Source: Streptosporangium brasiliense
GTDB taxonomy: Bacteria > Actinomycetota > Actinomycetes > Streptosporangiales > Streptosporangiaceae
Reading direction: 5' to 3'
DNA length: 64,000 nt
Assembly (NCBI RefSeq): GCF_030811595.1
Contig: NZ_JAUSRB010000002.1
Coordinates: forward strand, 4,960,001-5,024,000
Part shown: in pieces, positions 1 to 64,000 of the stretch
Layout of the letters: every line of letters begins with the position of its first letter
Numbering within the stretch: the first letter of the stretch is position 1
Position numbers and translations under genes: made by a program
Notes under the pieces: model-generated
Seen by the model: the letters and a program-made list of their open reading frames with translations, nothing else
The model's database searches: none
Told to the model about the DNA's origin: nothing

Positions 1-740
1 ACCACGGCGAAGGAGCCCAGCAGCAGCGCCGCGGCGGCGGCCGCGACGGCCACGACCGGCTGGGACCAGCCGCCGCGGCCCTCGGTGACGGCGGTGACCA
101 GCGCGGCCAGGCCGGAGGCCAGCAGCAGGACGCCGGGCAGGTCCAGCGGCCGGCGCTCGGCCGCGCGTGACTCGGGCAGCAGCCCGGCCCCCAGCAGCGC
201 CAGCGGCACCGCGGCCGCGGCGACCACCCAGTAGACCGCCCGCCAGCCCGCCACGGCGGCCAGCCCGCCGGAGATCAGCGGGCCGACGGCGATGCCCAGG
301 CCGAGCATGGCCCCGTAGCGGCCCGTGGCGTGCAGCCGCCCGCGGCCCTCGGGGAAGGCGTGGCCGAGGGCGCCCAGGCTGGCGGTGAGCAGTCCCGCGC
401 TGGCGGCTCCCTGCACCAGCCGGGCCGTCACGAACATCGCCGTGTTCACCGACAGGGCCGCCATGACGCTCGCGGCGGCCAGCGCCCACATCCCAGCCAG
501 GTAGATCCGCCGCCGCCCGTAGTTGTCGGCCAGGTCTCCGGCGATCAGCAGCAGCGCCGCCAGGCCCAGCGCGATCGCGTTCAGCAGCCAGGCCGGTCCC
601 GCCGGTCCCGAGCCAAGGGCCCGCGCGGCCTGGGGCAGCGTGACCATGGGGGCGGTGTAGTTGATCAACACCAGCAGCGGTGCGGCACAGGTGAGCGCGA
701 GGGTGAGATCCGGGGGACGGCGGGTCGCGGTGAGCGTCAT
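1..740 (-). CDS. MFS drug-type exporter, N-terminal part (runs off left edge)
   Basis: The frame opens at an ATG (738-740 on the minus strand) and stays open to the window edge, so about 246 residues are visible and the C-terminus is missing. After a short basic start come repeated hydrophobic segments with the loop GDLADNYGRRR (around residue 68), the MFS motif A, and GLGIAVGPLISGG, a motif-C signature of proton antiporters. This places it in the drug:H+ antiporter group (inner membrane efflux). It is transcribed divergently from the HxlR regulator at 814, and the gap holds a large dyad operator, so it is probably the regulator's target. The substrate cannot be told. The start sits 15 bases from the operator, with a GGCTCC-rich leader and no strong ribosome site. 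Confidence 0.85.
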   Translation of the reverse strand, partial: MTLTATRRPPDLTLALTCAAPLLVLINYTAPMVTLPQAARALGSGPAGPAWLLNAIALGLAALLLIAGDLADNYGRRRIYLAGMWALAAASVMAALSVNTAMFVTARLVQGAASAGLLTASLGALGHAFPEGRGRLHATGRYGAMLGLGIAVGPLISGGLAAVAGWRAVYWVVAAAAVPLALLGAGLLPESRAAERRPLDLPGVLLLASGLAALVTAVTEGRGGWSQPVVAVAAAAAALLLGSFAV

Positions 741-755
741 GGGGAGCCTTTCATG

Positions 756-809
756 GTTCATTCACTGAACTCACAACTACCGTAACACACGTGAGTTCAG
801 TGAATGAAC
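756..809. promoter_or_regulatory. Operator of the HxlR regulator: 19-bp perfect inverted repeat, each arm itself a dyad
   Basis: Positions 756-774 and 791-809 are exact reverse complements over 19 bases, separated by 16 bases. Inside each arm lies GTTCA-N5-TGAAC, a smaller dyad, so the region offers two dimer sites side by side. It fills the gap between the divergent MFS gene and the HxlR gene. By family knowledge HxlR/MarR-like winged-helix dimers bind such sites. Binding itself is inferred. Confidence 0.8.
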
Positions 810-813
810 TAGC

Positions 814-1344
814 ATGGGGAGCATGGCGCTCGGCAAGAACTACGAAGGTCAGGACTGCTCGCTGGCCCGCGCTCTGGAACTGATCGGGGAGCGGTGGACG
901 CTGCTGGTGGTCCGCGACGCGCTGTACGGCGTGCGCCGCTACGGCGACTTCCTCGCCCACCTCGACATGCCGCGCGCCGTGCTCTCCCAGCGGCTGCAGG
1001 CCCTGGTGGAGGCGGGCGTGCTGGAGCGGCGCCGCTACCAGGACGCGCCGCCGCGCGACGAATACGTCCTGACCGCGATGGGGCGCGAGCTGTGGGGCCC
1101 CGTCTACCTGCTCGCCCAGTGGGGGGAGCGGAACCTGTCCTCGGCGGGCCCCCGCCGGATCTTCTTCCACGCCTCCTGCGGCACGCGGATCGACCGCGAC
1201 GGGCTCTGCCCGGTGTGCGGGGGACGCGCCCCGCTGGAGGAGATCGAGGTGCGGCCCGGCCCCGGCGCCGAGCTCGCCCGCGAGGACCCGGTCAGCGTGG
1301 CCCTGCGCCGCCCCCACCGGATGCTGCGGCCGCTGCCCGGCTGA
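814..1344 (+). CDS. HxlR-family transcriptional regulator
   Basis: A 176-residue winged-helix protein. The HxlR signature is clear: CSLARALELIGERWTLLVVR at residues 16-35, then the recognition-helix region MPRAVLSQRLQALVEAGVL and the beta-wing before RDEYVLTAMG. The C-terminal part (about 115-150) contains CGTRIDRDGLCPVCGG, four cysteines that could bind zinc, seen in some actinobacterial members. The start could be ATG 814 or ATG 823; both lie directly after the operator. It is divergent from the MFS exporter, which suggests it represses exporter and self. The inducer is unknown. Confidence 0.9.
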   Translation: MGSMALGKNYEGQDCSLARALELIGERWTLLVVRDALYGVRRYGDFLAHLDMPRAVLSQRLQALVEAGVLERRRYQDAPPRDEYVLTAMGRELWGPVYLLAQWGERNLSSAGPRRIFFHASCGTRIDRDGLCPVCGGRAPLEEIEVRPGPGAELAREDPVSVALRRPHRMLRPLPG

Positions 1345-1652
1345 TCCGCCGGTCGCCACGGCCGCCGCGCGGCGCGACCGGGTGGCCGCGCGTCAGGAAG
1401 ACCCCGGCCAGGCCGTAGCCGGTGCCGCCGGCGACGACGGTGTTCTTGGTCGTGTCCGCCTCGTGGAGGGAGTCCGTGGGCGACGGCGCGGGGCGGCCGC
1501 CGCCGGGGAGCCGGCGGGCGGCGGCCGGAACCGGTCCCATGCCCGTGCCCGCACCCGGTCCAGCCGTGATCACCCGTCGCCGGGCGGAGGTTTGCCGTGA
1601 CAGGAGAGGGTAGCGCCTTCCCCTATAGAGGTCTGCAGGGAGGAGGAACGTC
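1345..1652. other. Intergenic, no supported gene
   Basis: No reading frame here has convincing codon bias, homology or a ribosome site. The stretch ends with GGAGGAGGAA at about 1639-1648, the ribosome-binding site of the next gene. Confidence 0.5.
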
Positions 1653-2054
1653 ATGACCGGCAGTCCCAAGGACACGCTGTCCACGGCCGAACTGATCCGG
1701 CAGCTGTCGGAGGAGGTCTCACGCCTCGTCAGGGACGAGCTCCGCCTCGCCAAGCTGGAGCTCGCCGAGAAGGGCAGACACGCGGGGATCGGCGCGGGAC
1801 TGTTCGGCGGGGCCGGCGTCGTGGCCCTGTACGGAGGCGGCGCCCTGGTGGCCGCGGTGATCCTGCTGCTCGCCATGGTGATGCCCGCGTGGGTCGCCGC
1901 GGCGGTCGTCGGCGTGGTCCTGCTGGCCGTGGCCGCCGTTCTCGGACTCCTGGGCAAGCGGCAGGTGACCGAGGCCGGCCCGCCCGCCCCCGAACGGACC
2001 ATCGAGAGCCTCAAGCACGACTTCGACGCGGTGAAGGAGAGGGCACACCGATGA
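1653..2054 (+). CDS. Phage-holin-like / DUF1469 (YqjE-type) membrane protein
   Basis: A 133-residue protein with the typical actinobacterial layout: an amphipathic N-terminal segment ending VRDELRLAKLELAEKG (about residues 26-42), then two long transmembrane helices (about 47-72 and 76-97), and a charged tail. This matches the holin superfamily III / DUF1469 group, small inner-membrane proteins of unclear role, often next to DUF3618 proteins as here. A strong GGAGGAGG site precedes ATG 1653. Its stop overlaps the next start (ATGA), so the two are translationally coupled. The name holin does not mean lysis here. Confidence 0.8.
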   Translation: MTGSPKDTLSTAELIRQLSEEVSRLVRDELRLAKLELAEKGRHAGIGAGLFGGAGVVALYGGGALVAAVILLLAMVMPAWVAAAVVGVVLLAVAAVLGLLGKRQVTEAGPPAPERTIESLKHDFDAVKERAHR

Positions 2055-2857
2055 CTGAGACCGATCCGGGCAGGCCCGGTCGCGATGTCGAGGAGGCGGG
2101 GATCACCGGCTCGCGCAGGAAGGAAGTCGGCGAGCCCGTGACACCCGACGAGAGCGGATCGCTGAACATCCCGCCCAACGCGCCGGAGATGTCGGAGGTC
2201 CCGCCGCCCGGCCGCGACGGGAGGCCCACCGAGGATCTCGGCCTCCCGCCGTCCGAGCGGGACGGGACGCCCCGGCCGGTGGACAGGACCGGGCCCGGTC
2301 CGGCCGAGCCCGACAGGACCGATGCGGGCAGGGCCGACGCCGGTACGGCGGTGGCCGGCGGGACCCGCGACGACAGGGCCGAGGTCGGTACGGCGGTGGC
2401 CGGCGGGACCCGTGACGACAGGGCCGGCGCCGACAGGACGAGCGCCGGTAAGCCCAGCAAGGAATCCGTGCGGCGGGACATCGAGAGGGACCGCCGCGAA
2501 CTAGGCGACACCGTGGAGGCTTTGGTGCACAAGACCGATGTGAAGGCCCGTGTCCAGGAGACCGCCACCCATGTGGGTGAGGATCTGCGCCGGATGGGGG
2601 CCGCCACCGCCGGCACCGCCACCGAGATGGTGGGCCGGGTCAAGGAGGCCGCACCCGAGATGGTCGGGCGGGTCAAGGAGGCCGCTCCGGAGATGGTGGG
2701 CCGGGTCAAGGAGATGACCCCGGTCGAGCTCAAGGACGCGGCGGGGAAGGTGACGACCGAGGCGGGCAAGCGCCCCGTCATGACCGTCGCCGCGGTGGCC
2801 GCGCTCGCCCTGGTCGCCTTCCGGGTGCTGCGGCGGGGCCGCCGGGGGAAGAGGTAG
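2051..2857 (+). CDS. DUF3618 domain protein with repeat-rich N-terminus
   Basis: A 268-residue protein starting at the ATG that overlaps the previous stop. Residues 1-135 are acidic, Pro/Gly/Asp/Arg-rich and low complexity, with a 15-residue unit (ADAGTAVAGGTRDDR) present twice. Residues about 138-165 (KESVRRDIERDRRELGDTV) are the DUF3618 core, an amphipathic helix. Then follow three copies of an 11-residue unit containing EMVGRVKEAAP and a single C-terminal transmembrane helix (about 245-260) ending in a basic tail. Role unknown; it forms a membrane pair with the holin-like protein upstream. Confidence 0.75.
   Translation: MTETDPGRPGRDVEEAGITGSRRKEVGEPVTPDESGSLNIPPNAPEMSEVPPPGRDGRPTEDLGLPPSERDGTPRPVDRTGPGPAEPDRTDAGRADAGTAVAGGTRDDRAEVGTAVAGGTRDDRAGADRTSAGKPSKESVRRDIERDRRELGDTVEALVHKTDVKARVQETATHVGEDLRRMGAATAGTATEMVGRVKEAAPEMVGRVKEAAPEMVGRVKEMTPVELKDAAGKVTTEAGKRPVMTVAAVAALALVAFRVLRRGRRGKR
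2333..2422 (+). repeat. Two in-frame 45-bp tandem repeats in the DUF3618 gene
   Basis: Positions 2333-2377 and 2378-2422 repeat with few changes and code for a 15-residue unit. The length is a multiple of three, so copy-number change would keep the frame. Confidence 0.85.
2624..2720 (+). repeat. Three in-frame 33-bp tandem repeats in the DUF3618 gene
   Basis: The unit beginning GAGATGGT codes for EMVGRVKEAAP; the third copy diverges at its end. The repeat likely extends an amphipathic helix. Confidence 0.85.
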
Positions 2858-3483
2858 GCGCACCGCTCTTGTGAGCGGTCCTGCCCGCCCTCAGGAGGGT
2901 TCGGCACGGGCGGGCGACGACAGGTGTCGCCCGGCCCGGCTACCGGGGCGGTCCGCCGGCCGAGCGCTCCGGCCGCGGGCGGGCGGGCCACAGGGCGCCG
3001 GGAGCATGGCGGGCACCGAGACGCTCCGGCCGCGGGCGGGCGGCCCCCGGCAGCCGGGCCGGGGCCGGGTGTGGAGGGTGCGGCGGCCGGGTCCGGGCGG
3101 GACGGCCGGGGCCGCGGCCGGTGCCATGACGATTTGCTCGACAGGGGAGCGGGTGGGACGAGCCAAGCCCAGGGTCGCCGGGGTAATCTGACCGTTTCCC
3201 GGGCGAGCGGCGGACCCCCTCCTTTCCGCCCGCCCGGGATCTCCCTCCCGGCCGGGCACACCCGCCGGGCCGAGCGGGCCGATCGCCCGCGGCTCCGCAC
3301 CGGTCGAGCGGAGGTGGGAGGCGTCCGGACCGGGCGGAGTTCGGAGGCGTCCGGACCGAGCGGCCGTGAACCGTTCTGACGGCCCGGACGTCGTAACCGG
3401 TGCCGGGACCGCGTGACCCCTGATCCCGGAGCGGAGACGTCGCCGTGGAGGTGACGTTCCCCGCAGGACACCCAGGAGGTCTC
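2858..3483. other. 626-bp intergenic region with short GC-rich repeats, no supported gene
   Basis: The stretch GCTCCGGCCGCGGGCGGGCGG occurs at about 2967 and 3023, and a GGCGTCCGGACCG element is repeated at about 3319-3360. No frame shows a family match. The last bases hold CCAGGAGGTCTC, the ribosome site of the next gene. Confidence 0.5.
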
Positions 3484-4074
3484 ATGCGCCGTTCCTGCCG
3501 TGTTTTCGGCGTCGCCGTGGGCCTGACCCTCATCGCGGCGGCCCTGTCCCCGATCGCGCCCGTCGAGGCCGCCTGCCTCGGCGCCGTCAAGAAGTGCGGG
3601 CGGGACGCCCTGATCGCCATCGACGTGCGGGCCAAGGGCACGCCCCGCGCCCATCCGGGCGGGCAGGTCACCTACGTCCTGGACTACTCCATGACAAGAA
3701 CGCCGTCCTTCGCCCCCTACTGGGGCTCCTACTGGGTCGGCGGCAGGTTCCCCCGGGGCGCCCGGGGCCCGGCCAGGGCCGTCCTGTTCGACGAGACGGG
3801 CAGGCGGCTGGCCGCCTTCCCGTGCCGCGGGCACTCCGACGGCGTCTGGTGCGACACCGGCGGCCGGATCCCGGACCGGGGCAGGATCGTTCTCACGGCC
3901 CGCCTGGCCCGCGGCGCAACGGCCGCGGCCGTGGCCGTGGCCAGAGTCGGCTTCGACAGCTTCGACGGGCTGACCGAGCAGGAGTTCGCCCGGCACCTCA
4001 ACCGGCAGAAGTCCCGCGAGAAGTTCTGCAACTACCGCTTCACCAGGACCGTCACCACGGCGGTGGACTCCTGA
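3484..4074 (+). CDS. Secreted protein of unknown function
   Basis: A 196-residue protein. ATG 3484 is chosen over an earlier in-frame start at 3445 because AGGAGG sits 8 bases ahead and because the protein then begins with a classic Sec signal peptide: MRRS, a hydrophobic core (about 8-23), and PVEA-A as the likely cleavage site near residue 29. The mature part has cysteines at CLGAVKKC, FPC, WCD and KFCN, so disulfides are plausible. It resembles other small secreted actinobacterial proteins but I do not recognise the family. No operon partner is evident. Confidence 0.65.
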   Translation: MRRSCRVFGVAVGLTLIAAALSPIAPVEAACLGAVKKCGRDALIAIDVRAKGTPRAHPGGQVTYVLDYSMTRTPSFAPYWGSYWVGGRFPRGARGPARAVLFDETGRRLAAFPCRGHSDGVWCDTGGRIPDRGRIVLTARLARGATAAAVAVARVGFDSFDGLTEQEFARHLNRQKSREKFCNYRFTRTVTTAVDS

Positions 4075-4144
4075 GGCAGACCGGCGCCCTCCGGGTCCCG
4101 GCGGGGGCGTGGGCTCGGCCCCGCGTCCCGGCGGGGCCACGGGG

Positions 4145-4840
4145 TCAGCCCCCCGCGGCCATGTCGAAGAAGCGCAGCTCCAGCCGTACGGCGCGGCGGA
4201 AGAAGTCGAGCACGCGGAGCCGCCCGTCCTCGGCGAGCCCGGGGCCGAGGCGGTCGAGCTCGCCGCGGAGGAAGCCCACCCAGGCCCGGAACTCCGGCCC
4301 CTCGTGCAGGTCGATCCACTCGCGGTGGACGAACCTCTCCGGCAGCGGCTCCTCGGCGAGGCTCGCCCAGCCCAGATAGCTCCACTCCGCCACGCACAGC
4401 ACCGCCAGGATGAGCGGATAGTCCAGGCTGGTCCTGGCCTCGTCCATCAGAGCGCGGAAGTCGGCCGTCACCGGCTCCAGCGGCGGGGAGAGCAGATCCT
4501 CCGGGGCGGCGCCGAGGGCCGCGAGCGCGCGGTGGAAGTAGGTCTTCTCCTCGGCCGTGGCGGTCTCGCCGAGGAAGCGGCCGAACGGCACCCGTGACTC
4601 GAAGCTGTCCGCGCTGGCCACGGCCGCGCCGAGCAGCGCGGTGAAGGAGTCGACGAACTGGAAGTCCTGGACCAGGTAGCGGCGCATGTCGTCGTCGGAG
4701 ACGTCGCCCCGGGTGATCGAGGCGGCGAACGGATGGGTCACCACCGCGGTCCACCCCGGCTCGCTGTGCGAGCGCAGCCACTCGCTGAACGCGGGGTCGG
4801 CGGCGCCCGCGCGCCACTCGTCGTAGGGGACCGGGTCCAC
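4145..4840 (-). CDS. TenA-family protein (TenA_E type, thiamin pyrimidine salvage-like)
   Basis: A 231-residue all-helical protein of the TenA/thiaminase II superfamily, with the typical features HPFAASITRGDVSDDDMRRYLVQDFQFV near residue 45 and YFHRALAALG. GTG 4840 is chosen because GAGGAG lies about 8 bases ahead; longer starts lack support. At the position where TenA_C enzymes have their catalytic cysteine, this protein has AEWSYLGWA, the Glu-type signature of TenA_E. Family members hydrolyse aminopyrimidine or formylaminopyrimidine thiamin breakdown products. No thiamin genes or TPP riboswitch are seen nearby, so the substrate is open. Confidence 0.8.
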   Translation of the reverse strand: MDPVPYDEWRAGAADPAFSEWLRSHSEPGWTAVVTHPFAASITRGDVSDDDMRRYLVQDFQFVDSFTALLGAAVASADSFESRVPFGRFLGETATAEEKTYFHRALAALGAAPEDLLSPPLEPVTADFRALMDEARTSLDYPLILAVLCVAEWSYLGWASLAEEPLPERFVHREWIDLHEGPEFRAWVGFLRGELDRLGPGLAEDGRLRVLDFFRRAVRLELRFFDMAAGG

Positions 4841-5029
4841 CGGGCTTCTCCTCGCGGTCTGGGGATGTCGATCGCTGTGAATGCTAGTCCGGCCGGCCCG
4901 GCGCCGGGCGGCGGCCTTCCGTGCCGCCTGTCCCGAGGTCCGGGTGGCGTCGCCTGTCCTGACGTCCGGATGCCCGCCCGCCCCGGCCGGCCGGGGCGGT
5001 GCCGCGCCGGAGGGCCGCCCGGTGTCGCC

Positions 5030-5035
5030 TACGAT
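5030..5035 (+). promoter_or_regulatory. -10 box TACGAT for a leaderless GntR mRNA
   Basis: TACGAT ends 8 bases before GTG 5044, the spacing expected when transcription starts at the start codon. No ribosome site precedes the gene. Confidence 0.55.
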
Positions 5036-5043
5036 CACTGGAT

Positions 5044-5724
5044 GTGACCGCCTACCAGGCAATCGCGGCCGACCTGCGCGACCGGATCGTCTCCGGGGAG
5101 CTCCAGCCCGGGGACAGGTTGCCCGTCGAGCCCGACCTGTGCGTCCGGTACGGCGTCAGCCGCAGCACGGTCCGTGAGGCGCTGCGCCTGCTGGCCAGCC
5201 AGAACCTGATCAGGACCGTCCGGGGGGTGGCCGGGGGCAGCTACGTCGCCCTCCCCGACCCCGACCACATCAGCGCCTACCTGGAGACCAGCTTCGACCT
5301 GATGCGGGTGGGCGTCGACGAGCTGATGGAGATCCGCGAACTGCTGGAGGTGCCGGCCGCGGGCCTGGCCGCGCTGCGCCGTACCGGGCCGGACCTGGAG
5401 CGGCTGCGCGGCTGCATCGCCGGGGCGAGCGGCCGGGGGCCCGGCGAGGTCTTCGAGCCCAACCGCGACTTCCACATCGTCCTGCTCCGCGCCGCCGGCA
5501 ACCCCCTGCTGGAGGTCGTCGCCCGGCCCGTCTTCGAGGTCCTGGAGGGCCGCTTCGTCCGTGACCGCGCCCCGCGGGCCGCTCTCGACGGCATCGACCG
5601 CGAGCACCGCGGCATCCTGCGCCGCATCGAGGCGGGCGACGCCGAGGGGGCGCGGCGGGCCACCCAGGAACACCTGGACAACCTCCGGACCGCCTACTAC
5701 CCCAGCGTGGAGCCCCAGGAGTAG
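5044..5724 (+). CDS. GntR/FadR-family transcriptional regulator
   Basis: A 226-residue regulator. The N-terminal winged helix (residues 1-70) carries the GntR signature GELQPGDRLPVEPDLCVRYG followed by VSRSTVREALRLLASQNLI. The C-terminal FCD domain (about 85-215) has the metal-binding pattern with FHIVLLRAAGN and HRGILRRIEAGD, as in FadR-type members that bind acyl-CoA or organic acids. GTG 5044 is taken as the start because it follows a -10 box at leaderless spacing. It lies just upstream of MaoC, acyl-CoA dehydrogenase and CitE-like genes, so it probably controls them. Confidence 0.85.
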   Translation: MTAYQAIAADLRDRIVSGELQPGDRLPVEPDLCVRYGVSRSTVREALRLLASQNLIRTVRGVAGGSYVALPDPDHISAYLETSFDLMRVGVDELMEIRELLEVPAAGLAALRRTGPDLERLRGCIAGASGRGPGEVFEPNRDFHIVLLRAAGNPLLEVVARPVFEVLEGRFVRDRAPRAALDGIDREHRGILRRIEAGDAEGARRATQEHLDNLRTAYYPSVEPQE

Positions 5725-5813
5725 GCCTCATCCCGCCGACGGTGCCCACCCCCGCCGCCGGGGCCCGCCGGGCCGCCGGTGTGACGTCCGCGTGGAAACC
5801 ACCAAGCAAGCCA

Positions 5814-5840
5814 TTGACCATCAAAACGTCAGACTATTAG
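5814..5840 (+). promoter_or_regulatory. Possible promoter of the MaoC gene
   Basis: TTGACC at 5814-5819 with TATTAG at 5835-5840 gives a short 15-base spacer in a locally AT-richer stretch. GGGAGAG before GTG 5872 serves as ribosome site. Weak evidence. Confidence 0.35.
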
Positions 5841-5871
5841 CGTCAGGGTTCCGTCGTCCCGGGAGAGATCC

Positions 5872-6390
5872 GTGACCGTGCACGAACCCGGCCTCGGCCG
5901 GTACTACGAGGACTTCGTCGTCGGTGACGTCTACCAGCACCCGCTCGGCCGCACGATCAGCGAGGCCGACAACACCTGGTTCACCCTGCTGACGATGAAC
6001 ACCAACCAGAACCACTTCAACGCCCACTTCGCCGGACGCGCCCCGGTCGGCAAGGTCATCGTCAACTCCGGGCTGACCGTGGCGATCGTCCTGGGCATCT
6101 CGGTGATCGACGTCAGCCAGACCGCGCTGATGAACCTCGGCTGGGACGAGATCAAGCTGACCCACCCGGTGTTCCTGGGCGACACCCTCTACGCCGAGTC
6201 GATCGTGGTGGACAAGCGGGAGTCCGGGTCGCGGCCCTACGCCGGGATCGTCACCTGCCGCACGCGCGGGCTCAACCAGGACGGGGACGAGGTCATGTCC
6301 TGGCGCCGCGCGGTGATGGTCTACCGCCGCGACGCCCCGCACGACAAGAACTACTTCCCGCAGGCCAAGAACGGGCCCCTGACGGCATGA
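5872..6390 (+). CDS. MaoC-family (R)-specific enoyl-CoA hydratase
   Basis: A 172-residue single hot-dog domain of the MaoC family. NQNHFNAHFAG (residues about 44-54) is the hydratase 2 motif with its catalytic Asn/His pair. Such stand-alone MaoC proteins hydrate enoyl-CoA thioesters such as mesaconyl- or methylglutaconyl-type substrates. GGGAGAG precedes GTG 5872. It starts a likely operon with acyl-CoA dehydrogenase, CitE-like lyase and HIT protein; the same trio (MaoC, FadE19, CitE) sits in the mycobacterial Rv2498c-Rv2500c region linked to leucine breakdown. The same role here is inferred. Confidence 0.85.
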   Translation: MTVHEPGLGRYYEDFVVGDVYQHPLGRTISEADNTWFTLLTMNTNQNHFNAHFAGRAPVGKVIVNSGLTVAIVLGISVIDVSQTALMNLGWDEIKLTHPVFLGDTLYAESIVVDKRESGSRPYAGIVTCRTRGLNQDGDEVMSWRRAVMVYRRDAPHDKNYFPQAKNGPLTA

Positions 6391-6435
6391 GGCCCGCGTC
6401 CGCATGAGGCCCGCGTCCGCATGAGGCCCGCGTCC
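6385..6435 (+). repeat. Three 17-bp tandem repeats over the MaoC stop codon
   Basis: The unit GCATGAGGCCCGCGTCC is repeated exactly at 6385, 6402 and 6419. The first copy contains the TGA stop at 6388-6390, so the array begins in the last codons and runs into the spacer. Confidence 0.9.
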
Positions 6436-6517
6436 GGGCCGTGGGGGAGCCTCGGCCCCGCACCCGCGGTCCCGTGATCACGGCCGCCGGTTTCCCCGTG
6501 TTCGAAAGGACCCCGCC

Positions 6518-7678
6518 ATGGATTTCGAGCTGAACGACGAGCAGCGGCTGTTCCGCCGGACGCTCAGGGAGTTCGTGGACAAGGAGATCGTGCCGGTCGC
6601 CTCGGAGTGGGAGCGGACGGGCCGCTACCCCACCGAGATCGTCGAACGGTTCAGGCAGCTGGGCCTGTTCGGGATGACGGTCCCCGAGGAGTACGGCGGG
6701 CTGGCGCTGGACCGGGTGTCGTTCGCGCTGGTCTTCGAGGAGATCGCGCGCGGGTGGATGGGGGTGGCCGGGGTGCTCGGCTCGCACTCGCTGGCCTGCT
6801 GGATGATCGCCCGGCACGGCACCGAGGAGCAGCGCGCCGCCTACCTCCCGGACCTGGCCACCGGCGCCCGCCGTACCGGCATCGCGCTGACCGAACCCGC
6901 CGCGGGCACCGACCTGCAGGGCATCCAGACCCGGGCGGTCCGCGACGGCGACCACTACGTGATCAACGGCACCAAGACGTGGATCACCAACGCCCGCCAC
7001 GCCGACCCGATGCCCGTCCTGGTCAAGACCTCCGTCACCGAGCCCGCGCACCGCGGCATGTCCATGATCCTGGTCGAGGCCGGCACCCCCGGCTACACCG
7101 TCAGCCGGGACCTGCCCAAACTCGGCTACAAGGGCACCGAGACCTGCGAGATCGTGCTGGAGGACGTCCGGGTCCCGGTGTCGCGGCTGCTCGGCGGGGT
7201 CGAGGGGCGGGGCATGCAGCAGGCGCTGTCGGCCCTCGAACTCGGCCGGGTCAACATCGCCGCCCGCGCGGTCGGCATCTCCCAGTGCGCCTACGACGCC
7301 GCGCTGAACTACTCGCGTGAGCGCCACGCCTTCGGCCGGCCCATCGCCGACTTCCAGGCCGTCCAGCTCAAGCTCGCCGACATGGCCACCGACATCCAGG
7401 CGGCCAGGCTGCTCACCTACTGGGCGGCCACCCGCTCGGAGAGCGGCGCGGTGACCTCCGAGGCCGCGATGGCCAAATACTTCGCCTCGGAGGTCGCGCT
7501 CCGGGCGACCATGGAGGCCATGCGGATCCACGGGGGCTACGGCTACTCCCAGGAGTTCGTCATCGAACGCCTTTACCGCGACGCGCCCCTGATGGCCATC
7601 GGCGAGGGCACCAACGACGTCCAGCGGATGGTCATCGCCAGATCCCTCATCTCCGGCGACGCCAAGGTGGGCTGGTGA
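6518..7678 (+). CDS. Acyl-CoA dehydrogenase
   Basis: A 386-residue enzyme of normal length with all three domains: helical N-terminal (1-120), beta middle domain with ALTEPAAGTD (FAD/substrate contact, about 127-136) and KTWITNA, and C-terminal helical domain. The catalytic base is the Glu in GEGTNDVQRMV near residue 365, the position used by short/medium-chain enzymes. It oxidises acyl-CoA to 2-enoyl-CoA with FAD. An AAAGGA site lies 9 bases ahead of ATG 6518. Its place between MaoC and CitE-like genes suggests a branched or dicarboxylic acyl-CoA substrate. Confidence 0.92.
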   Translation: MDFELNDEQRLFRRTLREFVDKEIVPVASEWERTGRYPTEIVERFRQLGLFGMTVPEEYGGLALDRVSFALVFEEIARGWMGVAGVLGSHSLACWMIARHGTEEQRAAYLPDLATGARRTGIALTEPAAGTDLQGIQTRAVRDGDHYVINGTKTWITNARHADPMPVLVKTSVTEPAHRGMSMILVEAGTPGYTVSRDLPKLGYKGTETCEIVLEDVRVPVSRLLGGVEGRGMQQALSALELGRVNIAARAVGISQCAYDAALNYSRERHAFGRPIADFQAVQLKLADMATDIQAARLLTYWAATRSESGAVTSEAAMAKYFASEVALRATMEAMRIHGGYGYSQEFVIERLYRDAPLMAIGEGTNDVQRMVIARSLISGDAKVGW

Positions 7679-7716
7679 GCCCGGTGCCGCCACGGCGGGC
7701 CGATCCGCGGTGACGC

Positions 7717-7722
7717 TAGGGT
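7717..7722 (+). promoter_or_regulatory. -10 box TAGGGT for the CitE-like gene
   Basis: TAGGGT lies 6 bases before GTG 7729 (3 before GTG 7726), consistent with a leaderless transcript. There is no ribosome site. Confidence 0.5.
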
Positions 7723-7725
7723 CGG

Positions 7726-8559
7726 GTGGTGATCCGATCCGCGCTGTACGTCCCGGGTGACCAGCCCGACAAGCTCGCCAAGGCCCTCGGCCGGGGTTCC
7801 GACTCCCTGATCGTCGACCTGGAGGACGCCGTCCTGCCCGCGCACAAGGCCGCGGCCCGCACCGCCGTGGCCGGTTGGCTGCGCGGGCTGGGTCCCGGCG
7901 GCCCCGAGATCTACGTCCGGGTGAACCCGGGACAGGACGGCCACGAGGACCTGCGGGCGGTGGCCCTGCCGGGGGTGCGCGGCGTCTGCGTGGCGAAGAC
8001 CGAGTCGGCCGCCGAGGTGGCGGCCGTGGACGCCGTGCTGAGCGAGGCCGAGGCCGCCGAGGGCCTGCCCGCGGGCTCGATCGAGGTCTGCCCGCTGCTG
8101 GAGAGCGCCGGGGCGATCCTGGCTGCGCCGGAGATCGCCCGGGCGCCCCGTGTCTCCCGGCTGCAGATCGGCGAGGCCGACCTCCGCGCCGACCTCGGCG
8201 TCGAGACGGGCCCCGACGAGCGTGAGCTGCTCTGGGCCCGCTCCCAGGTCGTGCTGGCCTCGGCGGCGGCCCGGCTCGCCCCGCCCCTCGCCCCGATCAG
8301 CACCGACTTCCGTGACCTCGACGCCCTGCGCGCCTCCACCGTCGCCCTGAAACGCCTGGGCTTCCGCGGCCGCACCTGCATCCACCCCGCCCAGGTCGCC
8401 GTGGTCAACGAGGTCTTCACCCCCACCGAGGAGGAGCTGGTCCGGGCCCGCGACCTGATCGCCCGCTTCGAGGAGGCGGGCACCGGAGTCGTGACCGACG
8501 CCCAGGGCCGGATGGTCGACGAGGCGATCGTCCGCGCCGCCCGCCGGCTCCTATCCTGA
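7726..8559 (+). CDS. CitE-like beta-hydroxyacyl-CoA lyase (HpcH/HpaI superfamily)
   Basis: A 277-residue TIM-barrel lyase. Visible features are RSALYVPGDQPDKLAKAL at the N-terminus, DLEDAV with the first metal ligand region (about residue 31), RVNPG, and the second ligand region ICPLLE-like EVCPLLESAGA (about 122). The C-terminus has FRGRTCIHPAQVAVVNEVF. No alpha or gamma citrate-lyase subunits are near, so this is a stand-alone CitE-like protein; characterised relatives cleave malyl-, citramalyl- or 3-hydroxy-3-methylglutaryl-CoA. The start is GTG 7726 or GTG 7729, the latter fitting the -10 box better. Confidence 0.82.
   Translation: MVIRSALYVPGDQPDKLAKALGRGSDSLIVDLEDAVLPAHKAAARTAVAGWLRGLGPGGPEIYVRVNPGQDGHEDLRAVALPGVRGVCVAKTESAAEVAAVDAVLSEAEAAEGLPAGSIEVCPLLESAGAILAAPEIARAPRVSRLQIGEADLRADLGVETGPDERELLWARSQVVLASAAARLAPPLAPISTDFRDLDALRASTVALKRLGFRGRTCIHPAQVAVVNEVFTPTEEELVRARDLIARFEEAGTGVVTDAQGRMVDEAIVRAARRLLS
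8552..8557 (+). promoter_or_regulatory. -10 box TATCCT inside the end of the CitE-like gene
   Basis: TATCCT overlaps the last codons and stop of the lyase gene and ends 6 bases before ATG 8564, suggesting an internal leaderless start for the HIT gene. Confidence 0.45.
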
Positions 8560-8563
8560 TGTG

Positions 8564-8992
8564 ATGCCAGCCGGAGAATGCCTGTTCTGCGCCATCGGGA
8601 CGGGGGAGCAGCCGGGCCACGTCGTGCTCTCCGACGACGTGGCCGTGGCCTTCCTGGACACGCGACCGGTCTTCAAAGGCCATGTCCTCGTGGCGCCCAG
8701 GACCCACGTCGAGACCCTCACCGACCTGCCGGCCCCGCTGACCGGGCCGTTCTTCGGGCGGGTCCAGTCCGTCGCCGCCGCCGTCGAGCAGGGCCTGGAG
8801 GCGGGCGGCACGTTCGTCGCGATGAACAACCGGATCAGCCAGAGCGTCCCCCACCTCCACGTCCACGTCGTCCCCCGCAACCCCAAGGACGGCCTGCGCG
8901 GCTTCTTCTGGCCCCGCACCAGATACGACGAGCCCGCCGAGGCCGAGTCCTACGCCCTCCGCATCCGCAAGGCCCTCGGACCGGATCCCTGA
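8564..8992 (+). CDS. HIT-family hydrolase
   Basis: A 142-residue histidine-triad protein. The zinc/AMP-binding CLFCAIGTGE is at the N-terminus, KGHVLVAPRTHV in the middle, and the catalytic HLHVHVVPRN near residue 107. HIT proteins hydrolyse nucleoside phosphoramidates or dinucleotides; the exact substrate is unknown. ATG 8564 is preferred (GTG 8561 is the alternative) from the spacing to TATCCT. It directly follows the CitE-like gene, but its role there may be independent. Confidence 0.88.
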   Translation: MPAGECLFCAIGTGEQPGHVVLSDDVAVAFLDTRPVFKGHVLVAPRTHVETLTDLPAPLTGPFFGRVQSVAAAVEQGLEAGGTFVAMNNRISQSVPHLHVHVVPRNPKDGLRGFFWPRTRYDEPAEAESYALRIRKALGPDP

Positions 8993-9051
8993 GCCCAAGA
9001 GACGGCCAGGGGCGCCCGGCGTCACCGCGCTCCGGGGTGGACGGAGCGCCG

Positions 9052-10326
9052 TCACGCGGTCCGTTCCAGTACGGCGGCGCGCAGGCCCCGCCGCAGGAGG
9101 GCGGGCAGGCACAGGACGGTGCCCAGGGCGCCGATCCACACGGCGACCGACAGCCCGCCGAGTGCGGTGGCCCCGGCGGCGAGCAGGCTGCCGAGGGCCA
9201 TCGCGCCCCAGATCAGGAAACGGTGGACCGCGCCCACCCGGCCGAGCAGCTCGGCGGGCGTCTCGGTCTGCCGGAGGGTCAGCGACGTCGGGCTGAAGGC
9301 GCCCTCGCCCACGCAGTGCACGATGCTGCCGGCGACCAGCCCGGCCGCTCCGGCCGTACCGCCGACAGAGCCGAGGACCGGCATCGAGACGATCCCCAGG
9401 ACCGATACCAGGGCGGCGCCGAGGAGGGTGCGCGGGGTGCCGAACCGGCGGATCAGCCGGGCCGACAGCAGGTTGCCGATCGGGTAGCCGGCCGCGGCGG
9501 CCCCGATCACGACGCCGATCCACTGCGGGGTCAGGCCGAGCACGTTGCGGCAGTACAGCACCAGGCTGGTCTCGACCATGCTGAGGAACAGGACATAGGT
9601 GGTGCCGCACATCAGGAGCGGCTGCACCATCGGGTGGCCGAGCGCGAAACGGAGCCCGGTGGCGATGTCGCGGCGGAGCCAGCCGCGCTCCCGTACGGCG
9701 CTCGCGCGCGGCGGCTCCCGGTGCCGGATCAGCGCGAGTGAGGTGACCGAGACGGCGAAGCTGAGCACGTTGGCCGCGAGCGCGCCGACCAGGCCCAGCG
9801 CGTGGATCAACGGCCCGGCGGCCATCGGGCCCAGGGCCCTGGAGGCCGACTCCGACAGGGCCAGACGGGTGTTGCCCAGGTGCAGATCACGCGGATCGGG
9901 ATAGAGGCCGGGCAGGTAGGAGGTGTAGGCGACCTGGAAGAACACCACCGCGCAGCCGCTCACCAGTACCAGGCAGAACAGCAGGGGGAAGGTCAGCGCG
10001 TCGGTGGCGGCCAGCGCCCAGATCCCGCCGAAGGTGGCTACCTGCACGCCGTCGCAGACCAGCATGGTGACGCGGCGCGGCAGCCGGTCCACGATCGCCC
10101 CGGCGGGCAGGCCGAGCGGCAGGAAGGGCAGGAACAGCGCGAAGGGCAGCAACGCGGCCTGGGCGGGGGTGGCCTCCAGCACGGTGACCGCGAGCAGCGG
10201 CAGCGCCAGCGTCATGAACTGGTCACCGAAGAGGGACAGCGACTGGCCCGTCCAGAGCAGGCCGAAGTCGCGGCGCACGGTGGGCGCGCGGGTGACGGGA
10301 GGAGGGGTGGTGGTGCCGGTGGACAC
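9052..10326 (-). CDS. MFS transporter (12 TM, MFS_3-like exporter)
   Basis: A 424-residue protein with about 12 hydrophobic segments. GTG 10326 is chosen because GGAAGG lies 7 bases ahead on the minus strand; longer forms add a non-hydrophobic Arg/Gly-rich leader. RDFGLLWTGQSLSLFGDQFMTLALPLL at the N-terminus and the loop IVDRLPRRVTM are typical of the actinobacterial enterobactin-exporter-like MFS group, which contains many drug or siderophore effluxers. It stands alone, divergent from the LytS kinase. Substrate unknown. Confidence 0.82.
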   Translation of the reverse strand: MSTGTTTPPPVTRAPTVRRDFGLLWTGQSLSLFGDQFMTLALPLLAVTVLEATPAQAALLPFALFLPFLPLGLPAGAIVDRLPRRVTMLVCDGVQVATFGGIWALAATDALTFPLLFCLVLVSGCAVVFFQVAYTSYLPGLYPDPRDLHLGNTRLALSESASRALGPMAAGPLIHALGLVGALAANVLSFAVSVTSLALIRHREPPRASAVRERGWLRRDIATGLRFALGHPMVQPLLMCGTTYVLFLSMVETSLVLYCRNVLGLTPQWIGVVIGAAAAGYPIGNLLSARLIRRFGTPRTLLGAALVSVLGIVSMPVLGSVGGTAGAAGLVAGSIVHCVGEGAFSPTSLTLRQTETPAELLGRVGAVHRFLIWGAMALGSLLAAGATALGGLSVAVWIGALGTVLCLPALLRRGLRAAVLERTA

Positions 10327-10681
10327 GGGACAGCCTTCCGGATTGGAGGATCGAGACGGGCCCCAGAGACGGGTGGGCTCCCAAAGGATGCCGACCTGCT
10401 CCGGGGCGCGGCTGGCGGGAAGCGGACCCGGATGTCCGCTCCGTAACGACGTCCGATCTCCGCCACCGCACGGCGGACCGGCCCGGCCGACCACGCATTT
10501 AATGATCTACAACGTAAAGGTGTTGGGCCGGTCAACGGTCACCCCTGGGACGGTGGAGCCCGGTCATGACGGGGATCGGGCCACGGAGGGCGCGGGCCGT
10601 ACCGCCCCCGTGCGCGATCCTCGGCGCCGGGCAGGCCGCCGGAGGAGGCGCTCACGAACCTGGGCGGATAGGGTCCGGGAC
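10327..10681. other. 355-bp divergent promoter region
   Basis: It lies between the MFS gene and the LytS-type kinase gene. An AT-rich patch at about 10498-10522 (ATTTAATGATCTACAACGTA) stands out in the GC-rich surroundings and is the likely promoter/operator of the MFS gene. No gene is supported here. Confidence 0.45.
10669..10674 (+). promoter_or_regulatory. -10 box TAGGGT for the LytS-type kinase
   Basis: TAGGGT ends 7 bases before GTG 10682. No ribosome site is present, so the mRNA is probably leaderless. Confidence 0.5.
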
Positions 10682-11878
10682 GTGGAACCCGTCGTCGCCG
10701 TGCTGTTGATCGCCACTCTGGTCGGTGTCCCGGCCCTGGTGCTGTGGCGGGTCCTGCGTGGCCGGCGGGAGCTGGGCAGCAGCCCGGCCGAGCGGGCCAC
10801 GTTCGAGACCCTGCACACCGCCTCGCTGGCCGCGCCGCCGCTGCGGGCGGGGCTAACCGAGGCGGGCACCCAGAAGGCGTCCCGGCACCTGCGCGAGCTG
10901 CTCGGCTCCCCGGCGCTGGCGATCACCGACGGCGAGCGGCTGCTGGTCTACGACGGTGAGGGCGACCACCATGCCAGGGAGGCGTTCACGCATGCCGCCA
11001 AGACCCTCGCCGGCGGCCGGACCCAGGTGCTCGGCCCGGAGGTCGTCTCGTGCGAGATCCCCGAGTGCCCGATCAGGTTCGCGGTCGTGGTGCCGCTCAC
11101 CACCGACGGCCGGGTGGTCGGCTCGCTGGCCGCCTACGGCGGGCACGCCTCGGCGGGCCTGGTCCGGGCCACCCACGAGGTGGCGAGCTGGGTGGACTCC
11201 CAGCTGGAGCTGGCCGAGCTCGACCGGTCCAGGACACGGCTGATGGAGGCCGAGGTCCGGGCGCTGCGCGCGCAGATCTCCCCGCATTTCATCTACAACT
11301 CGCTGACGACCATAGCGAGCTTCGTCCGATCCGACCCCGACCGCTCCCGCGAGCTCCTGCTGGACTTCGCCGACTTCACCCGCTACTCCTTCCGGCGGCA
11401 CGGCGAGTTCACCACGCTGGCCGAGGAGCTGCGCTCCATCGACCGCTACCTCACCCTGGAACGGGCCCGCTTCGGCGACCAGCTCCAGGTCACGCTGCGG
11501 ATCGCTCCGGAGGTGCTACCGGTCGCGGTGCCGTTCCTGTGCCTGCAGCCGCTGGTGGAGAACGCCGTCCGGCACGGCCTGGAGAACAAGTCCGGCGCCG
11601 GCCGGATCTCGATCATCGCCGAGGACGCGGGCGCCGAGTGCCGGATCAGCGTGGAGGACGACGGTGTCGGCATGGAGCCGGACCGCCTGCGCCGCATCCT
11701 GGCCGGTGACGCCGACGAGCGCTCCGGTGCCGGGGGAGTGGGCCTGGCCAACGTGGACGAGCGGCTGCGTCAGGTCTACGGCGACGAGTACGGCCTGGTG
11801 GCCGAGACGGGCAAGGGCGCCGGCACCAGGGTCAGCGTCCGCCTGCCGAAGTACCACCCCGGCGTGTCCGCCCACTGA
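10682..11878 (+). CDS. LytS-type sensor histidine kinase
   Basis: A 398-residue kinase. GTG 10682 gives one N-terminal transmembrane helix (about 4-24) followed by a GAF-like sensor region (about 60-175). The His_kinase domain has LRAQISPHFIYNSLTTIASF (about 195-214, phosphoacceptor His in SPHF) and the C-terminal HATPase has LVENAVRHGLENKSG and EDDGVGM, then GGVGLANVDERL. It pairs with the LytTR regulator 181 bases downstream. In LytS/YehU-type systems the neighbouring transporter often defines the signal (for example pyruvate for BtsSR); here a symporter pair follows, so a small carboxylate signal is a reasonable guess. Confidence 0.88.
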   Translation: MEPVVAVLLIATLVGVPALVLWRVLRGRRELGSSPAERATFETLHTASLAAPPLRAGLTEAGTQKASRHLRELLGSPALAITDGERLLVYDGEGDHHAREAFTHAAKTLAGGRTQVLGPEVVSCEIPECPIRFAVVVPLTTDGRVVGSLAAYGGHASAGLVRATHEVASWVDSQLELAELDRSRTRLMEAEVRALRAQISPHFIYNSLTTIASFVRSDPDRSRELLLDFADFTRYSFRRHGEFTTLAEELRSIDRYLTLERARFGDQLQVTLRIAPEVLPVAVPFLCLQPLVENAVRHGLENKSGAGRISIIAEDAGAECRISVEDDGVGMEPDRLRRILAGDADERSGAGGVGLANVDERLRQVYGDEYGLVAETGKGAGTRVSVRLPKYHPGVSAH

Positions 11879-11993
11879 CGCGCCGCACGCGACCGGCCCC
11901 CGCTCCGGCCCCGTCGCCGATCTCATCCCCGTCGCCGGTCCCGTCACCGGCCCCGTTGCCGTTCTCGTCTCGACGCTGATCCCGTCGCCACTG

Positions 11994-12059
11994 TTGACAC
12001 GTGATGTCTGATTCATCACCCTCTAGGGATTCCCACGTGAGCGATCTGGAGGAGTGACC
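11994..12059 (+). promoter_or_regulatory. Possible promoter/control region of the LytTR operon
   Basis: TTGACA at 11994-11999 is followed by an AT-richer stretch with TGATG-N7-CATCA (12002-12018) and CTAGGGAT (12023-12030). The ribosome site is GGAGGAG at about 12048. The -35/-10 spacing is not standard, so only the presence of a control region is claimed. Confidence 0.35.
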
Positions 12060-12821
12060 GTGACCGGCCTGCGTGTCCTGGCGGTGGACGACGAGCTCCC
12101 CGCCCTGGAGGACCTGGCCTACCTGCTGCGCGACGACCCCCGCATCGGGGAGGTCTCCCTCGCCAGGGACGGGGCCGCCGCGCTGCGGGTCCTGGACCGG
12201 GCGATCGCCGACGGGAAGCCGATCGACGCCGTCTTCCTCGACATCCGCATGCGCGGCCTGGACGGGGTGGTGCTCGGCAGGCTGCTGTCGCAGTTCGCCA
12301 ACCCGCCCCGGGTGGTGTTCGTGACGGCCTACGAGGAGCACGCGGTGGACGCCTTCGAGATCAAGGCGGAGGACTACCTGCTCAAACCGGTCCGGCCGGA
12401 GCGGCTGGCCGAGGCCATCCGGCGGGTGTGCGTCTCGGCCGAGCTGCCCGACAGTGACACCGCCGGCCGTACCGACCCCGGCACCATCCCGGTGGAGCTG
12501 GGCGGCGTCACCCGGTTCGTGGCCGGCACCGAGGTCCGCTACGTCGAGGCGCAGGGCGACTACGCGCGCCTGCACACCGCCGGGGGCAGCCATCTGGTCC
12601 GCATCTCGCTGGCCACGCTGGAGGAGCGCTGGTCCTCGGCCGGGTTCGTCCGGGTGCACCGCAGCCATCTGGTCGCGGTCAAGCACATCGACGAGCTGCA
12701 CATCGACTCGGGCCGCTGCGTGGTCCGCATCGGCGAGACCGAGATCCCGGTCAGCCGCCGCCACACCCGCGAGCTGCGCGACCTGCTGGTCCGCCGGGCG
12801 CGCAAGGGGCGGTCCGAATGA
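12060..12821 (+). CDS. LytTR-type response regulator
   Basis: A 253-residue regulator. The receiver domain (1-120) has the acidic pair VDDE, phosphoacceptor in AVFLDIRMRGLDG (about residue 58) and Lys in LLKPVRPERL. The LytTR DNA-binding domain (about 145-250) contains VRYVEAQGDYARLHTAGG and FVRVHRSHLVAVKHID. GTG 12060 follows GGAGGAG with 5-base spacing. It is the partner of the upstream LytS-type kinase and probably controls the two membrane genes that follow with overlapping ATGA and GTGA junctions. Confidence 0.9.
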   Translation: MTGLRVLAVDDELPALEDLAYLLRDDPRIGEVSLARDGAAALRVLDRAIADGKPIDAVFLDIRMRGLDGVVLGRLLSQFANPPRVVFVTAYEEHAVDAFEIKAEDYLLKPVRPERLAEAIRRVCVSAELPDSDTAGRTDPGTIPVELGGVTRFVAGTEVRYVEAQGDYARLHTAGGSHLVRISLATLEERWSSAGFVRVHRSHLVAVKHIDELHIDSGRCVVRIGETEIPVSRRHTRELRDLLVRRARKGRSE

Positions 12822-13393
12822 GCCGGGAGGGCGGGGAGCCGGAGCCCCGCGAGGAGGCGGAGCCCCGGCGGCGGATGGCCGACCGGCTCGCCCGCGCGGT
12901 GGAGCGGCCGCGCAGGGACGCCGACCGGCCGGACCGGCCGCGCAGGGACGCCGACCGGCCGGACCGGCCGCGCAGGGAGGTGGAGCGCCTCGCCCGCGCG
13001 CTGGAGCGGCCCCGCAGGGAGACCGACCGGCCGCGCCGCGAGGTCGTGACCAGCCCCCGCACCACGGCCGCCCGCCATCCCCGCTATCCGGTGACCCGCG
13101 AGATCGACGAGCAGACCCGGCTGGGCGAGGTCTACATGCGCTCGCTGATCCGCACCCAGTTCCGGCTGGCCCTGTTCGTCTGCACGGTGCTGGGCTGCGT
13201 GGTCGGCGGCCTGCCGATGCTGTTCCTGCTGGTGCCGGAGCTGCGCGAGGTCCAGCTGCTGGGGATCCCCCTGCCGTGGGCGGTGCTGGCCGGCCTGATC
13301 TATCCGGCGTTCGTGATCGGCGCCTGGCTCTACGTACGGCAGGCCGAACGGAACGAGCGCCACTTCGCGGAACTGGTGGAACGGGCCCGGTGA
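12818..13393 (+). CDS. DUF485-like small membrane partner of sodium:solute symporter
   Basis: A 191-residue protein starting at the ATG overlapping the previous stop. Residues 1-95 are very Arg/Pro/Asp-rich with a 10-residue repeat (DADRPDRPRR). Residues about 105-190 hold two transmembrane helices (FRLALFVCTVLGCVVGG and PWAVLAGLIYPAFVIGAWLY) and a charged end, the arrangement of DUF485-type proteins encoded before ActP-like symporters. Its stop overlaps the symporter start (GTGA). The same gene pair occurs again at 36.7-38.6 kb. The charged N-terminal extension is unusual. Confidence 0.7.
   Translation: MSREGGEPEPREEAEPRRRMADRLARAVERPRRDADRPDRPRRDADRPDRPRREVERLARALERPRRETDRPRREVVTSPRTTAARHPRYPVTREIDEQTRLGEVYMRSLIRTQFRLALFVCTVLGCVVGGLPMLFLLVPELREVQLLGIPLPWAVLAGLIYPAFVIGAWLYVRQAERNERHFAELVERAR
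12905..12975 (+). repeat. 30-bp in-frame tandem repeats
   Basis: The unit beginning CGGCCGCGCAGGGACG is present at 12905 and 12935, with a third partial copy at 12965. It codes for the Arg/Asp/Pro repeat of the membrane partner protein. Confidence 0.85.
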
Positions 13394-14892
13394 ACACCGC
13401 CTACGGTGTGACCGCGGTCGTGCTGGTGGTGCTGGCGGCGGTGCTGATCGGGGCGTTCGGCATCCGGCTGTCGCGCACCACCTCGGACTTCTACGTCGCC
13501 TCCCGCACGGTCTCCCCGCTGTGGAACGCCTCCGCCATCGGCGGGGAGTATCTGTCGGCGGCGAGTTTCCTGGGCATCGCCGGGCTGATCCTGGCCTACG
13601 GCGCCGACATGCTCTGGCTGCCGGTCGGCTGGACCGGCGGCTATCTGGTGCTGCTCGTCCTGGTCTCCGCGCCGCTGCGCCGCTCGGGCGCCTACACGCT
13701 GCCCGACTTCGCCGAGGCGCGGCTGGAGTCGATGGCCGTGCGCCGCCTGGCCGGGGTGCTGGTCGTGTTGATCGGCTGGCTGTATCTGATGCCGCAGTTC
13801 CAGAGCGCCGGCCTGGTGCTGGGGGCCATCACCGGTGCCCCGGAGTGGGCCGGGGGGCTGCTGGTGGCGGTCGTGGTCGCGGTGAACGTGATGTCGGGCG
13901 GCATGCGGTCGATCACGTTCGTGCAGGCCTTCCAGTACTGGCTCAAGCTCACCGCGCTGGCGGTGCCGCTGGTGTTCCTGCTGCTGGCCTGGCGGTCGGG
14001 CGGCGCGCCCGGGCTGAGCGCGCAGGACGCGGCGACCTGGGCGCTGCCGCTGTCCAGCGGCAAGGAGTACGGCCTCTACTCGACCTACTCGCTGATCCTG
14101 GCGACGTTCCTGGGCACCATGGGGCTGCCGCACGTGCTGGTCCGCTTCTACACCAACCCCGAGGGGCGGGCCGCGCGCCGTACGACGTTGGTGGTGCTGT
14201 CGCTGCTCGGCGCCTTCTACCTGCTGCCCGCCGTCTACGGCGCGCTGGGGCGCATCTACGTCCCGGAGCTGCGGGGCAGTGACATGGTGGTGCTGACGCT
14301 GCCCGGGCGGCTGGTCGGGGGAGTGGCGGGCGACCTGCTGACCGCGCTGGTGACGGCGGGGGCGTTCGCGGCGTTCCTGTCCACCTCCTCCGGACTGACG
14401 GTCTCGGTCGCGGGCGTCATCGGACAGGACATCTTCAAGAGCGGCGGGGTGCGCTCGTTCCGGGTGGCGGCCCTGCTGGCCGTGGCCGTGCCGCTCGCCC
14501 TGGCCGCCTCGGCCCGGTCGCTGCCGGTCGCCGACGTGGTCGGGCTGGCGTTCGCGGTGGCCGCCTCCTCCTTCTGCCCGCTGCTGGTGCTGGGCATCTG
14601 GTGGCGGCGGCTGACCTCGACCGGGGCGGTGGCCGGGCTGCTCGCCGGCGGGGGACTGGCCTGCGGCGCGGTCCTGACGACCATCGTCGGGGGGCCGTAC
14701 ACCGGCCTGGCCGGGGCCCTGCTGGCCCAGCCCGCCGCCTGGTCGGTGCCGGTCGCCTTCGCCGTCATGGTCGTGGTCTCGCTGCTGACCCCCTCCCGCA
14801 TCCCGGCCGGTGTGGCCCGCACCATGGTCCGCCTGCACACCCCTGAGACCCTCGACCTGGACAGGGGTGACTGGCGGCCCAGATCCTCTTGA
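13390..14892 (+). CDS. Sodium:solute symporter (acetate/pyruvate-type, SSS family)
   Basis: A 500-residue protein with about 13 transmembrane helices. GTG 13390 overlaps the stop of the small partner. SSS signatures include NASAIGGEYLSAASFLGIAG (about 40-59) with the sodium-site region, SGGMRSITFVQAFQYW and GTMGLPHVLVRFYTNP (ActP-like). By family it takes up a monocarboxylate such as acetate or pyruvate with sodium. Position directly behind LytS/LytTR genes suggests it is their target and its substrate their signal. Confidence 0.87.
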   Translation: MNTAYGVTAVVLVVLAAVLIGAFGIRLSRTTSDFYVASRTVSPLWNASAIGGEYLSAASFLGIAGLILAYGADMLWLPVGWTGGYLVLLVLVSAPLRRSGAYTLPDFAEARLESMAVRRLAGVLVVLIGWLYLMPQFQSAGLVLGAITGAPEWAGGLLVAVVVAVNVMSGGMRSITFVQAFQYWLKLTALAVPLVFLLLAWRSGGAPGLSAQDAATWALPLSSGKEYGLYSTYSLILATFLGTMGLPHVLVRFYTNPEGRAARRTTLVVLSLLGAFYLLPAVYGALGRIYVPELRGSDMVVLTLPGRLVGGVAGDLLTALVTAGAFAAFLSTSSGLTVSVAGVIGQDIFKSGGVRSFRVAALLAVAVPLALAASARSLPVADVVGLAFAVAASSFCPLLVLGIWWRRLTSTGAVAGLLAGGGLACGAVLTTIVGGPYTGLAGALLAQPAAWSVPVAFAVMVVVSLLTPSRIPAGVARTMVRLHTPETLDLDRGDWRPRSS

Positions 14893-14930
14893 CGTGATCC
14901 CATTACATGTGTCGGAATGTCCTGTAATCA
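14889..14930 (+). promoter_or_regulatory. Candidate promoter of the YcaO/RiPP locus
   Basis: TTGACG (14889-14894) overlaps the symporter stop codon. It is followed by an AT-richer stretch with ATTACA at 14902-14907 and TGTAAT at 14923-14928, an inverted repeat with 15 bases between. The -10 box is unclear. Confidence 0.4.
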
Positions 14931-14965
14931 AGGGCGTCTCCGTTACTGACGTGAAGGGGTGTGCG

Positions 14966-15106
14966 GTGGGCAACAGCAACTCCAACGGCCAGTCGCTTCT
15001 CCGGCCGGACGGCTTCCAGCTGGAGGACGGCTTCTCGTTCACCCTCGCCGAGCTGCTGCTCCTCGACCAGTTCTTCACCGTGCGGTCCGCGCCGGGCGTG
15101 TTCTGA
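14966..15106 (+). CDS. Candidate RiPP precursor peptide for the YcaO enzyme
   Basis: A 46-residue peptide immediately before the YcaO gene (2 bases between). GTG 14966 is preferred because AAGGGG lies 6 bases ahead; GTG 14951 would give 51 residues. The sequence starts MGNSNSNGQ, has an acidic middle (LEDGFSFTLAEL), a Leu run and ends DQFFTVRSAPGVF. This leader-then-short-tail layout, the size and the position are typical of ribosomally made precursor peptides. It has no Cys; Thr and Ser in the tail are possible targets. No homologue is recognised, so function rests on context. Confidence 0.55.
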   Translation: MGNSNSNGQSLLRPDGFQLEDGFSFTLAELLLLDQFFTVRSAPGVF

Positions 15107-15108
15107 CA

Positions 15109-16533
15109 GTGGTGACACGCGCCCAGCGCGAACGCTGCGCCGGCCTGGCCGAAGCGCTGTCGGTCATCGAGTCGGCGCTCGCCGCCGCCGGCCTCTCTGC
15201 GGACTTCCTCTCCGCGGGCTCGCCGGAGTTCCCCGTGCACCGCTGCACCGTCCGCGACTCGGCCGGGCGCGTGCTCACCGCCTCCCTCGGCAAGGGGGCC
15301 GGAGCGCAGAGCACGGTCAGCGCGCTGTTCGAGGCATGGCAGCACCTCCAGCACGAGAAGGGGCAGGCCGCGCTCGCCGGCGACCACCGGCGGGCCCGGG
15401 TGGTGCCCGTCGCCACCGTGGTGGCCCAGGAGGCGCTGTGCGGGGAGGAGATGATCCACCGGCTCGCCCGCGACTACCCGGACGCCGACCTCGCCTGCCT
15501 GCGGGCCGAACCCCTCAACCCGGAGCTGCCCGCGCTGTGGTACCCGGCCTTCGCCCGGTCGCCGTCCTGCCGCAGCCACCCGATCCCCGGCGACGACCTG
15601 CGCTACGAGCCCTACCTCCGCTACGCCTACGACAGCGGCACCGCCAGCGGGGTCACCGAGCCGGAGGCGGTCCTGCACGGCCTGCTGGAGGTCATCGAGC
15701 GCGACGCGCTCTCCCACGCCCTCCTCGACTGGTATCTCGACGGGCGGTCGCCGCTGTCCGGGCTCGGCCCCGATCTCCTCCCGCCCGATCTGCGCCGCCT
15801 CCACGACGAGGCGACGGCCCGGCTCGGCGCACCCCCGCTCATCATCGACATCACCTCCGATCTGGGCGTCCCCGCCTACTGCGCGCTCCCCTCGCGCGTC
15901 GGCCCCTACCCCGGGGTGGTCGGCTCCGGAGCCTCCCTCGACCCCGAGTACGCCGTGGAGCGCGCGCTCGGCGAGGTGATCCAGTCATCGTTCAACATGT
16001 CGCTCGGGGTGGACCTCACTCTTGACCGCAGGCTGGAGAGCCTGCGGCGATGGCCGCTGCTGGAGCGCTGCGCCAGGCTCGACCCGGCCCCGCTGCTCGA
16101 CCGCCTCGTGTTCGACGCGCGGCTGCCCGGCCCGGGGTCCGCGGGCGCCGGGTCCGGGTGGGAGGGGCATGGCGGGCGGGAGCGGCGAGGCGCCGGGTCC
16201 GGGCGAGAAAGTCACGGTGGTCGGGAGCGGGAAGGCGCCGGGTCCGGGCGGGAGAGCCATGGCGGGCGGGAGCGGGGAGGCGTCGGCGGGCCCGGGCCGG
16301 AAGGCGGCTGCGGGCGAGGGGCCGGAGACGTCGACGAGCAGATCACCGCGATCCTGAAGACGCTGGAGCGCGCCGGGTTCGCCGCCTACACCTTCCGCTG
16401 GAACCCCGCGCACGACAGGTGCCCGGTCCTGACGGTGATCGTGCCCGGCCTGGAGACGTTCGCCATGGTCCACAGCGCCGTCCCGGTGTTCCCGACGGGC
16501 CGGGCCGTACGGCGGCTCGCCGGTCACCGGTGA
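15109..16533 (+). CDS. YcaO-family ATP-dependent peptide-modifying enzyme
   Basis: A 474-residue YcaO protein. The ATP-binding signatures are present: GKGAGAQSTVSALFEAWQHL (about 65-84), the EVIERDA motif (about 200) and GSGASLDPEYAVERALGEVI with a following Gln (about 269-290). Such enzymes activate a backbone amide to make azolines, thioamides or amidines. It lacks the C-terminal PxPxP of many azoline formers, and no ThiF-like, TfuA or dehydrogenase partner is next to it. A Gly/Arg/Ser-rich insert made of three 45-bp repeats lies at about residues 345-405. GTG 15109 (or 15112) is coupled to the peptide gene. Confidence 0.82.
   Translation: MVTRAQRERCAGLAEALSVIESALAAAGLSADFLSAGSPEFPVHRCTVRDSAGRVLTASLGKGAGAQSTVSALFEAWQHLQHEKGQAALAGDHRRARVVPVATVVAQEALCGEEMIHRLARDYPDADLACLRAEPLNPELPALWYPAFARSPSCRSHPIPGDDLRYEPYLRYAYDSGTASGVTEPEAVLHGLLEVIERDALSHALLDWYLDGRSPLSGLGPDLLPPDLRRLHDEATARLGAPPLIIDITSDLGVPAYCALPSRVGPYPGVVGSGASLDPEYAVERALGEVIQSSFNMSLGVDLTLDRRLESLRRWPLLERCARLDPAPLLDRLVFDARLPGPGSAGAGSGWEGHGGRERRGAGSGRESHGGREREGAGSGRESHGGRERGGVGGPGPEGGCGRGAGDVDEQITAILKTLERAGFAAYTFRWNPAHDRCPVLTVIVPGLETFAMVHSAVPVFPTGRAVRRLAGHR
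16145..16279 (+). repeat. Three 45-bp in-frame repeats inside the YcaO gene
   Basis: Units at 16145, 16190 and 16235 each begin GCGCCGGGTCCGGG and encode a 15-residue Gly/Ser/Arg/Glu-rich unit. They interrupt the YcaO domain before its last ATP-site strand. Confidence 0.9.
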
Positions 16534-17909
16534 TGTGGGCGGTCCTGCGCCGTCGCCGGTTCCGGATCATCTACTTCGGCATGGTCACCAGCCTGCTGGG
16601 CGACGCCTCGCTGCTGCTGCTCCCGGCGATCCTGGCCAAGAAGTTCACCGGCTCGGACGGCGCGGCGGGGCTGACCCTGTTCTTCTTCACGCTGCCCCTG
16701 TGCCTGTCCCCCCTCCTGGGCCAGGTGATCGACCGGGTCGACCGCAGGAGATTCCTCGTCGCCACGTGCCTGCTGTCGGCGGTCAGCCTGGCCCCGCTGA
16801 CCGCGGTGACCGGCAGGGACACCTTCTGGCTGGTCTACCCGGTGTCGGCGGCCATGGGCTGCTCGTACGCGGCGGTGTCCGGGGCGCTCAGCGGGCTGCT
16901 GAAGAGCGTCCTGCCCGACGACCTCCTCGCCGAGGCCAACGGCGCGCTGCAGACCGCCCGGCAGGGGCTGCGCCTGGTCGGGCCGCTGCTGGGGGTGGCC
17001 GTCTACACCGGCTACGGCATCGGCGCGGTCGTCCTGCTCGACGCGGTCACCTTCCTCGTCGCCGCGGCGGCCTTCGCGGCGCTGCCGGCGCCGCCCCCCG
17101 TCCCGGCCGCGCCGCGCGGCCACCGGCGCGAGGAGTTCTGGGCCGGGGCCCGGCACCTGGTCGCGGACCCGGCCCTGCGGCGCGCGGCCGGGGCGTTCTG
17201 CCTGATGTTCACGCTGGCCGGGATGACCGAGTCGCTGATCTTCGCGGTCATCGACCGGGGCCTCGGCCGGTCCCCGGAGTTCACCGCCCTCACCTCCACC
17301 GCGATGGGCGTGGGGGCGGTCGTCGGCGGGCTGTGCGGAGCCGCGGTGATCGCGCGCCGGGGCGAGCCGGCCGCGATCGGCACGGGCATCGCCCTGTACG
17401 GCGTGGCGGTCATGCTGTGGACGGTCCCCACCGAGGCGGTCGTGCTGGCCGCGATGACGGTGGCGGGCGCCGGCCTGACCCTGGCCGGTGTGGCCAGGAT
17501 GACCCTCGTGCAGCGCCGCAGCCCCGGCCACCTCGTCGGCCGGGTCTCCACCGCCTTCGAGGCCGCGGCCGGGGCCGCCCAACTCCTGTCCCTGGTCGCG
17601 GGCGCGGTACTGGTCTCACTCGTCGACCACCGCGTCCTGCTGGCCGTAGTCGGGCTGACCGTCTGCTGCGCCGCGGCACACGCCCTCCGCGGCCGGCGCC
17701 AACGCGCGCCTGCCGTCACCCCGATGTCGGACGCCTTGATGTCGGACGCCTTGATGTCGGACGCCTTGATGTCGGACGCCTCGATGTCGGACACTCCGGT
17801 GCCGGGCACCTCCCGGGAGGATCCGGCCGCGGTGTCATCCCCGCGACGTACTCCTCAAGGACACGGTCCTGGCCACCGGGGCGGATGCGGCAGAAGGGGG
17901 CAGGCGTGA
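16533..17909 (+). CDS. MFS exporter of the YcaO locus
   Basis: A 458-residue transporter whose ATG overlaps the YcaO stop (TGATG). It has about 12 membrane helices, beginning RRFRIIYFGMVTSLLGDASLLLL, with the loop IDRVDRRRFLV (motif A) and KSVLPDDLLAEANGALQTAR, typical of the MFS_3 group of exporters. The last 60 residues form a soluble tail with five copies of MSDAL-like repeats. Tight coupling suggests it exports the YcaO-modified product or gives self-protection; that is inference. Confidence 0.8.
   Translation: MWAVLRRRRFRIIYFGMVTSLLGDASLLLLPAILAKKFTGSDGAAGLTLFFFTLPLCLSPLLGQVIDRVDRRRFLVATCLLSAVSLAPLTAVTGRDTFWLVYPVSAAMGCSYAAVSGALSGLLKSVLPDDLLAEANGALQTARQGLRLVGPLLGVAVYTGYGIGAVVLLDAVTFLVAAAAFAALPAPPPVPAAPRGHRREEFWAGARHLVADPALRRAAGAFCLMFTLAGMTESLIFAVIDRGLGRSPEFTALTSTAMGVGAVVGGLCGAAVIARRGEPAAIGTGIALYGVAVMLWTVPTEAVVLAAMTVAGAGLTLAGVARMTLVQRRSPGHLVGRVSTAFEAAAGAAQLLSLVAGAVLVSLVDHRVLLAVVGLTVCCAAAHALRGRRQRAPAVTPMSDALMSDALMSDALMSDASMSDTPVPGTSREDPAAVSSPRRTPQGHGPGHRGGCGRRGQA
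17724..17798 (+). repeat. Five 15-bp in-frame tandem repeats at the exporter's C-terminus
   Basis: ATGTCGGACGCCTTG occurs at 17724, 17739 and 17754, with variants at 17769 and 17784. It codes for MSDAL/MSDAS/MSDTP. Confidence 0.92.
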
Positions 17910-17913
17910 CAAT
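17908..17913 (+). promoter_or_regulatory. -10 box GACAAT for the NarL-type regulator
   Basis: GACAAT ends 6 bases before GTG 17920. It lies at the end of the exporter gene and suggests separate transcription. Confidence 0.4.
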
Positions 17914-17919
17914 GTGCCT

Positions 17920-18606
17920 GTGGAGACAGAAGAACGACGCCGGCCGCTGCGCGCCGTCATCGCCGACGACCAGGCGCTGGTCCGCACCGGGTTCCGGATG
18001 ATCCTCGCCGCCGACGGCATCGAGGTGGCGGCCGAGGCGGCCAACGGCGCCGAGGCGGTCGCCGCCGTCCGGCGTACCAGGCCCGACGTCGTGCTCATGG
18101 ACATCCGGATGCCGCAGATGGACGGCATCGAGGCCACCCGGCGGATCCTGACCGGCGGGGCCGACGAGACCCGCGTCCTCATCCTGACCACCTACGATCT
18201 CGACCACTACGTCTACACGGCCCTCGCCGCCGGCGCCAGCGGCTTCCTGCTCAAGGACGTCACCCCCGAACACCTGGTGGCTGCGGTGCGCCTGGTGCGC
18301 TCCGGCGACGCCCTGCTCGCGCCGACGATCACCCGCCGCCTGGTCGAGCGTTTCGCCCCTCGCGACGACACCGGGGCCGCCCTCCATCGGGATCTGTCCG
18401 AGCTGACGCCACGGGAGCTGGAGGTGCTGCGCCTGCTCGCCACCGGCCTGAGCAACGCCGAACTCGCCGACCGGCTGACCCTGAGCCCGACGACGGTCAA
18501 GACCCATGTCGCGCGGATCCTGTCCAAACTCGGCCTCCGCGACCGGGTCCAGGCCGTCGTGGTCGCCTACGAGACCGGCCTGATCTCCCCTGGTGGTTCC
18601 GGGTGA
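17920..18606 (+). CDS. NarL/FixJ-type response regulator (no kinase beside it)
   Basis: A 228-residue regulator. The receiver domain has [11 protein letters not shown], phosphoacceptor in [14 protein letters not shown] (about 53) and Lys in [11 protein letters not shown]. The LuxR-type HTH at the C-terminus has [20 protein letters not shown] and [18 protein letters not shown]. The start is GTG 17920 (leaderless) or GTG 17914. No histidine kinase is adjacent, so it is an orphan here; it may control the YcaO locus or act elsewhere. Confidence 0.85.
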
Positions 18607-18655
18607 TGTCCACGAGGTCTTCTTCCGACCGCCTGCGGCGCGCAGACTGAGCCTT

Positions 18656-20059
18656 ATGTGGGACTTCGATGTTCTCGTCCTGGGGTCCGGGCCGGGTGGG
18701 CAGAAGGCCGCGATCGCCGCGGCGAAGCTCGAACGGCGGGTCGCGGTGGTCGAGCGCCGTAACATGATCGGCGGCGTCTGCATCAACACCGGCACGATCC
18801 CGTCCAAGACGCTGCGCGAAGCCGTGATCCACCTGACCGGCCTCAACCAGCGCGGCATGTACGGCCAGAGTTACCGGGTCAAGGATGAGATCACCGCGGC
18901 CGATCTGGGGATCCGCACCCAGCACGTGATCGGCCGGGAGATCGATGTGATCCGGAGCCAGCTGGCCCGTAACCACGTGGCGATCCTGCACGGCACGGGG
19001 CATTTCGTGGATCCGCACACCGTCGGCGTGGTCGACGACAAGGGGCACGAGGTCGCGATCACCGCCGAGAAGATCATCATCGCGACCGGCACCCGCCCGG
19101 CCCGGCCCGACACCGTGGAGTTCGACGAGCACACGATCATCGACTCCGACGGCATCCTGCACCTGCGGGACGTGCCGGACTCGATGGTGGTCGTCGGCGC
19201 CGGGGTGATCGGCATCGAGTACGCCTCCATGTTCGCCGCCCTGGGCACCAAGGTCACCGTCGTCGAACGCCGTGAGCGGATGCTCGACTTCTGCGACCTG
19301 GAGATCGTCGAGGCGCTCAAGTATCACCTGCGGGATCTGGCTGTGACCTTCCGCTTCGACGAGACCGTCGCCGCCGTGGAGAAACGCGCCCGCGGCGCGC
19401 TGACGGTCCTGGAGAGCGGCAAGAAGATCCCCGCCGAGACCGTGATGTACTCGGCCGGCCGGCACGGCATGACCGACCGGCTCACCCTGGAGCGGGCGGG
19501 CCTGGCCGCCGACGGGCGCGGCCGCATCGGTGTCGACGAGCACTACCGCACCGCGGTGGAGCACATCTACGCCGTCGGCGACGTCATCGGCTTCCCCTCC
19601 CTGGCCGCCACCTCCATGGAGCAGGGCCGCATCGCCGCCCACCACGCCTGCGGCGACCCCCTGCCCGGCATCCACCACCTGCAGCCGATCGGCATCTACA
19701 CCATCCCCGAGATCAGCTTCATCGGCCGCACCGAGGACGAGCTGACCCACTCCCACGTCCCCTTCGAGGTCGGCATCTCCCGCTACCGCGAGCTCGCCCG
19801 CGGGCAGATCATCGGCGACACCTACGGCATGCTGAAGCTGCTGGTCTCGCCGGAGACCCGGGTGCTTCTGGGCGTGCACGTCTTCGGCACCGGCGCCACC
19901 GAGCTGCTGCACATCGGCCAGGCCGTGATGGGCTGCGGCGGCACCATCGACTATCTCGTCGACGCCGTCTTCAACTACCCCACCCTGGCCGAGTCCTACA
20001 AGGTCGCCGCCTTGGACGCGATGAACAAGCTCAGGCGGGTGGCCCGCTTCGAGCTGTGA
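18656..20059 (+). CDS. sthA: Soluble NAD(P) transhydrogenase (Si-specific)
   Basis: A 467-residue flavoprotein of the pyridine nucleotide-disulfide oxidoreductase family. It has the FAD site [20 protein letters not shown] site [19 protein letters not shown] (about 180) and the C-terminal dimer domain. The active-site region reads [12 protein letters not shown]: only one Cys where disulfide reductases have CxxxxC, the mark of SthA. It equilibrates NADPH with NAD. ATG 18656 is chosen because the flavin site begins 10 residues later; CAGACT 7 bases ahead may be a leaderless -10 box. Confidence 0.9.
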
Positions 20060-20096
20060 ACAAGGTCGTGCCCACCGACGACCGTCACGACAGGCC

Positions 20097-20386
20097 GGAC
20101 TCGACGCCGTTCAGACGCAACTCGATGAGCTGAACGGGCAATGGCGGCCGGAGAACATCACCGGCGAACTGTTCTTCGGGAACGCGCCTGACCTGGAGCG
20201 GGAGACAGCCGGGCTGCGACGGAGAAGAGCAAGTACGCGGCGCAGGTCCAGCAGCGCAGGGCGCGGGCGTCGGTCGGCGCCGATCTCGTACGGCGACGCG
20301 TACCTGCCGGAGGGGGAGGGCGGGTTCCCCCTGCCGACCAAGCGAGCCTACCTCCGAGAGGCGTTCCACGCGGTGATCGTCCATGT
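20097..20386 (+). pseudogene. Relic of a large serine recombinase (C-terminal tail only)
   Basis: Translation gives LDAVQTQLDELNGQW, NITGELFFGNAPDLE and later YLPEGEGGFPLPTKRAYLRE then FHAVIVH. These align with the coiled-coil and C-terminal end of the intact recombinase at 57.4-58.9 kb (LTRQWNSGNISNDLFF, YLPEKEGGFPISTKRTYIRE, HAVIVH). Between about 20222 and 20304 the match moves to another frame (KYAAQVQQRRARASVGADLV), so there are two compensating frameshifts. The catalytic and zinc regions are absent. A trace of an old integration downstream of sthA. Confidence 0.75.
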
Positions 20387-20498
20387 TCCACTTCGGTTGA
20401 TGCTTTACAGGCAGCCTCACGTCTCATCCCATTCACCCCGTGCCTGGGCAGGGACCAGCGAAGCGAACCGATCGACCGGGAATCGACGTCTATGAACT

Positions 20499-21425
20499 GT
20501 GAAGCTTTCCACTTCGATCGGTCTCGGCCTCGCGGCGGCCGGGGTGTGTGTGGCGGCCGTGGCGCTCTCGGGAGCGATCAGCGAGTCACAGCCGGTACCG
20601 GCCACCTGCCCGCAACGCTGGGGCAGCGACGACATCGGCGGTTGGGTACCCGCCGCCGCCGACATCGACGGTGTGGAGGAGTCGCTTGTCCCCGGCTCAC
20701 CGGTGAAGGCTCTCATCTGTGCCTACCCCGGAGACAACACACGTCCGGGTGGTGAGCGGCTGGCCGGTTCGCGAACGCTGACGGATCAGGCGGCGGCGAT
20801 GGCCCGGGACCTCGCCTACCTCCCGGTGAGCACCGCCCCCATAGGCCGTTCATGCACGTTGATGGGGGGACCGATGACCAACTACCTCATCCGGTTCGCC
20901 TACCCCGATGGCCGCGCCCTGTGGGTGGGCAGCGCCGAGGAGGTCAACCGCTGCGTGAGGACCACCAACGGCACGGCCAGCAGTAACTCGTACGCCGGGC
21001 CCGCCATCACCATCGCCTATAAGGACGGAATCTGGCGGCTTGTACCTCCGGAGGACCCTTGCCGGAGTCCCGGCGACCGCCGGGGCCAGGAGGAGTTGAT
21101 GGTTCCCGGACGACCCGGTCGGCTCACCGTGTGCAGGGACGCCACGTCCGTGAGGCCGCCCTACCGGAAACGGCACGGCAGGGACATCGCCCGCGCGCTG
21201 GCCGCGACACTGAACTCTCTGGACACCTTGCCGAGCCAGAACACCTGCAAGGGACTCGGAGGCGCCAACGAACGCGGCATCCGGCTCATATTCGACTATC
21301 CGCAAGGACCGGCCGCCGCGGTAACGATCTCGATGAACTGCGCCCCCGCCATCAACAACGGCCTGCTCCAGGCCGACCTGGACGACCCCGTCCGCGACCA
21401 GATCCTCCGCCTCGCTCCATCGTGA
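20499..21425 (+). CDS. Secreted/membrane-anchored protein with internal duplication, unknown function
   Basis: A 308-residue protein. GTG 20499 gives an N-terminal hydrophobic segment (about 7-28) that acts as signal or anchor. The rest is two related halves: VPGSPVKALICAYPG with CTLMGGPMTNYLIRFAYPDG, and VPGRPGRLTVCRD with CKGLGGANERGIRLIFDYPQG, each with two or three cysteines in the same order. I do not recognise the family. It lies in the decayed island after the recombinase relic, and no ribosome site is evident. Confidence 0.6.
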   Translation: MKLSTSIGLGLAAAGVCVAAVALSGAISESQPVPATCPQRWGSDDIGGWVPAAADIDGVEESLVPGSPVKALICAYPGDNTRPGGERLAGSRTLTDQAAAMARDLAYLPVSTAPIGRSCTLMGGPMTNYLIRFAYPDGRALWVGSAEEVNRCVRTTNGTASSNSYAGPAITIAYKDGIWRLVPPEDPCRSPGDRRGQEELMVPGRPGRLTVCRDATSVRPPYRKRHGRDIARALAATLNSLDTLPSQNTCKGLGGANERGIRLIFDYPQGPAAAVTISMNCAPAINNGLLQADLDDPVRDQILRLAPS

Positions 21426-21534
21426 CAATGGAACATGCAGGCGAACCCTGATGATCTTGAGCGCATGGCAACGAAAGGTTCGGTGCCACCTTCCAGCGCC
21501 TTCACCGCTGTCTGAGGGCGGGGATCATCGTCGG

Positions 21535-21890
21535 CTCACCCTGCCCAACCCGCGTGGCGGTGAGGGCCACGGACACGCCTTCGCGGTGGCCGTCGCAGGC
21601 GCGGTCGGCATGGACGAGTGGACCGACATCATCAGCGGCATCGGCCTGCTGATCGCCGATGGTGTCGCGGACCCGGATCGGCTCGGGATCGGTGGATGGA
21701 GCCACGGCGGTTTCATGGCCGCCTGGGCTGTCGGGCAGACGACCGGTTCAAGGCTGCGGTGATGGGCGCTGGCATCAGCGACTGGGGAATGCTCGTCGCC
21801 ACCGGAGAATTCGGGACGCTGGAAGCGGGGCTCGGCGCTGGCTGCGGCTGGGAGGGCACTGGCCCGCACCGGCACGACGAGCTCAGCCCC
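21535..21890 (+). pseudogene. S9 family (prolyl oligopeptidase-like) peptidase fragment, frameshifted
   Basis: The first part reads LPNPRGGEGHGHAFAVA, then GIGGWSHGGFMAAWAVGQT with the catalytic Ser in GWSHGG. At about 21739 one base is missing; the match continues in the next frame as DRFKAAVMGAGISDWGML and CGWEGTGPHRHDELSP. After 21890 the similarity stops abruptly at the start of the transposase relic. The N-terminal propeller and the Asp/His end are absent, so this is a broken remnant. Confidence 0.75.
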
Positions 21891-21960
21891 GATTGGCTGC
21901 CTCAGTACATAATGCACTTCGGAGTGTTCACCGAACGGACGGCGCCTCACTGAAGTGATC

Positions 21961-22794
21961 TCAGCGGCTTTTTGTTGAGTGGCCGTGTTTGAAATGGGTG
22001 AGGACAAGCACGGCTTTGACGATGTCGCCGATTTTGCTGGGGCTGGCAGTGATGCGCTGGAGGGTGCGCCAGCGTTGGGTGAGCAGGGCGAAACCTCGTT
22101 CTCCCAGACAGCGCAGGGCGCGCAGGAGTGCGTTACGGGTGCGGGGGGCGATGTCGAGGGGCTGGCCGTCAGCAGGCTGTTCGATCGGGGTGAGAATACC
22201 GATGCCGACGCCGTCGTAGCCGGAATCGGCCAGTGTGGGGAGCCCGTTGGCGGCGGCTCTGTACAGCGCTCCCAGGACGTGTTCGCGGGCTGCGACCAGG
22301 TCGTGGACCGACCCGGGTTCGACGTCGGGTACCCAGAGCGGCAGGCCGTGCGGTACCGACAGCGCCTGGATGTTGCCGCCGTGGTGGCGGGCCTTTCCGG
22401 AGTACCACAGGTCAATCGGTTCGCCTTTGACGCCGGTGGTCTTTCCCAGCAGTGGTCGGTGGCGATGAGGGTGCCATCCAGAATCAGGTGGGTGAGGCCC
22501 GCGTCAGCGGCATCCTGCAATTCCTGGTGCAGGTCGGGCGCCTGGTTGGCCAGGACGTCGATGACCTCGTCGATGTAGCGGTAGGCGGTGGCGCGGGAAA
22601 CCCCGTGGTCGCGGCCGAGGGCCGCCCGTCGGTGCCCTCGCGAAACCAGCGCAGTCCCATCACTGCCTGCGTAAAGAGGTCAGCGCCCGAGAACCCGCGC
22701 GAGCCCTCAGTCGCCGGCGTTCGGCCGCCAGCAGCGTGGAGAGATGGTGAACCAGTTCCCGGGAGACATCGCGCGTGGCACGATAGGTGATCAC
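21961..22794 (-). mobile_element. Degraded IS5-like (DDE_Tnp_4) transposase
   Basis: From GTG 22794 the minus strand reads ITYRATRDVSRELVHHLSTLL, RWFREGTD, then (other frame) DHGVSRATAYRYIDEVIDVL, LTHLILDGTLIATDHCW, and after a further shift GEPIDLWYSGKARHHGGNIQ, LADSGYDGVGIGIL and RTRNALLRALRCLGERGFAL, ending at TGA 21963. This is the order of helix-turn-helix and DDE motifs of the Streptomyces HARBI1-like IS5 group. At least three frameshifts break it, so it is inactive. Clear terminal inverted repeats were not found. It truncates the S9 peptidase remnant. Confidence 0.75.
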
Positions 22795-22975
22795 GCGGGG
22801 CTTTCTGGCTTAAGAAGACTTGTGGTGAGACCTCTTCTGTCGAAAGTTCCACGTCTATTTCACCGGCATTGCGATCCATCCCGCTTCATGTCTGCCACCG
22901 CCATTCTGGCGCCATCAAGTCTCAACCGTCCGAATCATCCTGCCGAGATTACTTCATAAGAATGCAGGTCGAAAA

Positions 22976-23215
22976 ATGACAGTAGTGCGAGTCACATACG
23001 ATGATGTAGTTGATGCAGCCTATGTGTACCTGTCCGATCCCCAGGTGGCGCGCCCACGCGTGGCTCGCATGTATCCGTGCGATCCTATCGAAGTCGACGG
23101 TATGATAAATCTTGATTTCGATGAAGACGGTCGCGTCATAGGAATCGAAATATTGGGGGCGAAGTCGAAACTTCCCAAATATCTTCTCGAGTCTGCGGAA
23201 ATGCTTAATGGCTAG
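22976..23215 (+). CDS. DUF2283 small protein
   Basis: A 79-residue protein with the DUF2283 layout: VRVTYDDVVDAAYVYLSD at the start, MINLDFDEDGRVIGIEIL in the middle and a short helical end. The family is small, widespread on mobile islands and of unknown role, sometimes next to toxin-antitoxin genes. Codon use and GC content are clearly lower than in neighbours, suggesting recent transfer. AGG lies 8 bases ahead of ATG 22976. Confidence 0.8.
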   Translation: MTVVRVTYDDVVDAAYVYLSDPQVARPRVARMYPCDPIEVDGMINLDFDEDGRVIGIEILGAKSKLPKYLLESAEMLNG

Positions 23216-23684
23216 AATTCGGGATTGCCTTGCTTGGCGTGGATCCGACAGAAGCGCCATCCAAGTGGTGTACGGATTTAAATGTGCGGTGGTCGAGAAG
23301 CTGTGCGGATTCGAATGGCGGAGGTATCCGGCGCTCGAGCTCTTGATCGCACTGGGGCGACCTTCAGAAGGGGCGCCCGCCTGCGTGAGGAAGCGCGAGG
23401 GCTCGTCTGACATGCCGTCGACGCCGACGCCCGGGCCGACGTCTCGGCGTTGTGCGAGCGGTCCGGCATCTCCATACCGAGGACTACCAGCGGTTCCGGT
23501 AGTTCCTGGCCACGAGGGTCGTAAAGGGGCGTCGTGGCCGGTGTCCTGCGTCAGGCCCGTCCACGGACCTGGGCCGTCGCTCCGCGTCACGGACGACGGT
23601 GCCGTCGCCAGAGGCGGTCCGAGGCACCGGCTGATCGGACTCAGCTCGTACAGGACGGCTCGGGGGCGTGGGCCCGGTCCGCGG
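23216..23684. other. 469-bp region, possible relic of a small HTH gene
   Basis: At about 23360-23530 the frames GARLREEARGLV, VSALCERSGISI and DYQRFR suggest a worn-out helix-turn-helix protein common in actinomycetes, broken by stops and frameshifts. The rest shows nothing I can support. GC content rises to chromosomal level across the stretch. Confidence 0.25.
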
Positions 23685-24329
23685 TCAGCCGTCGAGGTAG
23701 CGCAGGATCGCCAGCACCCTGCGGCTGTAGCCGGGGTCGCGGGGCAGGTCGAGCTTGTCCAGGATGGCGTTGACGTGCTTTTCGACGGTGCTCAGCGACA
23801 CGTGCAGGCGTTCGGCGATGGCCGCGTTGACGAAGCCCTGCGCGAGATGCTCCAGCACCTCCCTCTCGCGCCCGCTCAGCCTGCTCAGCGGGTCGGCGTG
23901 CGTGGTGCGGGCCAGCAGTTGGCGGACCACCTCGGGGTCGAAGACCGCGCCGCCGGCGTGCACGCGCTCCAGCGAGCCGAGGAAGTCGGCCACCTCCGAG
24001 ACCCGGTCCTTGAGCAGGTAGCCCAGGCCCTCGGTGGTTCCGGACAGGAGCGTGGCCGCGTAGGTCTTCTCGACATACTGCGACAGGACGAGCACGCCGA
24101 CGCCCGGCCAGCGCTCGCGGATCTCCAGCGCGGCCCGCAGCCCCTCGTCGGTGTGGGTCGGGGGCATGCGCACGTCGACGACGGCCACGTCGGGCCGGTG
24201 CCGTTCGACGGCGTCGAGCAGGGCCCGCGAGTCGCCGACCGCGGCGACGACGTCGTGACCGGCGTCGTCGAGCAGCCGGATCAGGCCCTCGCGGAGCAGC
24301 ACCGAGTCGTCTGCCAGGATCAGTCGCAC
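23685..24329 (-). CDS. NarL/LuxR-type response regulator
   Basis: A 214-residue regulator from GTG 24329. Receiver features are LADDSVLLREGL, phosphoacceptor in DVAVVDVRMPPTHTDEG (about 52) and Lys in YLLKDRVSEV. The HTH has LSGREREVLEHLAQGFVNA and STVEKHVNAILDKLDLP. It overlaps the upstream kinase gene by 10 bases, so they form one system. The insertion THTDEG after the phosphorylation site is typical of actinobacterial regulators of ABC-exporter loci. It probably controls the ABC-2 genes at 25.7-27.4 kb. Confidence 0.9.
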   Translation of the reverse strand: MRLILADDSVLLREGLIRLLDDAGHDVVAAVGDSRALLDAVERHRPDVAVVDVRMPPTHTDEGLRAALEIRERWPGVGVLVLSQYVEKTYAATLLSGTTEGLGYLLKDRVSEVADFLGSLERVHAGGAVFDPEVVRQLLARTTHADPLSRLSGREREVLEHLAQGFVNAAIAERLHVSLSTVEKHVNAILDKLDLPRDPGYSRRVLAILRYLDG

Positions 24330-25660
24330 GGCGCCGCCTTGGGCAGCGTCGCGGAGACCTTGGTGGGGCCCCCTGCGGGGCTGTCGACGGTGAAGTCGCC
24401 GTCGAGCGCCCGGACGCGTCTGCCCAGCCCGGACAGCCCTCCTCCGGACGGGTCGGCGCCGCCGCCGCCGTCGTCTGAGATCGCCACGCTCACCGTCCGC
24501 TCGTCCTCGGTCAGGACGACCAGGATGTCACGTGCCCCCGCGTGCTTGACCGCGTTGGTGATCGCCTCACGGGCCACGAAGTAGAGGGCCGTCTCGACCT
24601 CGGAGACGGGCCGGTCGGCCAGCCCGTAGTGCACGGTCACCGGCACGCTCGAACGCTCGGCGGCCCCGGCGAGCGCGGCGCGCAGGCCCAGCTCGTCGAG
24701 CGCGGTCGGGTAGATCCGCCAGGCCACGCTGCGCAGCTCGTCGAGCAGCTGGCGCGACTCGGTGTAGGCCTGGCCCACCAGCTCGGCGGTCCTGGCCTGG
24801 TCGGGGCTGTGCCGGGCGCGGCCCAGCAGCATGGCCAGCGCCACCCCCCGCTGCTGCACGCCGTCGTGCAGGTCGCGCTCGATCCTGCGCCGCTCGTCGT
24901 CGACGGCCCGGACGATGCCCGAACGGGTCGCGGTCAGCTCGGCGATGCGTCGGCGCATCAGCTCCTGCCTGCCCGGTCCGAGGAAGTGGGCGGCCAGGCG
25001 CCGTTCGGCGGTGCCGAGCGCGAGGATCCAGAGCGTCACCAGCGCCAACAGGACCACCCCACCGGTCAGCCCGAGCGCCCAGCCGCTGGTGACCAGCCTG
25101 ACGCCCGGAAACTCCAGCGGCACCGGTTCGGACTCGCCCGAGACCAGGCCCCACAGCCCGCCGGACAGGAAGAGGCCGCTGACGAACAGGCCCGACACGC
25201 AGACGTATCCGCCGAGCACGCCGAGCACGGCGCGGACGGCGAGGAATCCGAGGACGCCGCGGCCGTCGGCCCACGCCGTGCCGGGGCCGGGCCGGTCCAT
25301 GTGCGCCGTCTCGCGGTCAGGCCGATCGGGCCGGTCGGACGGGTCGGCCCACGCCGTGCCGGGGCCGGGCCGGTCCATGTGCGCCGTCTCGTGGCCGGGT
25401 CGGTCGGGCCGGTCGGACCGGTCGGACGGTGCCGATCCATGGCCGGGCCGGTCCAGGCGCGCCGTCTTGTGGTCGAACCAGGCCGCCAGCCGGGCCCGTT
25501 CCATCCGCACCAGCCGGTCCGCGACCCGGCGGGCGGCGGGCCGTACGGCCGGAGCCACGGACGCCGGCCAGGCCAGGCAGAGGAAGGCCAGCTCGGCCAG
25601 GCCGAGGGCCATGCCCGCGAGGACCCCCACCAGCATGCGGGCGACTCGGTTGTCCGACAC
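24320..25660 (-). CDS. NarL-system sensor histidine kinase (DesK-like)
   Basis: A 446-residue kinase. GTG 25660 is chosen because TAGACT lies 8 bases ahead and the protein then begins at its first membrane helix. Membrane segments lie at about 8-35, 150-180 and 200-235. Between the first two is a soluble insert made of repeated DRPDRP/HMDRPGPGTAWAD units. The HisKA_3 motif is DDERRRIERDLHDGVQQR (phospho-His in LHDG), and the HATPase ends with DDGGGGADPSGGGLSGLGRR. The partner regulator overlaps downstream. The signal is unknown. Confidence 0.87.
   Translation of the reverse strand: MSDNRVARMLVGVLAGMALGLAELAFLCLAWPASVAPAVRPAARRVADRLVRMERARLAAWFDHKTARLDRPGHGSAPSDRSDRPDRPGHETAHMDRPGPGTAWADPSDRPDRPDRETAHMDRPGPGTAWADGRGVLGFLAVRAVLGVLGGYVCVSGLFVSGLFLSGGLWGLVSGESEPVPLEFPGVRLVTSGWALGLTGGVVLLALVTLWILALGTAERRLAAHFLGPGRQELMRRRIAELTATRSGIVRAVDDERRRIERDLHDGVQQRGVALAMLLGRARHSPDQARTAELVGQAYTESRQLLDELRSVAWRIYPTALDELGLRAALAGAAERSSVPVTVHYGLADRPVSEVETALYFVAREAITNAVKHAGARDILVVLTEDERTVSVAISDDGGGGADPSGGGLSGLGRRVRALDGDFTVDSPAGGPTKVSATLPKAAPCD
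25265..25390 (-). repeat. 78-bp period tandem repeat in the kinase gene
   Basis: About 48 bases starting GTCGGCCCACGCCGTG occur at 25265 and again at 25343 with an Asp/Arg/Pro-coding spacer between. The period is a multiple of three. Confidence 0.8.
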
Positions 25661-25668
25661 GATTGCGA

Positions 25669-25674
25669 AGTCTA
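25669..25674 (-). promoter_or_regulatory. -10 box TAGACT for the kinase gene
   Basis: TAGACT on the minus strand ends 8 bases before GTG 25660 and overlaps the stop of the ABC permease gene. It suggests leaderless transcription of the two-component system. Confidence 0.45.
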
Positions 25675-26463
25675 GGCGTCGCGCCGGCGCAGCACCGCGT
25701 AGCCCGCCGCCACCGCGGCCGCCGCCCACGCGAGCAGCCAGGCCAGTCCCTCACCGGCCGGGTAGGGGATCGGGCCGCCGGTCATGTTCTCGGCGCTGCC
25801 CATGAAGGCCAGCCCCGCGAACATCGGCATGCGCAGCGACGCCTCCAGCGCCGCCTGGCCACCGGCCATCAGGAGCATGAACGGCAGGCCCATCAGCAGC
25901 ATGAACACCACGGTCAGGGTGCCCGCCGCGCTGCGCATCGCGGTGCCCACGCCGAGCGCCATCACCGACACCAGGGCGGAGAAGACGCCCAGGCGCAGCA
26001 GGTCGAGCGCGGTCTCGGCGGGTGGCAGCGCCGCGTAGCCGCCGAACGGACCCGCCGACAGCACCGCGTAGGTGACCACCGTCGCCACGCCGCCGGACAC
26101 CACCCCCGTCGCGAACATCGCCAGCGCCATCACCAGCGCCTTCGCGGCGAGCAGCCGGCCGCGGACCGGCGTCGCCTGCAGCGTGGTGCGGATGCCGCCG
26201 GAGGCGTACTCCGAGGTGATCACCAGCATCGCCAGCGTGACCAGTGCGAACTGGGTGAACGCCGTCGCCGAGATCACCGGCTCGCTCGCGGGGAAGCGTG
26301 TCCCGCCGTCGCGGAGCCTGTCGGTCGCCATGGCGCCGCCCAGCGTCACCGCGCTCAGAACCATGAGCGCGGCCGCGCAGGCCAGGCACCACCAGGTCGA
26401 GCGGACCGACCACAGCTTCGTCCACTCGGCCCCGATCACGTGGCCCAACTCCTTGGCGCCCAT
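25672..26463 (-). CDS. ABC-2 type exporter permease
   Basis: A 263-residue membrane protein with six hydrophobic segments. AEWTKLWSVRSTWW near the N-terminus is the standard opening of actinobacterial ABC-2 permeases; SEYASGGIRTTL follows the second helix. It pairs with the ATPase immediately upstream (3 bases between) to form an exporter. The substrate is unknown; linked NarL-type systems often control antimicrobial or lipid exporters. Confidence 0.87.
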   Translation of the reverse strand: MGAKELGHVIGAEWTKLWSVRSTWWCLACAAALMVLSAVTLGGAMATDRLRDGGTRFPASEPVISATAFTQFALVTLAMLVITSEYASGGIRTTLQATPVRGRLLAAKALVMALAMFATGVVSGGVATVVTYAVLSAGPFGGYAALPPAETALDLLRLGVFSALVSVMALGVGTAMRSAAGTLTVVFMLLMGLPFMLLMAGGQAALEASLRMPMFAGLAFMGSAENMTGGPIPYPAGEGLAWLLAWAAAAVAAGYAVLRRRDA

Positions 26464-26466
26464 CGT

Positions 26467-27381
26467 TCACACCCTCGCTCTCGGCGCGCCGTACTCCACG
26501 CTGCCCGCGGTCAGTTCCTCGTACGCCTGCTCCAGCGAGGCCTCGCGCGCGCTCAGCTCGTGCAGCCGGATGCCCGCCTCGTGCGCCAGGTCGCCGACCT
26601 GCTCAAGGCCGGTGCCGGTGGCGACCAGCTCGTTCTCGCCGCGCCGTTCCACGGTGATCCCGGCGGCGCTCAGCCGTACGGAGAGATCTCCCGCGTGCGG
26701 GCTGCGGACGACCACGGCGGTCAGCGAACTGCGTGCGATCACCTCTGCCAGCGGCGCGTCCATGATGAGCCGGCCCCTGCCGATCACCACCAGGTGGTCG
26801 GCGGTCAACTGCATCTCGCTCATCAGGTGGCTGGAGACGAAGACCGTGCGGCCCTCGTCGGCCAGCGAGCGCATCAGGTGGCGGATCCAGCGCACGCCGT
26901 CGGGATCGAGGCCGTTGACCGGTTCGTCGAACATCAGTACCTCGGGGTCGCCCAGCAGCGCGGCCGCGATGCCGAGCCGCTGGCTCATGCCCAGCGACAG
27001 CGCGCCGGCCCGCCTGCCCGCCGCGCCCGCCATCCCGACCGTTTCGAGGACCTCCTCCACCCGGCTCCTGGCGATGCCGTTGCTGCGCGCCAGCGCCAGC
27101 AGGTGCGCGCGCCCGCTCCGCCCCGGATGCACCGCGCGCGCGTCGAGCAGCGCGCCGACCGTCCGCAGCGGGTCCCTGATCTCGTGGTACGGCAGGCCCC
27201 CGACCAGCGCCACGCCCGCCGTCGGGCGGTCGAGGCCGAGGATCATGCGCATCGTCGTCGATTTGCCCGCCCCGTTCGGCCCGAGGAAGCCGGTGACCGT
27301 GCCCGGTCTCAACTCCAGTGACAGGTCGTCGACGGCCGTCCGGTCGCCGTAGCGCTTGCTCAATCCCCTGAGGCTGATCAT
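26467..27381 (-). CDS. ABC exporter ATP-binding protein
   Basis: A 304-residue ATPase. ATG 27381 is chosen because the nucleotide domain starts there (MISLRGLSKRYGDRTAV). It has Walker A GPNGAGKST, the signature LSLGMSQRLGIAAALL, Walker B VLMFDEPVNGLDP and the H-loop SSHL. The final 80 residues are the usual regulatory tail of DrrA-like proteins. TAGCGT 8 bases ahead suggests a leaderless mRNA starting the exporter operon. Confidence 0.9.
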   Translation of the reverse strand: MISLRGLSKRYGDRTAVDDLSLELRPGTVTGFLGPNGAGKSTTMRMILGLDRPTAGVALVGGLPYHEIRDPLRTVGALLDARAVHPGRSGRAHLLALARSNGIARSRVEEVLETVGMAGAAGRRAGALSLGMSQRLGIAAALLGDPEVLMFDEPVNGLDPDGVRWIRHLMRSLADEGRTVFVSSHLMSEMQLTADHLVVIGRGRLIMDAPLAEVIARSSLTAVVVRSPHAGDLSVRLSAAGITVERRGENELVATGTGLEQVGDLAHEAGIRLHELSAREASLEQAYEELTAGSVEYGAPRARV

Positions 27382-27389
27382 GTGGGCCA

Positions 27390-27395
27390 ACGCTA
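27390..27395 (-). promoter_or_regulatory. -10 box TAGCGT for the ABC exporter
   Basis: TAGCGT on the minus strand ends 8 bases before ATG 27381, with no ribosome site between. Confidence 0.5.
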
Positions 27396-27635
27396 GGCAG
27401 CGGCGGGCCCGCCCACCATGGGGGCGGGCCGCCGAGCCGTATGGCGGATAACCGTAACGCGCCCGGCTTTTTGCCTGTCCGCGCAGGTCACGGGCCGTTC
27501 CGCGGCCGCCTGGCAAGAAGCGGTCAGCCGCGGACAGCATGCTGACACCGGAATATCTGGTCTGTGAATGCCGGTGGGCGCAGAGTTGGTTGTGCGAGAA
27601 CAGAAACAACCACAGCCCGAGGAGAGGAGTTGAAA

Positions 27636-27704
27636 ATGAACATCTCAGTCACCTGCCCGGCCGACTTCAATGTCGGAGCGGTGTCGGACCGGGTCCCGTT
27701 ATGA
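27636..27704 (+). CDS. Small ORF (22 codons) heading the biosynthetic cluster
   Basis: AGGAGAGGAG lies 5-6 bases before ATG 27636. The encoded peptide is MNISVTCPADFNVGAVSDRVPL, then TGA. In the same frame a further 26 sense codons follow up to TGA 27783-27785, with protein-like composition (AFLGARGWKFIGYADA). It could be a leader peptide, a small structural peptide, or the start of a gene broken by a stop. No family is recognised. Confidence 0.35.
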   Translation: MNISVTCPADFNVGAVSDRVPL

Positions 27705-27801
27705 GATGCCGCCGCATTTCTGGGAGCCCGAGGTTGGAAATTCATCGGCTACGCGGACGCGAGGCGACGCCGGCTATTTATGTGAGGAGGTTGGAGAGTC
27801 C

Positions 27802-29310
27802 ATGGAGCCAACGGCTTCGGTGATCACGAAACTGATCGAGCACGCACGGATACGTCCCACCGCGCCCGCGTTGATATGGTGCGGGAAAGAGACGAGTTAC
27901 GCCGAGTTGTGCGACATGATGTGGGGAGCATATTCCGAGGTAAGAGAGTTGAGCTCTGGTCCACTGGGCATTCTCGCCCGTAAGTCGCCGAGGGCGATCG
28001 GTCTGCTCCTCGGTGCCATGCTGGACCGCCGGAGCTTTCTCGTCCCGTCGCCCGGTCTGCCGGAGAGCACGCTGCGCGGGCTGTTCACGCAGGCCCGTTG
28101 CACGCATGTGGTGTCGCCGGACGACAACTGGGACGCGGCCCGGGAGAGCATGGTCGCGCAGGTGATGCGGGTGGAGCCGGGATCCCCGGGCTCCGCCGCG
28201 GCGCCGGTGGGACCGGACGACCCGGACCAGGTCTCGTTCATGCTCACCACCTCGGGCTCCACCGGACTGCCCAAAATCGTCCCGTTGACGGTGGGGGCGG
28301 TCGACCGGTTCGCCGACTGGGCGCACGACCGGTTCGACCTCGGCCCCGGCCGTTCCGTGCTCAACTACGCCCCCCTCAACTTCGACCTGTGCCTGCTCGA
28401 CATCTGGGCGACGCTCAAGCAGGGCGGCTGCGTGGTGCTGGTCGATCCGGACCAGGCCACGAACGCCCGCTCGCTGTTCGACCTGCTGGCCGACCACCCG
28501 GTGGACGTCATCCAGGCGGTGCCCATGCTGTACGGGCTGCTGACGGACGCCGCCAGGCAGACCGGCGAGCAGGTGTACGCCACCCAGCACGTCATCTTCA
28601 CCGGCGACGCGATACAGCCGGGATGCCTGGCGGAGCTGCCCAAGCTGTTCCCGGAGGCGAATTTCTACAACCTCTACGGCTGCACGGAGACCAACGACAG
28701 TTTCATCCACCGGGTGGACGTCGAGTCGGAGCGGCTCTCCCCGCTCCCCCTGGGGGAGCCGCTGCCCGGGGTGGAGGCCCTGCTCGTGACCGATGACGGC
28801 GGAGTCCTGACCGGTCCGGGGACGGGTGAGCTGTATGTGACCACACCGTTCCAGACCACCGGATACCTCAACGCCTCACTCGACGACAAGTTCGTCGAGC
28901 ATCCCGGGCGGCCGGACGGCCGGCGCTATTTCCGCTCCGGAGACCTGGTGCGCAGGCACCCGGACGGCCGGCTCACGCTTGAGGGGCGCAACGACTTCCA
29001 GGTGAAGATCCGGGGTCAGCGGGTCAACACGCAGGAGGTCGAACAGGCGCTCCTGGCACACGGCCAGGTCCTGGAGGCGGCGGTGGTCGCCATCCCCGAT
29101 CCCCGGGCGGGCCACCGGCTGCACGCCGCTCTCCGGCGGCGTCCCGACAGCGGGCTGAACAGCCTGGAGATCCGCCGGCACTGCGCCGGCCGGCTCCCCG
29201 GAGCGGGCATCCCCTCGACGGTGCAGATCGTCGACGGTCCGCTCCCCAGGACCTCCACAGGAAAGATCGATCGTAACCACATCAAATCCATCCAGACAGA
29301 GGCGGCATGA
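27802..29310 (+). CDS. Stand-alone adenylation enzyme (NRPS A-domain type)
   Basis: A 502-residue AMP-forming ligase of single A-domain length. Core motifs are TSGSTGLPKIVPLT (A3, about 154-167), FDLCLLDIW (A4; the Asp after Phe is the residue that holds an amino group), NLYGCTETND (A5), RSGDLVRRHPDGRL (A7), FQVKIRGQRVN (A8) and RTSTGKIDRN with the catalytic Lys (A10). ATG 27802 follows GGAGG and GGAGAG. It is followed within 2 bases by a carrier protein, so it probably loads an amino acid onto it. The substrate cannot be read reliably. Confidence 0.87.
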   Translation: MEPTASVITKLIEHARIRPTAPALIWCGKETSYAELCDMMWGAYSEVRELSSGPLGILARKSPRAIGLLLGAMLDRRSFLVPSPGLPESTLRGLFTQARCTHVVSPDDNWDAARESMVAQVMRVEPGSPGSAAAPVGPDDPDQVSFMLTTSGSTGLPKIVPLTVGAVDRFADWAHDRFDLGPGRSVLNYAPLNFDLCLLDIWATLKQGGCVVLVDPDQATNARSLFDLLADHPVDVIQAVPMLYGLLTDAARQTGEQVYATQHVIFTGDAIQPGCLAELPKLFPEANFYNLYGCTETNDSFIHRVDVESERLSPLPLGEPLPGVEALLVTDDGGVLTGPGTGELYVTTPFQTTGYLNASLDDKFVEHPGRPDGRRYFRSGDLVRRHPDGRLTLEGRNDFQVKIRGQRVNTQEVEQALLAHGQVLEAAVVAIPDPRAGHRLHAALRRRPDSGLNSLEIRRHCAGRLPGAGIPSTVQIVDGPLPRTSTGKIDRNHIKSIQTEAA

Positions 29311-29311
29311 A

Positions 29312-29560
29312 ATGGACAATGCGACGACCATCAAGAAATTCATTCTGAGTGAATTTCTGCCCGACGTGGGGGCCGGCGAGCTCGACTCCGACTACGACCT
29401 GCTGAACGGCGGGATAGTCGACAGTCTCGGCCTGCTCCGGGTCATCGAATGGCTGGAGATCCAGTTCCAGCTGGATTCCGACACGATCGAACTGACCCCG
29501 GACAACTTCCGGACGATCAACAGGATATCGGCCCTCGTCGACACGGCGGGCCGGGCCTGA
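29312..29560 (+). CDS. Acyl/peptidyl carrier protein
   Basis: An 82-residue four-helix carrier protein. GGIVDSLGLLRVIEWLE carries the Ser (in DSL) for the phosphopantetheine arm at about residue 39. It starts 1 base after the stop of the adenylation gene, so the two are surely a pair. Its helix 2 is rich in Leu/Ile/Glu as in free-standing carrier proteins that present an amino acid to a flavin dehydrogenase. Confidence 0.9.
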   Translation: MDNATTIKKFILSEFLPDVGAGELDSDYDLLNGGIVDSLGLLRVIEWLEIQFQLDSDTIELTPDNFRTINRISALVDTAGRA

Positions 29561-29721
29561 ATCCGGGCCGGCACGACAGTCGATCCGAATGAGCGGCGCC
29601 CCGCGGCCCGGATGAGCGGCGGCCCGCAGACCAGGTGAACGGACGGCGCGCCATCAATGCGGACATCGGCGCGCGGATCAAATGAACGGACATTGAACGC
29701 ACAGACTAAGGAGCAGAAATC
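29561..29721 (+). other. Spacer with short GATGAGCGGCG repeats
   Basis: GGATGAGCGGCGGCCCGC-like elements occur at about 29588 and 29610, and TGAACGGAC at about 29635 and 29682. AAGGAG precedes the next gene. No gene is seen. Confidence 0.5.
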
Positions 29722-30096
29722 ATGATCGTTCGAGACCTCAACGAGTCGAAGACCGTCGACTGGGGGAACGGCCTGAGCCGGCGTTTCCTGCTGGAGTCGG
29801 ACGGAATGGGATACACCCTCACCGACACCATCGTCTACGCCGGGACGAAGTCCCATCTTGAGTATCGCAACCACCTGGAAGCGTGCTACTGCATCGAGGG
29901 CAGCGGAGAGGTGATCGACCTCCAGGGGAACTCCTACCCGATCACACCGGGGACGATCTATGCCCTTGACCTGCATGACGCCCACTACCTCATCGCCTCT
30001 CCCCACGAGGACCTGCGGCTGGTCTGCGTCTTCTCTCCCGCGCTCAGAGGCGACGAGCGGCACAGCCTGGACGCCGCGGAGTTCTCCCACTACTAG
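29722..30096 (+). CDS. ectC: Ectoine-synthase-like cupin (EctC family)
   Basis: A 124-residue cupin with clear EctC similarity: MIVRDLNESKTVDW, RFLLESDGMGYTLTDTIVYAG, HLEACYCIEGSGEVIDL and GTIYALDLHDAHYL. The three residues known to hold iron in EctC are kept (Glu53, Tyr80, His88). EctC closes N-acetyl-diaminobutyrate to ectoine and can also cyclise glutamine. No ectA, ectB or ectD is present here; the neighbours are an A domain, carrier protein and flavin dehydrogenase, so a different substrate is likely. AAGGAG lies 10 bases ahead of the ATG. Slightly shorter than osmolyte EctC proteins (about 130). Confidence 0.85.
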   Translation: MIVRDLNESKTVDWGNGLSRRFLLESDGMGYTLTDTIVYAGTKSHLEYRNHLEACYCIEGSGEVIDLQGNSYPITPGTIYALDLHDAHYLIASPHEDLRLVCVFSPALRGDERHSLDAAEFSHY

Positions 30097-30207
30097 GACC
30101 CGCCCGCGGTGGGACTCCCGGCGGTCACCTACCAGGACCCGCCCGCGGTGGGACTCCCGGCGGTCACCTACCAGGACCCGCCCGCAGTGGGACTCCCGGC
30201 GGTCACC
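30095..30207 (+). repeat. Three 39-bp tandem repeats after ectC
   Basis: The unit starting AGGACCCGCCCGCGGTGG is repeated at 30095, 30134 and 30173 (last copy partial, one base changed). The first copy overlaps the ectC stop codon. Confidence 0.92.
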
Positions 30208-30222
30208 GCCGGGGTCCCACTG
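30185..30222 (+). promoter_or_regulatory. Strong stem-loop between ectC and the dehydrogenase gene
   Basis: CAGTGGGAC-T-CCCGGCGG pairs with CCGCCGGGGTCCCACTG: 17 pairs, one bulged T, loop TCA. No T-run follows, so it may be an attenuator or an mRNA-stability element rather than a simple terminator. It is built from the third tandem repeat plus new sequence. Confidence 0.7.
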
Positions 30223-30275
30223 CTACCCGGCAAGACACTCCTATCCGTACCCGGCAAGACACTCCTACCCGGCAA
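30223..30275 (+). repeat. Repeats of CCCGGCAAGACACTCCTA
   Basis: TACCCGGCAAGACACTCCTA occurs twice in full, with a third partial copy running into GGCAAGAAAGGAGG, the ribosome site of the dehydrogenase gene. The array may have grown from that site. Confidence 0.8.
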
Positions 30276-30289
30276 GAAAGGAGGCAGCG

Positions 30290-31429
30290 ATGGTCAAGTG
30301 GACCGAAGACCAGCGCGACCTGCGCGACGGACTCGCCCAATGGTTCACGGCGCTCAACGACGGCCATCTGGAGCGGGACAAGAACGCCGTCTTCGACGGA
30401 GACAAATGGAAGATCATCCGCGAGTCGGGGATCCTGTCGCTCCCGTTCGAGGAGCAGTGGGGCGGCCTCGGCCAGGATCTGCTCACCACCATGTACGTCC
30501 TGGAGGGGCTCGGCCACGGCTCCCGTGACGGCGGCCTCAGCTTCTCGGTGACCACCCACATGGTGAGCACCGGAGTGCCCCTCCAGCGGTTCGGATCGGC
30601 CGACCTCAAGGCCCGCTACCTGCCGGGCGTCTGCGACGGGACCACGATCGGCGCGCACGCCATCAGCGAGCCGGACAGCGGTTCCGACGCGCTGAAGATG
30701 CGGACCACCGCCAGGCGCGAGGGGGACCGGTGGATCCTGTCGGGCAGCAAGACCTTCGTCAGCAACGCCCCCGTCGCCGACCTGTTCGTGGTCTACGCCC
30801 GCACCCATCCCGACGGCGGGCCGCTGGGCATCACAGCCTTCCTCGTCGAGCGGGACACGCCGGGCCTCACCGTGGGCAAGCCCATCGACAAGATGGGGCT
30901 GAAGACCTCTCCGATCGCCGAGCTCTTCTTCGACGAGTGCGCGGTCCCGGCGGCCAACGTGATCGGCCGCCCGGGGGCCGGATTCCTGGTGCTCGACCAC
31001 GTGATGAAGTGGGAGATCCTCTGCTCCTTCATCGTGAACGTCGGGGAGATGCAGCACCGTCTGGAGCGGTGCGTGGACTACGCCAAGCAGCGGACCCAGT
31101 TCGGGAAGCCCATCGGCTCGTTCCAGTCGATCGCCAACAAGATCGTCGACATGAAGATCGGCGTGGAGAACGCGCGCCGATGGCTCTACGAAACCGCCTC
31201 CCGCCTGATGAACAACGAGAACGTCACCGTCGACGTCGCCATCAGCAAGCTGCTCGCGAGCGAGGCCAACCTCTCCTCCGCACTGGCCGCGGTGCAGATC
31301 TTCGGCGGCAACGGATATATGGCGGAATTCGGCCTGGAAAGGGATCTGAGAAACGCCGTCGGCGGGACCATCTACTCCGGGACGACCGACATCCAGCGCA
31401 ATCGAGTGGCCGCGATGATGGGCCTCTGA
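30290..31429 (+). CDS. Acyl-CoA-dehydrogenase-type flavoprotein, probably acting on a carrier-bound substrate
   Basis: A 379-residue FAD enzyme: HAISEPDSGSDALKM (about 123-137), GSKTFVSNAPVAD, and the C-terminal helical domain with KQRTQFGKPIGSFQ. The usual catalytic Glu is Ser363 in IYSGTTDIQRNRVA. Instead Glu242 (in MKWEILCSF) aligns with the alternative base of isovaleryl-CoA dehydrogenase, as in prolyl-carrier-protein dehydrogenases such as those of pyrrole pathways. Together with the A domain and carrier protein this suggests desaturation of a carrier-bound amino acid. ATG 30290 follows AAAGGAGG. Confidence 0.85.
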   Translation: MVKWTEDQRDLRDGLAQWFTALNDGHLERDKNAVFDGDKWKIIRESGILSLPFEEQWGGLGQDLLTTMYVLEGLGHGSRDGGLSFSVTTHMVSTGVPLQRFGSADLKARYLPGVCDGTTIGAHAISEPDSGSDALKMRTTARREGDRWILSGSKTFVSNAPVADLFVVYARTHPDGGPLGITAFLVERDTPGLTVGKPIDKMGLKTSPIAELFFDECAVPAANVIGRPGAGFLVLDHVMKWEILCSFIVNVGEMQHRLERCVDYAKQRTQFGKPIGSFQSIANKIVDMKIGVENARRWLYETASRLMNNENVTVDVAISKLLASEANLSSALAAVQIFGGNGYMAEFGLERDLRNAVGGTIYSGTTDIQRNRVAAMMGL

Positions 31430-31470
31430 GAATCAGCCAACCAATTCTACAGGACAAGGACGAAGACGAA

Positions 31471-32145
31471 ATGACTCTTCAGCTTGACGAACTCTGCCGG
31501 CCGACCGAATTCCTCGACCACGAGTCCTCCACCGTGCGCGAATTCGTCTCACGGGCTCTGGGCGACGCCGAGCTCGGCCCCAACGAGAAGGCCATCAAGC
31601 TGTACTACGCGGTCCGCGACGGGATCCGCTACGAGGTCTACGGGAGCGACCTGTCGCGGGCCGGCCTCAAGGCCAGCGCGATCATCGACAGGGGGAGCGG
31701 GTTCTGCGTCCACAAGTCGCTGGTCTACGCGACCGCGCTGCGGGCCGTCGGGATCCCCAGCCGCATCGTGATGGGCGACGTGCGCAACCACCTGGCGTCG
31801 GACCGGCTGAGGGAGCTCGTCGGCGGTGACCTCTTCCGCTTCCACAGCCTGACCCAGGTCAATCTGGACGGGCGCTGGGTCAAGGCCACGCCGGTGTTCA
31901 ACAAGACGCTGTGCCGCCTGTATCGCATCGCCCCGCTCGAATTCGACGGCACGGCCGACAGCGTTTACCACCCCTTCGACGAGGACGGCCGCCGGCACAT
32001 GGAATTCGTGCACTGGCACGGCGAGTTCGACGACTTCCCCTACGAGCTCGTCGTCAACGGGATCCGTGAGGCTCATCCCCGGCTCTTCCAGAGCTCGCAC
32101 ACCACCAAGGAGGGCTCCCTGGTGGAGGAGGCCGCGGCGCGGTAG
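31471..32145 (+). CDS. Transglutaminase-like (papain-fold) enzyme
   Basis: A 224-residue protein with the transglutaminase-like core: nucleophile region RGSGFCVHKSLVYATALRA (Cys near residue 77), AVGIPSRIVMGDVRNH, and His in FRFHSLTQVNLDGRW followed by VKATPVFN, where Thr stands near the usual Asp. Members of this fold can hydrolyse peptides or form amide bonds from carrier thioesters (AdmF in andrimid assembly). In this setting release or amide formation is plausible. AAGGA lies about 11 bases ahead of ATG 31471. Confidence 0.78.
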   Translation: MTLQLDELCRPTEFLDHESSTVREFVSRALGDAELGPNEKAIKLYYAVRDGIRYEVYGSDLSRAGLKASAIIDRGSGFCVHKSLVYATALRAVGIPSRIVMGDVRNHLASDRLRELVGGDLFRFHSLTQVNLDGRWVKATPVFNKTLCRLYRIAPLEFDGTADSVYHPFDEDGRRHMEFVHWHGEFDDFPYELVVNGIREAHPRLFQSSHTTKEGSLVEEAAAR

Positions 32146-32203
32146 GGCACGGCAGACCGGTTTTTTCCTTTCGTAATTTTGTTTCAGATGACTGGAGCTT
32201 TTG

Positions 32204-33568
32204 ATGATTAATCGAGTCAGGTACCAGCTCACCGAGGCCGATATTCCGCAGACCTGGTACAACCTGGCCGCCGATCTGCCCGACATGGCGCCGCCGATCA
32301 ATCCGCGGACCGGTCAGCCGATCACCCGGGAGGACATGAAGCGGACGATGCCCGATGCGCTCATCGAGCAGGAGTTGAGCAAGGAGCGGGAGTTCGAGAT
32401 CCCCGAGCCCGTCCGGCAGGTTTACGCGCAGTGGCGGCCCACCCCCATGTTCCGCGCCCGCCGGCTCGAGCAGGCTCTGGGGACCCCCGCGCGCATCTAC
32501 TACAAGTACGAGGGCGACGCGCCCACCGGCAGCTTCAAGCCCAACAGTGCCATCGCCCAGGCCTACTACAACAAGGAGGCCGGCAAGACGCTGCTGGTCG
32601 CCGACACCGGCGCCGGTCAGTGGGGGAGCGCGGTGGCCTTCGCCGCCAAGCTCTTCGACATGTCCGCGAAGGTCTACCAGGTGAAGGTGAGCTACCAGCA
32701 GAACCCGCACCGGCGTGCCCTCATGGAGACCTTCGGGGCCACCTGCGTGCCCAGCCCGAGCACCGAGACCGAGGCCGGCCGGGCGATCCTCGCCGAGAAC
32801 CCGGACCATCCCGGGAGCCTGGGCGTCGCCAAGTCCGAGGCGCTGCAGACGGTCTTCGACAACCCCGAGGCGGCCTACACGCGCGGCAGCGCCAGCAACC
32901 ACGTCTGCGCGCACCAGACGGTGATCGGGCAGGAGGCGATACGCCAGATGGAGCTGGCCGAGGACTACCCCGACATCGTGATCGGCTGCTCGGGCGGCGG
33001 GAGCAACCTCGCGGGTCTGTCGTTCCCCTTCCTCGGCGCGAAACTGCGCGGTGGCCGGGACCTGCGGATCGTCGCCGTCGAGCCGGTCGCCTGCCCGACG
33101 CTGACCCGGGGCCGCATCGCCTACGACTACGCGGACTCCGGTGGCCTGACGCCGCTGTACCGCATGCACACGCTGGGCCACACGTTCGTCCCGCCGCCCG
33201 TGCACGCCGGAGGGCTGCGCGCCCACGGCATCGCGCCGCTGGTCAGCAGGGCGGTGGAGGAGGGGCACATCGAGGCGGTCGCGGTGACCCAGACCAGCTG
33301 CTTCGAGGCCGGCGTGCAGTTCCTGCACGCCGAGGGCATCCTGCCGGCGCCGGAGTCCACGCACGCGGTCCGCGTCGCGATCGACGAGGCGATCCGGTGC
33401 CGGGAGGAGGGCGAGTCCCGGGCGATCCTGTTCGGCCTGACCGGCCACGGCTACTTCAACCTCTCCGCCTACGAGCGGTACTTCGCCGGCACGCTGCCGG
33501 ACGACGCCCTCTCCGACGACGTCCTCGACCACGGCCTGGCGAGCATCCCCGAGCTGGCCCTCGTCTAG
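32204..33568 (+). CDS. TrpB2-like PLP-dependent enzyme
   Basis: A 454-residue fold-type II PLP enzyme of the TrpB2 group (long N-terminus with YNLAADLPDMAPPINPRTGQPI). Schiff-base Lys112 is in GDAPTGSFKPNSA; phosphate-binding loop CSGGGSNLAGL near residue 263; C-terminal LFGLTGHGYFNLSAYE. The TrpB catalytic Glu of the ETGAGQ motif is Asp134 here (VADTGAGQWG), so normal tryptophan synthesis is doubtful. No trpA is nearby. In this cluster it may make a non-protein amino acid by beta-replacement or elimination. GGAG lies 6 bases ahead of ATG 32204, in an unusually T-rich leader. Confidence 0.85.
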   Translation: MINRVRYQLTEADIPQTWYNLAADLPDMAPPINPRTGQPITREDMKRTMPDALIEQELSKEREFEIPEPVRQVYAQWRPTPMFRARRLEQALGTPARIYYKYEGDAPTGSFKPNSAIAQAYYNKEAGKTLLVADTGAGQWGSAVAFAAKLFDMSAKVYQVKVSYQQNPHRRALMETFGATCVPSPSTETEAGRAILAENPDHPGSLGVAKSEALQTVFDNPEAAYTRGSASNHVCAHQTVIGQEAIRQMELAEDYPDIVIGCSGGGSNLAGLSFPFLGAKLRGGRDLRIVAVEPVACPTLTRGRIAYDYADSGGLTPLYRMHTLGHTFVPPPVHAGGLRAHGIAPLVSRAVEEGHIEAVAVTQTSCFEAGVQFLHAEGILPAPESTHAVRVAIDEAIRCREEGESRAILFGLTGHGYFNLSAYERYFAGTLPDDALSDDVLDHGLASIPELALV

Positions 33569-33763
33569 GGACGCGCTCCATGGATCTCCACCCCAGCGCG
33601 GATCGGCCGGACGGCCGCCCCACCCGGGCGCGGGCGCTCATGACGCGGTCATGGGCGGACGGCGTGGCGGGGCGGCCGTCCGGCCGGCCGCGGCAGGCGG
33701 CAGGGGCCACGGGACACACCCTGAGCGGCAGAGCCTCCGACACCACCAAGAGAGAGAATTGAG

Positions 33764-34747
33764 ATGAAACGTTCGAGTGTCTTGCAGTTCCTCCTCCTCG
33801 GGCTCATCTGGGGAGGGAGCTATACCTTTATCAAGATCTCGCTCGACGGGCTGACGCCGGCCCTGCTGGTGTTCGTCCGGATCGTCCTGGGGGCCGTGGT
33901 CCTGCTCGCCTTCGTGGGCCTGCGCCGGGTGCGGATCCCGGCCTTCGGCGCCATCTGGGGACACATCGCCGTCGCCGCGATCCTCGGCATGGTCGCCCCC
34001 TTCCTCCTGCTGGCCTGGGGGGAGCGCTACACCAGCGCCGCCATGGCCGGTGTGATCATCGCCGCGCTCCCGCTGCTCACGCTCGTGGCCGTGTGGATCC
34101 TGCTGCCGTCGGAGAAGACGACCCGGCGGAAGCTCGCCGGCTTCCTGCTGGGATTCGCCGGAGTGGTCCTGATCATCGCCCCGTGGAACAGCGACGCCGG
34201 ATCCCTGACCGGGCAGCTCGCGGTGCTGGGGGCCGCGGCCTGCTACGCCGCCCAGACCGTCTACGTCCGGCGCTTCCTCCTGCAGCACGGCCTGGCCCCG
34301 CTCGCGCTCGCCGCCTCGCAGCTCGTCGCCGCGACCCTGCTGCAGGGGGCGGTGCTGCCCTTCACGCCCTGGCAGACCCCCACGCTCAGCTGGCCGGTGG
34401 TCACGAGCATCGTGATCCTGGGCGCCATCGGCACCGGCCTGGCCTACGTGCTCTACTTCCGGCTCATCAGCGACCTCGGAGCCACCTCCGCCTCCGCGGT
34501 GAACTACCTGGTCCCCGTGGTCGGCATGCTCACCAGCACCCTGCTCCTGGGCGACACGGTGACCTGGAACATGGTGGTGGGCGTCGTGGCCGTCCTGATC
34601 GGCCTGGCCGCCGCCGAGAACCGCCTGGCCTCGCTCCGCCCGCGTCCCCCGGCGGAGGCGGACCCCGGGCCGCCCCCTCCGGCGCCGGCGAGCACGGAGC
34701 GCGCGCCCTCCCTTCCCTCCGTCCGGGTGGGAGGCGGCGATGACTGA
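33764..34747 (+). CDS. EamA/DMT-family transporter
   Basis: A 327-residue protein with ten transmembrane helices in two EamA repeats (about 5-140 and 150-290), starting FLLLGLIWGGSYTFIKISLDG and with the second-half motif NYLVPVVGMLTSTLLLGD. The last 40 residues are Pro/Ala-rich and soluble. EamA proteins export amino acids and metabolites. Its ends overlap the following gene by 8 bases, so it belongs to the cluster and is the likely product exporter. Confidence 0.85.
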   Translation: MKRSSVLQFLLLGLIWGGSYTFIKISLDGLTPALLVFVRIVLGAVVLLAFVGLRRVRIPAFGAIWGHIAVAAILGMVAPFLLLAWGERYTSAAMAGVIIAALPLLTLVAVWILLPSEKTTRRKLAGFLLGFAGVVLIIAPWNSDAGSLTGQLAVLGAAACYAAQTVYVRRFLLQHGLAPLALAASQLVAATLLQGAVLPFTPWQTPTLSWPVVTSIVILGAIGTGLAYVLYFRLISDLGATSASAVNYLVPVVGMLTSTLLLGDTVTWNMVVGVVAVLIGLAAAENRLASLRPRPPAEADPGPPPPAPASTERAPSLPSVRVGGGDD

Positions 34748-35558
34748 CCTGGCCGGCCCGCACCGGGCCAAGGAGCGCACCGACAGCTCGGGGTGGCGGG
34801 CACGCTTCGGCATCCTCGTCATCGACAAGGACCCCGTCCCCGAATCGGAGTTCTGGGCGATGGCGCCGGCCGGGGTGACCGTCCACGCCGCCCGCTTCGC
34901 CAGCCCCCGCCAGGCCGGGACCGACGCCTACGACAGGCCCGGCACGGCGGTGGCGGAGTCCCCGGACATCGCCCGCGGCCTCGACCAGCTCGGTCACATC
35001 GGCCTCGACGCGATCTGCCTCTGCTTCGTCACCGGCAGCTTCCTGGGCGGACCCGGCTTCGACGAGCGGTTCGCGCAGGAGGCCTCCCGCAAGGCGCACG
35101 GCACGCCCGTCATCACGGCGGCGCAGGCGCTGGTGACCGCCATGCGGGAGCTGGACGTCAAACGCCCCCTGCTGGTCATCCCTCCCTGGTTCAAGGCGGC
35201 CATCGCTCAGGAGGCGGAGCGGTACTTCGCCGCGGCCGGCTTCCACGTCGCCGGGACGCTCCCCTTCGACCTGGGGATCGGGTGGCGGGAGCTGCAGCCG
35301 TGGGAGATCTGGGACAGCCAGGGCCAGCGGCACGTCCGGCCCGAGGACCTCTACCACCAGGTCCGCCGGTCGATCTCGGCCGACGTGGACGGGATCGCCG
35401 TCGTGGGCAACGGCCTGCGCTCCATCGAGGCCATCGAACTGCTCGAGCGGGACCTGGGCCTGCCGGTCGTCACCTCCAACCAGGCCGCGCTCTGGCACAG
35501 CCTGAGAACGGCGGGCATGACCGCCTCCCTGCCGAACTGGGGCCGTCTGCTCTCCTAG
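34740..35558 (+). CDS. Asp/Glu racemase-superfamily protein (maleate isomerase/AMDase-like), cysteines altered
   Basis: A 272-residue protein of the arylmalonate decarboxylase/maleate isomerase type. Alignment anchors are DAICLCFVTGSFLGGPGFDERF (residues about 94-115), KRPLLVIPPW, GIAVVGNGLRSIEAIELLE and GLPVVTSNQAALWHSLR. Where typical members have ACTSGSF, this one has CFVTGSF, and where they have SCTNLR it has VGNGLR, so neither usual catalytic Cys is in place, though Cys lies next to the first. The chemistry may be changed or lost. It ends the biosynthetic cluster. Confidence 0.75.
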   Translation: MTDLAGPHRAKERTDSSGWRARFGILVIDKDPVPESEFWAMAPAGVTVHAARFASPRQAGTDAYDRPGTAVAESPDIARGLDQLGHIGLDAICLCFVTGSFLGGPGFDERFAQEASRKAHGTPVITAAQALVTAMRELDVKRPLLVIPPWFKAAIAQEAERYFAAAGFHVAGTLPFDLGIGWRELQPWEIWDSQGQRHVRPEDLYHQVRRSISADVDGIAVVGNGLRSIEAIELLERDLGLPVVTSNQAALWHSLRTAGMTASLPNWGRLLS

Positions 35559-35821
35559 CCCCCGGACCGCCCCTCCTAGCCCCCGGACCGCCCCTCCCGG
35601 CCCGGACCGCCCCTCCTGGCCCGGACCGCCGCCGGAGACGGCGGCGGCACCGGAAGGGAGGAGGGGGCCTGCGCTCCGGACAGGCACCGGGGCCTGCGCT
35701 CCCGGACAGGCACCGGAAGGGAGGACGAGGGGTCCCGCGCTCCCGGACAGGCGCCGGATCCGGCCCGATGCGGAGCGGCCGTCCGCGGCGCCGGCGGTCC
35801 GTGCCTGTCGCCGCGCGCGGC
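35559..35821. repeat. GC-rich repeat spacer between convergent genes
   Basis: TAGCCCCCGGACCGCCCCTCC-like units are repeated about four times (35556-35630), followed by repeats of GGCCTGCGCTCCCGGACAGGCACCGG (35668-35755). No gene is supported; the region may hold the cluster's terminator. Confidence 0.6.
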
Positions 35822-36406
35822 TCAGGCGCCCGGGTCTCCGTTGAGGACGTGCGTCACCCATTCCAGCGGGCCGGTACGGAGCGCCTCCTCCGCGAGGCGT
35901 TTCGCCGAGGCCGTCTGCAGGGCGGCGAGCGAGCTGTCGATCCACGGCTGGACGGTCCGGTGACCCTGCTCCCGATACTCGACGGCCTGGATGAGGCATT
36001 CCAGCTTGTCGGCGTCGCGGGCGCAGCGGGCTTCGAGGCTGGTCTTCTCCTCGTACTCGCCGACCGCGCCGCCGATGACCTCGGCGACGGCCGAGGGGAC
36101 GCCGCGCGTCTGGTCGGCGGTGACCTCCTCGTTGGAGGCCGTCTTGAGGTAGCGCTTGGCGAGGTAGGGGATGTCGGTGATCCGCGTCTCCTGGGAGTCG
36201 TGGAACAGGCTCATGAACGCCGCGCGCTCGGGGTCGCCGCCCTCCATCGCCGCGATCACGGTCGCGATGACGGCCGCCCGGAAGGAGTGGTCGGCGATGC
36301 TCTCGGGGTCTCGCACGCCCGCGACCAGCCACCCCGTGCGCCGGTAACGCTTGAGCAGCCCCATCTCGTACAGCAGGCCCGTCAACCTGGCCAGTTCCTC
36401 CTCCAT
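35822..36406 (-). CDS. HD-domain phosphohydrolase (YfbR/5'-nucleotidase-like)
   Basis: A 194-residue HD-domain protein. Metal-binding residues are in SIADHSFRAAV, LFHDSQETRITDIP and RDADKLECLIQAVEY. This pattern matches YfbR-type deoxynucleotide 5'-phosphatases and related HD hydrolases. ATG 36406 follows AAAGGGG on the minus strand. It points toward the cluster's end and is probably a separate housekeeping gene. Confidence 0.83.
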   Translation of the reverse strand: MEEELARLTGLLYEMGLLKRYRRTGWLVAGVRDPESIADHSFRAAVIATVIAAMEGGDPERAAFMSLFHDSQETRITDIPYLAKRYLKTASNEEVTADQTRGVPSAVAEVIGGAVGEYEEKTSLEARCARDADKLECLIQAVEYREQGHRTVQPWIDSSLAALQTASAKRLAEEALRTGPLEWVTHVLNGDPGA

Positions 36407-36669
36407 GGTGTCCCCTTTCACCCTCGATGGACCATGGGTAGACCATCCCCCCAGCCCGCCCACGGAACCCCGGCGACACGCCGTTCTCGACGGAGGCCGT
36501 CCTGGACCGGTGGACCGTTCACCGCACCGGATGGACCTTTCACCGCAAGTCATGCCCAACTGACCGCGACCCGGCGCCACCTGGGCGAAGAGTCCGTCCC
36601 CGGGTCTCCTCCCGGGGTACGGTCCCTCCTACGTTGGCCGTGATCCAGATCACATTCATGGGAGGTCAT
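36407..36669. other. Divergent intergenic region with direct repeats
   Basis: CCGGTGGACCGTTCACCGCA and a near copy lie back to back at about 36509-36550. Downstream are TACGTT (36630-36635, possible -10) and the CRP-like palindrome. Confidence 0.45.
36640..36653 (+). promoter_or_regulatory. CRP/FNR-type palindrome GTGATC-CA-GATCAC
   Basis: The 14 bases are a perfect palindrome with the GTGA-N6-TCAC core recognised by CRP-like regulators. It lies 17-30 bases before the DUF485/acetate symporter operon. Acetate permease genes are known CRP targets in several bacteria. Binding is inferred. Confidence 0.5.
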
Positions 36670-37014
36670 GTGACCGCCAGGCAACATGATTCATCTGTCT
36701 ACGAACAGATTCAGGGTGACGCGAGGTTCCAGGAGCTGAAGCGGCGCTTCCGGTCGTGGGCCTTCCCGATGACCGCGGCGTTCCTGGCGTGGTACCTGCT
36801 CTACGTGGTGCTGTCCGCCTGGGCGCGTGACTTCATGGGCGCCAAGGTGCTGGGCAACATCAACGTGGCGCTGATCTTCGGTCTGCTCCAGTTCGTGTCG
36901 ACGTTCCTGATCGCCTGGGCCTACTCCCGATACGCCGAGAAGAAGCTTGACCCGGTGGCCGACGAGATCCGTCACGAGGTGGAGGAAGAGACCGTGGAGG
37001 AAGAGGTCGTATGA
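36670..37014 (+). CDS. DUF485 membrane protein
   Basis: A 114-residue protein with the DUF485 pattern: VYEQIQGDARFQELKRRFRSW, two transmembrane helices (AFLAWYLLYVVLSAWA and NVALIFGLLQFVSTFLIAWAYSRYA) and an acidic Glu-rich end. These proteins are encoded before ActP-type symporters and probably assist them. GTG 36670 follows GGGAGGT (short spacing); ATG 36658 is the alternative. Its stop overlaps the symporter start (ATGA). Confidence 0.85.
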   Translation: MTARQHDSSVYEQIQGDARFQELKRRFRSWAFPMTAAFLAWYLLYVVLSAWARDFMGAKVLGNINVALIFGLLQFVSTFLIAWAYSRYAEKKLDPVADEIRHEVEEETVEEEVV

Positions 37015-38621
37015 GCCACCAGACACTGTCGACGATCCTGTTCCTGCTCTTCGTCGCGGGGACATTGGTGATCACCTTCTGGGCCAGCCGCAACACCAAG
37101 AGCGCCACCGACTACTACGCCGGCGGCCGGTCCTTCAGCGGCGCCCAGAACGGCCTGGCGATCGGCGGCGACTACATGTCGGCCGCGAGCTTCCTGGGCA
37201 TCGCCGGGACGATCGCCCTGTCCGGATACGACGGCTTCCTCTACTCGATCGGCTTCCTGGTCGCCTGGCTGGTGGCGCTGCTGCTGGTCGCCGAGCTGAT
37301 GCGCAACTCCGGCAAGTTCACCATGGCCGACGTCCTGGCCTTCCGGATGAGCCCGCGCCCGGTCCGCACCGCCGCGGGCGTCTCCACCATCGTCGTGTCG
37401 ATCTTCTACCTGCTGGCCCAGATGGTCGGCGCCGGCGCGCTCGTCGGCCTGCTGCTCGGCGTCACCTCGCCCGGCGGCAAGGCGCTCACCATCGTCGGCG
37501 TCGGCCTGCTCATGATCATCTACGTGGTCGTCGGCGGGATGAAAGGCACCACCTGGGTGCAGATCGTCAAGGCCGTGCTGCTCATGGGCGGCGCGACCCT
37601 GATCACCCTGCTGGTGCTCGGCAAGTACGGCTTCAACCTCTCGGCTCTGCTCGGCGAGGCCGCCGCGCAGAGCGGCAAGGGCGACGCGTTCCTCAACCCG
37701 GGCGGGAAGTACGGCACCGAGGCGCAGGGTCTGGCGGGCAAGCTCGACCTGATCAGCCTGGGCCTGGCGCTGGTGCTCGGCACCGCGGGCCTGCCGCACA
37801 TCCTGATCCGCTTCTACACGGTGCCCACCGCCAAGGAGGCCCGCAAGTCGGTCCTGTGGGGCATCGGCATCATCGGCGCCTTCTACCTGCTCACCCTCGT
37901 GCTGGGCTTCGGCGCCGCGGCGCTGGTCGGCGGCAAGGCCATCGCGGCACAGGACAAGGCGGGCAACACCGCCGCGCCGATGCTCGCCGAGGCGGTCGGC
38001 CAGGCCATCTTCGGCGAGGTCGGCGGCACGATCCTGCTGGCGCTCATCGCGGCGGTCGCCTTCGCCACGATCCTGGCGGTGGTCGCCGGTCTGACGCTGG
38101 CCTCCTCCTCCAGCTTCGCCCACGACCTGTACGCCCACGTGTTCAAGCGCGGCGGCGCCACCGAGAAGGAGGAGATCCTGGTCGCCCGGATCTCCTCCTT
38201 CGTCATCGGCGCGGTCGCCATCGGGCTCGGTATCCTCGCCCAGGGGCAGAACGTGGCCTTCCTGGTCGCGCTGGCCTTCGCGGTGGCGGCCTCCGGCAAC
38301 CTGCCGGCGATCCTGTTCAGCCTGTTCTGGAAGCGGTTCAACACCGCCGGCGCGGTCTCGGCCATCTACGGCGGCCTGGTCTCCGCGCTGGTCCTGGTGA
38401 TCTTCTCGCCGGTCGTGTCGGGCAGCGCCACCTCGCTGTTCCCGGACGCGGACTTCGCCTGGTTCCCGCTGAGCAACCCCGGCCTCGTCTCGATCCCGCT
38501 CGGCTTCCTGGCCGGGATCATCGGGACCCGGCTCAGCAAGGAGTACAGCGCCGAAAAGTACGCCGAGATCGAGGTCCGTTCCCTCACCGGCATCGGCGCC
38601 GAGAAGGCCGTCCAGCACTGA
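37011..38621 (+). CDS. actP: Cation/acetate symporter (ActP-like, SSS family)
   Basis: A 536-residue protein with 13 predicted membrane helices. Signatures: NGLAIGGDYMSAASFLGIAG (sodium-site helix), VVGGMKGTTWVQIVKA, GTAGLPHILIRFYTVPTAKEARKS and FAVAASGNLPAILFSLFWKRF, all typical of ActP. It takes up acetate and related short monocarboxylates with sodium. It is translationally coupled to the DUF485 gene and followed by a strong hairpin. A second, more distant pair lies at 12.8-14.9 kb. Confidence 0.9.
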   Translation: MSHQTLSTILFLLFVAGTLVITFWASRNTKSATDYYAGGRSFSGAQNGLAIGGDYMSAASFLGIAGTIALSGYDGFLYSIGFLVAWLVALLLVAELMRNSGKFTMADVLAFRMSPRPVRTAAGVSTIVVSIFYLLAQMVGAGALVGLLLGVTSPGGKALTIVGVGLLMIIYVVVGGMKGTTWVQIVKAVLLMGGATLITLLVLGKYGFNLSALLGEAAAQSGKGDAFLNPGGKYGTEAQGLAGKLDLISLGLALVLGTAGLPHILIRFYTVPTAKEARKSVLWGIGIIGAFYLLTLVLGFGAAALVGGKAIAAQDKAGNTAAPMLAEAVGQAIFGEVGGTILLALIAAVAFATILAVVAGLTLASSSSFAHDLYAHVFKRGGATEKEEILVARISSFVIGAVAIGLGILAQGQNVAFLVALAFAVAASGNLPAILFSLFWKRFNTAGAVSAIYGGLVSALVLVIFSPVVSGSATSLFPDADFAWFPLSNPGLVSIPLGFLAGIIGTRLSKEYSAEKYAEIEVRSLTGIGAEKAVQH

Positions 38622-38661
38622 GCGGGTCGGCCGGCGCCGGGCCGGTCGATCCGGGGGACGC

Positions 38662-38702
38662 GGGTGAGGGGTCCGGCCGTGCCACGGCCGGGCCCCTCAC
38701 CC
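38662..38702 (+). terminator. Terminator hairpin after the acetate symporter
   Basis: GGGTGAGGGGTCCGGCCGTG pairs with CACGGCCGGGCCCCTCACCC, about 19 pairs with one G-T pair and a tiny loop. There is no T-run, as often in actinomycetes. Confidence 0.7.
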
Positions 38703-38787
38703 GTGCCACGGCCGGGCCCACATCACGCGGCGGCGCCGGCCGGACACCCCGTACGGCGGCGCCGGCCGGCGATCCTCACCGCGGCGG

Positions 38788-39711
38788 CTAGCGGGAGGCC
38801 TCGTCCAGCATCGCCAGCTCGTCGTCCCGCAGGGTCAGCCCGGCGACCGCGAGCAGCGGCTTGAGCTGCTCGACGCTGCGGGCGCTGGCGATCGGCGCGG
38901 CCACCGTGGGCTGGGCGGCCAGCCAGGCGAGCGCGACGGCGGCCGGGGCGACGTCGTGGGCGGCGGCCACCTTGCTCAGGGCCTCCAGCACCCGCGGCCC
39001 GCGTTCGGTCGCCAGGTAGGCCGACGCCTGACCGGCGCGGGGGCTGTCCACCTCGACCCCGGGCCGATACTTGCCGGTCAGGAAGCCGCGGGCCAGGCCG
39101 AAGTACGGTGTGCTGGTCAGCCCCGCCGCGGCGACCACCTCGCGTAGCGCGCCCTCGTAGTCGCGCTCCAGCAGGTTGTAGTGCTGCTGCAGCACCCCGT
39201 ACCGGGCCAGGCCGTCCCGCTCGGAGATCGCCAGAGCCTCGGCCAGCCGCTCGGCGCCGTAGTTGGAGGCGCCGATGTTGCGCACCTTGCCCTCGCGGAT
39301 CAGGGAGTCGAACGCGCCGAGGGTCTCCTCCAGCGGGGTCTCGGCGTCGTCGATGTGCGCCCAGTACAGATCGATGTGGTCGGTCTGCAGGCGGCGTAGG
39401 GAGTCTTCGGCCGCCGCGCGGATGTTGGCCGCCGACAGGCCGCGACGGCCGCTCAGCGAGCCGACCTTGGTGGCCACCACGACCCGGTCGCGGTTGCCGC
39501 GAGAGGCCATCCACTCACCGATGATCGTCTCCGACTCCCCGCCGGAGTGCCCGGGGACCCATTCGGAGTAGACGTCGGCGGTGTCGATGAAGTTGCCGCC
39601 CGCTTCCGCGTAGGCGTCCAGGACGGCGAACGAGGCGTCGCGGTCGGCGGTCCAGCCGAATACGTTGCCCCCCAGGCAGAGGGGGAAAAGGTTCAGCTCA
39701 GAAATGCTCAT
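38788..39711 (-). CDS. Aldo/keto reductase
   Basis: A 307-residue NADPH-dependent reductase. The catalytic tetrad is visible: Asp and Tyr in FIDTADVYSEW, Lys in VVATKVGS, His in LYWAHIDD. NADP contacts follow in IGASNYGAERL and IASARSVEQLKPLLA. The start ATG 39711 lies 7 bases after TAAGCT, a possible leaderless box. It is divergent from the esterase gene. Substrate unknown. Confidence 0.9.
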   Translation of the reverse strand: MSISELNLFPLCLGGNVFGWTADRDASFAVLDAYAEAGGNFIDTADVYSEWVPGHSGGESETIIGEWMASRGNRDRVVVATKVGSLSGRRGLSAANIRAAAEDSLRRLQTDHIDLYWAHIDDAETPLEETLGAFDSLIREGKVRNIGASNYGAERLAEALAISERDGLARYGVLQQHYNLLERDYEGALREVVAAAGLTSTPYFGLARGFLTGKYRPGVEVDSPRAGQASAYLATERGPRVLEALSKVAAAHDVAPAAVALAWLAAQPTVAAPIASARSVEQLKPLLAVAGLTLRDDELAMLDEASR

Positions 39712-39718
39712 GGCCGTC

Positions 39719-39737
39719 AGCTTATTGGCTGAATAAT
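39719..39737. promoter_or_regulatory. -10 box TAAGCT and TTATT-N5-AATAA palindrome
   Basis: On the minus strand TAAGCT (39719-39724) ends 7 bases before ATG 39711. It overlaps TTATTGGCTGAATAA (39723-39737), a small palindrome that could be an operator in this divergent gap. Confidence 0.4.
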
Positions 39738-39815
39738 CGCGCACTCAGCGGGCATCCCGGCAGGCTGCCGGGCAATTATTATGTCCGGCGTCAATAAGGA
39801 CGGTCGGAGGCTCTC

Positions 39816-40838
39816 ATGGCACCCGGTTCACGGCTACGCGGACTCCTCATCGGCGCTGTGATCGTGGGCGGGCTCTGCGTCCTGCTCGTGGCCGCCGCGA
39901 TCGCCCTGGCCGTCAACCTGCGCCACCCGGCCCCCGCGCCGGCCGCCTCTCCCACCTCCGCCCAGCCGCTGAAGACCTCCGGCGGCGCCGAGGTGGTCAA
40001 GGAGCGGCGGCTCGGCGGACGCAGGATGGAGCTGACCCTGCGCTCCCCGGCCCTCGACGGCGTCACCACGGTCCGGCTGCTGCTGCCCGAGGGATGGTCC
40101 AAGGACTCCGGCCGGAGCTGGCCGACGCTCTGGCTGCTCCACGGGGGACTGGACGGCTACCAGGCATGGTCGAAGTCGGACATCGAAGAGCTGACCGAGG
40201 ACGCGCAGGTCATCGTGGTGATGCCGGACGGAGGCAAGTGCGGCAGCTACTCCGACTGGTACAACGGCGGCGACGGCGGTCCGCCCCGGTGGGCGACCTA
40301 CCATCTGAAGGAGCTGCTGCCCCTGCTGGAGAGCCGCTACGCCGCGAGCGGGGAGCGGGCCGTCGCCGGATACTCCATGGGCGGTCAGGGGGCGATGCTC
40401 TACGCCGCGACCGGGAACTTCCGGGCCGCGGCCTCCTTCAGCGGGGCCGTGCACACCCTCATGCCGGGAGTCGACCTGGCCGTCATGCTCGGCACCACCG
40501 CGGGCTGCTTCGGCACCGACTGGAAGCGCATCTGGGGCGACCCCCACGACGACCGCGGGATATGGCGGGCCCACGACCCCTACCACCTGGCGGGCAGGCT
40601 CCGCGGGGTCCGGCTCTACGTGGCCGCCGGCGACGGCCGTAAGAGAGAGGGCGAGCTCTTCGGTGACATCACCGAGGAGCTCGCCGACCGGGCGGCCAGA
40701 TCCTTCACCGGCCGGCTCAAGGAGCTGGGCATCCCCGTCGAGACCCATTTCTACAGCGGGCGTCACAACATGACCTACTGGAACGGGGAGCTCCGCCGCG
40801 CGCTGCCGATGCTGCTCGACGCGATCGGCGCCGGATGA
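39816..40838 (+). CDS. Membrane-anchored esterase (esterase D/antigen 85-like)
   Basis: A 340-residue protein. An N-terminal hydrophobic helix (about 9-33) anchors or exports it, followed by a Pro/Ala linker and an alpha/beta hydrolase of the esterase D (antigen 85-like) group. Features: LLPEGW, LLHGGLDGYQAW, VVMPDGG, the nucleophile in VAGYSMGGQGAM (about 190) and the His in YSGRHNMTYW. It acts outside the membrane on an unknown ester. It is convergent with the MFS gene, with a hairpin between. Confidence 0.85.
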   Translation: MAPGSRLRGLLIGAVIVGGLCVLLVAAAIALAVNLRHPAPAPAASPTSAQPLKTSGGAEVVKERRLGGRRMELTLRSPALDGVTTVRLLLPEGWSKDSGRSWPTLWLLHGGLDGYQAWSKSDIEELTEDAQVIVVMPDGGKCGSYSDWYNGGDGGPPRWATYHLKELLPLLESRYAASGERAVAGYSMGGQGAMLYAATGNFRAAASFSGAVHTLMPGVDLAVMLGTTAGCFGTDWKRIWGDPHDDRGIWRAHDPYHLAGRLRGVRLYVAAGDGRKREGELFGDITEELADRAARSFTGRLKELGIPVETHFYSGRHNMTYWNGELRRALPMLLDAIGAG

Positions 40839-40839
40839 G

Positions 40840-40863
40840 CCGCCGGGCGGACCCGCCCGGCGG
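40840..40863. terminator. Bidirectional hairpin between esterase and MFS genes
   Basis: CCGCCGGGCGG (40840-40850) and CCGCCCGGCGG (40853-40863) are exact complements. They start at the esterase stop codon and precede the convergent MFS stop. Confidence 0.6.
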
Positions 40864-40915
40864 GGCCGGCCCGCAGCGCGTGCCGTACGGGGTGGCCAGG
40901 GGGCTGCCGGGACGG

Positions 40916-42463
40916 TCAGTGGCCGCCGGACAGGTCCATGTCGCGTGGGGTGAGCAGCCACACCGCGACGGCGGCGGCCAGCATGAGGCCGCCGCCGGCC
41001 GCGCCGGTCACGGCCAGCGAGTCGGTGAAGGCGGCCTGGGCCTGGCGGGCCAGCTCGGCCCCGGCCCGGCCGGCGCCTCCGGCCACCTCCAGCGCCCCGC
41101 CCAGCGACTCGCGGGCCACCTCGGCGGCCCGGCCGGTCACGCCCGCCATGGCCGGCTCGGGCGGCGCGAGCCCGCCGCGGTAGACCGCCGCGGCGACGCT
41201 GCCGAGAACGGCCACGCCCAGCGCCCCGCCCAGCTCGTAGCTGGTCTCCTCGATCGCGGCGGCGCTGCCGGCCCGCTCGGGCGGCGCGCTGGACATGATG
41301 ACCGCCGAGGCGATCGCCAGCGACCCCATGCCCACGCCGATCAGCAGGAGCGCCACGGCCACGGCCGGGTAGGAGAGCGGGGCCGGCGCGGCGAAGAGGA
41401 CCAGGAACCCCGCCCCGGCGACGGCCAGACCGCCGGCGAGCACCGTCCTGGTGCCGACCCGGACGGCCAGGCGAGGGGCCAGCGGCGAGACCAGCCCCGC
41501 GCCGGCCGCGGTCGGCAGCAGCCGCACCCCGGTCTCCAGGGGTGAGTAGCCCTGGACGAGCTGCATCCACTGGGCCATCAGCAGCAGCATCCCGGCCATC
41601 GCGACGGAGGTGGTCAGCGCGGCGACGGTGCCCGCGGTGAAGGAGGGGCGGCCGAACAGGCGGACGTCCAGCAGCGGATCGGGCCGGTCGAGGCAGCGTC
41701 TGACGAACCAGACCAGCGTCACCACCGCGACGGCCAGGGAGATCGGCGCGCTGGGATCGCCGAACCCCTCCTTGCCGAAGTGCTTGATCGCCCACACCAG
41801 GGCGACCATCCCCACGATGGACAGCGCCGTGGCCGGCGCGTCCCAGCGGCCCGGGCGCGGATCGCGGGACTCGGGCAGCAGGAGGAGGCCGGCGACGACC
41901 GCCGCGACCATCACCGGGACGTTGACCAGGAACGCGGCGTGCCAGCTGAACCTCTCCAGCAACGCGCCGCCGAGGATCGGGCCCAGCGCGCCGCCGAGCG
42001 CGGCCATGGCCGACCAGACGCCCAGCGCGGTGGCCCGCTCGCGCGGATCGGTGAACAGGGTGCGGATCATCGACAGGGTGGACGGCATGATCATGGCGCC
42101 GCCGACGCCGAGGAACGCCCGTGCGACGATCACGTCGCCGGGGCTGTCGGCCACCAGCACCGCGGTCGAGGCGAGGCCGAAGATCGCGAATCCGGTGAGC
42201 AGCATCTTCTTGCGGCCCCACCGGTCGCCCAGCGCGCTGACCGTGACGAGCAGGCCGGACAGCACGAGCGCGTAGACGTCCACCATCCACAGCAGCTGCA
42301 CCGAGTCCGGCTTCAGGTCGGCGGAGATCGCCGGCAGTGCCACGTTGAGGATGGTCATGTCCATGACCACCAGCAGCAGGCTCGCGGACAGGACGCCGAG
42401 CCCCGCCCAGCGACGCGGGTGCGGCGCGCCGAGCACCGGTCCCCGTCCGGACACGCGCGTCAT
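40916..42463 (-). CDS. MFS multidrug exporter, DHA2 (14 TM) type
   Basis: A 515-residue transporter with 14 hydrophobic segments. MDMTILNVALPAISADL, motif A GDRWGRKKMLL and motif C GALGPILGGALLERFSWH are typical of the EmrB/QacA group. ATG 42463 overlaps the stop of the TetR gene (ATGA), so regulator and pump are one operon. It exports toxic compounds using the proton gradient. Substrates unknown. Confidence 0.9.
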   Translation of the reverse strand: MTRVSGRGPVLGAPHPRRWAGLGVLSASLLLVVMDMTILNVALPAISADLKPDSVQLLWMVDVYALVLSGLLVTVSALGDRWGRKKMLLTGFAIFGLASTAVLVADSPGDVIVARAFLGVGGAMIMPSTLSMIRTLFTDPRERATALGVWSAMAALGGALGPILGGALLERFSWHAAFLVNVPVMVAAVVAGLLLLPESRDPRPGRWDAPATALSIVGMVALVWAIKHFGKEGFGDPSAPISLAVAVVTLVWFVRRCLDRPDPLLDVRLFGRPSFTAGTVAALTTSVAMAGMLLLMAQWMQLVQGYSPLETGVRLLPTAAGAGLVSPLAPRLAVRVGTRTVLAGGLAVAGAGFLVLFAAPAPLSYPAVAVALLLIGVGMGSLAIASAVIMSSAPPERAGSAAAIEETSYELGGALGVAVLGSVAAAVYRGGLAPPEPAMAGVTGRAAEVARESLGGALEVAGGAGRAGAELARQAQAAFTDSLAVTGAAGGGLMLAAAVAVWLLTPRDMDLSGGH

Positions 42464-43020
42464 GCGGTCCCTCGCAGGAAGGTCTCGACCAGCAGCCGCT
42501 CGATGTCCCTGCGCGCGACGTCGCCCCGCCGCAGGCTCTCCCGCACGGCGATGATGAGGCCGTAGGAGGTGTTGCTGATCCACCTGACCGGCAGATCGGG
42601 GCGGAGCACACCGGCCCGCTGCGCGGCCAGGTAGAGCGCGAGCTCGCGCTCCTCCAGCTCGTCGGCGCGCTCGCGCAGCCCGGGCAGCTTGGTCATCACG
42701 TGCTCGGTCAGCGCGAAGCCGTACTCCTGCACGTCGTCGACCATGCCGGCGAGCAGGTCCCGCAGGGCGGCGGTGACGCGCTCGGGGTCGGCGGAGGCGG
42801 TGGCCTCCTCGATGGCGGCCCGCCGCTGCACCCGCTCCCAGCTGTCGAGCGCCTTGCGGCCGAGGACGGCCAGCAGCTCCTCCCGGCTGGCGAAGTGCCG
42901 GTGGAGCGTGGCGCGGCTGACCCCGGTGGCCTCGGCGATCTGGGCCATGGAGGCGGTCGGATCCTCGTTCAGGTGCTGTATCGCCAGGGCGATGATCTGG
43001 TCGCGGCCCACGGCCACCAT
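42460..43020 (-). CDS. TetR-family repressor of the MFS pump
   Basis: A 186-residue regulator. The HTH is at the N-terminus: IIALAIQHLNEDPTASMAQIAEATGVSRATLHRHF. The remaining helices form the ligand pocket (WISNTSYGLIIAVRESLRRG). ATG 43020 is used, with CGGAG just ahead; ATG 43035 is the alternative and touches the operator. It probably represses itself and the coupled pump gene via the palindrome at 43037. Confidence 0.87.
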   Translation of the reverse strand: MVAVGRDQIIALAIQHLNEDPTASMAQIAEATGVSRATLHRHFASREELLAVLGRKALDSWERVQRRAAIEEATASADPERVTAALRDLLAGMVDDVQEYGFALTEHVMTKLPGLRERADELEERELALYLAAQRAGVLRPDLPVRWISNTSYGLIIAVRESLRRGDVARRDIERLLVETFLRGTA

Positions 43021-43036
43021 GCATCTCCGTTTCATA

Positions 43037-43054
43037 TGAGACAATTTCGTCTCA
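43037..43054. promoter_or_regulatory. TetR operator TGAGAC-N6-GTCTCA
   Basis: A perfect 6+6 palindrome with six bases between lies just ahead of the TetR gene, in an AT-richer patch. Position and symmetry fit a TetR-family operator. Confidence 0.7.
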
Positions 43055-43156
43055 AACACTACATGACCGTACCGACCCTTCCGTACGGCGTGCGGCATGC
43101 GGCGCGCGTACGGCGCTCTCCCCCCGGCGGCATGGAAATCGGGCCTGGCCGGGGGC

Positions 43157-43162
43157 TATGGT
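43157..43162 (+). promoter_or_regulatory. -10 box TATGGT for the second TetR gene
   Basis: TATGGT ends 6 bases before GTG 43169. There is no ribosome site, so a leaderless mRNA is likely. Confidence 0.5.
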
Positions 43163-43168
43163 CGGGCT

Positions 43169-43762
43169 GTGGGCAGCCTCAGACAGCGCTCCGGCAGGGC
43201 CGGGCGTCCGCGCGACGCCTCGGATCCCGGCACGCGCACGCGCATTCTCGACGCCGCGGAGGAGCTGTTCGCCGGGGGCGGTTACGAGGCCACGCCCACC
43301 GCGGAGATCGCCCGGCTGGCCGGGGTGCCCAAAGGGCTCGTCTTCCATTACTTCCCGAAGAAGATCGACGTGCTGGTCGCCCTGGTCGACGAGCGCACGC
43401 TCGTGGAGGAGGCCCCGGAGGTGGAGGCGGTCCCCGGCGACGCGGCCGGGGCCCTGTCGCGGCTGGCCCGCCGGCTGCCGCTCAGCGCGTCCCCGGCGAT
43501 GCGCCGCATCCTGTTCCGGGAGGCCGACACGCACGGCTCGGTCCGCGACCGGCTCGGCCGGCTGAACGGCGAGATCATCCGGCGGGCCCGGTTCGCGCTG
43601 GAGCTGGCGCTGCCCACGGCGCGCGGCGACGCCGCCCGGCTGGAGGTGGCCGCGGTCACCTTCGCCGCGGTCCTGCTCTATCAGGAGAGCCTCTGCCAGC
43701 TCACCGGCCACCACATCGACCCCGACGCGGTCGCCGAGCTGATCGCCCACGCCCTGGGCTGA
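43169..43762 (+). CDS. TetR-family transcriptional regulator
   Basis: A 197-residue regulator. The HTH is clear: TRTRILDAAEELFAGGGYEATPTAEIARLAGVPKGLVFHYFPKK (residues about 22-65). The C-terminal domain ends QLTGHHIDPDAVAELIAHALG. GTG 43169 is chosen because of TATGGT at leaderless distance; an earlier in-frame ATG adds 24 residues without support. It is convergent with the WS/DGAT gene and divergent from the first TetR gene. Target unknown. Confidence 0.87.
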   Translation: MGSLRQRSGRAGRPRDASDPGTRTRILDAAEELFAGGGYEATPTAEIARLAGVPKGLVFHYFPKKIDVLVALVDERTLVEEAPEVEAVPGDAAGALSRLARRLPLSASPAMRRILFREADTHGSVRDRLGRLNGEIIRRARFALELALPTARGDAARLEVAAVTFAAVLLYQESLCQLTGHHIDPDAVAELIAHALG

Positions 43763-43774
43763 GCCTCCGCCGTC

Positions 43775-45259
43775 TCAGGCCGGGACCGCCTCGATCTCCG
43801 TCTCCCTGGCCGGACGGGGTCCGGCCAGCTCCGTCAGCTCGTCCATCGCCTCCTGCAGGTGCCCCATCAGCCGCCACACGTCCTCCACCCGGTCGGGGCA
43901 GGCGAGGATGCCGAAGTTCAGTGAGCCGTCGTAGGAGAAGCAGGTGATGTTGACGCCGCCGCTCACGTCGGTCAGCACCGACATCGGGTAGTAGGCGAGC
44001 ACCCGGGCCCCGCACAGATACAGCGGGAGCTGGGGCCCCGGCACGTTCGAGACGATCAGGTTGATCGGCGGCAGCACGATCGAGGCCAGCCGGAAGACCG
44101 TGGAGGTCGCCAGCGCGGTGACGGCCGCGGGCAGCATCGACGGCAGCTCGCTCAGCCAGGTCGCGGGGGAGCCGGCGAAGCGCCGCTTGGCCGTGCGCAT
44201 CGTCCGCCCCGTGATCCGCAGGCGGTCGAGAGGGGAGGAGACGTCGGTCGGCATCGGGACGATCATGACGGAGAGCCGGTTGCCGACCGTCTCCTGGACG
44301 CCCGGGGCGCGGACCGCGACCGGGACGGCGGCGACCAGCGGCTGGTCCGGCAGGGCGTCCCGCTCGCGCAGCCAGGAGCGCAGCGCCGCCGCGCACAGTG
44401 TCATGACCACGTCGTTGACGCTGATCCCGAAGGTCTTGGCGATCCGTCTGACCTCGGCCAGCGGGATCGAGCCGTAGGAGAAGCGCCGCTCGGCGCTGAT
44501 CGGGCCGTTGAACGGCGTGCGCGGGACCGACAGGGAGGGCAGCTCCGGCAGCTCCCCGGTCCGGCCCCGGATCATCCGGGCCGCCGCGGCCACCGCCCGG
44601 GCCCCCGGGAGGGCGCCGGCCAGCGGGATCGCGTCGAGGTCGGCCGCCATCCTGCCCAGCGAGCGCAGCGCTCTGGCCGGGTGGGCCACCGACCGGGTCA
44701 CGGCCGCGGCGAGCATCGTGGCCGGCCCGGGGGCGGCGGTCGCCGCCGGGGACGCGGGCGGCTCGACCACGCGGGGCTCGGGGGTGAGGTCCAGCAGGGC
44801 GGCCAGGGTCTCCGCGCCCGACACCCCGTCGACGGCGCAGTGGTGGACCTTGGCGTAGAGGGCCACCCGGCCGCCGGTCAGGCCCTGGATGAGGTGCATC
44901 TCCCAGAGCGGGCGGCCGCGGTCCAGCCGCCGCTCGTGGATCCGGGCGACCGCCTCGGCCAGCTGCGCCTCGTTGCCGGGCAGGGGGAGGGTCGTCTCGT
45001 AGACGTGGTCGGCGACGTCGAGCCCGGCGGCCTCCGTCCAGTAGGGGTGGTCCAGGCCGAACGGCACGCCGGCCAGGCGCAGGCCCAGCGCCGGGGCGAG
45101 ATGCAGCCGCCCGCGCAGCAGCTCGATCAGGGCCTCACGCGTGACGGCGCCCGCGGGAGCCCAGGCCGGGTCGAGGATCGCCACCCCGGCGACGTGAGCC
45201 GCGGTGGTCGCCGATTCGGCGTGCAGGAACTGCGCGTCGAGTGCGGTCAGCTGGCGCAT
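43775..45259 (-). CDS. Wax ester synthase/diacylglycerol acyltransferase (WS/DGAT)
   Basis: A 494-residue acyltransferase. The catalytic HHxxxDG motif is HHCAVDG near residue 137. The N-terminal RQLTALDAQFLHAES and C-terminal NLIVSNVPGPQLPLYLCGA are family hallmarks (the latter matching the NVPGP motif). It joins acyl-CoA to fatty alcohols or diacylglycerol for storage lipid. ATG 45259 follows GGAGG with 9-base spacing. Length is normal for the family. Confidence 0.92.
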   Translation of the reverse strand: MRQLTALDAQFLHAESATTAAHVAGVAILDPAWAPAGAVTREALIELLRGRLHLAPALGLRLAGVPFGLDHPYWTEAAGLDVADHVYETTLPLPGNEAQLAEAVARIHERRLDRGRPLWEMHLIQGLTGGRVALYAKVHHCAVDGVSGAETLAALLDLTPEPRVVEPPASPAATAAPGPATMLAAAVTRSVAHPARALRSLGRMAADLDAIPLAGALPGARAVAAAARMIRGRTGELPELPSLSVPRTPFNGPISAERRFSYGSIPLAEVRRIAKTFGISVNDVVMTLCAAALRSWLRERDALPDQPLVAAVPVAVRAPGVQETVGNRLSVMIVPMPTDVSSPLDRLRITGRTMRTAKRRFAGSPATWLSELPSMLPAAVTALATSTVFRLASIVLPPINLIVSNVPGPQLPLYLCGARVLAYYPMSVLTDVSGGVNITCFSYDGSLNFGILACPDRVEDVWRLMGHLQEAMDELTELAGPRPARETEIEAVPA

Positions 45260-45439
45260 TGATCGAGCCTCCGAATGGAGAGCGGACAAGGACGGGGATG
45301 GCCATCATCGCTCCGGTCGGTTACCACCTCGTTTCGTCTGGGCGACCTTGGGAGTCTTTCAGATGAAGTCGGATGATCCGGCCGTGAATTACGGTGCGGG
45401 ACCTCCGCCGATCACCGGATACGCGCGCCGTGCAGGGAG

Positions 45440-45482
45440 AATTCAATGCCCTTCCGGAGGAGTAAGAGTTGTGTATTGAATT
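45440..45482. repeat. Inverted repeat AATTCAAT ... ATTGAATT
   Basis: The 8-base arms at 45440-45447 and 45475-45482 are exact complements, 27 bases apart, in the spacer between the sulfite-oxidase-like and WS/DGAT genes (both minus strand). The rest of the spacer 45260-45524 shows no gene. Confidence 0.5.
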
Positions 45483-45524
45483 GCCCTGTGATCGGTGCGG
45501 CCGGTGCGCCGGGGCGGTTCTGGA

Positions 45525-46763
45525 TTATCCGTTCACGACGATCACGGGATGATGAACGACGGCGTCGAAGAGATATCCGTAGTCGTTGTGCGTGGTCCGG
45601 GCCGGCTGGACCACGCCGGTCTCGTCGGTGGCCCGGGCGAGCAGGGTGTGCGGGCCGGCCTGCTGGGGGTTCCAGGTGATGTGCCAGCGGGTCCAGGCCG
45701 GCACGGCGTGCGGGCCGCGCAGCTGGGCGCGGTGCCAGGTGGCGCCGCCGTCGAAGCTCACCTCCACCCCGGCGATCCGGCCGTTGCCCGACCAGGAGCG
45801 TCCGTGCAGCACGTACGGCCGCCCGGCCGCCAGGGTGGCGTGCCAGGGCAGCTCGAAGGCGCTCCTGACCCCCTGGGTGGTCAGCGGGGGGCTGCCCTCG
45901 GGCGGGTAGGCGGCACCGAACATCCGGTAGAACTCGGTGTTCCACGGCGAGGTCAGCGGTGAGGTGGAGACCTCGATGTCGCCCACCCACTTGATCGAGG
46001 CCAGGCCGATCCAGGAGGGGACGATCAGCCGCACCGGGTGGCCGTGGTCGGGCGGGAGGGGCCGGTCGTTCATCTCGTAGGCCAGGATCACGTCCTTGAG
46101 CGCCTTGGACACCGGGATGGGGCGGCGCACCCGGCCGTGGTCGACCCCGTCGGCCACGTAGGGGGCGTCGAGCCCGCGCGGCATGACGTCGACGGCGTCA
46201 GGGGTGATCCCGGCGCGCTCCAGCACCGTGGCCAGCGGCACCCCGCGCCAGCGGGCCACCCCGATGCCGCCCAGCCGCCAGGGGGTGCCGGAGATCTCCT
46301 GGCCCTGCTGGGTGGCGAAGAAGCTCCGGCCGTTGCCCGCGCACTCGATCGCCGCGTCCCGCGTCACCGCGGGCAGCGCGAGCAGCTCCTCGTAGCCGAA
46401 GCTCCTGGGGTTGCGCAGCCCCGTGCCGTGCAGCTCCAGCCGCCAGGTCGCCGCGTCGATGATCGGGGTCGAGGTGTGGTTGCGTACGAAGAACCGGTCG
46501 TTGGAGACGTGGTAGCCGACGCCGCGCATCGCCTCCCAGCGCATCTCGGCGTTCGTCCCGTGCCCGATGAACGTCTCCGGCGGCAGCGGCTTGACGATCC
46601 CCGTGACACCGCCGGCGGGGACCGGCTCCCCGTCGACGGCCGCGAGCCGGAGCCGGTCGCGCCCGCCCCGGTCGTGCCCACCCCCGTCGCGCCCGCCCCG
46701 GGCGAGCTGCCCGGCGCGGGTGCGGTGGCGAACGGCCTCGTCGTTCAGGTCCTCGTACGGCAT
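45525..46763 (-). CDS. Sulfite oxidase-like molybdopterin oxidoreductase
   Basis: A 412-residue enzyme with the Mo-cofactor domain (about 60-270) and the Ig-like dimer domain (about 285-410). The Mo-ligating Cys is in AAIECAGNGRSFF; other family residues are NHTSTPIID, VPSWIGLASIKWVGDIEV and VEVSFDGGATWHRAQL. There is no heme domain and no twin-Arg signal, so it is probably cytoplasmic and of SorA-like/plant type; substrate may be sulfite or another oxo acceptor. ATG 46763 follows GGGGAGG. A short AT-rich promoter area lies at 46780-46815. Confidence 0.87.
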   Translation of the reverse strand: MPYEDLNDEAVRHRTRAGQLARGGRDGGGHDRGGRDRLRLAAVDGEPVPAGGVTGIVKPLPPETFIGHGTNAEMRWEAMRGVGYHVSNDRFFVRNHTSTPIIDAATWRLELHGTGLRNPRSFGYEELLALPAVTRDAAIECAGNGRSFFATQQGQEISGTPWRLGGIGVARWRGVPLATVLERAGITPDAVDVMPRGLDAPYVADGVDHGRVRRPIPVSKALKDVILAYEMNDRPLPPDHGHPVRLIVPSWIGLASIKWVGDIEVSTSPLTSPWNTEFYRMFGAAYPPEGSPPLTTQGVRSAFELPWHATLAAGRPYVLHGRSWSGNGRIAGVEVSFDGGATWHRAQLRGPHAVPAWTRWHITWNPQQAGPHTLLARATDETGVVQPARTTHNDYGYLFDAVVHHPVIVVNG

Positions 46764-46845
46764 GCGGCGCCTCCCCTTCCCCTACATCTATTTCCTACCA
46801 AAAAACCATGTAATCTGCGAAGGGGGAGTGAGGATCATGTGACTG

Positions 46846-48528
46846 TCAGCGATCCAGAAAGGCTAGCAGCCGATCCAGCGGCCAGGTGTTGATCACGTCG
46901 TCGGCGGTCAGCCAGGCGCGCTGGGCGAGGCCGACGCCGAAGCGCTGGTTGTCCAGGTGGGGGACCGCGTGGGCGTCGCTGTCGATGGAGAACTTCACTC
47001 CGTGGTGGCGGGCCAGCCGTACGAGATCGGCGGGCAGGTCGGAGCGGTCGGGGAAGGAGTCGATCTCCATCGCGGTGCCGGTGCGGGCGGCGGCGCGGAA
47101 CACCGCGTCCCAGTCGGCGTCGACCGGCGGGCGCCCGCCGATCTTGCGAGTGGTGGGGTGGCCGATGATGTGCACGTGCGGGTTCTCGCACGCGGCGATG
47201 AAACGGCGGGTCATCTCCTCGCGCGGCTGGCTGAAGTGCGAGTGCACGCTCGCCACGCACACGTCGAAGCCCGCCAGCACCTCGGCGGGCCAGTCGACCG
47301 AGCCGTCGGGGGCGATGTTGAGCTCCGAGCCGTGCAGCAGCCGCATGCCCGGGTGGTCTCCCTGGAGCCGGCGCAGCCGCTCGCGCTGCTCCAGGGCCTT
47401 GTCCAGGGTCATCCGCTGCATCGCCAGGTCGGGGGCGTGGTCGGTCACCGCGTAGTAGGAGTAGCCGCGCGCGCCGGCCGCCGCGACCATGTCCTCCAGC
47501 GAGGCGATGCCGTCGGTCAGGTCGGTGTGGGTGTGCAGGTCGCCCCGGAGGTCGCCGACGGTGACGAGGGCGGGCAGCTCGCCCCGGAGCGCGGCGGCGA
47601 TCTCCCCGCCGTCCTCGCGCAGCGTCGGCGGGATCCACGGCATGCCGAGCGCCTGGTAGATGTCCTCCTCGTGCTCGGCCGCGATCACCCGGTCACCGTC
47701 GAACAGGCCGTATTCGGAGAGCTTCCAGCCCTTCTTCACCGCGATCTCGCGCAGGTGGACGTTGTGCTCCTTGGACCCGGTGAAATACTGCATCGCGGCG
47801 CCCCACGAGCCGGCCGGGACCACGCGCAGGTCCACCTGGACGCCCTCGACGGTGCGGATCGAGGTCTTCTTCTCGCCCGAGGCGATGACCTCCGCGGTGT
47901 AGGGCATGGCCTTGAAGTCGTCCATCAGGGTCACCGGGCCGACGGCGAGGATGTCGATGTCGCCGATGGTGTCCTTCATCCGGCGCAGCGATCCGGCGTG
48001 GGCGATCCGCTCGGCGGCCAGCGAGGCGACGATCCGCTCGGCCAGGCGCATGGCCACGCCGGTGTGCACCCTGGCGCCGTCCCGCTCGAGCTGCTCGATC
48101 CCCTTGAGCAGGTTCTCCTCGGTCTTGGCGCCGAAGCCCTTCAGGCCCTTGAGCCGCCCCTGCCCGATGGCCTCGGCGAGGGCCTCGGGGGAGTCGATGC
48201 CGAGCTCCTGGTAGAGGAAGACCGCCTTCTTCGGCCCGAGCGAGGCGATCCGGGTCAGCCTCCGCACCCCGCCGGGGACCTTCCCGCGCAGGTCGTCGAG
48301 CTGGCGGAAGCTCCCCCTTTCGAGGTATTCCTCGACCTTCTTGGCGATCGCCTCGCCCACCCCCGGCACGCTCCGCACGGCCGTGGCCGCGATGTCGTTG
48401 GGGAAGCCCGCGATCGCCTTGGCCGCCTTCTGGTAGCTGCGCACCCGGAAGGCGTCGCCGCCCGTCATCGCGAACAGCTCGGCGTATTCCTCCAGGGCGG
48501 CCGCCACAGCGTCATTAGCTCGTGCCAT
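46846..48528 (-). CDS. polX: DNA polymerase X family protein with PHP domain
   Basis: A 560-residue repair polymerase. In order: N-terminal HhH region (GDAFRVRSYQKAAKAIAG, SVPGVGEAIAKKVEEYL), pol beta-like nucleotidyltransferase (GSLRRMKDTIGDIDILAVG with the catalytic Asp pair; VQVDLRVV) and C-terminal PHP domain (GDLHTHTDLTDG, HSHFSQP, IIGHPTTRKIG, SIDSDAHAVPHLDNQRFG). It fills gaps in base-excision repair, with 3'-5' exonuclease or AP-endonuclease from PHP. ATG 48528 lies 7 bases after TAGGCT (leaderless). Confidence 0.92.
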   Translation of the reverse strand: MARANDAVAAALEEYAELFAMTGGDAFRVRSYQKAAKAIAGFPNDIAATAVRSVPGVGEAIAKKVEEYLERGSFRQLDDLRGKVPGGVRRLTRIASLGPKKAVFLYQELGIDSPEALAEAIGQGRLKGLKGFGAKTEENLLKGIEQLERDGARVHTGVAMRLAERIVASLAAERIAHAGSLRRMKDTIGDIDILAVGPVTLMDDFKAMPYTAEVIASGEKKTSIRTVEGVQVDLRVVPAGSWGAAMQYFTGSKEHNVHLREIAVKKGWKLSEYGLFDGDRVIAAEHEEDIYQALGMPWIPPTLREDGGEIAAALRGELPALVTVGDLRGDLHTHTDLTDGIASLEDMVAAAGARGYSYYAVTDHAPDLAMQRMTLDKALEQRERLRRLQGDHPGMRLLHGSELNIAPDGSVDWPAEVLAGFDVCVASVHSHFSQPREEMTRRFIAACENPHVHIIGHPTTRKIGGRPPVDADWDAVFRAAARTGTAMEIDSFPDRSDLPADLVRLARHHGVKFSIDSDAHAVPHLDNQRFGVGLAQRAWLTADDVINTWPLDRLLAFLDR

Positions 48529-48535
48529 GGGGCTC

Positions 48536-48541
48536 AGCCTA
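48536..48541 (-). promoter_or_regulatory. -10 box TAGGCT for polX
   Basis: TAGGCT on the minus strand ends 7 bases before ATG 48528 with no ribosome site between. Confidence 0.5.
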
Positions 48542-48749
48542 GAAGATCGCACCGACGTTTTCCCGGCCGTCCCGGCGGCCCGGCCGGGTCCGTCGGCCGG
48601 GCCGGGCTCACGCCGCCGCGTCCAGGTCCGGGCGCCGGCCGTCCCGCCGGGGGGCCGTTGGACGTAGGCCGAAGGCCCGATGCCGGACGCGGGCCCCGGC
48701 CGTAACGTCGTAGGAGCAAGTCGTTTCCGAGACGTCACCAGGAGGTCCC

Positions 48750-49142
48750 GTGCCAGCGCAGCTCGACCATACGATCGTGCACAGCAGCGACCGTTCCGCC
48801 TCCGCCCGCTTCCTCACCGGGCTGCTCGGCGCGCCCGAGCCCCGGGCCTACGGGCCGTTCGCCGCCGTCCCGCTCGCCAACGGCGTGACCGTCGACTACG
48901 CGGACTCCATCGTCCGCGCCGACCGGATCGTCATGCAGCACCTGGCGTTCCTGGTCTCGGAGGAGGAGTTCGACGAGATCTACGCCCGCATCATCGAGCG
49001 CGGGCTGCCCCACTGGGGAGATCCGGGCCATACCGAGCCCCAGCAGATCAACCACCGTCACCGCGGCCGGGGCGTGTACGTCGACGACCCCGACGGCCAC
49101 TCGCTCGAATTCCTCACCCACCCGTACGTCATGGACGAGTGA
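48750..49142 (+). CDS. VOC-superfamily (glyoxalase/dioxygenase-like) protein
   Basis: A 130-residue VOC protein from GTG 48750, with AGGAGGT about 6 bases ahead. LDHTIVHSSDRSASARFLTGLLG starts the first beta-alpha-beta-beta-beta module; QHLAFLV and GRGVYVDDPDGHSLEFLTHP the second, with likely metal-binding His and Glu. Such proteins act as lyases, dioxygenases or resistance binders; the substrate is not evident. Confidence 0.85.
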   Translation: MPAQLDHTIVHSSDRSASARFLTGLLGAPEPRAYGPFAAVPLANGVTVDYADSIVRADRIVMQHLAFLVSEEEFDEIYARIIERGLPHWGDPGHTEPQQINHRHRGRGVYVDDPDGHSLEFLTHPYVMDE

Positions 49143-49161
49143 TCGCACCCGCCCTCCCGGG

Positions 49162-49235
49162 AGGGTCAAGCATCCGTTGGCGAACGCGGGGACAAGCGAG
49201 AGGGTCAAGCATCCGTTGGCGAACGCGGGGACAAG
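49162..49235 (+). repeat. Two 39-bp period direct repeats after the VOC gene
   Basis: AGGGTCAAGCATCCGTTGGC and the following 15 bases occur at 49162 and again at 49201. The spacer 49143-49429 holds no supported gene; CCCTCCCGGGAGGG at 49151-49164 forms a small hairpin before the repeat. Confidence 0.85.
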
Positions 49236-49429
49236 GCGGATGGACGGGCGGGTAGGGAAGGCCGGTGAAGGGCGAAAGCCACACGGAGACCTGGCGGGTC
49301 CCCCTCCTCCGGCCACGGCGGAGGAGGCCCGGACCGCGCCCGGCGGCCCCTGGGGTCCCGGCGGTCCCGCGCCGCCGGGACGCACCCGGTCGCCCCGGCC
49401 GCCGGGCCGACCGCTGGAACGGATGTCGC

Positions 49430-50728
49430 ATGGAAGAGACGGACGAGATCCGGGGGATGGCCCTCCCGCTGGAGGAGGAGGCCGACCTCGACCCCCTCAT
49501 GGATCGCATCGGCGACGCCCGGTGCGTGCTGGCCGGCGAGGCCAGCCACGGAACCCACGAGTTCCACATCTGGCGGGCGGCGCTGACCCGCCGGCTCGTC
49601 GAGGAGCGCGGCTTCTCCTTCGTGGCGGTGGAGGGAGACTGGCCGGACTGCTGGCAGGTCCACCGCTCGGTCACGCTGGCCGACGGCTCCCCGGAGGATC
49701 CGACGCGGGCCCTGGACGCCTACCGCCGCTGGCCGACCTGGATGTGGGCCAACGCGGAGACCGCGCACTTCTGCCGGTGGCTGCGGGAGCGCAACGCGCT
49801 CCGGCCGACCGGGGAGCGGGTGGGCTTCTACGGCCTGGACGTCTACAGCCTGTGGGACTCCCTCCGGTCCGTCGTCCTCTACCTGCACGAATATCATCCC
49901 GACTACGTGGAGACGGCGTTGGAGGCCTACCGCTGCTTCGAGCCCTGCGGCGAGGACCCCCAGACCTACGTCCGGAGCCTCCGGCTGGTGCCGGAGGGGT
50001 GCGAGCGGGAGACGGTCGAGCTGCTGTGCCGGGTACGGCACTCGCTGCCCGCCGAGGCCGCCGACCCGGTCGAGCGGCTCAACATCTGGCAGAACGCCGA
50101 GGTCGCGGCGGCCGCCGACCGCTACTACCGGTCCATGATCAGCGGCGGGGCGGAGGCGTGGAACGTCCGCGACATCCACATGGCCGACACCCTGGACCGG
50201 CTGCTGCACTTCCACGGCGACGGCGCGAAGGCGGTCGTGTGGGCGCACAACACCCACATCGGCGATGCCAGGGCCACAGACATGGCGCGGGGCGGGATCG
50301 TCAACCTCGGCCGGCTCGTCAGGGAGCGGCACGGCGCGGACGGCGTCGTGCTGGTCGGCTCCGCCACCGCCCACGGCGAGGTGGTCGCCGCCCCGCGGTG
50401 GGGGGCGCCCATGGAGGTCATGCCGGTGCCCCCGCCGCCTCCGGACACCCTCGAAGGGCTGCTGGGCGGCGCCGGGACCGGCCCGGAGCACCGCGCCCTG
50501 TTCGTCTTCGCCGACCGGCCGGACGCCCGCTGGCTGAGGGCCCGGCTGGGGCACCGCGCCATCGGCGTGGTCTACGACCCGGTACGGGAGTGGCGCAACT
50601 ACGTGCCCAGCACGATGGGCGACCGTTACGACGCCCTGTGCTGGATCGCCAGGACCTCCGCGCTCCGGCCGTTGCACCTGGAGCGGGAGGGCCGGGGAGA
50701 GCTGGAGACCCTGCCCACCGGGGTGTGA
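49430..50728 (+). CDS. Erythromycin esterase-like protein
   Basis: A 432-residue protein of the Ere-like family. Active-site regions: LAGEASHGTHEFHIWRAALT (about 33-52), FVAVEGDWPDCW, GFYGLDVYSLWDS and VVWAHNTHIGDARATDM (about 268-284), with the conserved Glu and His residues in place. True Ere enzymes open macrolide lactones, but most such chromosomal homologues are not proven to. ATG 49430 is chosen because the family similarity begins right after it; the upstream Arg/Pro-rich frame is not protein-like. Confidence 0.83.
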   Translation: MEETDEIRGMALPLEEEADLDPLMDRIGDARCVLAGEASHGTHEFHIWRAALTRRLVEERGFSFVAVEGDWPDCWQVHRSVTLADGSPEDPTRALDAYRRWPTWMWANAETAHFCRWLRERNALRPTGERVGFYGLDVYSLWDSLRSVVLYLHEYHPDYVETALEAYRCFEPCGEDPQTYVRSLRLVPEGCERETVELLCRVRHSLPAEAADPVERLNIWQNAEVAAAADRYYRSMISGGAEAWNVRDIHMADTLDRLLHFHGDGAKAVVWAHNTHIGDARATDMARGGIVNLGRLVRERHGADGVVLVGSATAHGEVVAAPRWGAPMEVMPVPPPPPDTLEGLLGGAGTGPEHRALFVFADRPDARWLRARLGHRAIGVVYDPVREWRNYVPSTMGDRYDALCWIARTSALRPLHLEREGRGELETLPTGV

Positions 50729-50759
50729 GGCCGGAGCCGGACCCCGGTGTGGCCGTGCC

Positions 50760-51506
50760 TCAGCGCCCGGAGGCGGAGATCACCTCGGAGACCAGGCCAG
50801 GGGAGGTGATCCGCCGGGCGTACTCCGGCTGGCGCAGCTCGCCGCCCATGAACGGGTGGGGGTTGCGGTGGACGGCCGGGCTGGGCGCGTCCACGAGGGC
50901 GGCGAAGTGGATCTCCTTGACCCCCGTCGCCGCCACCACCCGGCCCACGTTGCGGGGCGTGATGCCGCCGCCGGGCATGATGATCAGATCGTCGCCCGCC
51001 CGCTCGACCAGGGACGCGATCAGCGGCGCGCCCTCCAGCGCGGTGGTGTCCTGACCGGAGGTGAGCACCCGGTCGACGCCCAGCGAGGTGAGCGCGCCGA
51101 GGGCGGCGAACGGGTCGGCGGTCATGTCGAAGGCCCGGTGGAAGGTGACCGAGAGCCCCTCGGCCGCGCCGATGAGCCGCTTGGCCACCTCGACGTCCAC
51201 CTCGCCCGCCGGCGTCAGCACCCCGATCACCACGCCGTGCGCGCCCGCCTCCCGGAAGGTGGCCACGTCGCGCTCCATGGCCGCGATCTCGTGCTCGTCG
51301 TAGATGAAGTCGCCGCCCCGGGGACGGATGATCACGTGGACGCGGATCGACGAGACCGCGGCGAGGGTCGCCTCGACGGTGCCGAGGGTCGGGGTGAGGC
51401 CGCCCTCGAAGAGCGCCGAGCACAGCTCGACCCGGTCGGCCCCGGCCTGCTCGGCCGCGAGCGCGCCCGCCGTGCTGTCGATGCAGATCTCGTAGGTGAG
51501 GCTCAT
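50760..51506 (-). CDS. cutC: CutC family protein
   Basis: A 248-residue TIM-barrel protein with clear CutC signatures: YEICIDSTAGALAAEQAGADRVELC at the start, IRPRGGDFIYDEHEI, TFHRAFDMT and LTSGQDTTALEG. CutC was linked to copper tolerance in E. coli but its activity remains unsure. ATG 51506 overlaps the stop of the asparaginase gene (ATGA), so it is the last gene of the uptake operon. Confidence 0.9.
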   Translation of the reverse strand: MSLTYEICIDSTAGALAAEQAGADRVELCSALFEGGLTPTLGTVEATLAAVSSIRVHVIIRPRGGDFIYDEHEIAAMERDVATFREAGAHGVVIGVLTPAGEVDVEVAKRLIGAAEGLSVTFHRAFDMTADPFAALGALTSLGVDRVLTSGQDTTALEGAPLIASLVERAGDDLIIMPGGGITPRNVGRVVAATGVKEIHFAALVDAPSPAVHRNPHPFMGGELRQPEYARRITSPGLVSEVISASGR

Positions 51507-52486
51507 TCTTCTTCCCCCAGAACATGGATCTCGCCGACCGGGACGCCCCCGCCCAGCACCGGAACACTCGCGAACTCCCCGGCCGTCGAGACGTCGCCGC
51601 CCGCCGCCCGGAGGGTGGCCAGCGCGATCGCCGTCGTGGCCCGCGGGCTGCCGTCGATGACCTTGACCGCCGCCGCGTGCCCGCTGGCGAGCGCGACGAC
51701 GAGCACGCCCTCGGCCCCGCCCTTGGCCACCGCCCCGGGCAGCGCCCGCATCAGGGAGGTGTTGACGTGGCCGGTCCCGCCGACGTATTCGGGATACTCG
51801 CGCATCGCGTCGGCGACCGCCCGCGGCGCCGTCCCGGGCGCGGTCAGGACCAGGGCCTGCACGGCCCGCGCCAGCCCGGTCAGCGACAGCCCGAACAGCG
51901 GCGCGCCGCACCCGTCGACGGCCACGTGGGCCGTCTCCTCTCCGGACAGCTCCTCGACGACACTCCGGACCCGCCGCTGCACGGGGTGGTCGGGGTCGAG
52001 GTAGGAGTCGACGGCCCATCCCGAGGCCACGGACGCGGTGAGCATCGCGGCGTGCTTGCCCGAGCAGTTCATCCGCTCGCGCGAGGCCGCCAGGCCCTCG
52101 CGGATCAGCCCGTGCCGGGTGCTCTCGTCCTCCGGCCAGTCGGTGGGGCAGCCGAGGGCCTCGAAGCCCAGCCCCGCCTCGCCGAGCATCTCGGCGACCA
52201 GCCGTACGTGGAAATCCTCACCCGTGTGGCTGCCGGCGGCGATGGCCAGGCGCGGGCCGTGCAGGTCGGCGCCGGACAGCAGGCACGCCAGTGCCTGGAA
52301 CGGCTTGGCCGACGAGCGCGGCAGCACCGGGGCGCCGACCAGGCCGCGGGCGACGGCGGTGCCGCCGTCGGGCGCGAGGCCGACCGCGCTGCCGAAGTGC
52401 ACGCTTTCGGAGAATCCCGAACGCACCACCTCGGCGAGCGGGACGAAGCCGGAGGCTCCCCCGGCGGGCGGGACGAGTTCAGGCAC
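51503..52486 (-). CDS. L-asparaginase II (thermolabile, PF06089 type)
   Basis: A 327-residue protein of the plant-like asparaginase II group: VRSGFSESVHFGSAVGL, PRSSAKPFQALACL (catalytic Ser/Lys region), AAGSHTGEDFHV, MNCSGKHAAML and VDGCGAPLFGLSL. It deaminates asparagine to aspartate. GTG 52486 follows GGAGA; its start overlaps the permease stop by 8 bases. Its place behind an acidic/amide amino acid ABC importer supports use of imported asparagine or glutamine. Confidence 0.88.
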   Translation of the reverse strand: MPELVPPAGGASGFVPLAEVVRSGFSESVHFGSAVGLAPDGGTAVARGLVGAPVLPRSSAKPFQALACLLSGADLHGPRLAIAAGSHTGEDFHVRLVAEMLGEAGLGFEALGCPTDWPEDESTRHGLIREGLAASRERMNCSGKHAAMLTASVASGWAVDSYLDPDHPVQRRVRSVVEELSGEETAHVAVDGCGAPLFGLSLTGLARAVQALVLTAPGTAPRAVADAMREYPEYVGGTGHVNTSLMRALPGAVAKGGAEGVLVVALASGHAAAVKVIDGSPRATTAIALATLRAAGGDVSTAGEFASVPVLGGGVPVGEIHVLGEEE

Positions 52487-53303
52487 GGGAGAGTCTCCTT
52501 CGCGGTTGGCGGGCTCGCGGTTGGCGGGCTTCGAGGGTGCGGGCGAGTTTGGACAGCGACGCGTTGACCACCAGGTAGACCAGCGCGACGACGATGTAGG
52601 TCTGGATGAGCAGGCCGTTGTAGGTCGCCAGGACCTTGCCGCTGTAGAGCAGCTCGGCGTAGCTGACCACGAAGCCCAGCGAGGTGTCCTTCAGCAGGCC
52701 GACCGACTGGCTGACGATCGAGGGCAGCACACGCCGGGCCGCCTGCGGGAGCACGATCATGCGCATGGTCTGGCCGTGGGTGAGCCCGACGGCCAGACCC
52801 GCCTCGCTCTGGCCGCGCTCGACGGACAGGATCCCGGCCCGGAAGATCTCCGCGAACGCCGCCGCGTTCGACACCGCCAGCGGCACCACGAGCTTCCAGA
52901 ACAGAGGCAGGTCCAGCCCGTAGCGGGGCAGCGCGAACAGCACGACGTAGACCAGCAGCAGCGCCGGGACGGTCCGCACGACCTCCACGTACGTGGCGGA
53001 GGGCACGCGCACCCACCGGCGCCGCGACAGCCGTCCGAGGGCCAGCGCCAGCCCGGCGGCCATCGCGAGCACGGCCGAGACGACCGCCGCCAGCACGGTG
53101 GACCACAGTCCGTCGAGCAGGTAGCGCCACATCGGCCACGTCGCGTACGGCTGCCAGCGGTCGGCGTCGAGCTGGCCATTGGCGGCGAACTGGCGTACGG
53201 CCAGCGCCAGCAGGGCGAGCACCGCGACCGCCCCCACCACGGTCGCGATCCGGATCCTGCGGCGGGCGCGCGGCCCGGGCTCGTCGAAGAGCAGGCTGCT
53301 CAT
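52479..53303 (-). CDS. Amino-acid ABC importer permease (GluD/HisM-like)
   Basis: A 274-residue permease. Five or six membrane helices; conserved PAT-family features YVEVVRTVPALLLVYVVLF and the ATPase-contact loop AFAEIFRAGILSVERGQSEAGLAVGLT followed by VLPQAARRVLPSIVSQ. Pairs with the next permease (start/stop overlap ATGA). Confidence 0.88.
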   Translation of the reverse strand: MSSLLFDEPGPRARRRIRIATVVGAVAVLALLALAVRQFAANGQLDADRWQPYATWPMWRYLLDGLWSTVLAAVVSAVLAMAAGLALALGRLSRRRWVRVPSATYVEVVRTVPALLLVYVVLFALPRYGLDLPLFWKLVVPLAVSNAAAFAEIFRAGILSVERGQSEAGLAVGLTHGQTMRMIVLPQAARRVLPSIVSQSVGLLKDTSLGFVVSYAELLYSGKVLATYNGLLIQTYIVVALVYLVVNASLSKLARTLEARQPRARQPRRRLSRA

Positions 53304-53944
53304 CGGACCATCACCAGCCGTCGTTCGAGCCGCCCGGTGACGAACCCGGCACAGGCGGCGATCAGCGCGTAGGCCAGGCCCGCCCCGACGAAGATCGGGA
53401 TGGGCTGGGCCTCCATGAGGTTCACCCGGTTGGCCGCGGCGGTCAGGTCGACCACGCCGACCGCGGCCGCGAGCGAGGTGTTCATCGTCAGCGCGATGAA
53501 GACGTTGCCCAGCGGCTGGATCACCGTGCGCAGCGCCTGCGGCAGGATCACGTGGCGCAGGGACTGGCTGAAGGTCAGCCCGAGCGCGCGGGCCGCCTCG
53601 CCCTGCCCGGCGGAGACGGCGTTGACGCCGGAGCGCAGCGCCTCGGCGATGTAGGCGGCCTCGTAGAGCGCGATGACCACGATGGCCGTCTCCAGCAGGC
53701 CGGCCTTGATCCCGATCTCCGGCAGGCCGAAGACGGCCAGCACCAGCAGCACCAGGAGGGGCAGGTTCTGGAAGGTCTCCACGTAGGCCGTGCCGATCCC
53801 GCGCAGCACGCCGACCGGGCTGACCCGCATGGCCGTGATCACGAGCCCCATGACCGCGGCGCCGGCGAACGACGCCGCGGTCAGCTGGAGGGTCACGATC
53901 AGTCCCTGCCAGAACTCGGGCAGGTGATCCAGGATCGCCGACAT
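53300..53944 (-). CDS. Amino-acid ABC importer permease (GluC/HisQ-like)
   Basis: A 214-residue permease: LQLTAASFAGAAVMGLVI, YVETFQNLPLLVLLVLAVF and the coupling loop AYIAEALRSGVNAVSAGQGEAARALGLT followed by VILPQALRTVIQPLGN. Its ATG overlaps the stop of the binding-protein gene, so the proteins are made together. Confidence 0.88.
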   Translation of the reverse strand: MSAILDHLPEFWQGLIVTLQLTAASFAGAAVMGLVITAMRVSPVGVLRGIGTAYVETFQNLPLLVLLVLAVFGLPEIGIKAGLLETAIVVIALYEAAYIAEALRSGVNAVSAGQGEAARALGLTFSQSLRHVILPQALRTVIQPLGNVFIALTMNTSLAAAVGVVDLTAAANRVNLMEAQPIPIFVGAGLAYALIAACAGFVTGRLERRLVMVR

Positions 53945-54861
53945 CAGGAGCCCGGCACCGAGCCGATCTGCGGCGGGGCGGGAGCCTCGCCCTGCACGAC
54001 CGTGCCGATGGAGTTCTTCCAGGTCTGCTGCCAGAGACCGGCGGCCTGGGTCTTCTTCAGCCAGTCGTTGACGAACTTCTTGAACTGGTCGTCACCGTGC
54101 TTGAGGCCGATGCCGTACGGGTCGGTCGTGAAGGGCTGGCCGACGACCTGGATCGAGGGGTCCTTCTGGGCGTTGGCGATCAGGAGCGTCTCGTCCTGGA
54201 CGTAGGCGTCGCCGCGTTCCTGCTTGAGCGCCTGCATGCACTCGGGGTCGCTGCCGAAGGTCACGATCTTCGCCTGCGGCGCGAGCTTCTTGATCGCCGG
54301 GATGGCCGGGGTGTTGGCCCCGGCGATGACGGTCTTGCCGTTGAGGTCCTCCGGCTTGGCGATGCCCGAGGTGCCCTTCCGGACCGCGAGGGTCAGGCCG
54401 GAGGAGTAGTACGGCCCGGCGAAGGCGACCTGCTCGGCCCGCTCCGGCGTGATCGTGTAGGTCTGGAAGACGACGTCGACGGTGCCGTTGCTCAGCAGCG
54501 CCTCACGGGTCTCCGACGCCGAGTTGACGATCTTCACCTTGGGCTCGCCGATGATGTACTTGGCGAGAGCCTTGCCCATGTCCGCGTCGAACCCCTCGAC
54601 CTCGCCGGTCGTCGGGTTCTGCTGCGACAGCAGCGGGGCGTCGAGCGACCCGCCGACGATCAGCTCGCCGCGCTGCTTGATCTTCTCCATCGTGGAGCCG
54701 GGCAGGATGTCGGCGGCGGCCGCCACCGGCGCCTTGGCGAGCAGATCACCGCCCTTGGCCTCGCCCGGCACCGCCGGGCTGCCCGAATCCGTGCCGGAAC
54801 AGGCCGAGAGGCCGATCATCGACACGGCGGCGACAGCGGCCATCCGCTTCATGGACACCAT
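53944..54861 (-). CDS. Amino-acid-binding lipoprotein of the ABC importer (GluB-like)
   Basis: About 305 residues. A lipoprotein signal ends LSACSG, with the Cys near residue 21 as lipid site. The mature part is a family 3 binding protein: GELIVGGSLDAPLLSQQN, GFDADMGKALAKYI, TYTITPERAEQVAFAGPYY (matches the family 3 signature) and QDETLLIANAQ. By similarity it binds glutamate, aspartate or their amides. ATG 54861 is preferred for ribosome-site spacing (AAAGGA); ATG 54873 is the alternative. Confidence 0.87.
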   Translation of the reverse strand: MVSMKRMAAVAAVSMIGLSACSGTDSGSPAVPGEAKGGDLLAKAPVAAAADILPGSTMEKIKQRGELIVGGSLDAPLLSQQNPTTGEVEGFDADMGKALAKYIIGEPKVKIVNSASETREALLSNGTVDVVFQTYTITPERAEQVAFAGPYYSSGLTLAVRKGTSGIAKPEDLNGKTVIAGANTPAIPAIKKLAPQAKIVTFGSDPECMQALKQERGDAYVQDETLLIANAQKDPSIQVVGQPFTTDPYGIGLKHGDDQFKKFVNDWLKKTQAAGLWQQTWKNSIGTVVQGEAPAPPQIGSVPGS

Positions 54862-54882
54862 CGGGCCCACCATCCTTTGCGA

Positions 54883-55611
54883 TCAGTGAGTGAGTACCTT
54901 GGCCAGGAAGTCCCTGGCCCGGTCGGTCTGGGGAGCTTCGAAGAAGGCGTTCGGCTCGGCCGTCTCGACGATCTGGCCGCCGTCCATGAACACCACGCGG
55001 TCGGCGGCCCGGCGGGCGAAGCCCATCTCGTGGGTGACGACGACCATGGTCATGCCGTCGGCGGCGAGCTGGACCATCACGTCCAGGACCTCGCCGACCA
55101 TCTCGGGGTCGAGCGCCGAGGTGGGCTCGTCGAAGAGCATCACCTTGGGCCGCATGGCGAGCGCGCGGGCGATGGCCGCCCGCTGCTGCTGGCCGCCCGA
55201 CAACTGCGCGGGGAGCTTGCCGGCCTGCTCGGCGATGCCGACGCGCGCCAGCAGCTCCCGCGCGGTCCGCTCCGCCTCGGCGCGGCCGACGCCGCGCACC
55301 TTCACCGGGGCGAGCATGACGTTCTCCAGCACGGTCTTGTGCTGGAAGAGGTTGAACGACTGGAAGACCATGCCGACGTCGGCCCGGAGCCTGGCCAGCT
55401 CGCGGCCCTCGACCGGGGCGGGGACGCCGTCGATGAGGATGTCGCCCGAACCCGCGCTCTCCAGCCGGTTCAGGCAACGACACAGCGTGGACTTGCCCGA
55501 CCCGGAGGGGCCGATCACCACGACGACCTCGCCCTGCGCCACCTCAAGGTCGATGTCGCGCAGCACGTGATGATCGCCGAACCATTTGTTCAGCCCTTGC
55601 ACCTGAATCAT
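54883..55611 (-). CDS. Amino-acid ABC importer ATP-binding protein (GluA/GlnQ-like)
   Basis: A 242-residue ATPase. Walker [11 protein letters not shown]-loop [17 protein letters not shown], signature [15 protein letters not shown], Walker [14 protein letters not shown] and H-loop VTHEM are all present. ATG 55611 follows AAGGA at 8 bases. It is the first gene of the operon (ATPase, binding protein, two permeases, asparaginase, CutC), divergent from the ROK regulator. Confidence 0.92.
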
Positions 55612-55621
55612 TGCCGTCTTC

Positions 55622-55635
55622 CTTCGAAATCGAAG
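55622..55635. promoter_or_regulatory. Palindrome CTTCGA-AA-TCGAAG in the divergent ABC/ROK gap
   Basis: Six-base perfect arms two bases apart lie just ahead of the ATPase gene, overlapping its leader. A likely operator for the divergent ROK repressor, by position only. Confidence 0.45.
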
Positions 55636-55715
55636 ATAAAGCGGAACGTAATGGATGATTCCGGCCGAAGTCAACACATTGCCGTAGTAAGTACAGACGT
55701 GGTATTCCTCTGTTC

Positions 55716-56858
55716 ATGTCAGGCAAAGAGAGGTTGCTCGTGCGGGGAGCCCAGGGCGATCTCATGCGTCTCGTCGCCACCGGCCACGCCGAGTCACGCG
55801 CCGAGCTGGCCCGCCTCTCCGGCCTGGCGGCGTCAAGCGTCTCCCTGCGGGTGGAGGAGCTGATCGGGGCCGGGCTACTCGTGGAGGAGGGGTCGGGCAC
55901 CTCCCGCGGCGGGCGGCGGCCACGGCGGCTGCGGGTCAGTCCCACTGCCGGGCTGCTCGCGGTGGCCGACCTCGGGGCCCATCACGTCCGGCTCGGCCTG
56001 CTCGACCTCAGCGGCACCCCGCTGGTCGTCGAGGAGCGCCCCTGTGACATCGCGCTGGGCCCGGAGGCGACCCTCGACTGGATGGCGGCCTCCTTCGACG
56101 AGCTGCTGCTGGCCCACGGCCCGCCCGGCGTCCCTCTGCGCGGGATCGCCACCGGCATCCCCGGCCCCGTGGACCCCGCCAGCGGCCGCGTGGTGTCCCC
56201 CTCGCGCATGCCCGGATGGAACAACTTCCCCGTCGCCGAGCATCTCGGCGCGCACTACGACCTGCCGGTGCTCGTCGAGAACGACGCCAACCTCCTGGCC
56301 GTCGGCGAGGCCCGCGCGTGGCCCGGCTGCGACAACCTCATGGTGCTCAAAGCCGGCAGCGGCATAGGGTGCGGCGTGATCGTCGACGGCCGCCTGCACC
56401 GGGGCAGGGGCGCGGCCGGCGACATCAGCCACGTCCGGGTCAGCTCCGACTCCTCCGTCGTGTGCTCCTGCGGTCACTCCGACTGCCTGGAGGCATACGC
56501 GAGCGGGGCGGCGCTGATGGGCGCCCTGACCGAGCTGGGCATCGCCGTACGGCGGCCCGCCGACGTCGTCGCGGCCGTCAACGACGGGGTGCCCGAGGCC
56601 ACCGCGCTGGTCAGGAACGCCGGCCGCCTCATCGGCGAGGTGCTCACCGTCCTGGTGAACTTCCTCAACCCCGACGCCATCGTGGTCGGCGGCAGCCTGT
56701 CCACGGCCGAGCCGCTGATCGCGTCGATCCGGGCCGCGGTCTACGAGCGCTGCCTGCCGCTGGCCACCCGCGACCTGGAGATCGCCGTCACCCGCTCGGG
56801 CCCCGACGCGGCGCTGCTCGGCGCCGGCTCCCTGCTCCTGGACACCGTCCTGGGCTGA
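55716..56858 (+). CDS. ROK-family transcriptional repressor
   Basis: A 380-residue protein. The N-terminal winged helix (about 12-62) includes SRAELARLSGLAASSVSLRVEELI. The ROK domain follows: ADLGAHHVRLGLLDL, GIATGIPGPVDPASGRV, VENDANLLAVGEA, the zinc motif CSCGHSDCLEAYASG and IVVGGSLSTAEPLI. ROK repressors sense sugars or sugar phosphates (NagC, Mlc). Here it is divergent from a glutamate-type importer, so the ligand may relate to nitrogen or amino sugars. No ribosome site is evident before ATG 55716. Confidence 0.87.
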   Translation: MSGKERLLVRGAQGDLMRLVATGHAESRAELARLSGLAASSVSLRVEELIGAGLLVEEGSGTSRGGRRPRRLRVSPTAGLLAVADLGAHHVRLGLLDLSGTPLVVEERPCDIALGPEATLDWMAASFDELLLAHGPPGVPLRGIATGIPGPVDPASGRVVSPSRMPGWNNFPVAEHLGAHYDLPVLVENDANLLAVGEARAWPGCDNLMVLKAGSGIGCGVIVDGRLHRGRGAAGDISHVRVSSDSSVVCSCGHSDCLEAYASGAALMGALTELGIAVRRPADVVAAVNDGVPEATALVRNAGRLIGEVLTVLVNFLNPDAIVVGGSLSTAEPLIASIRAAVYERCLPLATRDLEIAVTRSGPDAALLGAGSLLLDTVLG

Positions 56859-56878
56859 GCTGACTTCCCGGCCGCTCG

Positions 56879-56908
56879 GCGCCGGCCCTCCACCGGGAGG
56901 GCCGGCGC
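56879..56908. terminator. Bidirectional terminator between ROK gene and truncated reductase
   Basis: GCGCCGGCCCTC (56879-56890) and GAGGGCCGGCGC (56897-56908) are exact complements with loop CACCGG, between convergent genes. Confidence 0.75.
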
Positions 56909-56928
56909 GCGGGACCGGGCCGGGCGCG

Positions 56929-57342
56929 TCAGTGGGCGACGGCCCGCGGGCGGTACGGCTCGGCGAGGAAGGCGAGCTCCTTGTCCGTCAGGGCCAGGTC
57001 CACCGCGGCGACGGCGTCGTCGACGTGCCTCTCCTTCGTCGCGCCGACGATCGGGGCCGACACCCCCGGCTGCCGGAGCACCCAGGACAGCGCCACCTGG
57101 GCCGGGGGGACCTGGCGCTCCCGGGCCACCTGGGCGACCCGGTCGAGGATCTGGCGGTCGTTGTCGGCGTCGGTGTAGAGGGTGCCGATGCGCTCGTCGC
57201 TCCCGGCGCGGGTGGTGGCCTCCTCCGAGCCGGCCCGGGCGAGCACGCCGCGGGCCAGCGGGCTCCACGGGATCAGGCCCACGCCCTGGTCGGCGCAGAG
57301 CGGGTTCATCTCCCGCTCCTCCTCGCGGTAGAGCAGGTTCTA
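56929..57342 (-). pseudogene. Aldo/keto reductase, C-terminal half only, cut by the integrative element
   Basis: The minus strand reads NLLYREEEREMNPLCADQG, GLIPWSPLARG, ALSWVLRQPGVSAPIVGATKERHVDDAV to the natural end at 56929. This is the C-terminal half of a normal aldo/keto reductase (about 138 of 320-340 residues). Upstream of NLLYREEERE the frame meets TAG codons at 57340-57348 just where a Tyr is expected, and the serine recombinase begins 39 bases on. The N-terminal half with catalytic Asp/Tyr/Lys is missing from the window. Best explained by insertion into the gene. Confidence 0.8.
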
Positions 57343-57350
57343 GCTCTACA
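57330..57350. other. Probable left attachment junction of the integrative element
   Basis: Reductase coding similarity ends at about 57340 and element sequence follows. The core is likely within GAGCAGGTTCTAGCTCTA. The partner site lies outside the window, so the exact core cannot be set. Confidence 0.5.
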
Positions 57351-57380
57351 TCTCAGGCATGATGTTGGCCGGAGGTGCAC

Positions 57381-58901
57381 ATGAGCCCGTCGAATCCCCC
57401 CGTCCCCGTCGTGTCCTACGCCCGTATCTCCGCCGACCTGAGGCGCGACGAACACGGTGTGCAGGACCAGCACAGGGTCAACCGGAAGACCGCCGAACGG
57501 TACGGCTGGACCGTCGTCCACGAGTTCACCGACAACGACAAGTCGGCGGCCAAAGAGGGAGTCGTCCGCGACGACTTCGAGGCGATGCTACGCGCGCTGC
57601 GCGCCGGAAAACTGCCGAACGGCACGCCGGTGCAGGGCATCGTCATCCTGGCGGCCGACCGCCTCGCTCGCCGGCCGGGCGACTACGAGCGGTTCGTGGA
57701 AGCGATCACCTTCCAGGACGGCCGCGTGTTCGCCGACGCACGGGGCGCTCAGGATCTCTACAGCGAAGACGTGGAGAGCATGGGCCTGCTCGGCGCGGTC
57801 ATCTCCAGGATGGAGGTCCGCAAGATGCAACGCCGGATGCGACGCTCGCACCGGTCGCGTGCCGAACTGGGCGTGCCCTCCGGCGGCCCGCGCCCCTTCG
57901 GCTGGAAGCCGGATCGCCTGACCCTCGACACGAAGGAAGCCGACCTCATCCGGCAGGCGGCCCGCGACTTCCTGTCCGGCCGTTCCCTGCACTCGATCGT
58001 CCGCGAGTGGCAGGAAGCGGGGGCGAAGACCTCGCTCGGCAACGACTGGACCGTGCAGTCCTTGAAGGTGGCACTGCGCAACCCGCGCATGTGCGGCCTG
58101 CGGGAGCTGAACGGTGAACTCGTCCGGGACGCGGACGGCAACCCGATACGCGGACAGTGGGCGACCATCCTCACGGATGAGGAGTGGGAAGCGATCCGGG
58201 CCGTCTTCGACAGCCGGAAGGGCTACTTCATCGGCCGGGACATGAAGATCATGAAGCCGCACCAACCCGACTACCGGGACCCCACGTACCTGCTCGCCGG
58301 AATCCTCCGCTGCGGCCGGATCAAGCCGGACGGAACACCCTGCAACGCCCCGCTCCGTACCAACCGTAAGAAGAATGCCAAGCACCACGCCTACACATGC
58401 CTGAGCAAGGCGGAAGGCGGTTGCGGCGGAACCTCCCGGCGCGGTGACCTGGTGGACGAGTACGTCTCGGAAGCGGTCCTGGCGAAGCTGGAGGAGGCCG
58501 CGTTCACCGCCTCGGCGGGGGAGTCTTCCTGGGGGAGGGAAGAGGAGTTGGAAGAGGTGAAGTCGCGCCTGGACGAGCTGACCCGGCAGTGGAACTCCGG
58601 CAACATCAGCAATGACCTGTTCTTCAAGCTCGCCCCCGGCCTGGAACAGGAGATCGCCCGACTCCGTGCGGAAGCCGCCGGCTTCGCCGCGTCGGCAGAG
58701 CTGCGGCAGGCGCGGGCCGGTACGGACGCGGCGGAGATCCGGCGGCGCTGGTACCTGCCGGAGAAGGAAGGCGGGTTCCCCATCTCCACCAAGCGCACCT
58801 ACATCCGGGAAGCGCTGCACGCGGTGATCGTCCACCCGGCCGGACAGGGCCAGCGGGTCTTCAACCCGGACCTCCTGGAGCCCATCTGGCGAGAGGGCTG
58901 A
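57381..58901 (+). CDS. Large serine recombinase (integrase of the element)
   Basis: A 506-residue recombinase. The resolvase domain is N-terminal: VVSYARISADLRRDEHGVQDQ with the nucleophile Ser in YARIS, and VILAADRLARRPGDYE. The Recombinase domain spans about 160-270 (GWKPDRLTLDTKEADLIRQA). A zinc ribbon follows (LRCGRIKPDGTPCNAPL, YTCLSKAEGGCGG), then a coiled coil (about 390-440) and YLPEKEGGFPISTKRTYI. ATG 57381 follows GGAGGT with 4-base spacing. It directly borders the attachment junction, so it is the element's integrase. Confidence 0.92.
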   Translation: MSPSNPPVPVVSYARISADLRRDEHGVQDQHRVNRKTAERYGWTVVHEFTDNDKSAAKEGVVRDDFEAMLRALRAGKLPNGTPVQGIVILAADRLARRPGDYERFVEAITFQDGRVFADARGAQDLYSEDVESMGLLGAVISRMEVRKMQRRMRRSHRSRAELGVPSGGPRPFGWKPDRLTLDTKEADLIRQAARDFLSGRSLHSIVREWQEAGAKTSLGNDWTVQSLKVALRNPRMCGLRELNGELVRDADGNPIRGQWATILTDEEWEAIRAVFDSRKGYFIGRDMKIMKPHQPDYRDPTYLLAGILRCGRIKPDGTPCNAPLRTNRKKNAKHHAYTCLSKAEGGCGGTSRRGDLVDEYVSEAVLAKLEEAAFTASAGESSWGREEELEEVKSRLDELTRQWNSGNISNDLFFKLAPGLEQEIARLRAEAAGFAASAELRQARAGTDAAEIRRRWYLPEKEGGFPISTKRTYIREALHAVIVHPAGQGQRVFNPDLLEPIWREG

Positions 58902-58935
58902 GCGCGAGACGTCCTGGACGTCTTCAGCCTCTTCC

Positions 58936-58977
58936 GAGGGCTGTCGGCCTTACCGAAAGGCGACAGCCCTCTTTCTT
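58936..58977 (+). terminator. Rho-independent terminator after the integrase
   Basis: GAGGGCTGTCG pairs perfectly with CGACAGCCCTC, extended by GCCTT/AAAGG with a one-base bulge, and is followed by TTTCTTTC. A textbook intrinsic terminator. Confidence 0.9.
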
Positions 58978-59001
58978 TCGCCGCCGATTTCCCGGTGACG
59001 G

Positions 59002-59051
59002 ACGGACGTCTACGGACGCTGACGGACACTCACGGACGCCAACGGACGTCT
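59002..59051 (+). repeat. Five 10-bp iteron-like direct repeats (ACGGACRNNN)
   Basis: ACGGACGTCT, ACGGACGCTG, ACGGACACTC, ACGGACGCCA and ACGGACGTCT lie head to tail at 59002, 59012, 59022, 59032 and 59042. The period is one helical turn, so a protein could bind all copies on one face. The array lies between the integrase terminator and the replication gene. Confidence 0.85.
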
Positions 59052-59074
59052 ACACACAACGCTCACGGAGGAAC

Positions 59075-59122
59075 TTGAAGCTGGTCGAACTCGTCTACCC
59101 CGATGTAGAACTGATCGCGTAA
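59075..59122 (+). CDS. Possible 15-residue peptide ORF
   Basis: CGGAGGAAC precedes TTG 59075; the frame codes MKLVELVYPDVELIA and stops at TAA. It may be a leader peptide or chance. The rest of the stretch 59052-59418 shows no supported gene. Confidence 0.2.
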   Translation: MKLVELVYPDVELIA

Positions 59123-59418
59123 GAAGCCACCGACCTCCCCACGGCACGACACAGCGAACATCTCGGCGAATCACCTCAGGCGCATTTTTCATCCGGGCAC
59201 GACACATCTCATGATCACTGATGATCGTCGGAGGGCCCCGGCCCGGCGGTAGGTGTCCACACAGAACGCGCCATCCACTTCCTCGCCGCACTCCATTCTG
59301 ATCTCTCGCTGCTGCGCACCACACGCCAACGGTTGTCTTCGGGCTGCCCTGGCGACGGCGTGCGACGTCCTGTCCGTCAGGCGTGGCGGTGGCTCCACCC
59401 ATGAGGTGAGGAGTCCAC

Positions 59419-59592
59419 CTGAACCCTGAACCCCTGTCTGCCCGGGAGTGGGGCAGACGACAAGCGGCACGGTCCCCTCGCTGGACTGATGAGAAGTGGC
59501 GACGCGTCGCCACCGTGTTCGGCGTCAGCGTCGCCGAGACGCAGGACGCCGGTTCCCGACCCGATGAGGTGCGCGGGAGGGACGCCGCGTGA
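59419..59592 (+). CDS. Small protein with CTG start, coupled to the replication initiator
   Basis: A 57-residue protein: LNPEPLSAREWGRRQAAR, WTDEKWRRVATVFGVSVAE, then a charged tail. A good GAGGAG site (59408-59413) stands 5 bases ahead of CTG 59419, the frame has a TGA just upstream (59407-59409) so no ATG/GTG/TTG start is possible, and its stop overlaps the initiator's start (GTGA, 59589-59592). The WTDEKWRRVATVFGV segment is helix-like. Easily missed because of its start codon. Function unknown, perhaps control of replication. Confidence 0.6.
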   Translation: MNPEPLSAREWGRRQAARSPRWTDEKWRRVATVFGVSVAETQDAGSRPDEVRGRDAA

Positions 59593-60995
59593 ACCAAGCG
59601 CCTTCCCTCGCCCCTGACATGCTGGCCGCGCTGCACCGCGCGGCCATGCCCGACTTCGCCCGGTGGCAACGCATGATCTACGCCACCGGCGGCTGCGCCC
59701 AACCCGTCCGACTCCACGGCGAACGGCTGACCGTGGACGTCCGGACGGGGGAGGTTCTGGACGTCTACCGGACCGCCGACGAACCCACGGGCTTCCTGCT
59801 CACCGCCTGCGGCAACCGGCGTGCCTCCCGGTGTCCGGCCTGCTCGGAGACCTACCGGGACGACACCTATCACCTGATCATCTCCGGACTGCGGGGCGGC
59901 AAAGGTGTTCCCGAGGACGTCAGCGGGCATCCCCGCGTGTTCGCCACGTTCACCGCTCCGTCCTTCGGCGCGGTCCATGCCCACCGAGAGCGGAACGGCA
60001 CGCCCCTGCCGTGTCGTCCCCGGCGGGACCGTCCCGTGTGCGAGCACGGGCAGCCGGAAGGGTGCGGCAGGCGTCACGAACGTGATGACCCTCAAGCCGG
60101 GCAACCGCTCTGCGCAAGCTGCTACGACTACCGGGGCGCGGTGCTGTGGAACGCCCACGCGGGGGAGCTGTGGCGGCGCTTCACCCAGGCGCTTCCGTCC
60201 GTTCTCGCCCGGCTGCTCGGCATGAGCCGGGCCGCGCTGCGCCGTACGCTGCGGCTGTCGTACGCCAAGGTCGCCGAGTACCAGGCGCGCGGCCTGGTCC
60301 ACTTCCACGCGGTGATCCGCCTCGACGGTCCGGAAGGGCCGGCTGACCGGCCGCCTGACTGGGCGACCGTCGCGCTCCTCGATCGGGCGATCCGGGAGGC
60401 TGCCGGACAGGTCGTCGTCCCGGCGTCGGACGTTCCTGCTCCGGTTCTGCTGCGGTGGGGTGATCAGCTCGACGTCCGGCCGGTGTACATCTCGGCTGAG
60501 CTGGACGAGGTCAGCGATCAACGGGTGGCGGCCTACGTCGCCAAGTACGCGACCAAGGGGGCGGAGTCCGCGGGGACGGTGGACCGTCCGATCCGCCGGG
60601 TGGAAGACGTCGCCGGGCTGGCCGTGACCGAGCATGCCCGGCGCATGATCTTCACCTGCTTCGCTCTGAGCCGCCTGCCCGAGTACCGGGACGTCCCTCT
60701 GAAGCAGTGGGCTCACATGCTCGGCTATCGGGGCCACTTCTCGACCAAGAGCCGCCGATACTCCATCACCCTGGGGGAGCTGCGGCAGGCACGCGCTGAC
60801 TACCGCGCCGAGCAAGCCCGCTCGATCCTCGGTCTCCCTGCCCCGGACGGAGAGGAGACGGTCACCCTGTCCCAGTGGCGCTACGCCGGAAACGGCCTGC
60901 GGCACGGGGAAGCCCTGTGGGCCGAACTCGCCCGGCAACGCATCACCACCGCCCGCCGGATCGCCCGAGAACAGGAACAGCCGGAACCCGGCTGA
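59589..60995 (+). CDS. repSA: RepSA-like replication initiator
   Basis: A 468-residue protein of the actinobacterial RepSA type (integrative elements such as pSAM2-like ones, rolling-circle). CGNRRASRCPACSETYRDDTYHL is a Cys-rich zinc site, GRRHERDDPQAGQPLCASCYDY a second. The HUH-type metal motif is GLVHFHAVIRLDG (about 236) and the catalytic Tyr region AAYVAKYATKGAE (about 315). GTG 59589 overlaps the small upstream gene. Cleavage of one strand at the element's origin, perhaps near the iteron-like repeats, is expected. Confidence 0.85.
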   Translation: MNQAPSLAPDMLAALHRAAMPDFARWQRMIYATGGCAQPVRLHGERLTVDVRTGEVLDVYRTADEPTGFLLTACGNRRASRCPACSETYRDDTYHLIISGLRGGKGVPEDVSGHPRVFATFTAPSFGAVHAHRERNGTPLPCRPRRDRPVCEHGQPEGCGRRHERDDPQAGQPLCASCYDYRGAVLWNAHAGELWRRFTQALPSVLARLLGMSRAALRRTLRLSYAKVAEYQARGLVHFHAVIRLDGPEGPADRPPDWATVALLDRAIREAAGQVVVPASDVPAPVLLRWGDQLDVRPVYISAELDEVSDQRVAAYVAKYATKGAESAGTVDRPIRRVEDVAGLAVTEHARRMIFTCFALSRLPEYRDVPLKQWAHMLGYRGHFSTKSRRYSITLGELRQARADYRAEQARSILGLPAPDGEETVTLSQWRYAGNGLRHGEALWAELARQRITTARRIAREQEQPEPG

Positions 60996-61154
60996 CCGGA
61001 GAGACGTGTCCCCGGGCGGAGTGGTGCGGCCGGCGGAATGCCGAAGGCACCCGAAGGGCGAGCGGAGCGAATTCGGCCGGCGGCATCACGGCCGGTTTCG
61101 TCGACACCTTGACCGGCCGCGACGGCTGCCCGGCTCTGATTAGGATCACGCGGT
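60996..61154 (+). promoter_or_regulatory. Promoter region with -10 box TAGGAT (61141-61146)
   Basis: TAGGAT ends 8 bases before ATG 61155, with no ribosome site, suggesting a leaderless flavoprotein mRNA. No gene is supported in the rest of the spacer. Confidence 0.5.
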
Positions 61155-61688
61155 ATGGAGACGCGCGGAGTGCTGTACGTGGTCGCATGTGCTGCTCCGG
61201 CGGCGGCTGACCTCGCCCGCCTGGTGATGCTCGCTCAGGCAGACGGCTGGCAGGTGCACGTGGTCACCACGCCCATGGGTGCCCGCTTCGTCGATGCCGA
61301 CGAGTTGGAGCGGCTGACCGGGGATCGGGTCCGCAGCACGTACCGCATGCCGGGTGAGCCGAAGGGGCTGCCTCCGGCCGATGCGGTGGTGGTGGCTCCG
61401 GCGACGTTCAACACCATCAACAAGTGGGCCGGTGGGCTCGCGGACACGTTCGCGGTCGGCCTGCTGTGCGAGGTGATGGGATTCGGCGTCCCCATTGTCG
61501 CTGTGCCTCTACTGAAGGACGCACTGGCCAAGCATCTTGCCTTCGGCCGGAGCCTGGAGACGCTGCGGGAGATGGGCGTCCGGGTGCTGTTCGATCCCGA
61601 TGCGCCGTCACATGCCCGCATGCCATCCTGGGAACAGATCATTCAAGAACTGCGCAGCGTTGTCGGGGGACGACACTCACAGGGGTGA
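61155..61688 (+). CDS. Flavoprotein (HFCD family)
   Basis: A 177-residue Rossmann-like protein of the flavoprotein family (PF02441; PpcDC, EpiD and related decarboxylases). VLYVVACAAPAAADLARLVMLA at the start, VTTPMGARFVD, and the typical VVVAPATFNTINKWAGGLAD (about 77-96, matching the NTxxK motif) and PLLKDALAKH. Proteins of this kind are common cargo in actinobacterial integrative elements; their substrate is unknown. The start follows a leaderless -10 box. Confidence 0.83.
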   Translation: METRGVLYVVACAAPAAADLARLVMLAQADGWQVHVVTTPMGARFVDADELERLTGDRVRSTYRMPGEPKGLPPADAVVVAPATFNTINKWAGGLADTFAVGLLCEVMGFGVPIVAVPLLKDALAKHLAFGRSLETLREMGVRVLFDPDAPSHARMPSWEQIIQELRSVVGGRHSQG

Positions 61689-61692
61689 TGGT

Positions 61693-62907
61693 GTGGATGC
61701 CCGCAAGGACATCGGTCAGCGGATCGCTCGGGCACGCCGTCGCCGTGGCCTGTCACAGGCCGTCCTCGCGGGGCTGATCGGTCGTTCGGAGAGCTGGCTG
61801 AGTCAGGTCGAGCGTGGGCAACGCAAGGTGGACAGCCACAGCGTGATCAACGCCCTGGGTGAGATCCTGGGCTTGGCCGCCGAAGACCTCACCACCGCGA
61901 AAACGGACACCACGATGCACTATCAGGCAGCATCCGCCATCCGTCACGCCATGATGAGTTACGACGGCCTGTCCTCGCTGATCGACCCACGGCAGGTGGA
62001 AGGCTCGCCGGAGAGCTTCGTCTGGCTGCGTCACGAGATCCGCCGGGTGAACCGGCTCTACCAGGCGACCCAGTATGACGAGGTGGGCAGACGCCTGCCA
62101 GGGCTCATCGTGGCGACCGAACTCGGCAGCCGTCATGCTCCAGCGCACCGGCGCCGGACCTACCAGACACTCCGTTCGCTGACCTACCACTGCGCCACGA
62201 CCACGCTGCGGCGCGTCGGAGAGCCCGACCTTGCCTGGCTGGCCGCTGATCGATCGCTGGCCGCAGCCGAAGAGGCCGAACGACCGTTACTGGCCGCCGT
62301 GAGCGCCTATCGTCTCGGCTACGTGTTCGTCCGTCTCCGCGAGCCGGACGCGGCGCTCGGGCTCGTGCTCCGCGCGGCAGACGCTCTACACCGCTCCGTC
62401 CGCCACAGTGACCCTCGATCGCTGTCGATGCTCGGCGCGCTGTACCTGGTCGCGGTCACGGCCGCCGCTGCCCAGCATGACCAGACGGCCGTAGGCGCTT
62501 ATCTCACCCAGGCTCGCCAGGTCGCCGAACGCCTCGGCGAGGATCGCAACGACTTCTGGAACGCCTTCGGGCTGACCAACGTCACCATTCACGAGGTGTC
62601 CGCAGCGGTGGAGTCGGGAGACGCACGTCAGGCCATCACGAAGGCGGAAGCACTCGATGTCGAAGTCATGGCCCCGGGCCTGGTCGGGCGTCGTGCACAG
62701 GTCCATCTGGATCTCGCGCGGGCGTACGCCATCCAGCGCAAGGACGCCGCGTCGGTGAACATGCTCCTCCTGGCCGAACAGCTCTCTCCCGAACTCGTCC
62801 GCTACGGCGGGCGCACCCGTGAACTGCTGACTCAGCTCCTCAAACGCGAGCACCGGGCCAGTACACCGCAACTCCGGGGCCTGGCCACGCGAGCGGGCAT
62901 CGCCTGA
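61693..62907 (+). CDS. XRE-type HTH regulator with TPR-like C-terminus
   Basis: A 404-residue regulator. The N-terminal HTH_XRE (residues 5-60) reads IGQRIARARRRRGLSQAVLAGLIG then RSESWLSQVERGQRKVDSHSV. The rest (about 80-400) is all-helical, resembling tetratricopeptide repeats that often sense peptides or small molecules. GTG 61693 follows AGGGG at 7 bases. It probably governs the element's transfer or replication genes. Confidence 0.85.
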   Translation: MDARKDIGQRIARARRRRGLSQAVLAGLIGRSESWLSQVERGQRKVDSHSVINALGEILGLAAEDLTTAKTDTTMHYQAASAIRHAMMSYDGLSSLIDPRQVEGSPESFVWLRHEIRRVNRLYQATQYDEVGRRLPGLIVATELGSRHAPAHRRRTYQTLRSLTYHCATTTLRRVGEPDLAWLAADRSLAAAEEAERPLLAAVSAYRLGYVFVRLREPDAALGLVLRAADALHRSVRHSDPRSLSMLGALYLVAVTAAAAQHDQTAVGAYLTQARQVAERLGEDRNDFWNAFGLTNVTIHEVSAAVESGDARQAITKAEALDVEVMAPGLVGRRAQVHLDLARAYAIQRKDAASVNMLLLAEQLSPELVRYGGRTRELLTQLLKREHRASTPQLRGLATRAGIA

Positions 62908-62922
62908 TGCGGTGACGCACCG

Positions 62923-62948
62923 ACCCGCACAAAAGTGCGGGTTCTTCA
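62923..62948 (+). terminator. Intrinsic terminator after the XRE gene
   Basis: ACCCGCAC-AAAA-GTGCGGGT, an 8-base perfect stem with a tetraloop, is followed by TCTTC. It lies 16 bases after the stop. Confidence 0.8.
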
Positions 62949-63049
62949 CCCTCACTGCGGTACGGGTCCGGCCCCTGACAGGAACTTACGGTTCCTCCTG
63001 GCGTGCAGCCGCCACCCGTAGCAAGTCACCGTCAGGAGAGGTTCAGGTC

Positions 63050-63142
63050 ATGCCCCCATCACGCGCGCACAGCGCGAAACGTCGCACCCTGCCACCCCTG
63101 ATCTTGCAGAAGCCGGGCCAGGCGCATCGCCCGCGAGGTTAG
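63050..63142 (+). CDS. Possible 30-residue basic peptide
   Basis: GGAGAGG stands 9 bases before ATG 63050. The peptide (MPPSRAHSAKRRTLPPLILQ and on) is strongly basic and Pro-rich with no known family. The ribosome site is good but the length is small, so it may be chance. Nearby, GGAAC-TTAC-GGTTCC (about 62981-62996) forms a small hairpin. Confidence 0.35.
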   Translation: MPPSRAHSAKRRTLPPLILQKPGQAHRPRG

Positions 63143-63220
63143 CGAGGGCAGTAACGGCGGACCTGCCGGAACGACGCCATCGTCCGGCAGGTCCTTGACC
63201 GCACTCTGGAGGTGCGATCC

Positions 63221-63568
63221 GTGGATCACTCTAAAGCCATGTCGCAGGATGAGGCGACACCGGCTGACCAGGCGCAACCGGCCCCTCTCACGCGGCGCCC
63301 CGTCTTGGGGACGTTGCAGGAAGACCGGTACATCCATCTCGTCCGGCTGGCGTGGGACCTGCGCGGGCTGGGTCTGGCGACGCAGCTTGAGCTTCCGCCG
63401 ACCGAGGAACCGTATCTGACGGCGCAGGGGACGCGGCGGCCGGTTCGGGTGACCGCCCACAGGCTCGGTGAGGACTGGATCTATCAGTGGGGGCGGGGCC
63501 GTAACCAGTGGATCGACGCCCTTGACCATCGGGCGGCGCAGACGATCCGCAAGGCGGCGGCGCGGTGA
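63221..63568 (+). CDS. Small hypothetical protein of the element
   Basis: A 115-residue soluble protein. GTG 63221 follows GGAGGT at 7 bases. An N-terminal Ala/Pro/Gln-rich stretch is followed by LQEDRYIHLVRLAWDLRGLGL, LELPPTEEPYLTA and EDWIYQWGRGRNQWID, a compact alpha/beta pattern. I do not recognise a function. Its stop overlaps the start of the next gene (GTGA). Confidence 0.65.
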   Translation: MDHSKAMSQDEATPADQAQPAPLTRRPVLGTLQEDRYIHLVRLAWDLRGLGLATQLELPPTEEPYLTAQGTRRPVRVTAHRLGEDWIYQWGRGRNQWIDALDHRAAQTIRKAAAR

Positions 63569-64000
63569 GCCGGGAAGCCGTCCATGAGGCGTTCGAGGCG
63601 ATGCTCAAGCGCTGGAACGGGCTCCGATTCCTGGATCACCGGGACTTCTATGGGGTGCCGCAGTCGGCGTCAGACGCGCGCCACTGGGTGCTGAAGGTGC
63701 TGAGCGCGCACATCGCGGCATCGGCGGAGGTCTTGGAGACGGTGGAGCTCCTGGTGAGCGAGGTCGTCACCAACTCGATCCTGCACAGCGACTCGGGCCA
63801 TCCCGACGAGATCATCACCGTCGGCGTCGGCCTGGGGGAGCGCCTGGTCCACGTCGAGGTGATGGACAAGGGCTCAACGGTCAACGTTCCCCAAATGCGG
63901 CCTGTCGATGGTGACAGCCTCAGCGGGCGGGGCCTGGCGTGGGTGGACTTCCTGTCCAGCGGGTGGGGCACCGACTACGACCCGGAGATAGGCCGCGCGG
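63565..64000 (+). CDS. ATP-binding protein, RsbW-like HATPase (runs off right edge)
   Basis: About 145 residues are visible. The frame from GTG 63565 has the GHKL ATPase features LLVSEVVTNSILHSDSGHPD (N-box) and HVEVMDKGS (G1 box), and near the edge LSGRGLAWVDFLSSGWGTD (G2 region), as in anti-sigma-factor-like regulators of actinomycetes. It is coupled to the upstream small gene. Probably near full length, but the end lies outside the window. Confidence 0.8.
   Translation, partial: MSREAVHEAFEAMLKRWNGLRFLDHRDFYGVPQSASDARHWVLKVLSAHIAASAEVLETVELLVSEVVTNSILHSDSGHPDEIITVGVGLGERLVHVEVMDKGSTVNVPQMRPVDGDSLSGRGLAWVDFLSSGWGTDYDPEIGRA

Follow-up and report, generated by a model that had tools for sequence, protein, structure and literature searches.

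A candidate showdomycin-type aminopyrrole module with an EctC-like cupin and a TrpB2-like enzyme in Streptosporangium brasiliense

Introduction

What does an ectoine synthase-like cupin do in a compact cluster of carrier-dependent enzymes? The question is raised by a locus of Streptosporangium brasiliense lying in a window of 64,000 nucleotides (the whole stretch of DNA analysed; contig NZ_JAUSRB010000002.1, positions 4,960,001 to 5,024,000). The function of solitary or orphan EctC proteins is described as unresolved in the available text of PMC5924519, PMC6344544, and PMC3979721. A preliminary description of the locus had proposed a compact biosynthetic cluster of eight genes on one strand, matching no described cluster.

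Results

The following genes were assigned in the window:

27802..29310, + strand: stand-alone adenylation enzyme (A); Pfam AMP-binding (3.8e-41) and AMP-binding_C; pocket code D-L-L-Q-I-T-L-D-S
29312..29560, + strand: stand-alone carrier protein (T), 82 aa; NCBIfam carrier models below cut-off; serine in NGGIVDSLG
29722..30096, + strand: EctC-like cupin cyclase, proposed glutamine cyclase; Ectoine_synth PF06339 (8.1e-38); NF009806, 144.1 bits against a cut-off of 128
30290..31429, + strand: flavin acyl-carrier dehydrogenase of the PigA/RedW type, base E242; acyl-CoA dehydrogenase N, M, and C domains
31471..32145, + strand: transglutaminase/NAT-fold enzyme (TG); Transglut_core PF01841 (1.4e-14)
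32204..33568, + strand: TrpB2-like PLP enzyme; PALP (9.5e-42); NF009057, 653.5 bits (cut-off 366); TIGR01415, 573.9 (cut-off 518.85)
33764..34747, + strand: predicted EamA exporter; PF00892 (2.8e-39), two stretches
34740..35558, + strand: EutA/arylmalonate-decarboxylase-like protein; Amdase PF17645 (2.4e-16); TIGR02990 below cut-off

All eight were intact open frames without internal stops, confirming their existence, and the names first given to them were mostly right by Pfam and NCBIfam; the view of a compact biosynthetic cluster is likely to hold as well. The intergenic gaps from A to the EutA-like gene were 1, 161, 193, 41, 58, 195, and -8 bp. The start originally set for the cluster, 27636, belongs to a 22-aa ORF (27636-27704) preceding the A gene. 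Its candidacy as a RiPP precursor or leader was dropped: the matches listed in the 80 loci described below were scattered (E of 0.57 or worse), and the ORFs listed upstream of A in eight inspected loci, where some A starts were estimated, included none resembling it. No known RNA family reached its gathering score within 26000-37000.

Linkage was assessed in the best 80 of 401 loci encoding the EctC-like subfamily of the window, found with two peptide patterns; genes within 10 kb were counted using bit-score limits that we set ourselves. The dehydrogenase accompanied the EctC-like gene in 77 of these 80 loci, which had themselves been picked by EctC, as did the carrier (77/80) and the adenylation enzyme (73/80), and all eight genes occurred in the same order in two loci. 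The co-occurrence proposed as a check on the cluster was thus positive in this sample. On plasmids, 23 listed records had an EctC identity of at least 57% (near-identical records included), and in 20 of them the dehydrogenase gene adjoined EctC. Three loci (L010, L069, and L026) have the reduced gene set of the window within 10 kb, with the EamA gene at the same place in L010 and L069. Wider sampling at E <= 1e-45 revealed the EctC subfamily in 2 of 396 genomes of the phylum, that of the window included, and the EutA-like protein in 1 of 394 genomes of the class, the window's own; no further window-type locus was found in these two sets.

The EctC-like protein belongs to the ectoine synthase fold family (PF06339), and its metal ligands E53, Y80, and H88, earlier said to be kept, were invariant in all 81 aligned rows, window included. 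It shares family and ligands with ectoine synthase and with solitary EctC proteins, but differs from ectoine synthase in lacking ectA and ectB neighbours, in the exchange of the substrate-carboxylate Asn for Thr34 (80/81 rows), in a displaced Trp, and in its setting within a carrier-dependent module. The places of Trp21 and Asn38 of the P. lautus EctC, whose roles are given in the available text of PMC6344544, are held in the alignment by Gly17 and Thr34, so that these marks of the ectoine synthase active site are not in place. The absence of ectA and ectB, initially noted for the cluster, extends to the whole genome (completeness 99.64%), in which no EctA match was obtained at E <= 1e-3 and none of 12 EctB-model matches exceeded the cut-off (best, 196.7 against 552.2 bits); 14 control genomes likewise gave EctB-model matches. 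The protein of the window is the only PF06339 protein in the genome. An ectoine-like osmolyte cluster, or the remnant of one, would agree with the passing of the ectoine synthase subfamily cut-off and with a solitary EctC of P. syringae that led to ectoine in an H. elongata ectC mutant, according to the available text of a review; set against the two missing enzymes, the displaced Asn38 and Trp21, and partner genes for carrier-dependent enzymes, it is extremely improbable, and the missing EctA and EctB plus the active-site changes led us to rule out this role.

A substrate other than the ectoine precursor is likely, as suggested before. The phylogenetic check proposed for this point succeeded only in part: the subfamily differs at substrate residues and is separated from L119 and L120 in the tree, but some other EctC rows fell among it. 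The available text on H. elongata EctC states that this enzyme inefficiently turns glutamine into 2-amino-1-pyrroline-5-carboxylate, the equilibrium favouring glutamine.

Loading of an amino acid onto the carrier, another early proposal, appears likely. The carrier had no Pfam match and matched carrier models only below their cut-offs. The stand-alone A enzyme, carrier, and acyl-CoA-dehydrogenase-like oxidase recall pyrrole formation in prodigiosin and pyoluteorin biosynthesis (PigA, RedW, and PltE/PltF/PltL), whereas the window has an additional EctC-like cyclase, a polar A pocket, and a dehydrogenase that falls short of the cut-offs of known models. Could A load L-proline, the dehydrogenase yield pyrrolyl-carrier, and EctC act elsewhere? 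The solved proteins most closely related to the A enzyme include PltF, and the best NCBIfam matches of the dehydrogenase were PigA and prolyl-carrier dehydrogenase, both below curated cut-offs. The A pocket begins with D-L-L, as in the prolyl enzyme PltF, but its side-chain positions differ and make it polar, so that by predicted specificity it is not a proline pocket of the PltF type. Gln238, Asp299, and Ser300 of the window enzyme were conserved in all 73 aligned relatives, and the pattern DLLQ-x-[TS]-x-DS appeared in 70 of 73, counted over the 73 of 80 loci whose A match reached E <= 1e-50; an unrelated AMP-binding protein of L024 (TMNYVSG-P) was dropped from an A-code count. This pattern is common to the window and to the TrpD-type and C-glycosynthase-type siblings described below, while the A enzyme of a related gene set in Aliiroseovarius has the divergent code DLLHLAIDT. 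The near-invariant code suggests that one substrate is probably common to the relatives. Together with the pairing of EctC and dehydrogenase noted above, these features make the proline route very unlikely, and it was set aside on the A pocket. The pyrrole-type dehydrogenase with the base of prolyl-carrier dehydrogenases was correctly recognised at the outset (E242 in 78/78 rows, window included), but its substrate is probably the cyclic amidine of glutamine and not proline, since the module fits the showdomycin route by roles.

In the route proposed for showdomycin in Streptomyces showdoensis, SdmE cyclises L-glutamine, SdmC activates and SdmD carries, and the tethered amidine is oxidised and hydrolysed to the aminopyrrole acid before SdmA and SdmB act; the available text of this review grades the steps as proposed and incompletely understood (PMC8724604). 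That text names no proteins for the oxidation and the hydrolysis and does not describe SdmE as EctC-like. By predicted role, and by role only, the window contains the same aminopyrrole module, in which a glutamine cyclase and a releasing enzyme accompany A, carrier, and oxidase. The order of that route as given in the review text, cyclisation followed by loading, is compatible with A taking either glutamine or the amidine. The likeness is strengthened in siblings L076, L080, and L130 (Burkholderia stagnalis), where the five genes for A, carrier, EctC, dehydrogenase, and TG lie beside a PsuG-like C-glycosynthase and a HAD phosphatase; siblings of this kind occur in Streptomyces and Burkholderia. 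The window, in contrast, has no PsuG/Indigoidine_A C-glycosynthase in the cluster and does not belong to the showdomycin-type (YeiN-like) C-nucleoside clusters; TrpB2 and the EamA exporter are present instead. The only PF04227 gene of the genome lies about 66 kb from the cluster beside a pfkB kinase, an arrangement known from pseudouridine catabolism. A C-glycosynthase acting in trans was rejected, this sole PsuG sitting with the kinase and being 43% identical to the L080 enzyme. No S. showdoensis entry appeared among the 120 relatives listed for the L080 PsuG-like protein. The gene set was not described in the titles and abstract openings of the open-licence literature searched; its five-gene core fits the published showdomycin route by roles.

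The TG enzyme had been thought to release or to join the product. Cys79 and His125 were present in 23 of 23 rows, and the folds closest to its predicted structure (pLDDT 91.5) were those of a putative cysteine protease, of arylamine N-acyltransferases, and of the amide synthase GdmF, with modest TM values of 0.36-0.53. The family of TG is so common that 7,737 of the 8,000 candidates scored gave a match; TG itself was found in only 22 of the best 80 loci. An AOS-like extension gene was present in none of the 22 TG loci but in 33 of the 58 others (Fisher tests that ignore kinship, many Streptomyces rows being close relatives), and the TG loci contained 7 of 7 TrpB2, 6 of 6 EutA-like, and 7 of 8 UbiD cases among the 80. 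Both patterns would follow if TG represents a branch for off-loading. A sibling UbiD was considered as a pyrrole-2-carboxylate decarboxylase and left unused, its nearest solved relatives being protocatechuate decarboxylases and the PA0254 type weaker.

AdmF is the precedent for off-loading by an enzyme of this type, and AdmF of andrimid and GdmF of geldanamycin have the transglutaminase/NAT fold of the window enzyme, GdmF being among its fold matches. Unlike these, the window TG is probably hydrolytic by analogy with showdomycin, and its Thr140 stands where an Asp is usual. Within the same aminopyrrole module, TG might instead join the carrier-bound carboxyl, in the manner of AdmF and GdmF, to the amine of an unusual amino acid, which TrpB2 would form with a different nucleophile. 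The acyltransferase and amide synthase folds agree with this, as does TG in loci without a UbiD, EutA-like, or TrpB2 match (e.g., L016, L017, and L042); TG in all seven TrpB2 loci is explained equally well by release and by joining. However, the showdomycin route, in the available text, closes this stage by hydrolysis, and the module TrpB2s form their own clade with or without TrpD-type genes, as would suit a nucleophile that is either the aminopyrrole or a bicycle derived from it. Joining thus appears rather unlikely; release is retained, and hydrolytic release would fit no less well than AdmF-type joining.

The TrpB2-like enzyme passes its family cut-offs and keeps the PLP lysine, K112, in common with other TrpB2 tryptophan synthase-like enzymes. 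It differs in belonging to a separate clade: the eight module-linked TrpB2s grouped together (support 100/99) apart from eight others, among them the second TrpB2 of the genome, and those of the window, L010, L069, and L026 formed a subclade. F111 replaces His in the window, L010, and L069, and D134 replaces Glu in the window and L010; judged from sequence, these changes could mean a different reaction. The earlier suggestion of a non-protein amino acid made by TrpB2 is likely to be right, as is that of export by EamA. In three other loci the gene order is A T TrpD TrpA EctC ACAD TG TrpB2 TrpF TrpC, and L078 has most of this set. The window might be an incomplete member of this type, with the missing functions supplied elsewhere in the genome and TrpB2 receiving a bicyclic stand-in for indole. 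That reading, suggested by the ordered loci, is slightly less probable still than the proline route, because the module TrpD found matches of only 32% and 29% identity in the genome, the better being too distant for TrpD in trans to be kept, and because L010, L069, and L026 have the same reduced set with TrpB2s in the window's subclade.

The label "racemase-like" proved loose for the last gene product. Asp/Glu racemases and maleate isomerases have a pair of catalytic cysteines; in the EutA/arylmalonate-decarboxylase-like protein the second was absent in nine of nine aligned members, window included, and the first in two of nine, which places it outside these enzymes. It also occurs in L076, L080, and L130, and has no step in the route proposed below.

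Discussion

With the gene content and order, conservation, common A code, sibling clusters, and TrpB2 clade as observed, the cluster seems, on balance and by analogy, to make a glutamine-derived 2-aminopyrrole by a showdomycin-type module, with TrpB2 acting on the aminopyrrole. The EctC-like cupin would close L-glutamine, free or carrier-bound, to the amidine 2-amino-1-pyrroline-5-carboxylate (step 1), and A would activate this cyclic amidine and load the carrier (step 2). The PigA-like flavoenzyme would then desaturate it, tautomerisation giving the aromatic 2-aminopyrrole-5-carboxyl thioester (step 3), and this aromatisation would pull the unfavourable cyclisation forward. The TG-fold enzyme would free the aminopyrrole acid from the carrier or transfer it (step 4). 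TrpB2 would add the nucleophilic aminopyrrole to the serine-derived aminoacrylate on PLP; the resulting aminopyrrolyl-alanine (C8H11N3O4, 213.075, provided that the carboxylate is retained; step 5) would be exported by EamA (step 6). By analogy with showdomycin, the product may autoxidise, decarboxylate, and deaminate to maleimidyl-alanine (C7H8N2O4, 184.048). The outline of steps 1 to 4 comes from the available text of the showdomycin review; we infer their assignment to the window module as well as steps 5 and 6. By that analogy, the module very probably carries out steps 1 to 4; given these, the chances of step 5 are even.

More tentatively, and with rather less confidence than in the route itself, two ideas may hold jointly. 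The window may be an amino-acid counterpart of showdomycin, in which TrpB2 forms a C-C bond between aminopyrrole and serine and air forms a maleimide amino acid that could attack thiols after uptake. Several C/N bond formers may also draw on one EctC-dependent aminopyrrole module: a C-glycosynthase, TrpB2, a PLP enzyme of the Cys/Met type, and a complete TrpD-TrpF-TrpC-TrpA set that mirrors tryptophan biosynthesis and would build a pyrrolopyrrole instead of indole. Such a supply module would explain part of the orphan EctCs.

The linkage would assign a specific reaction to a large subgroup of solitary EctCs: they would convert glutamine to the cyclic amidine from which a carrier-dependent aminopyrrole is made. 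It would also explain how a side reaction of EctC that is unfavourable in itself could be put to use once oxidation yields an aromatic ring. The A code DLLQ-x-[TS]-x-DS, combined with the EctC motif W-G-[NA]-G and Thr34, provides a genome-mining signature for aminopyrrole- and maleimide-derived products. The module with its dedicated TrpB2 would represent a new way to a reactive non-protein amino acid.

Gene organization of the cluster

Inspection of the open reading frames in the window showed that the region 27636-35558 carries eight genes, all intact and all on the + strand, in agreement with the preliminary description of a compact biosynthetic cluster. The gaps along the row are 1, 161, 193, 41, 58, 195, and -8 bp. 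ABC-transporter and two-component genes lie to the left and an HD-domain gene to the right; because the flanking genes on both sides are on the opposite strand, the cluster is naturally delimited as a unit of eight.

Products of the eight genes (27636-35558, + strand), in gene order
A enzyme: both AMP-binding domains present
Carrier protein (T): 82 aa
EctC-like cupin: PF06339, 8.1e-38; passes the ectoine synthase subfamily model
Dehydrogenase (ACAD): best matches PigA and prolyl-carrier dehydrogenase, under the cut-offs of both
TG: transglutaminase-core protein
TrpB2: well above its family cut-offs
EamA: transporter
Eighth protein (EutA-like): EutA/arylmalonate decarboxylase group

The genome-wide search gave no match for EctA, none above the cut-off for EctB, and no EctC besides that of the window. 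In 2-kb steps, the G+C content was 66.6-69.4% over 26-34 kb and rose to 74.0% in the 34-36 kb step, which holds the last two cluster genes; 20 of the window's 32 steps reached at least 70%, and further dips were present elsewhere. Among 16 genomes of the genus, EctC was matched at E <= 1e-25 in two and TG only in the window's own genome, a sparse distribution that would fit a recent acquisition.

A 22-aa open reading frame (MNISVTCPADFNVGAVSDRVPL; 27636-27704) with a strong ribosome-binding site ends 97 bp upstream of the A gene. The loci inspected showed no counterpart, and it is either a leader peptide or a chance frame. Three copies of a 39-bp unit with 97% matches occur at 30090-30207, between the EctC-like and dehydrogenase genes, and another repeat array lies past the last cluster gene (35552-35630).

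Linkage of the EctC-like gene to the module

A species-genome collection was scanned with two peptide patterns, which gave 414 matching stretches, 401 of them encoding a relative. The best 80 of these 401 loci were compared, each with up to 10 kb per side; gene counts rest on tblastn matches with bit-score limits set by us, since the GC3-based gene calls in the fetched loci were crude. Under these limits, the carrier and the dehydrogenase were each found in 77 of the 80 loci and the A gene in 73 (74 with a plain E-value limit), and in some loci without a match the missing gene falls at a contig end. The full eight-gene set in the window's order was present in Actinophytocola oryzae (L010) and Hamadaea tsunoensis (L069). 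The A. xanthii locus (L026) lacks only EamA from the set; a gene for a LysE-type exporter is nearby, and the TrpB2 and EutA-like genes are divergent. The commonest arrangement (49/80) was A T TrpD TrpA EctC ACAD TrpF TrpC, in which the Trp names denote homologues of tryptophan-pathway enzymes; by NCBI annotation, it also occurs in two Streptomyces plasmid records, and an Aliiroseovarius plasmid carries a related gene set.

Among the 60 plasmid records listed of 120 with an EctC match, near-identical ones included, the dehydrogenase adjoins EctC in 20 of 23 with an EctC identity of at least 57% and in 4 of 37 below 57%. The three exceptions were S. albogriseolus, where the dehydrogenase is on the same record about 85 kb off, Mycetohabitans, and Gloeothece. 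A rhizobial EctC (53%) has neighbours quite unlike the module genes, and in a set of 30 loci from the order, each about 3.4 kb long, the A, carrier, and dehydrogenase genes were unmatched in the more distant L107, L108, and L116-L120. Linkage is thus a mark of one EctC subfamily and not of every EctC outside ectABC.

The EctC-like genes of the Gloeothece plasmid (L127:4772-11083; beside desaturase, GNAT, tryptophan halogenase, and HpaB genes) and the Mycetohabitans plasmid (L126:5009-12366; beside an NRPS) each show about 64% identity, and the module dehydrogenase is not nearby in either. On Rhizobium etli pB (L129:6001-10804), EctC precedes saccharopine-dehydrogenase-like and D-Ala-D-Ala-ligase-like genes, which is another kind of orphan setting; EctC matches like it were found on many rhizobial plasmids.

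In the EctC tree (111 rows, 124 columns), L119 and L120, presumed to be ordinary EctC, were placed on a long branch apart from the subfamily, and the unlinked or partly linked L112, L114, and L115-L118 fell among it on long branches. Because of these interspersed rows and the many forks left unresolved by 124 columns, the tree shows divergence and no clean single origin.

Predicted substrate of the module

The three iron ligands are invariant across 81 EctC-like rows. Thr34 takes the place of P. lautus EctC Asn38, which contacts the substrate carboxylate (PMC6344544), in 80 of the 81 rows. Trp21 of the P. lautus enzyme is not found at its place in the subfamily, whereas an invariant Trp stands three residues earlier. 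The H. elongata EctC is described as turning L-glutamine into 5-amino-3,4-dihydro-2H-pyrrole-2-carboxylate very inefficiently, in an equilibrium that favours glutamine (PMC5924519).

The pocket code of the A enzyme, with positions set by hand from known A-domain motifs, was D-L-L-Q-I-T-L-D-S. The pattern DLLQ-x-[TS]-x-DS is kept in 70 of 73 aligned relatives, the others having DLFQ (two, one being L010) or DVLQ (one); the enzyme of the Burkholderia C-glycosynthase cluster also fits it, and that of Aliiroseovarius reads DLLHLAIDT. In the alignment, Y, L, A, L, V of the solved proline enzyme PltF correspond to Q, I, T, L, D in the window. Judged from sequence, such a proline-type pocket turned polar would suit glutamine, whether as its cyclic amidine or uncyclised.

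Sibling clusters with a C-glycosynthase

The loci of S. lincolnensis (L080:8104-16386) and S. geranii (L076:8096-16553) add genes for a PsuG-like protein, an HAD phosphatase, and a EutA-like protein, with an MFS exporter in the former. The Burkholderia stagnalis plasmid (L130:4891-14336) encodes A, carrier, EctC, dehydrogenase, TG, PsuG, HAD, MFS, and a EutA-like protein. All three resemble the showdomycin system in combining the module with a PsuG-like C-glycosynthase and an HAD phosphatase. Among solved proteins, AlnA is most closely related to the PsuG-like protein of L080; together with AlnB, it served as a query in the discovery of the sdm cluster (PMC8724604). An aminopyrrole product of the module was also hypothesised from the logic of its genes. 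In the showdomycin route proposed in the review, termed incompletely understood, SdmE first cyclises L-glutamine, SdmC activates the resulting 2-amino-1-pyrroline-5-carboxylate, and SdmD carries it; oxidation and hydrolysis follow, next SdmA and SdmB act, and the last stage comprises non-enzymatic decarboxylation, deamination, and redox steps (PMC8724604).

The EutA-like protein accompanies both the C-glycosynthase and the TrpB2 type of module. Its second catalytic Cys is absent in all nine aligned members, and the first also in two; perhaps it handles a reactive ring.

TrpB2 and the tryptophan-like siblings

Eight module-linked TrpB2 proteins, one from Roseomonas, formed one clade (support 100/99), separate from a further eight TrpB2 sequences from the order, including the genome's own second copy; within it, those of the window, L010, L069, and L026 formed a subclade (100/99). 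On this phylogeny, the module TrpB2 appears specialised and bound to the module, with or without TrpD-F-C-A-like partners. In the simplest reading, TrpB2 would join the aminopyrrole to a serine-derived aminoacrylate.

In Nonomuraea (L077:3461-11234), a frame combining a Cys/Met-metabolism PLP domain with an EamA domain comes after the module, as does the gene for a GARS-like ATP-grasp ligase. This PLP arrangement may be the gamma-substitution equivalent of the TrpB2 branch.

The TrpD-, TrpA-, TrpF-, and TrpC-like genes keep a fixed order in their 49 loci (range L003-L082; e.g., L132:8059-15089), and ketosynthase, MaoC, and BioF-like genes are frequent companions. By eye, the known catalytic motifs look conserved in one representative of each of the four enzymes. 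These loci apparently encode a counterpart of the tryptophan pathway that uses a starter other than anthranilate, with perhaps a pyrrolopyrrole replacing indole; where a sibling carries TrpB2, that enzyme would join a bicycle built on the aminopyrrole to the aminoacrylate.

TG and the fate of the carrier-bound unit

Cys79 and His125 of TG, a transglutaminase/NAT-fold enzyme, are invariant in 23 of 23 rows. Its AlphaFold model, built from a 25-row alignment (pLDDT 91.5), gave 18 structural matches at E <= 0.001. They include a putative cysteine protease, arylamine N-acyltransferases, and GdmF, and their TM-scores are modest (0.36-0.53). Across the 80 loci, uncorrected for kinship, the AOS-like extension gene was found in none of the 22 TG loci, whereas it was present in 33 of the 58 loci without TG; the TG loci contain all seven TrpB2, all six EutA-like, and seven of the eight UbiD cases. 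A ketosynthase match was nonetheless present in four TG loci. The mutual exclusion of TG and the AOS-like gene, together with the association of TG with TrpB2, EutA-like, and UbiD genes, suggests that the carrier-bound unit has two fates in this family, chain extension or release.
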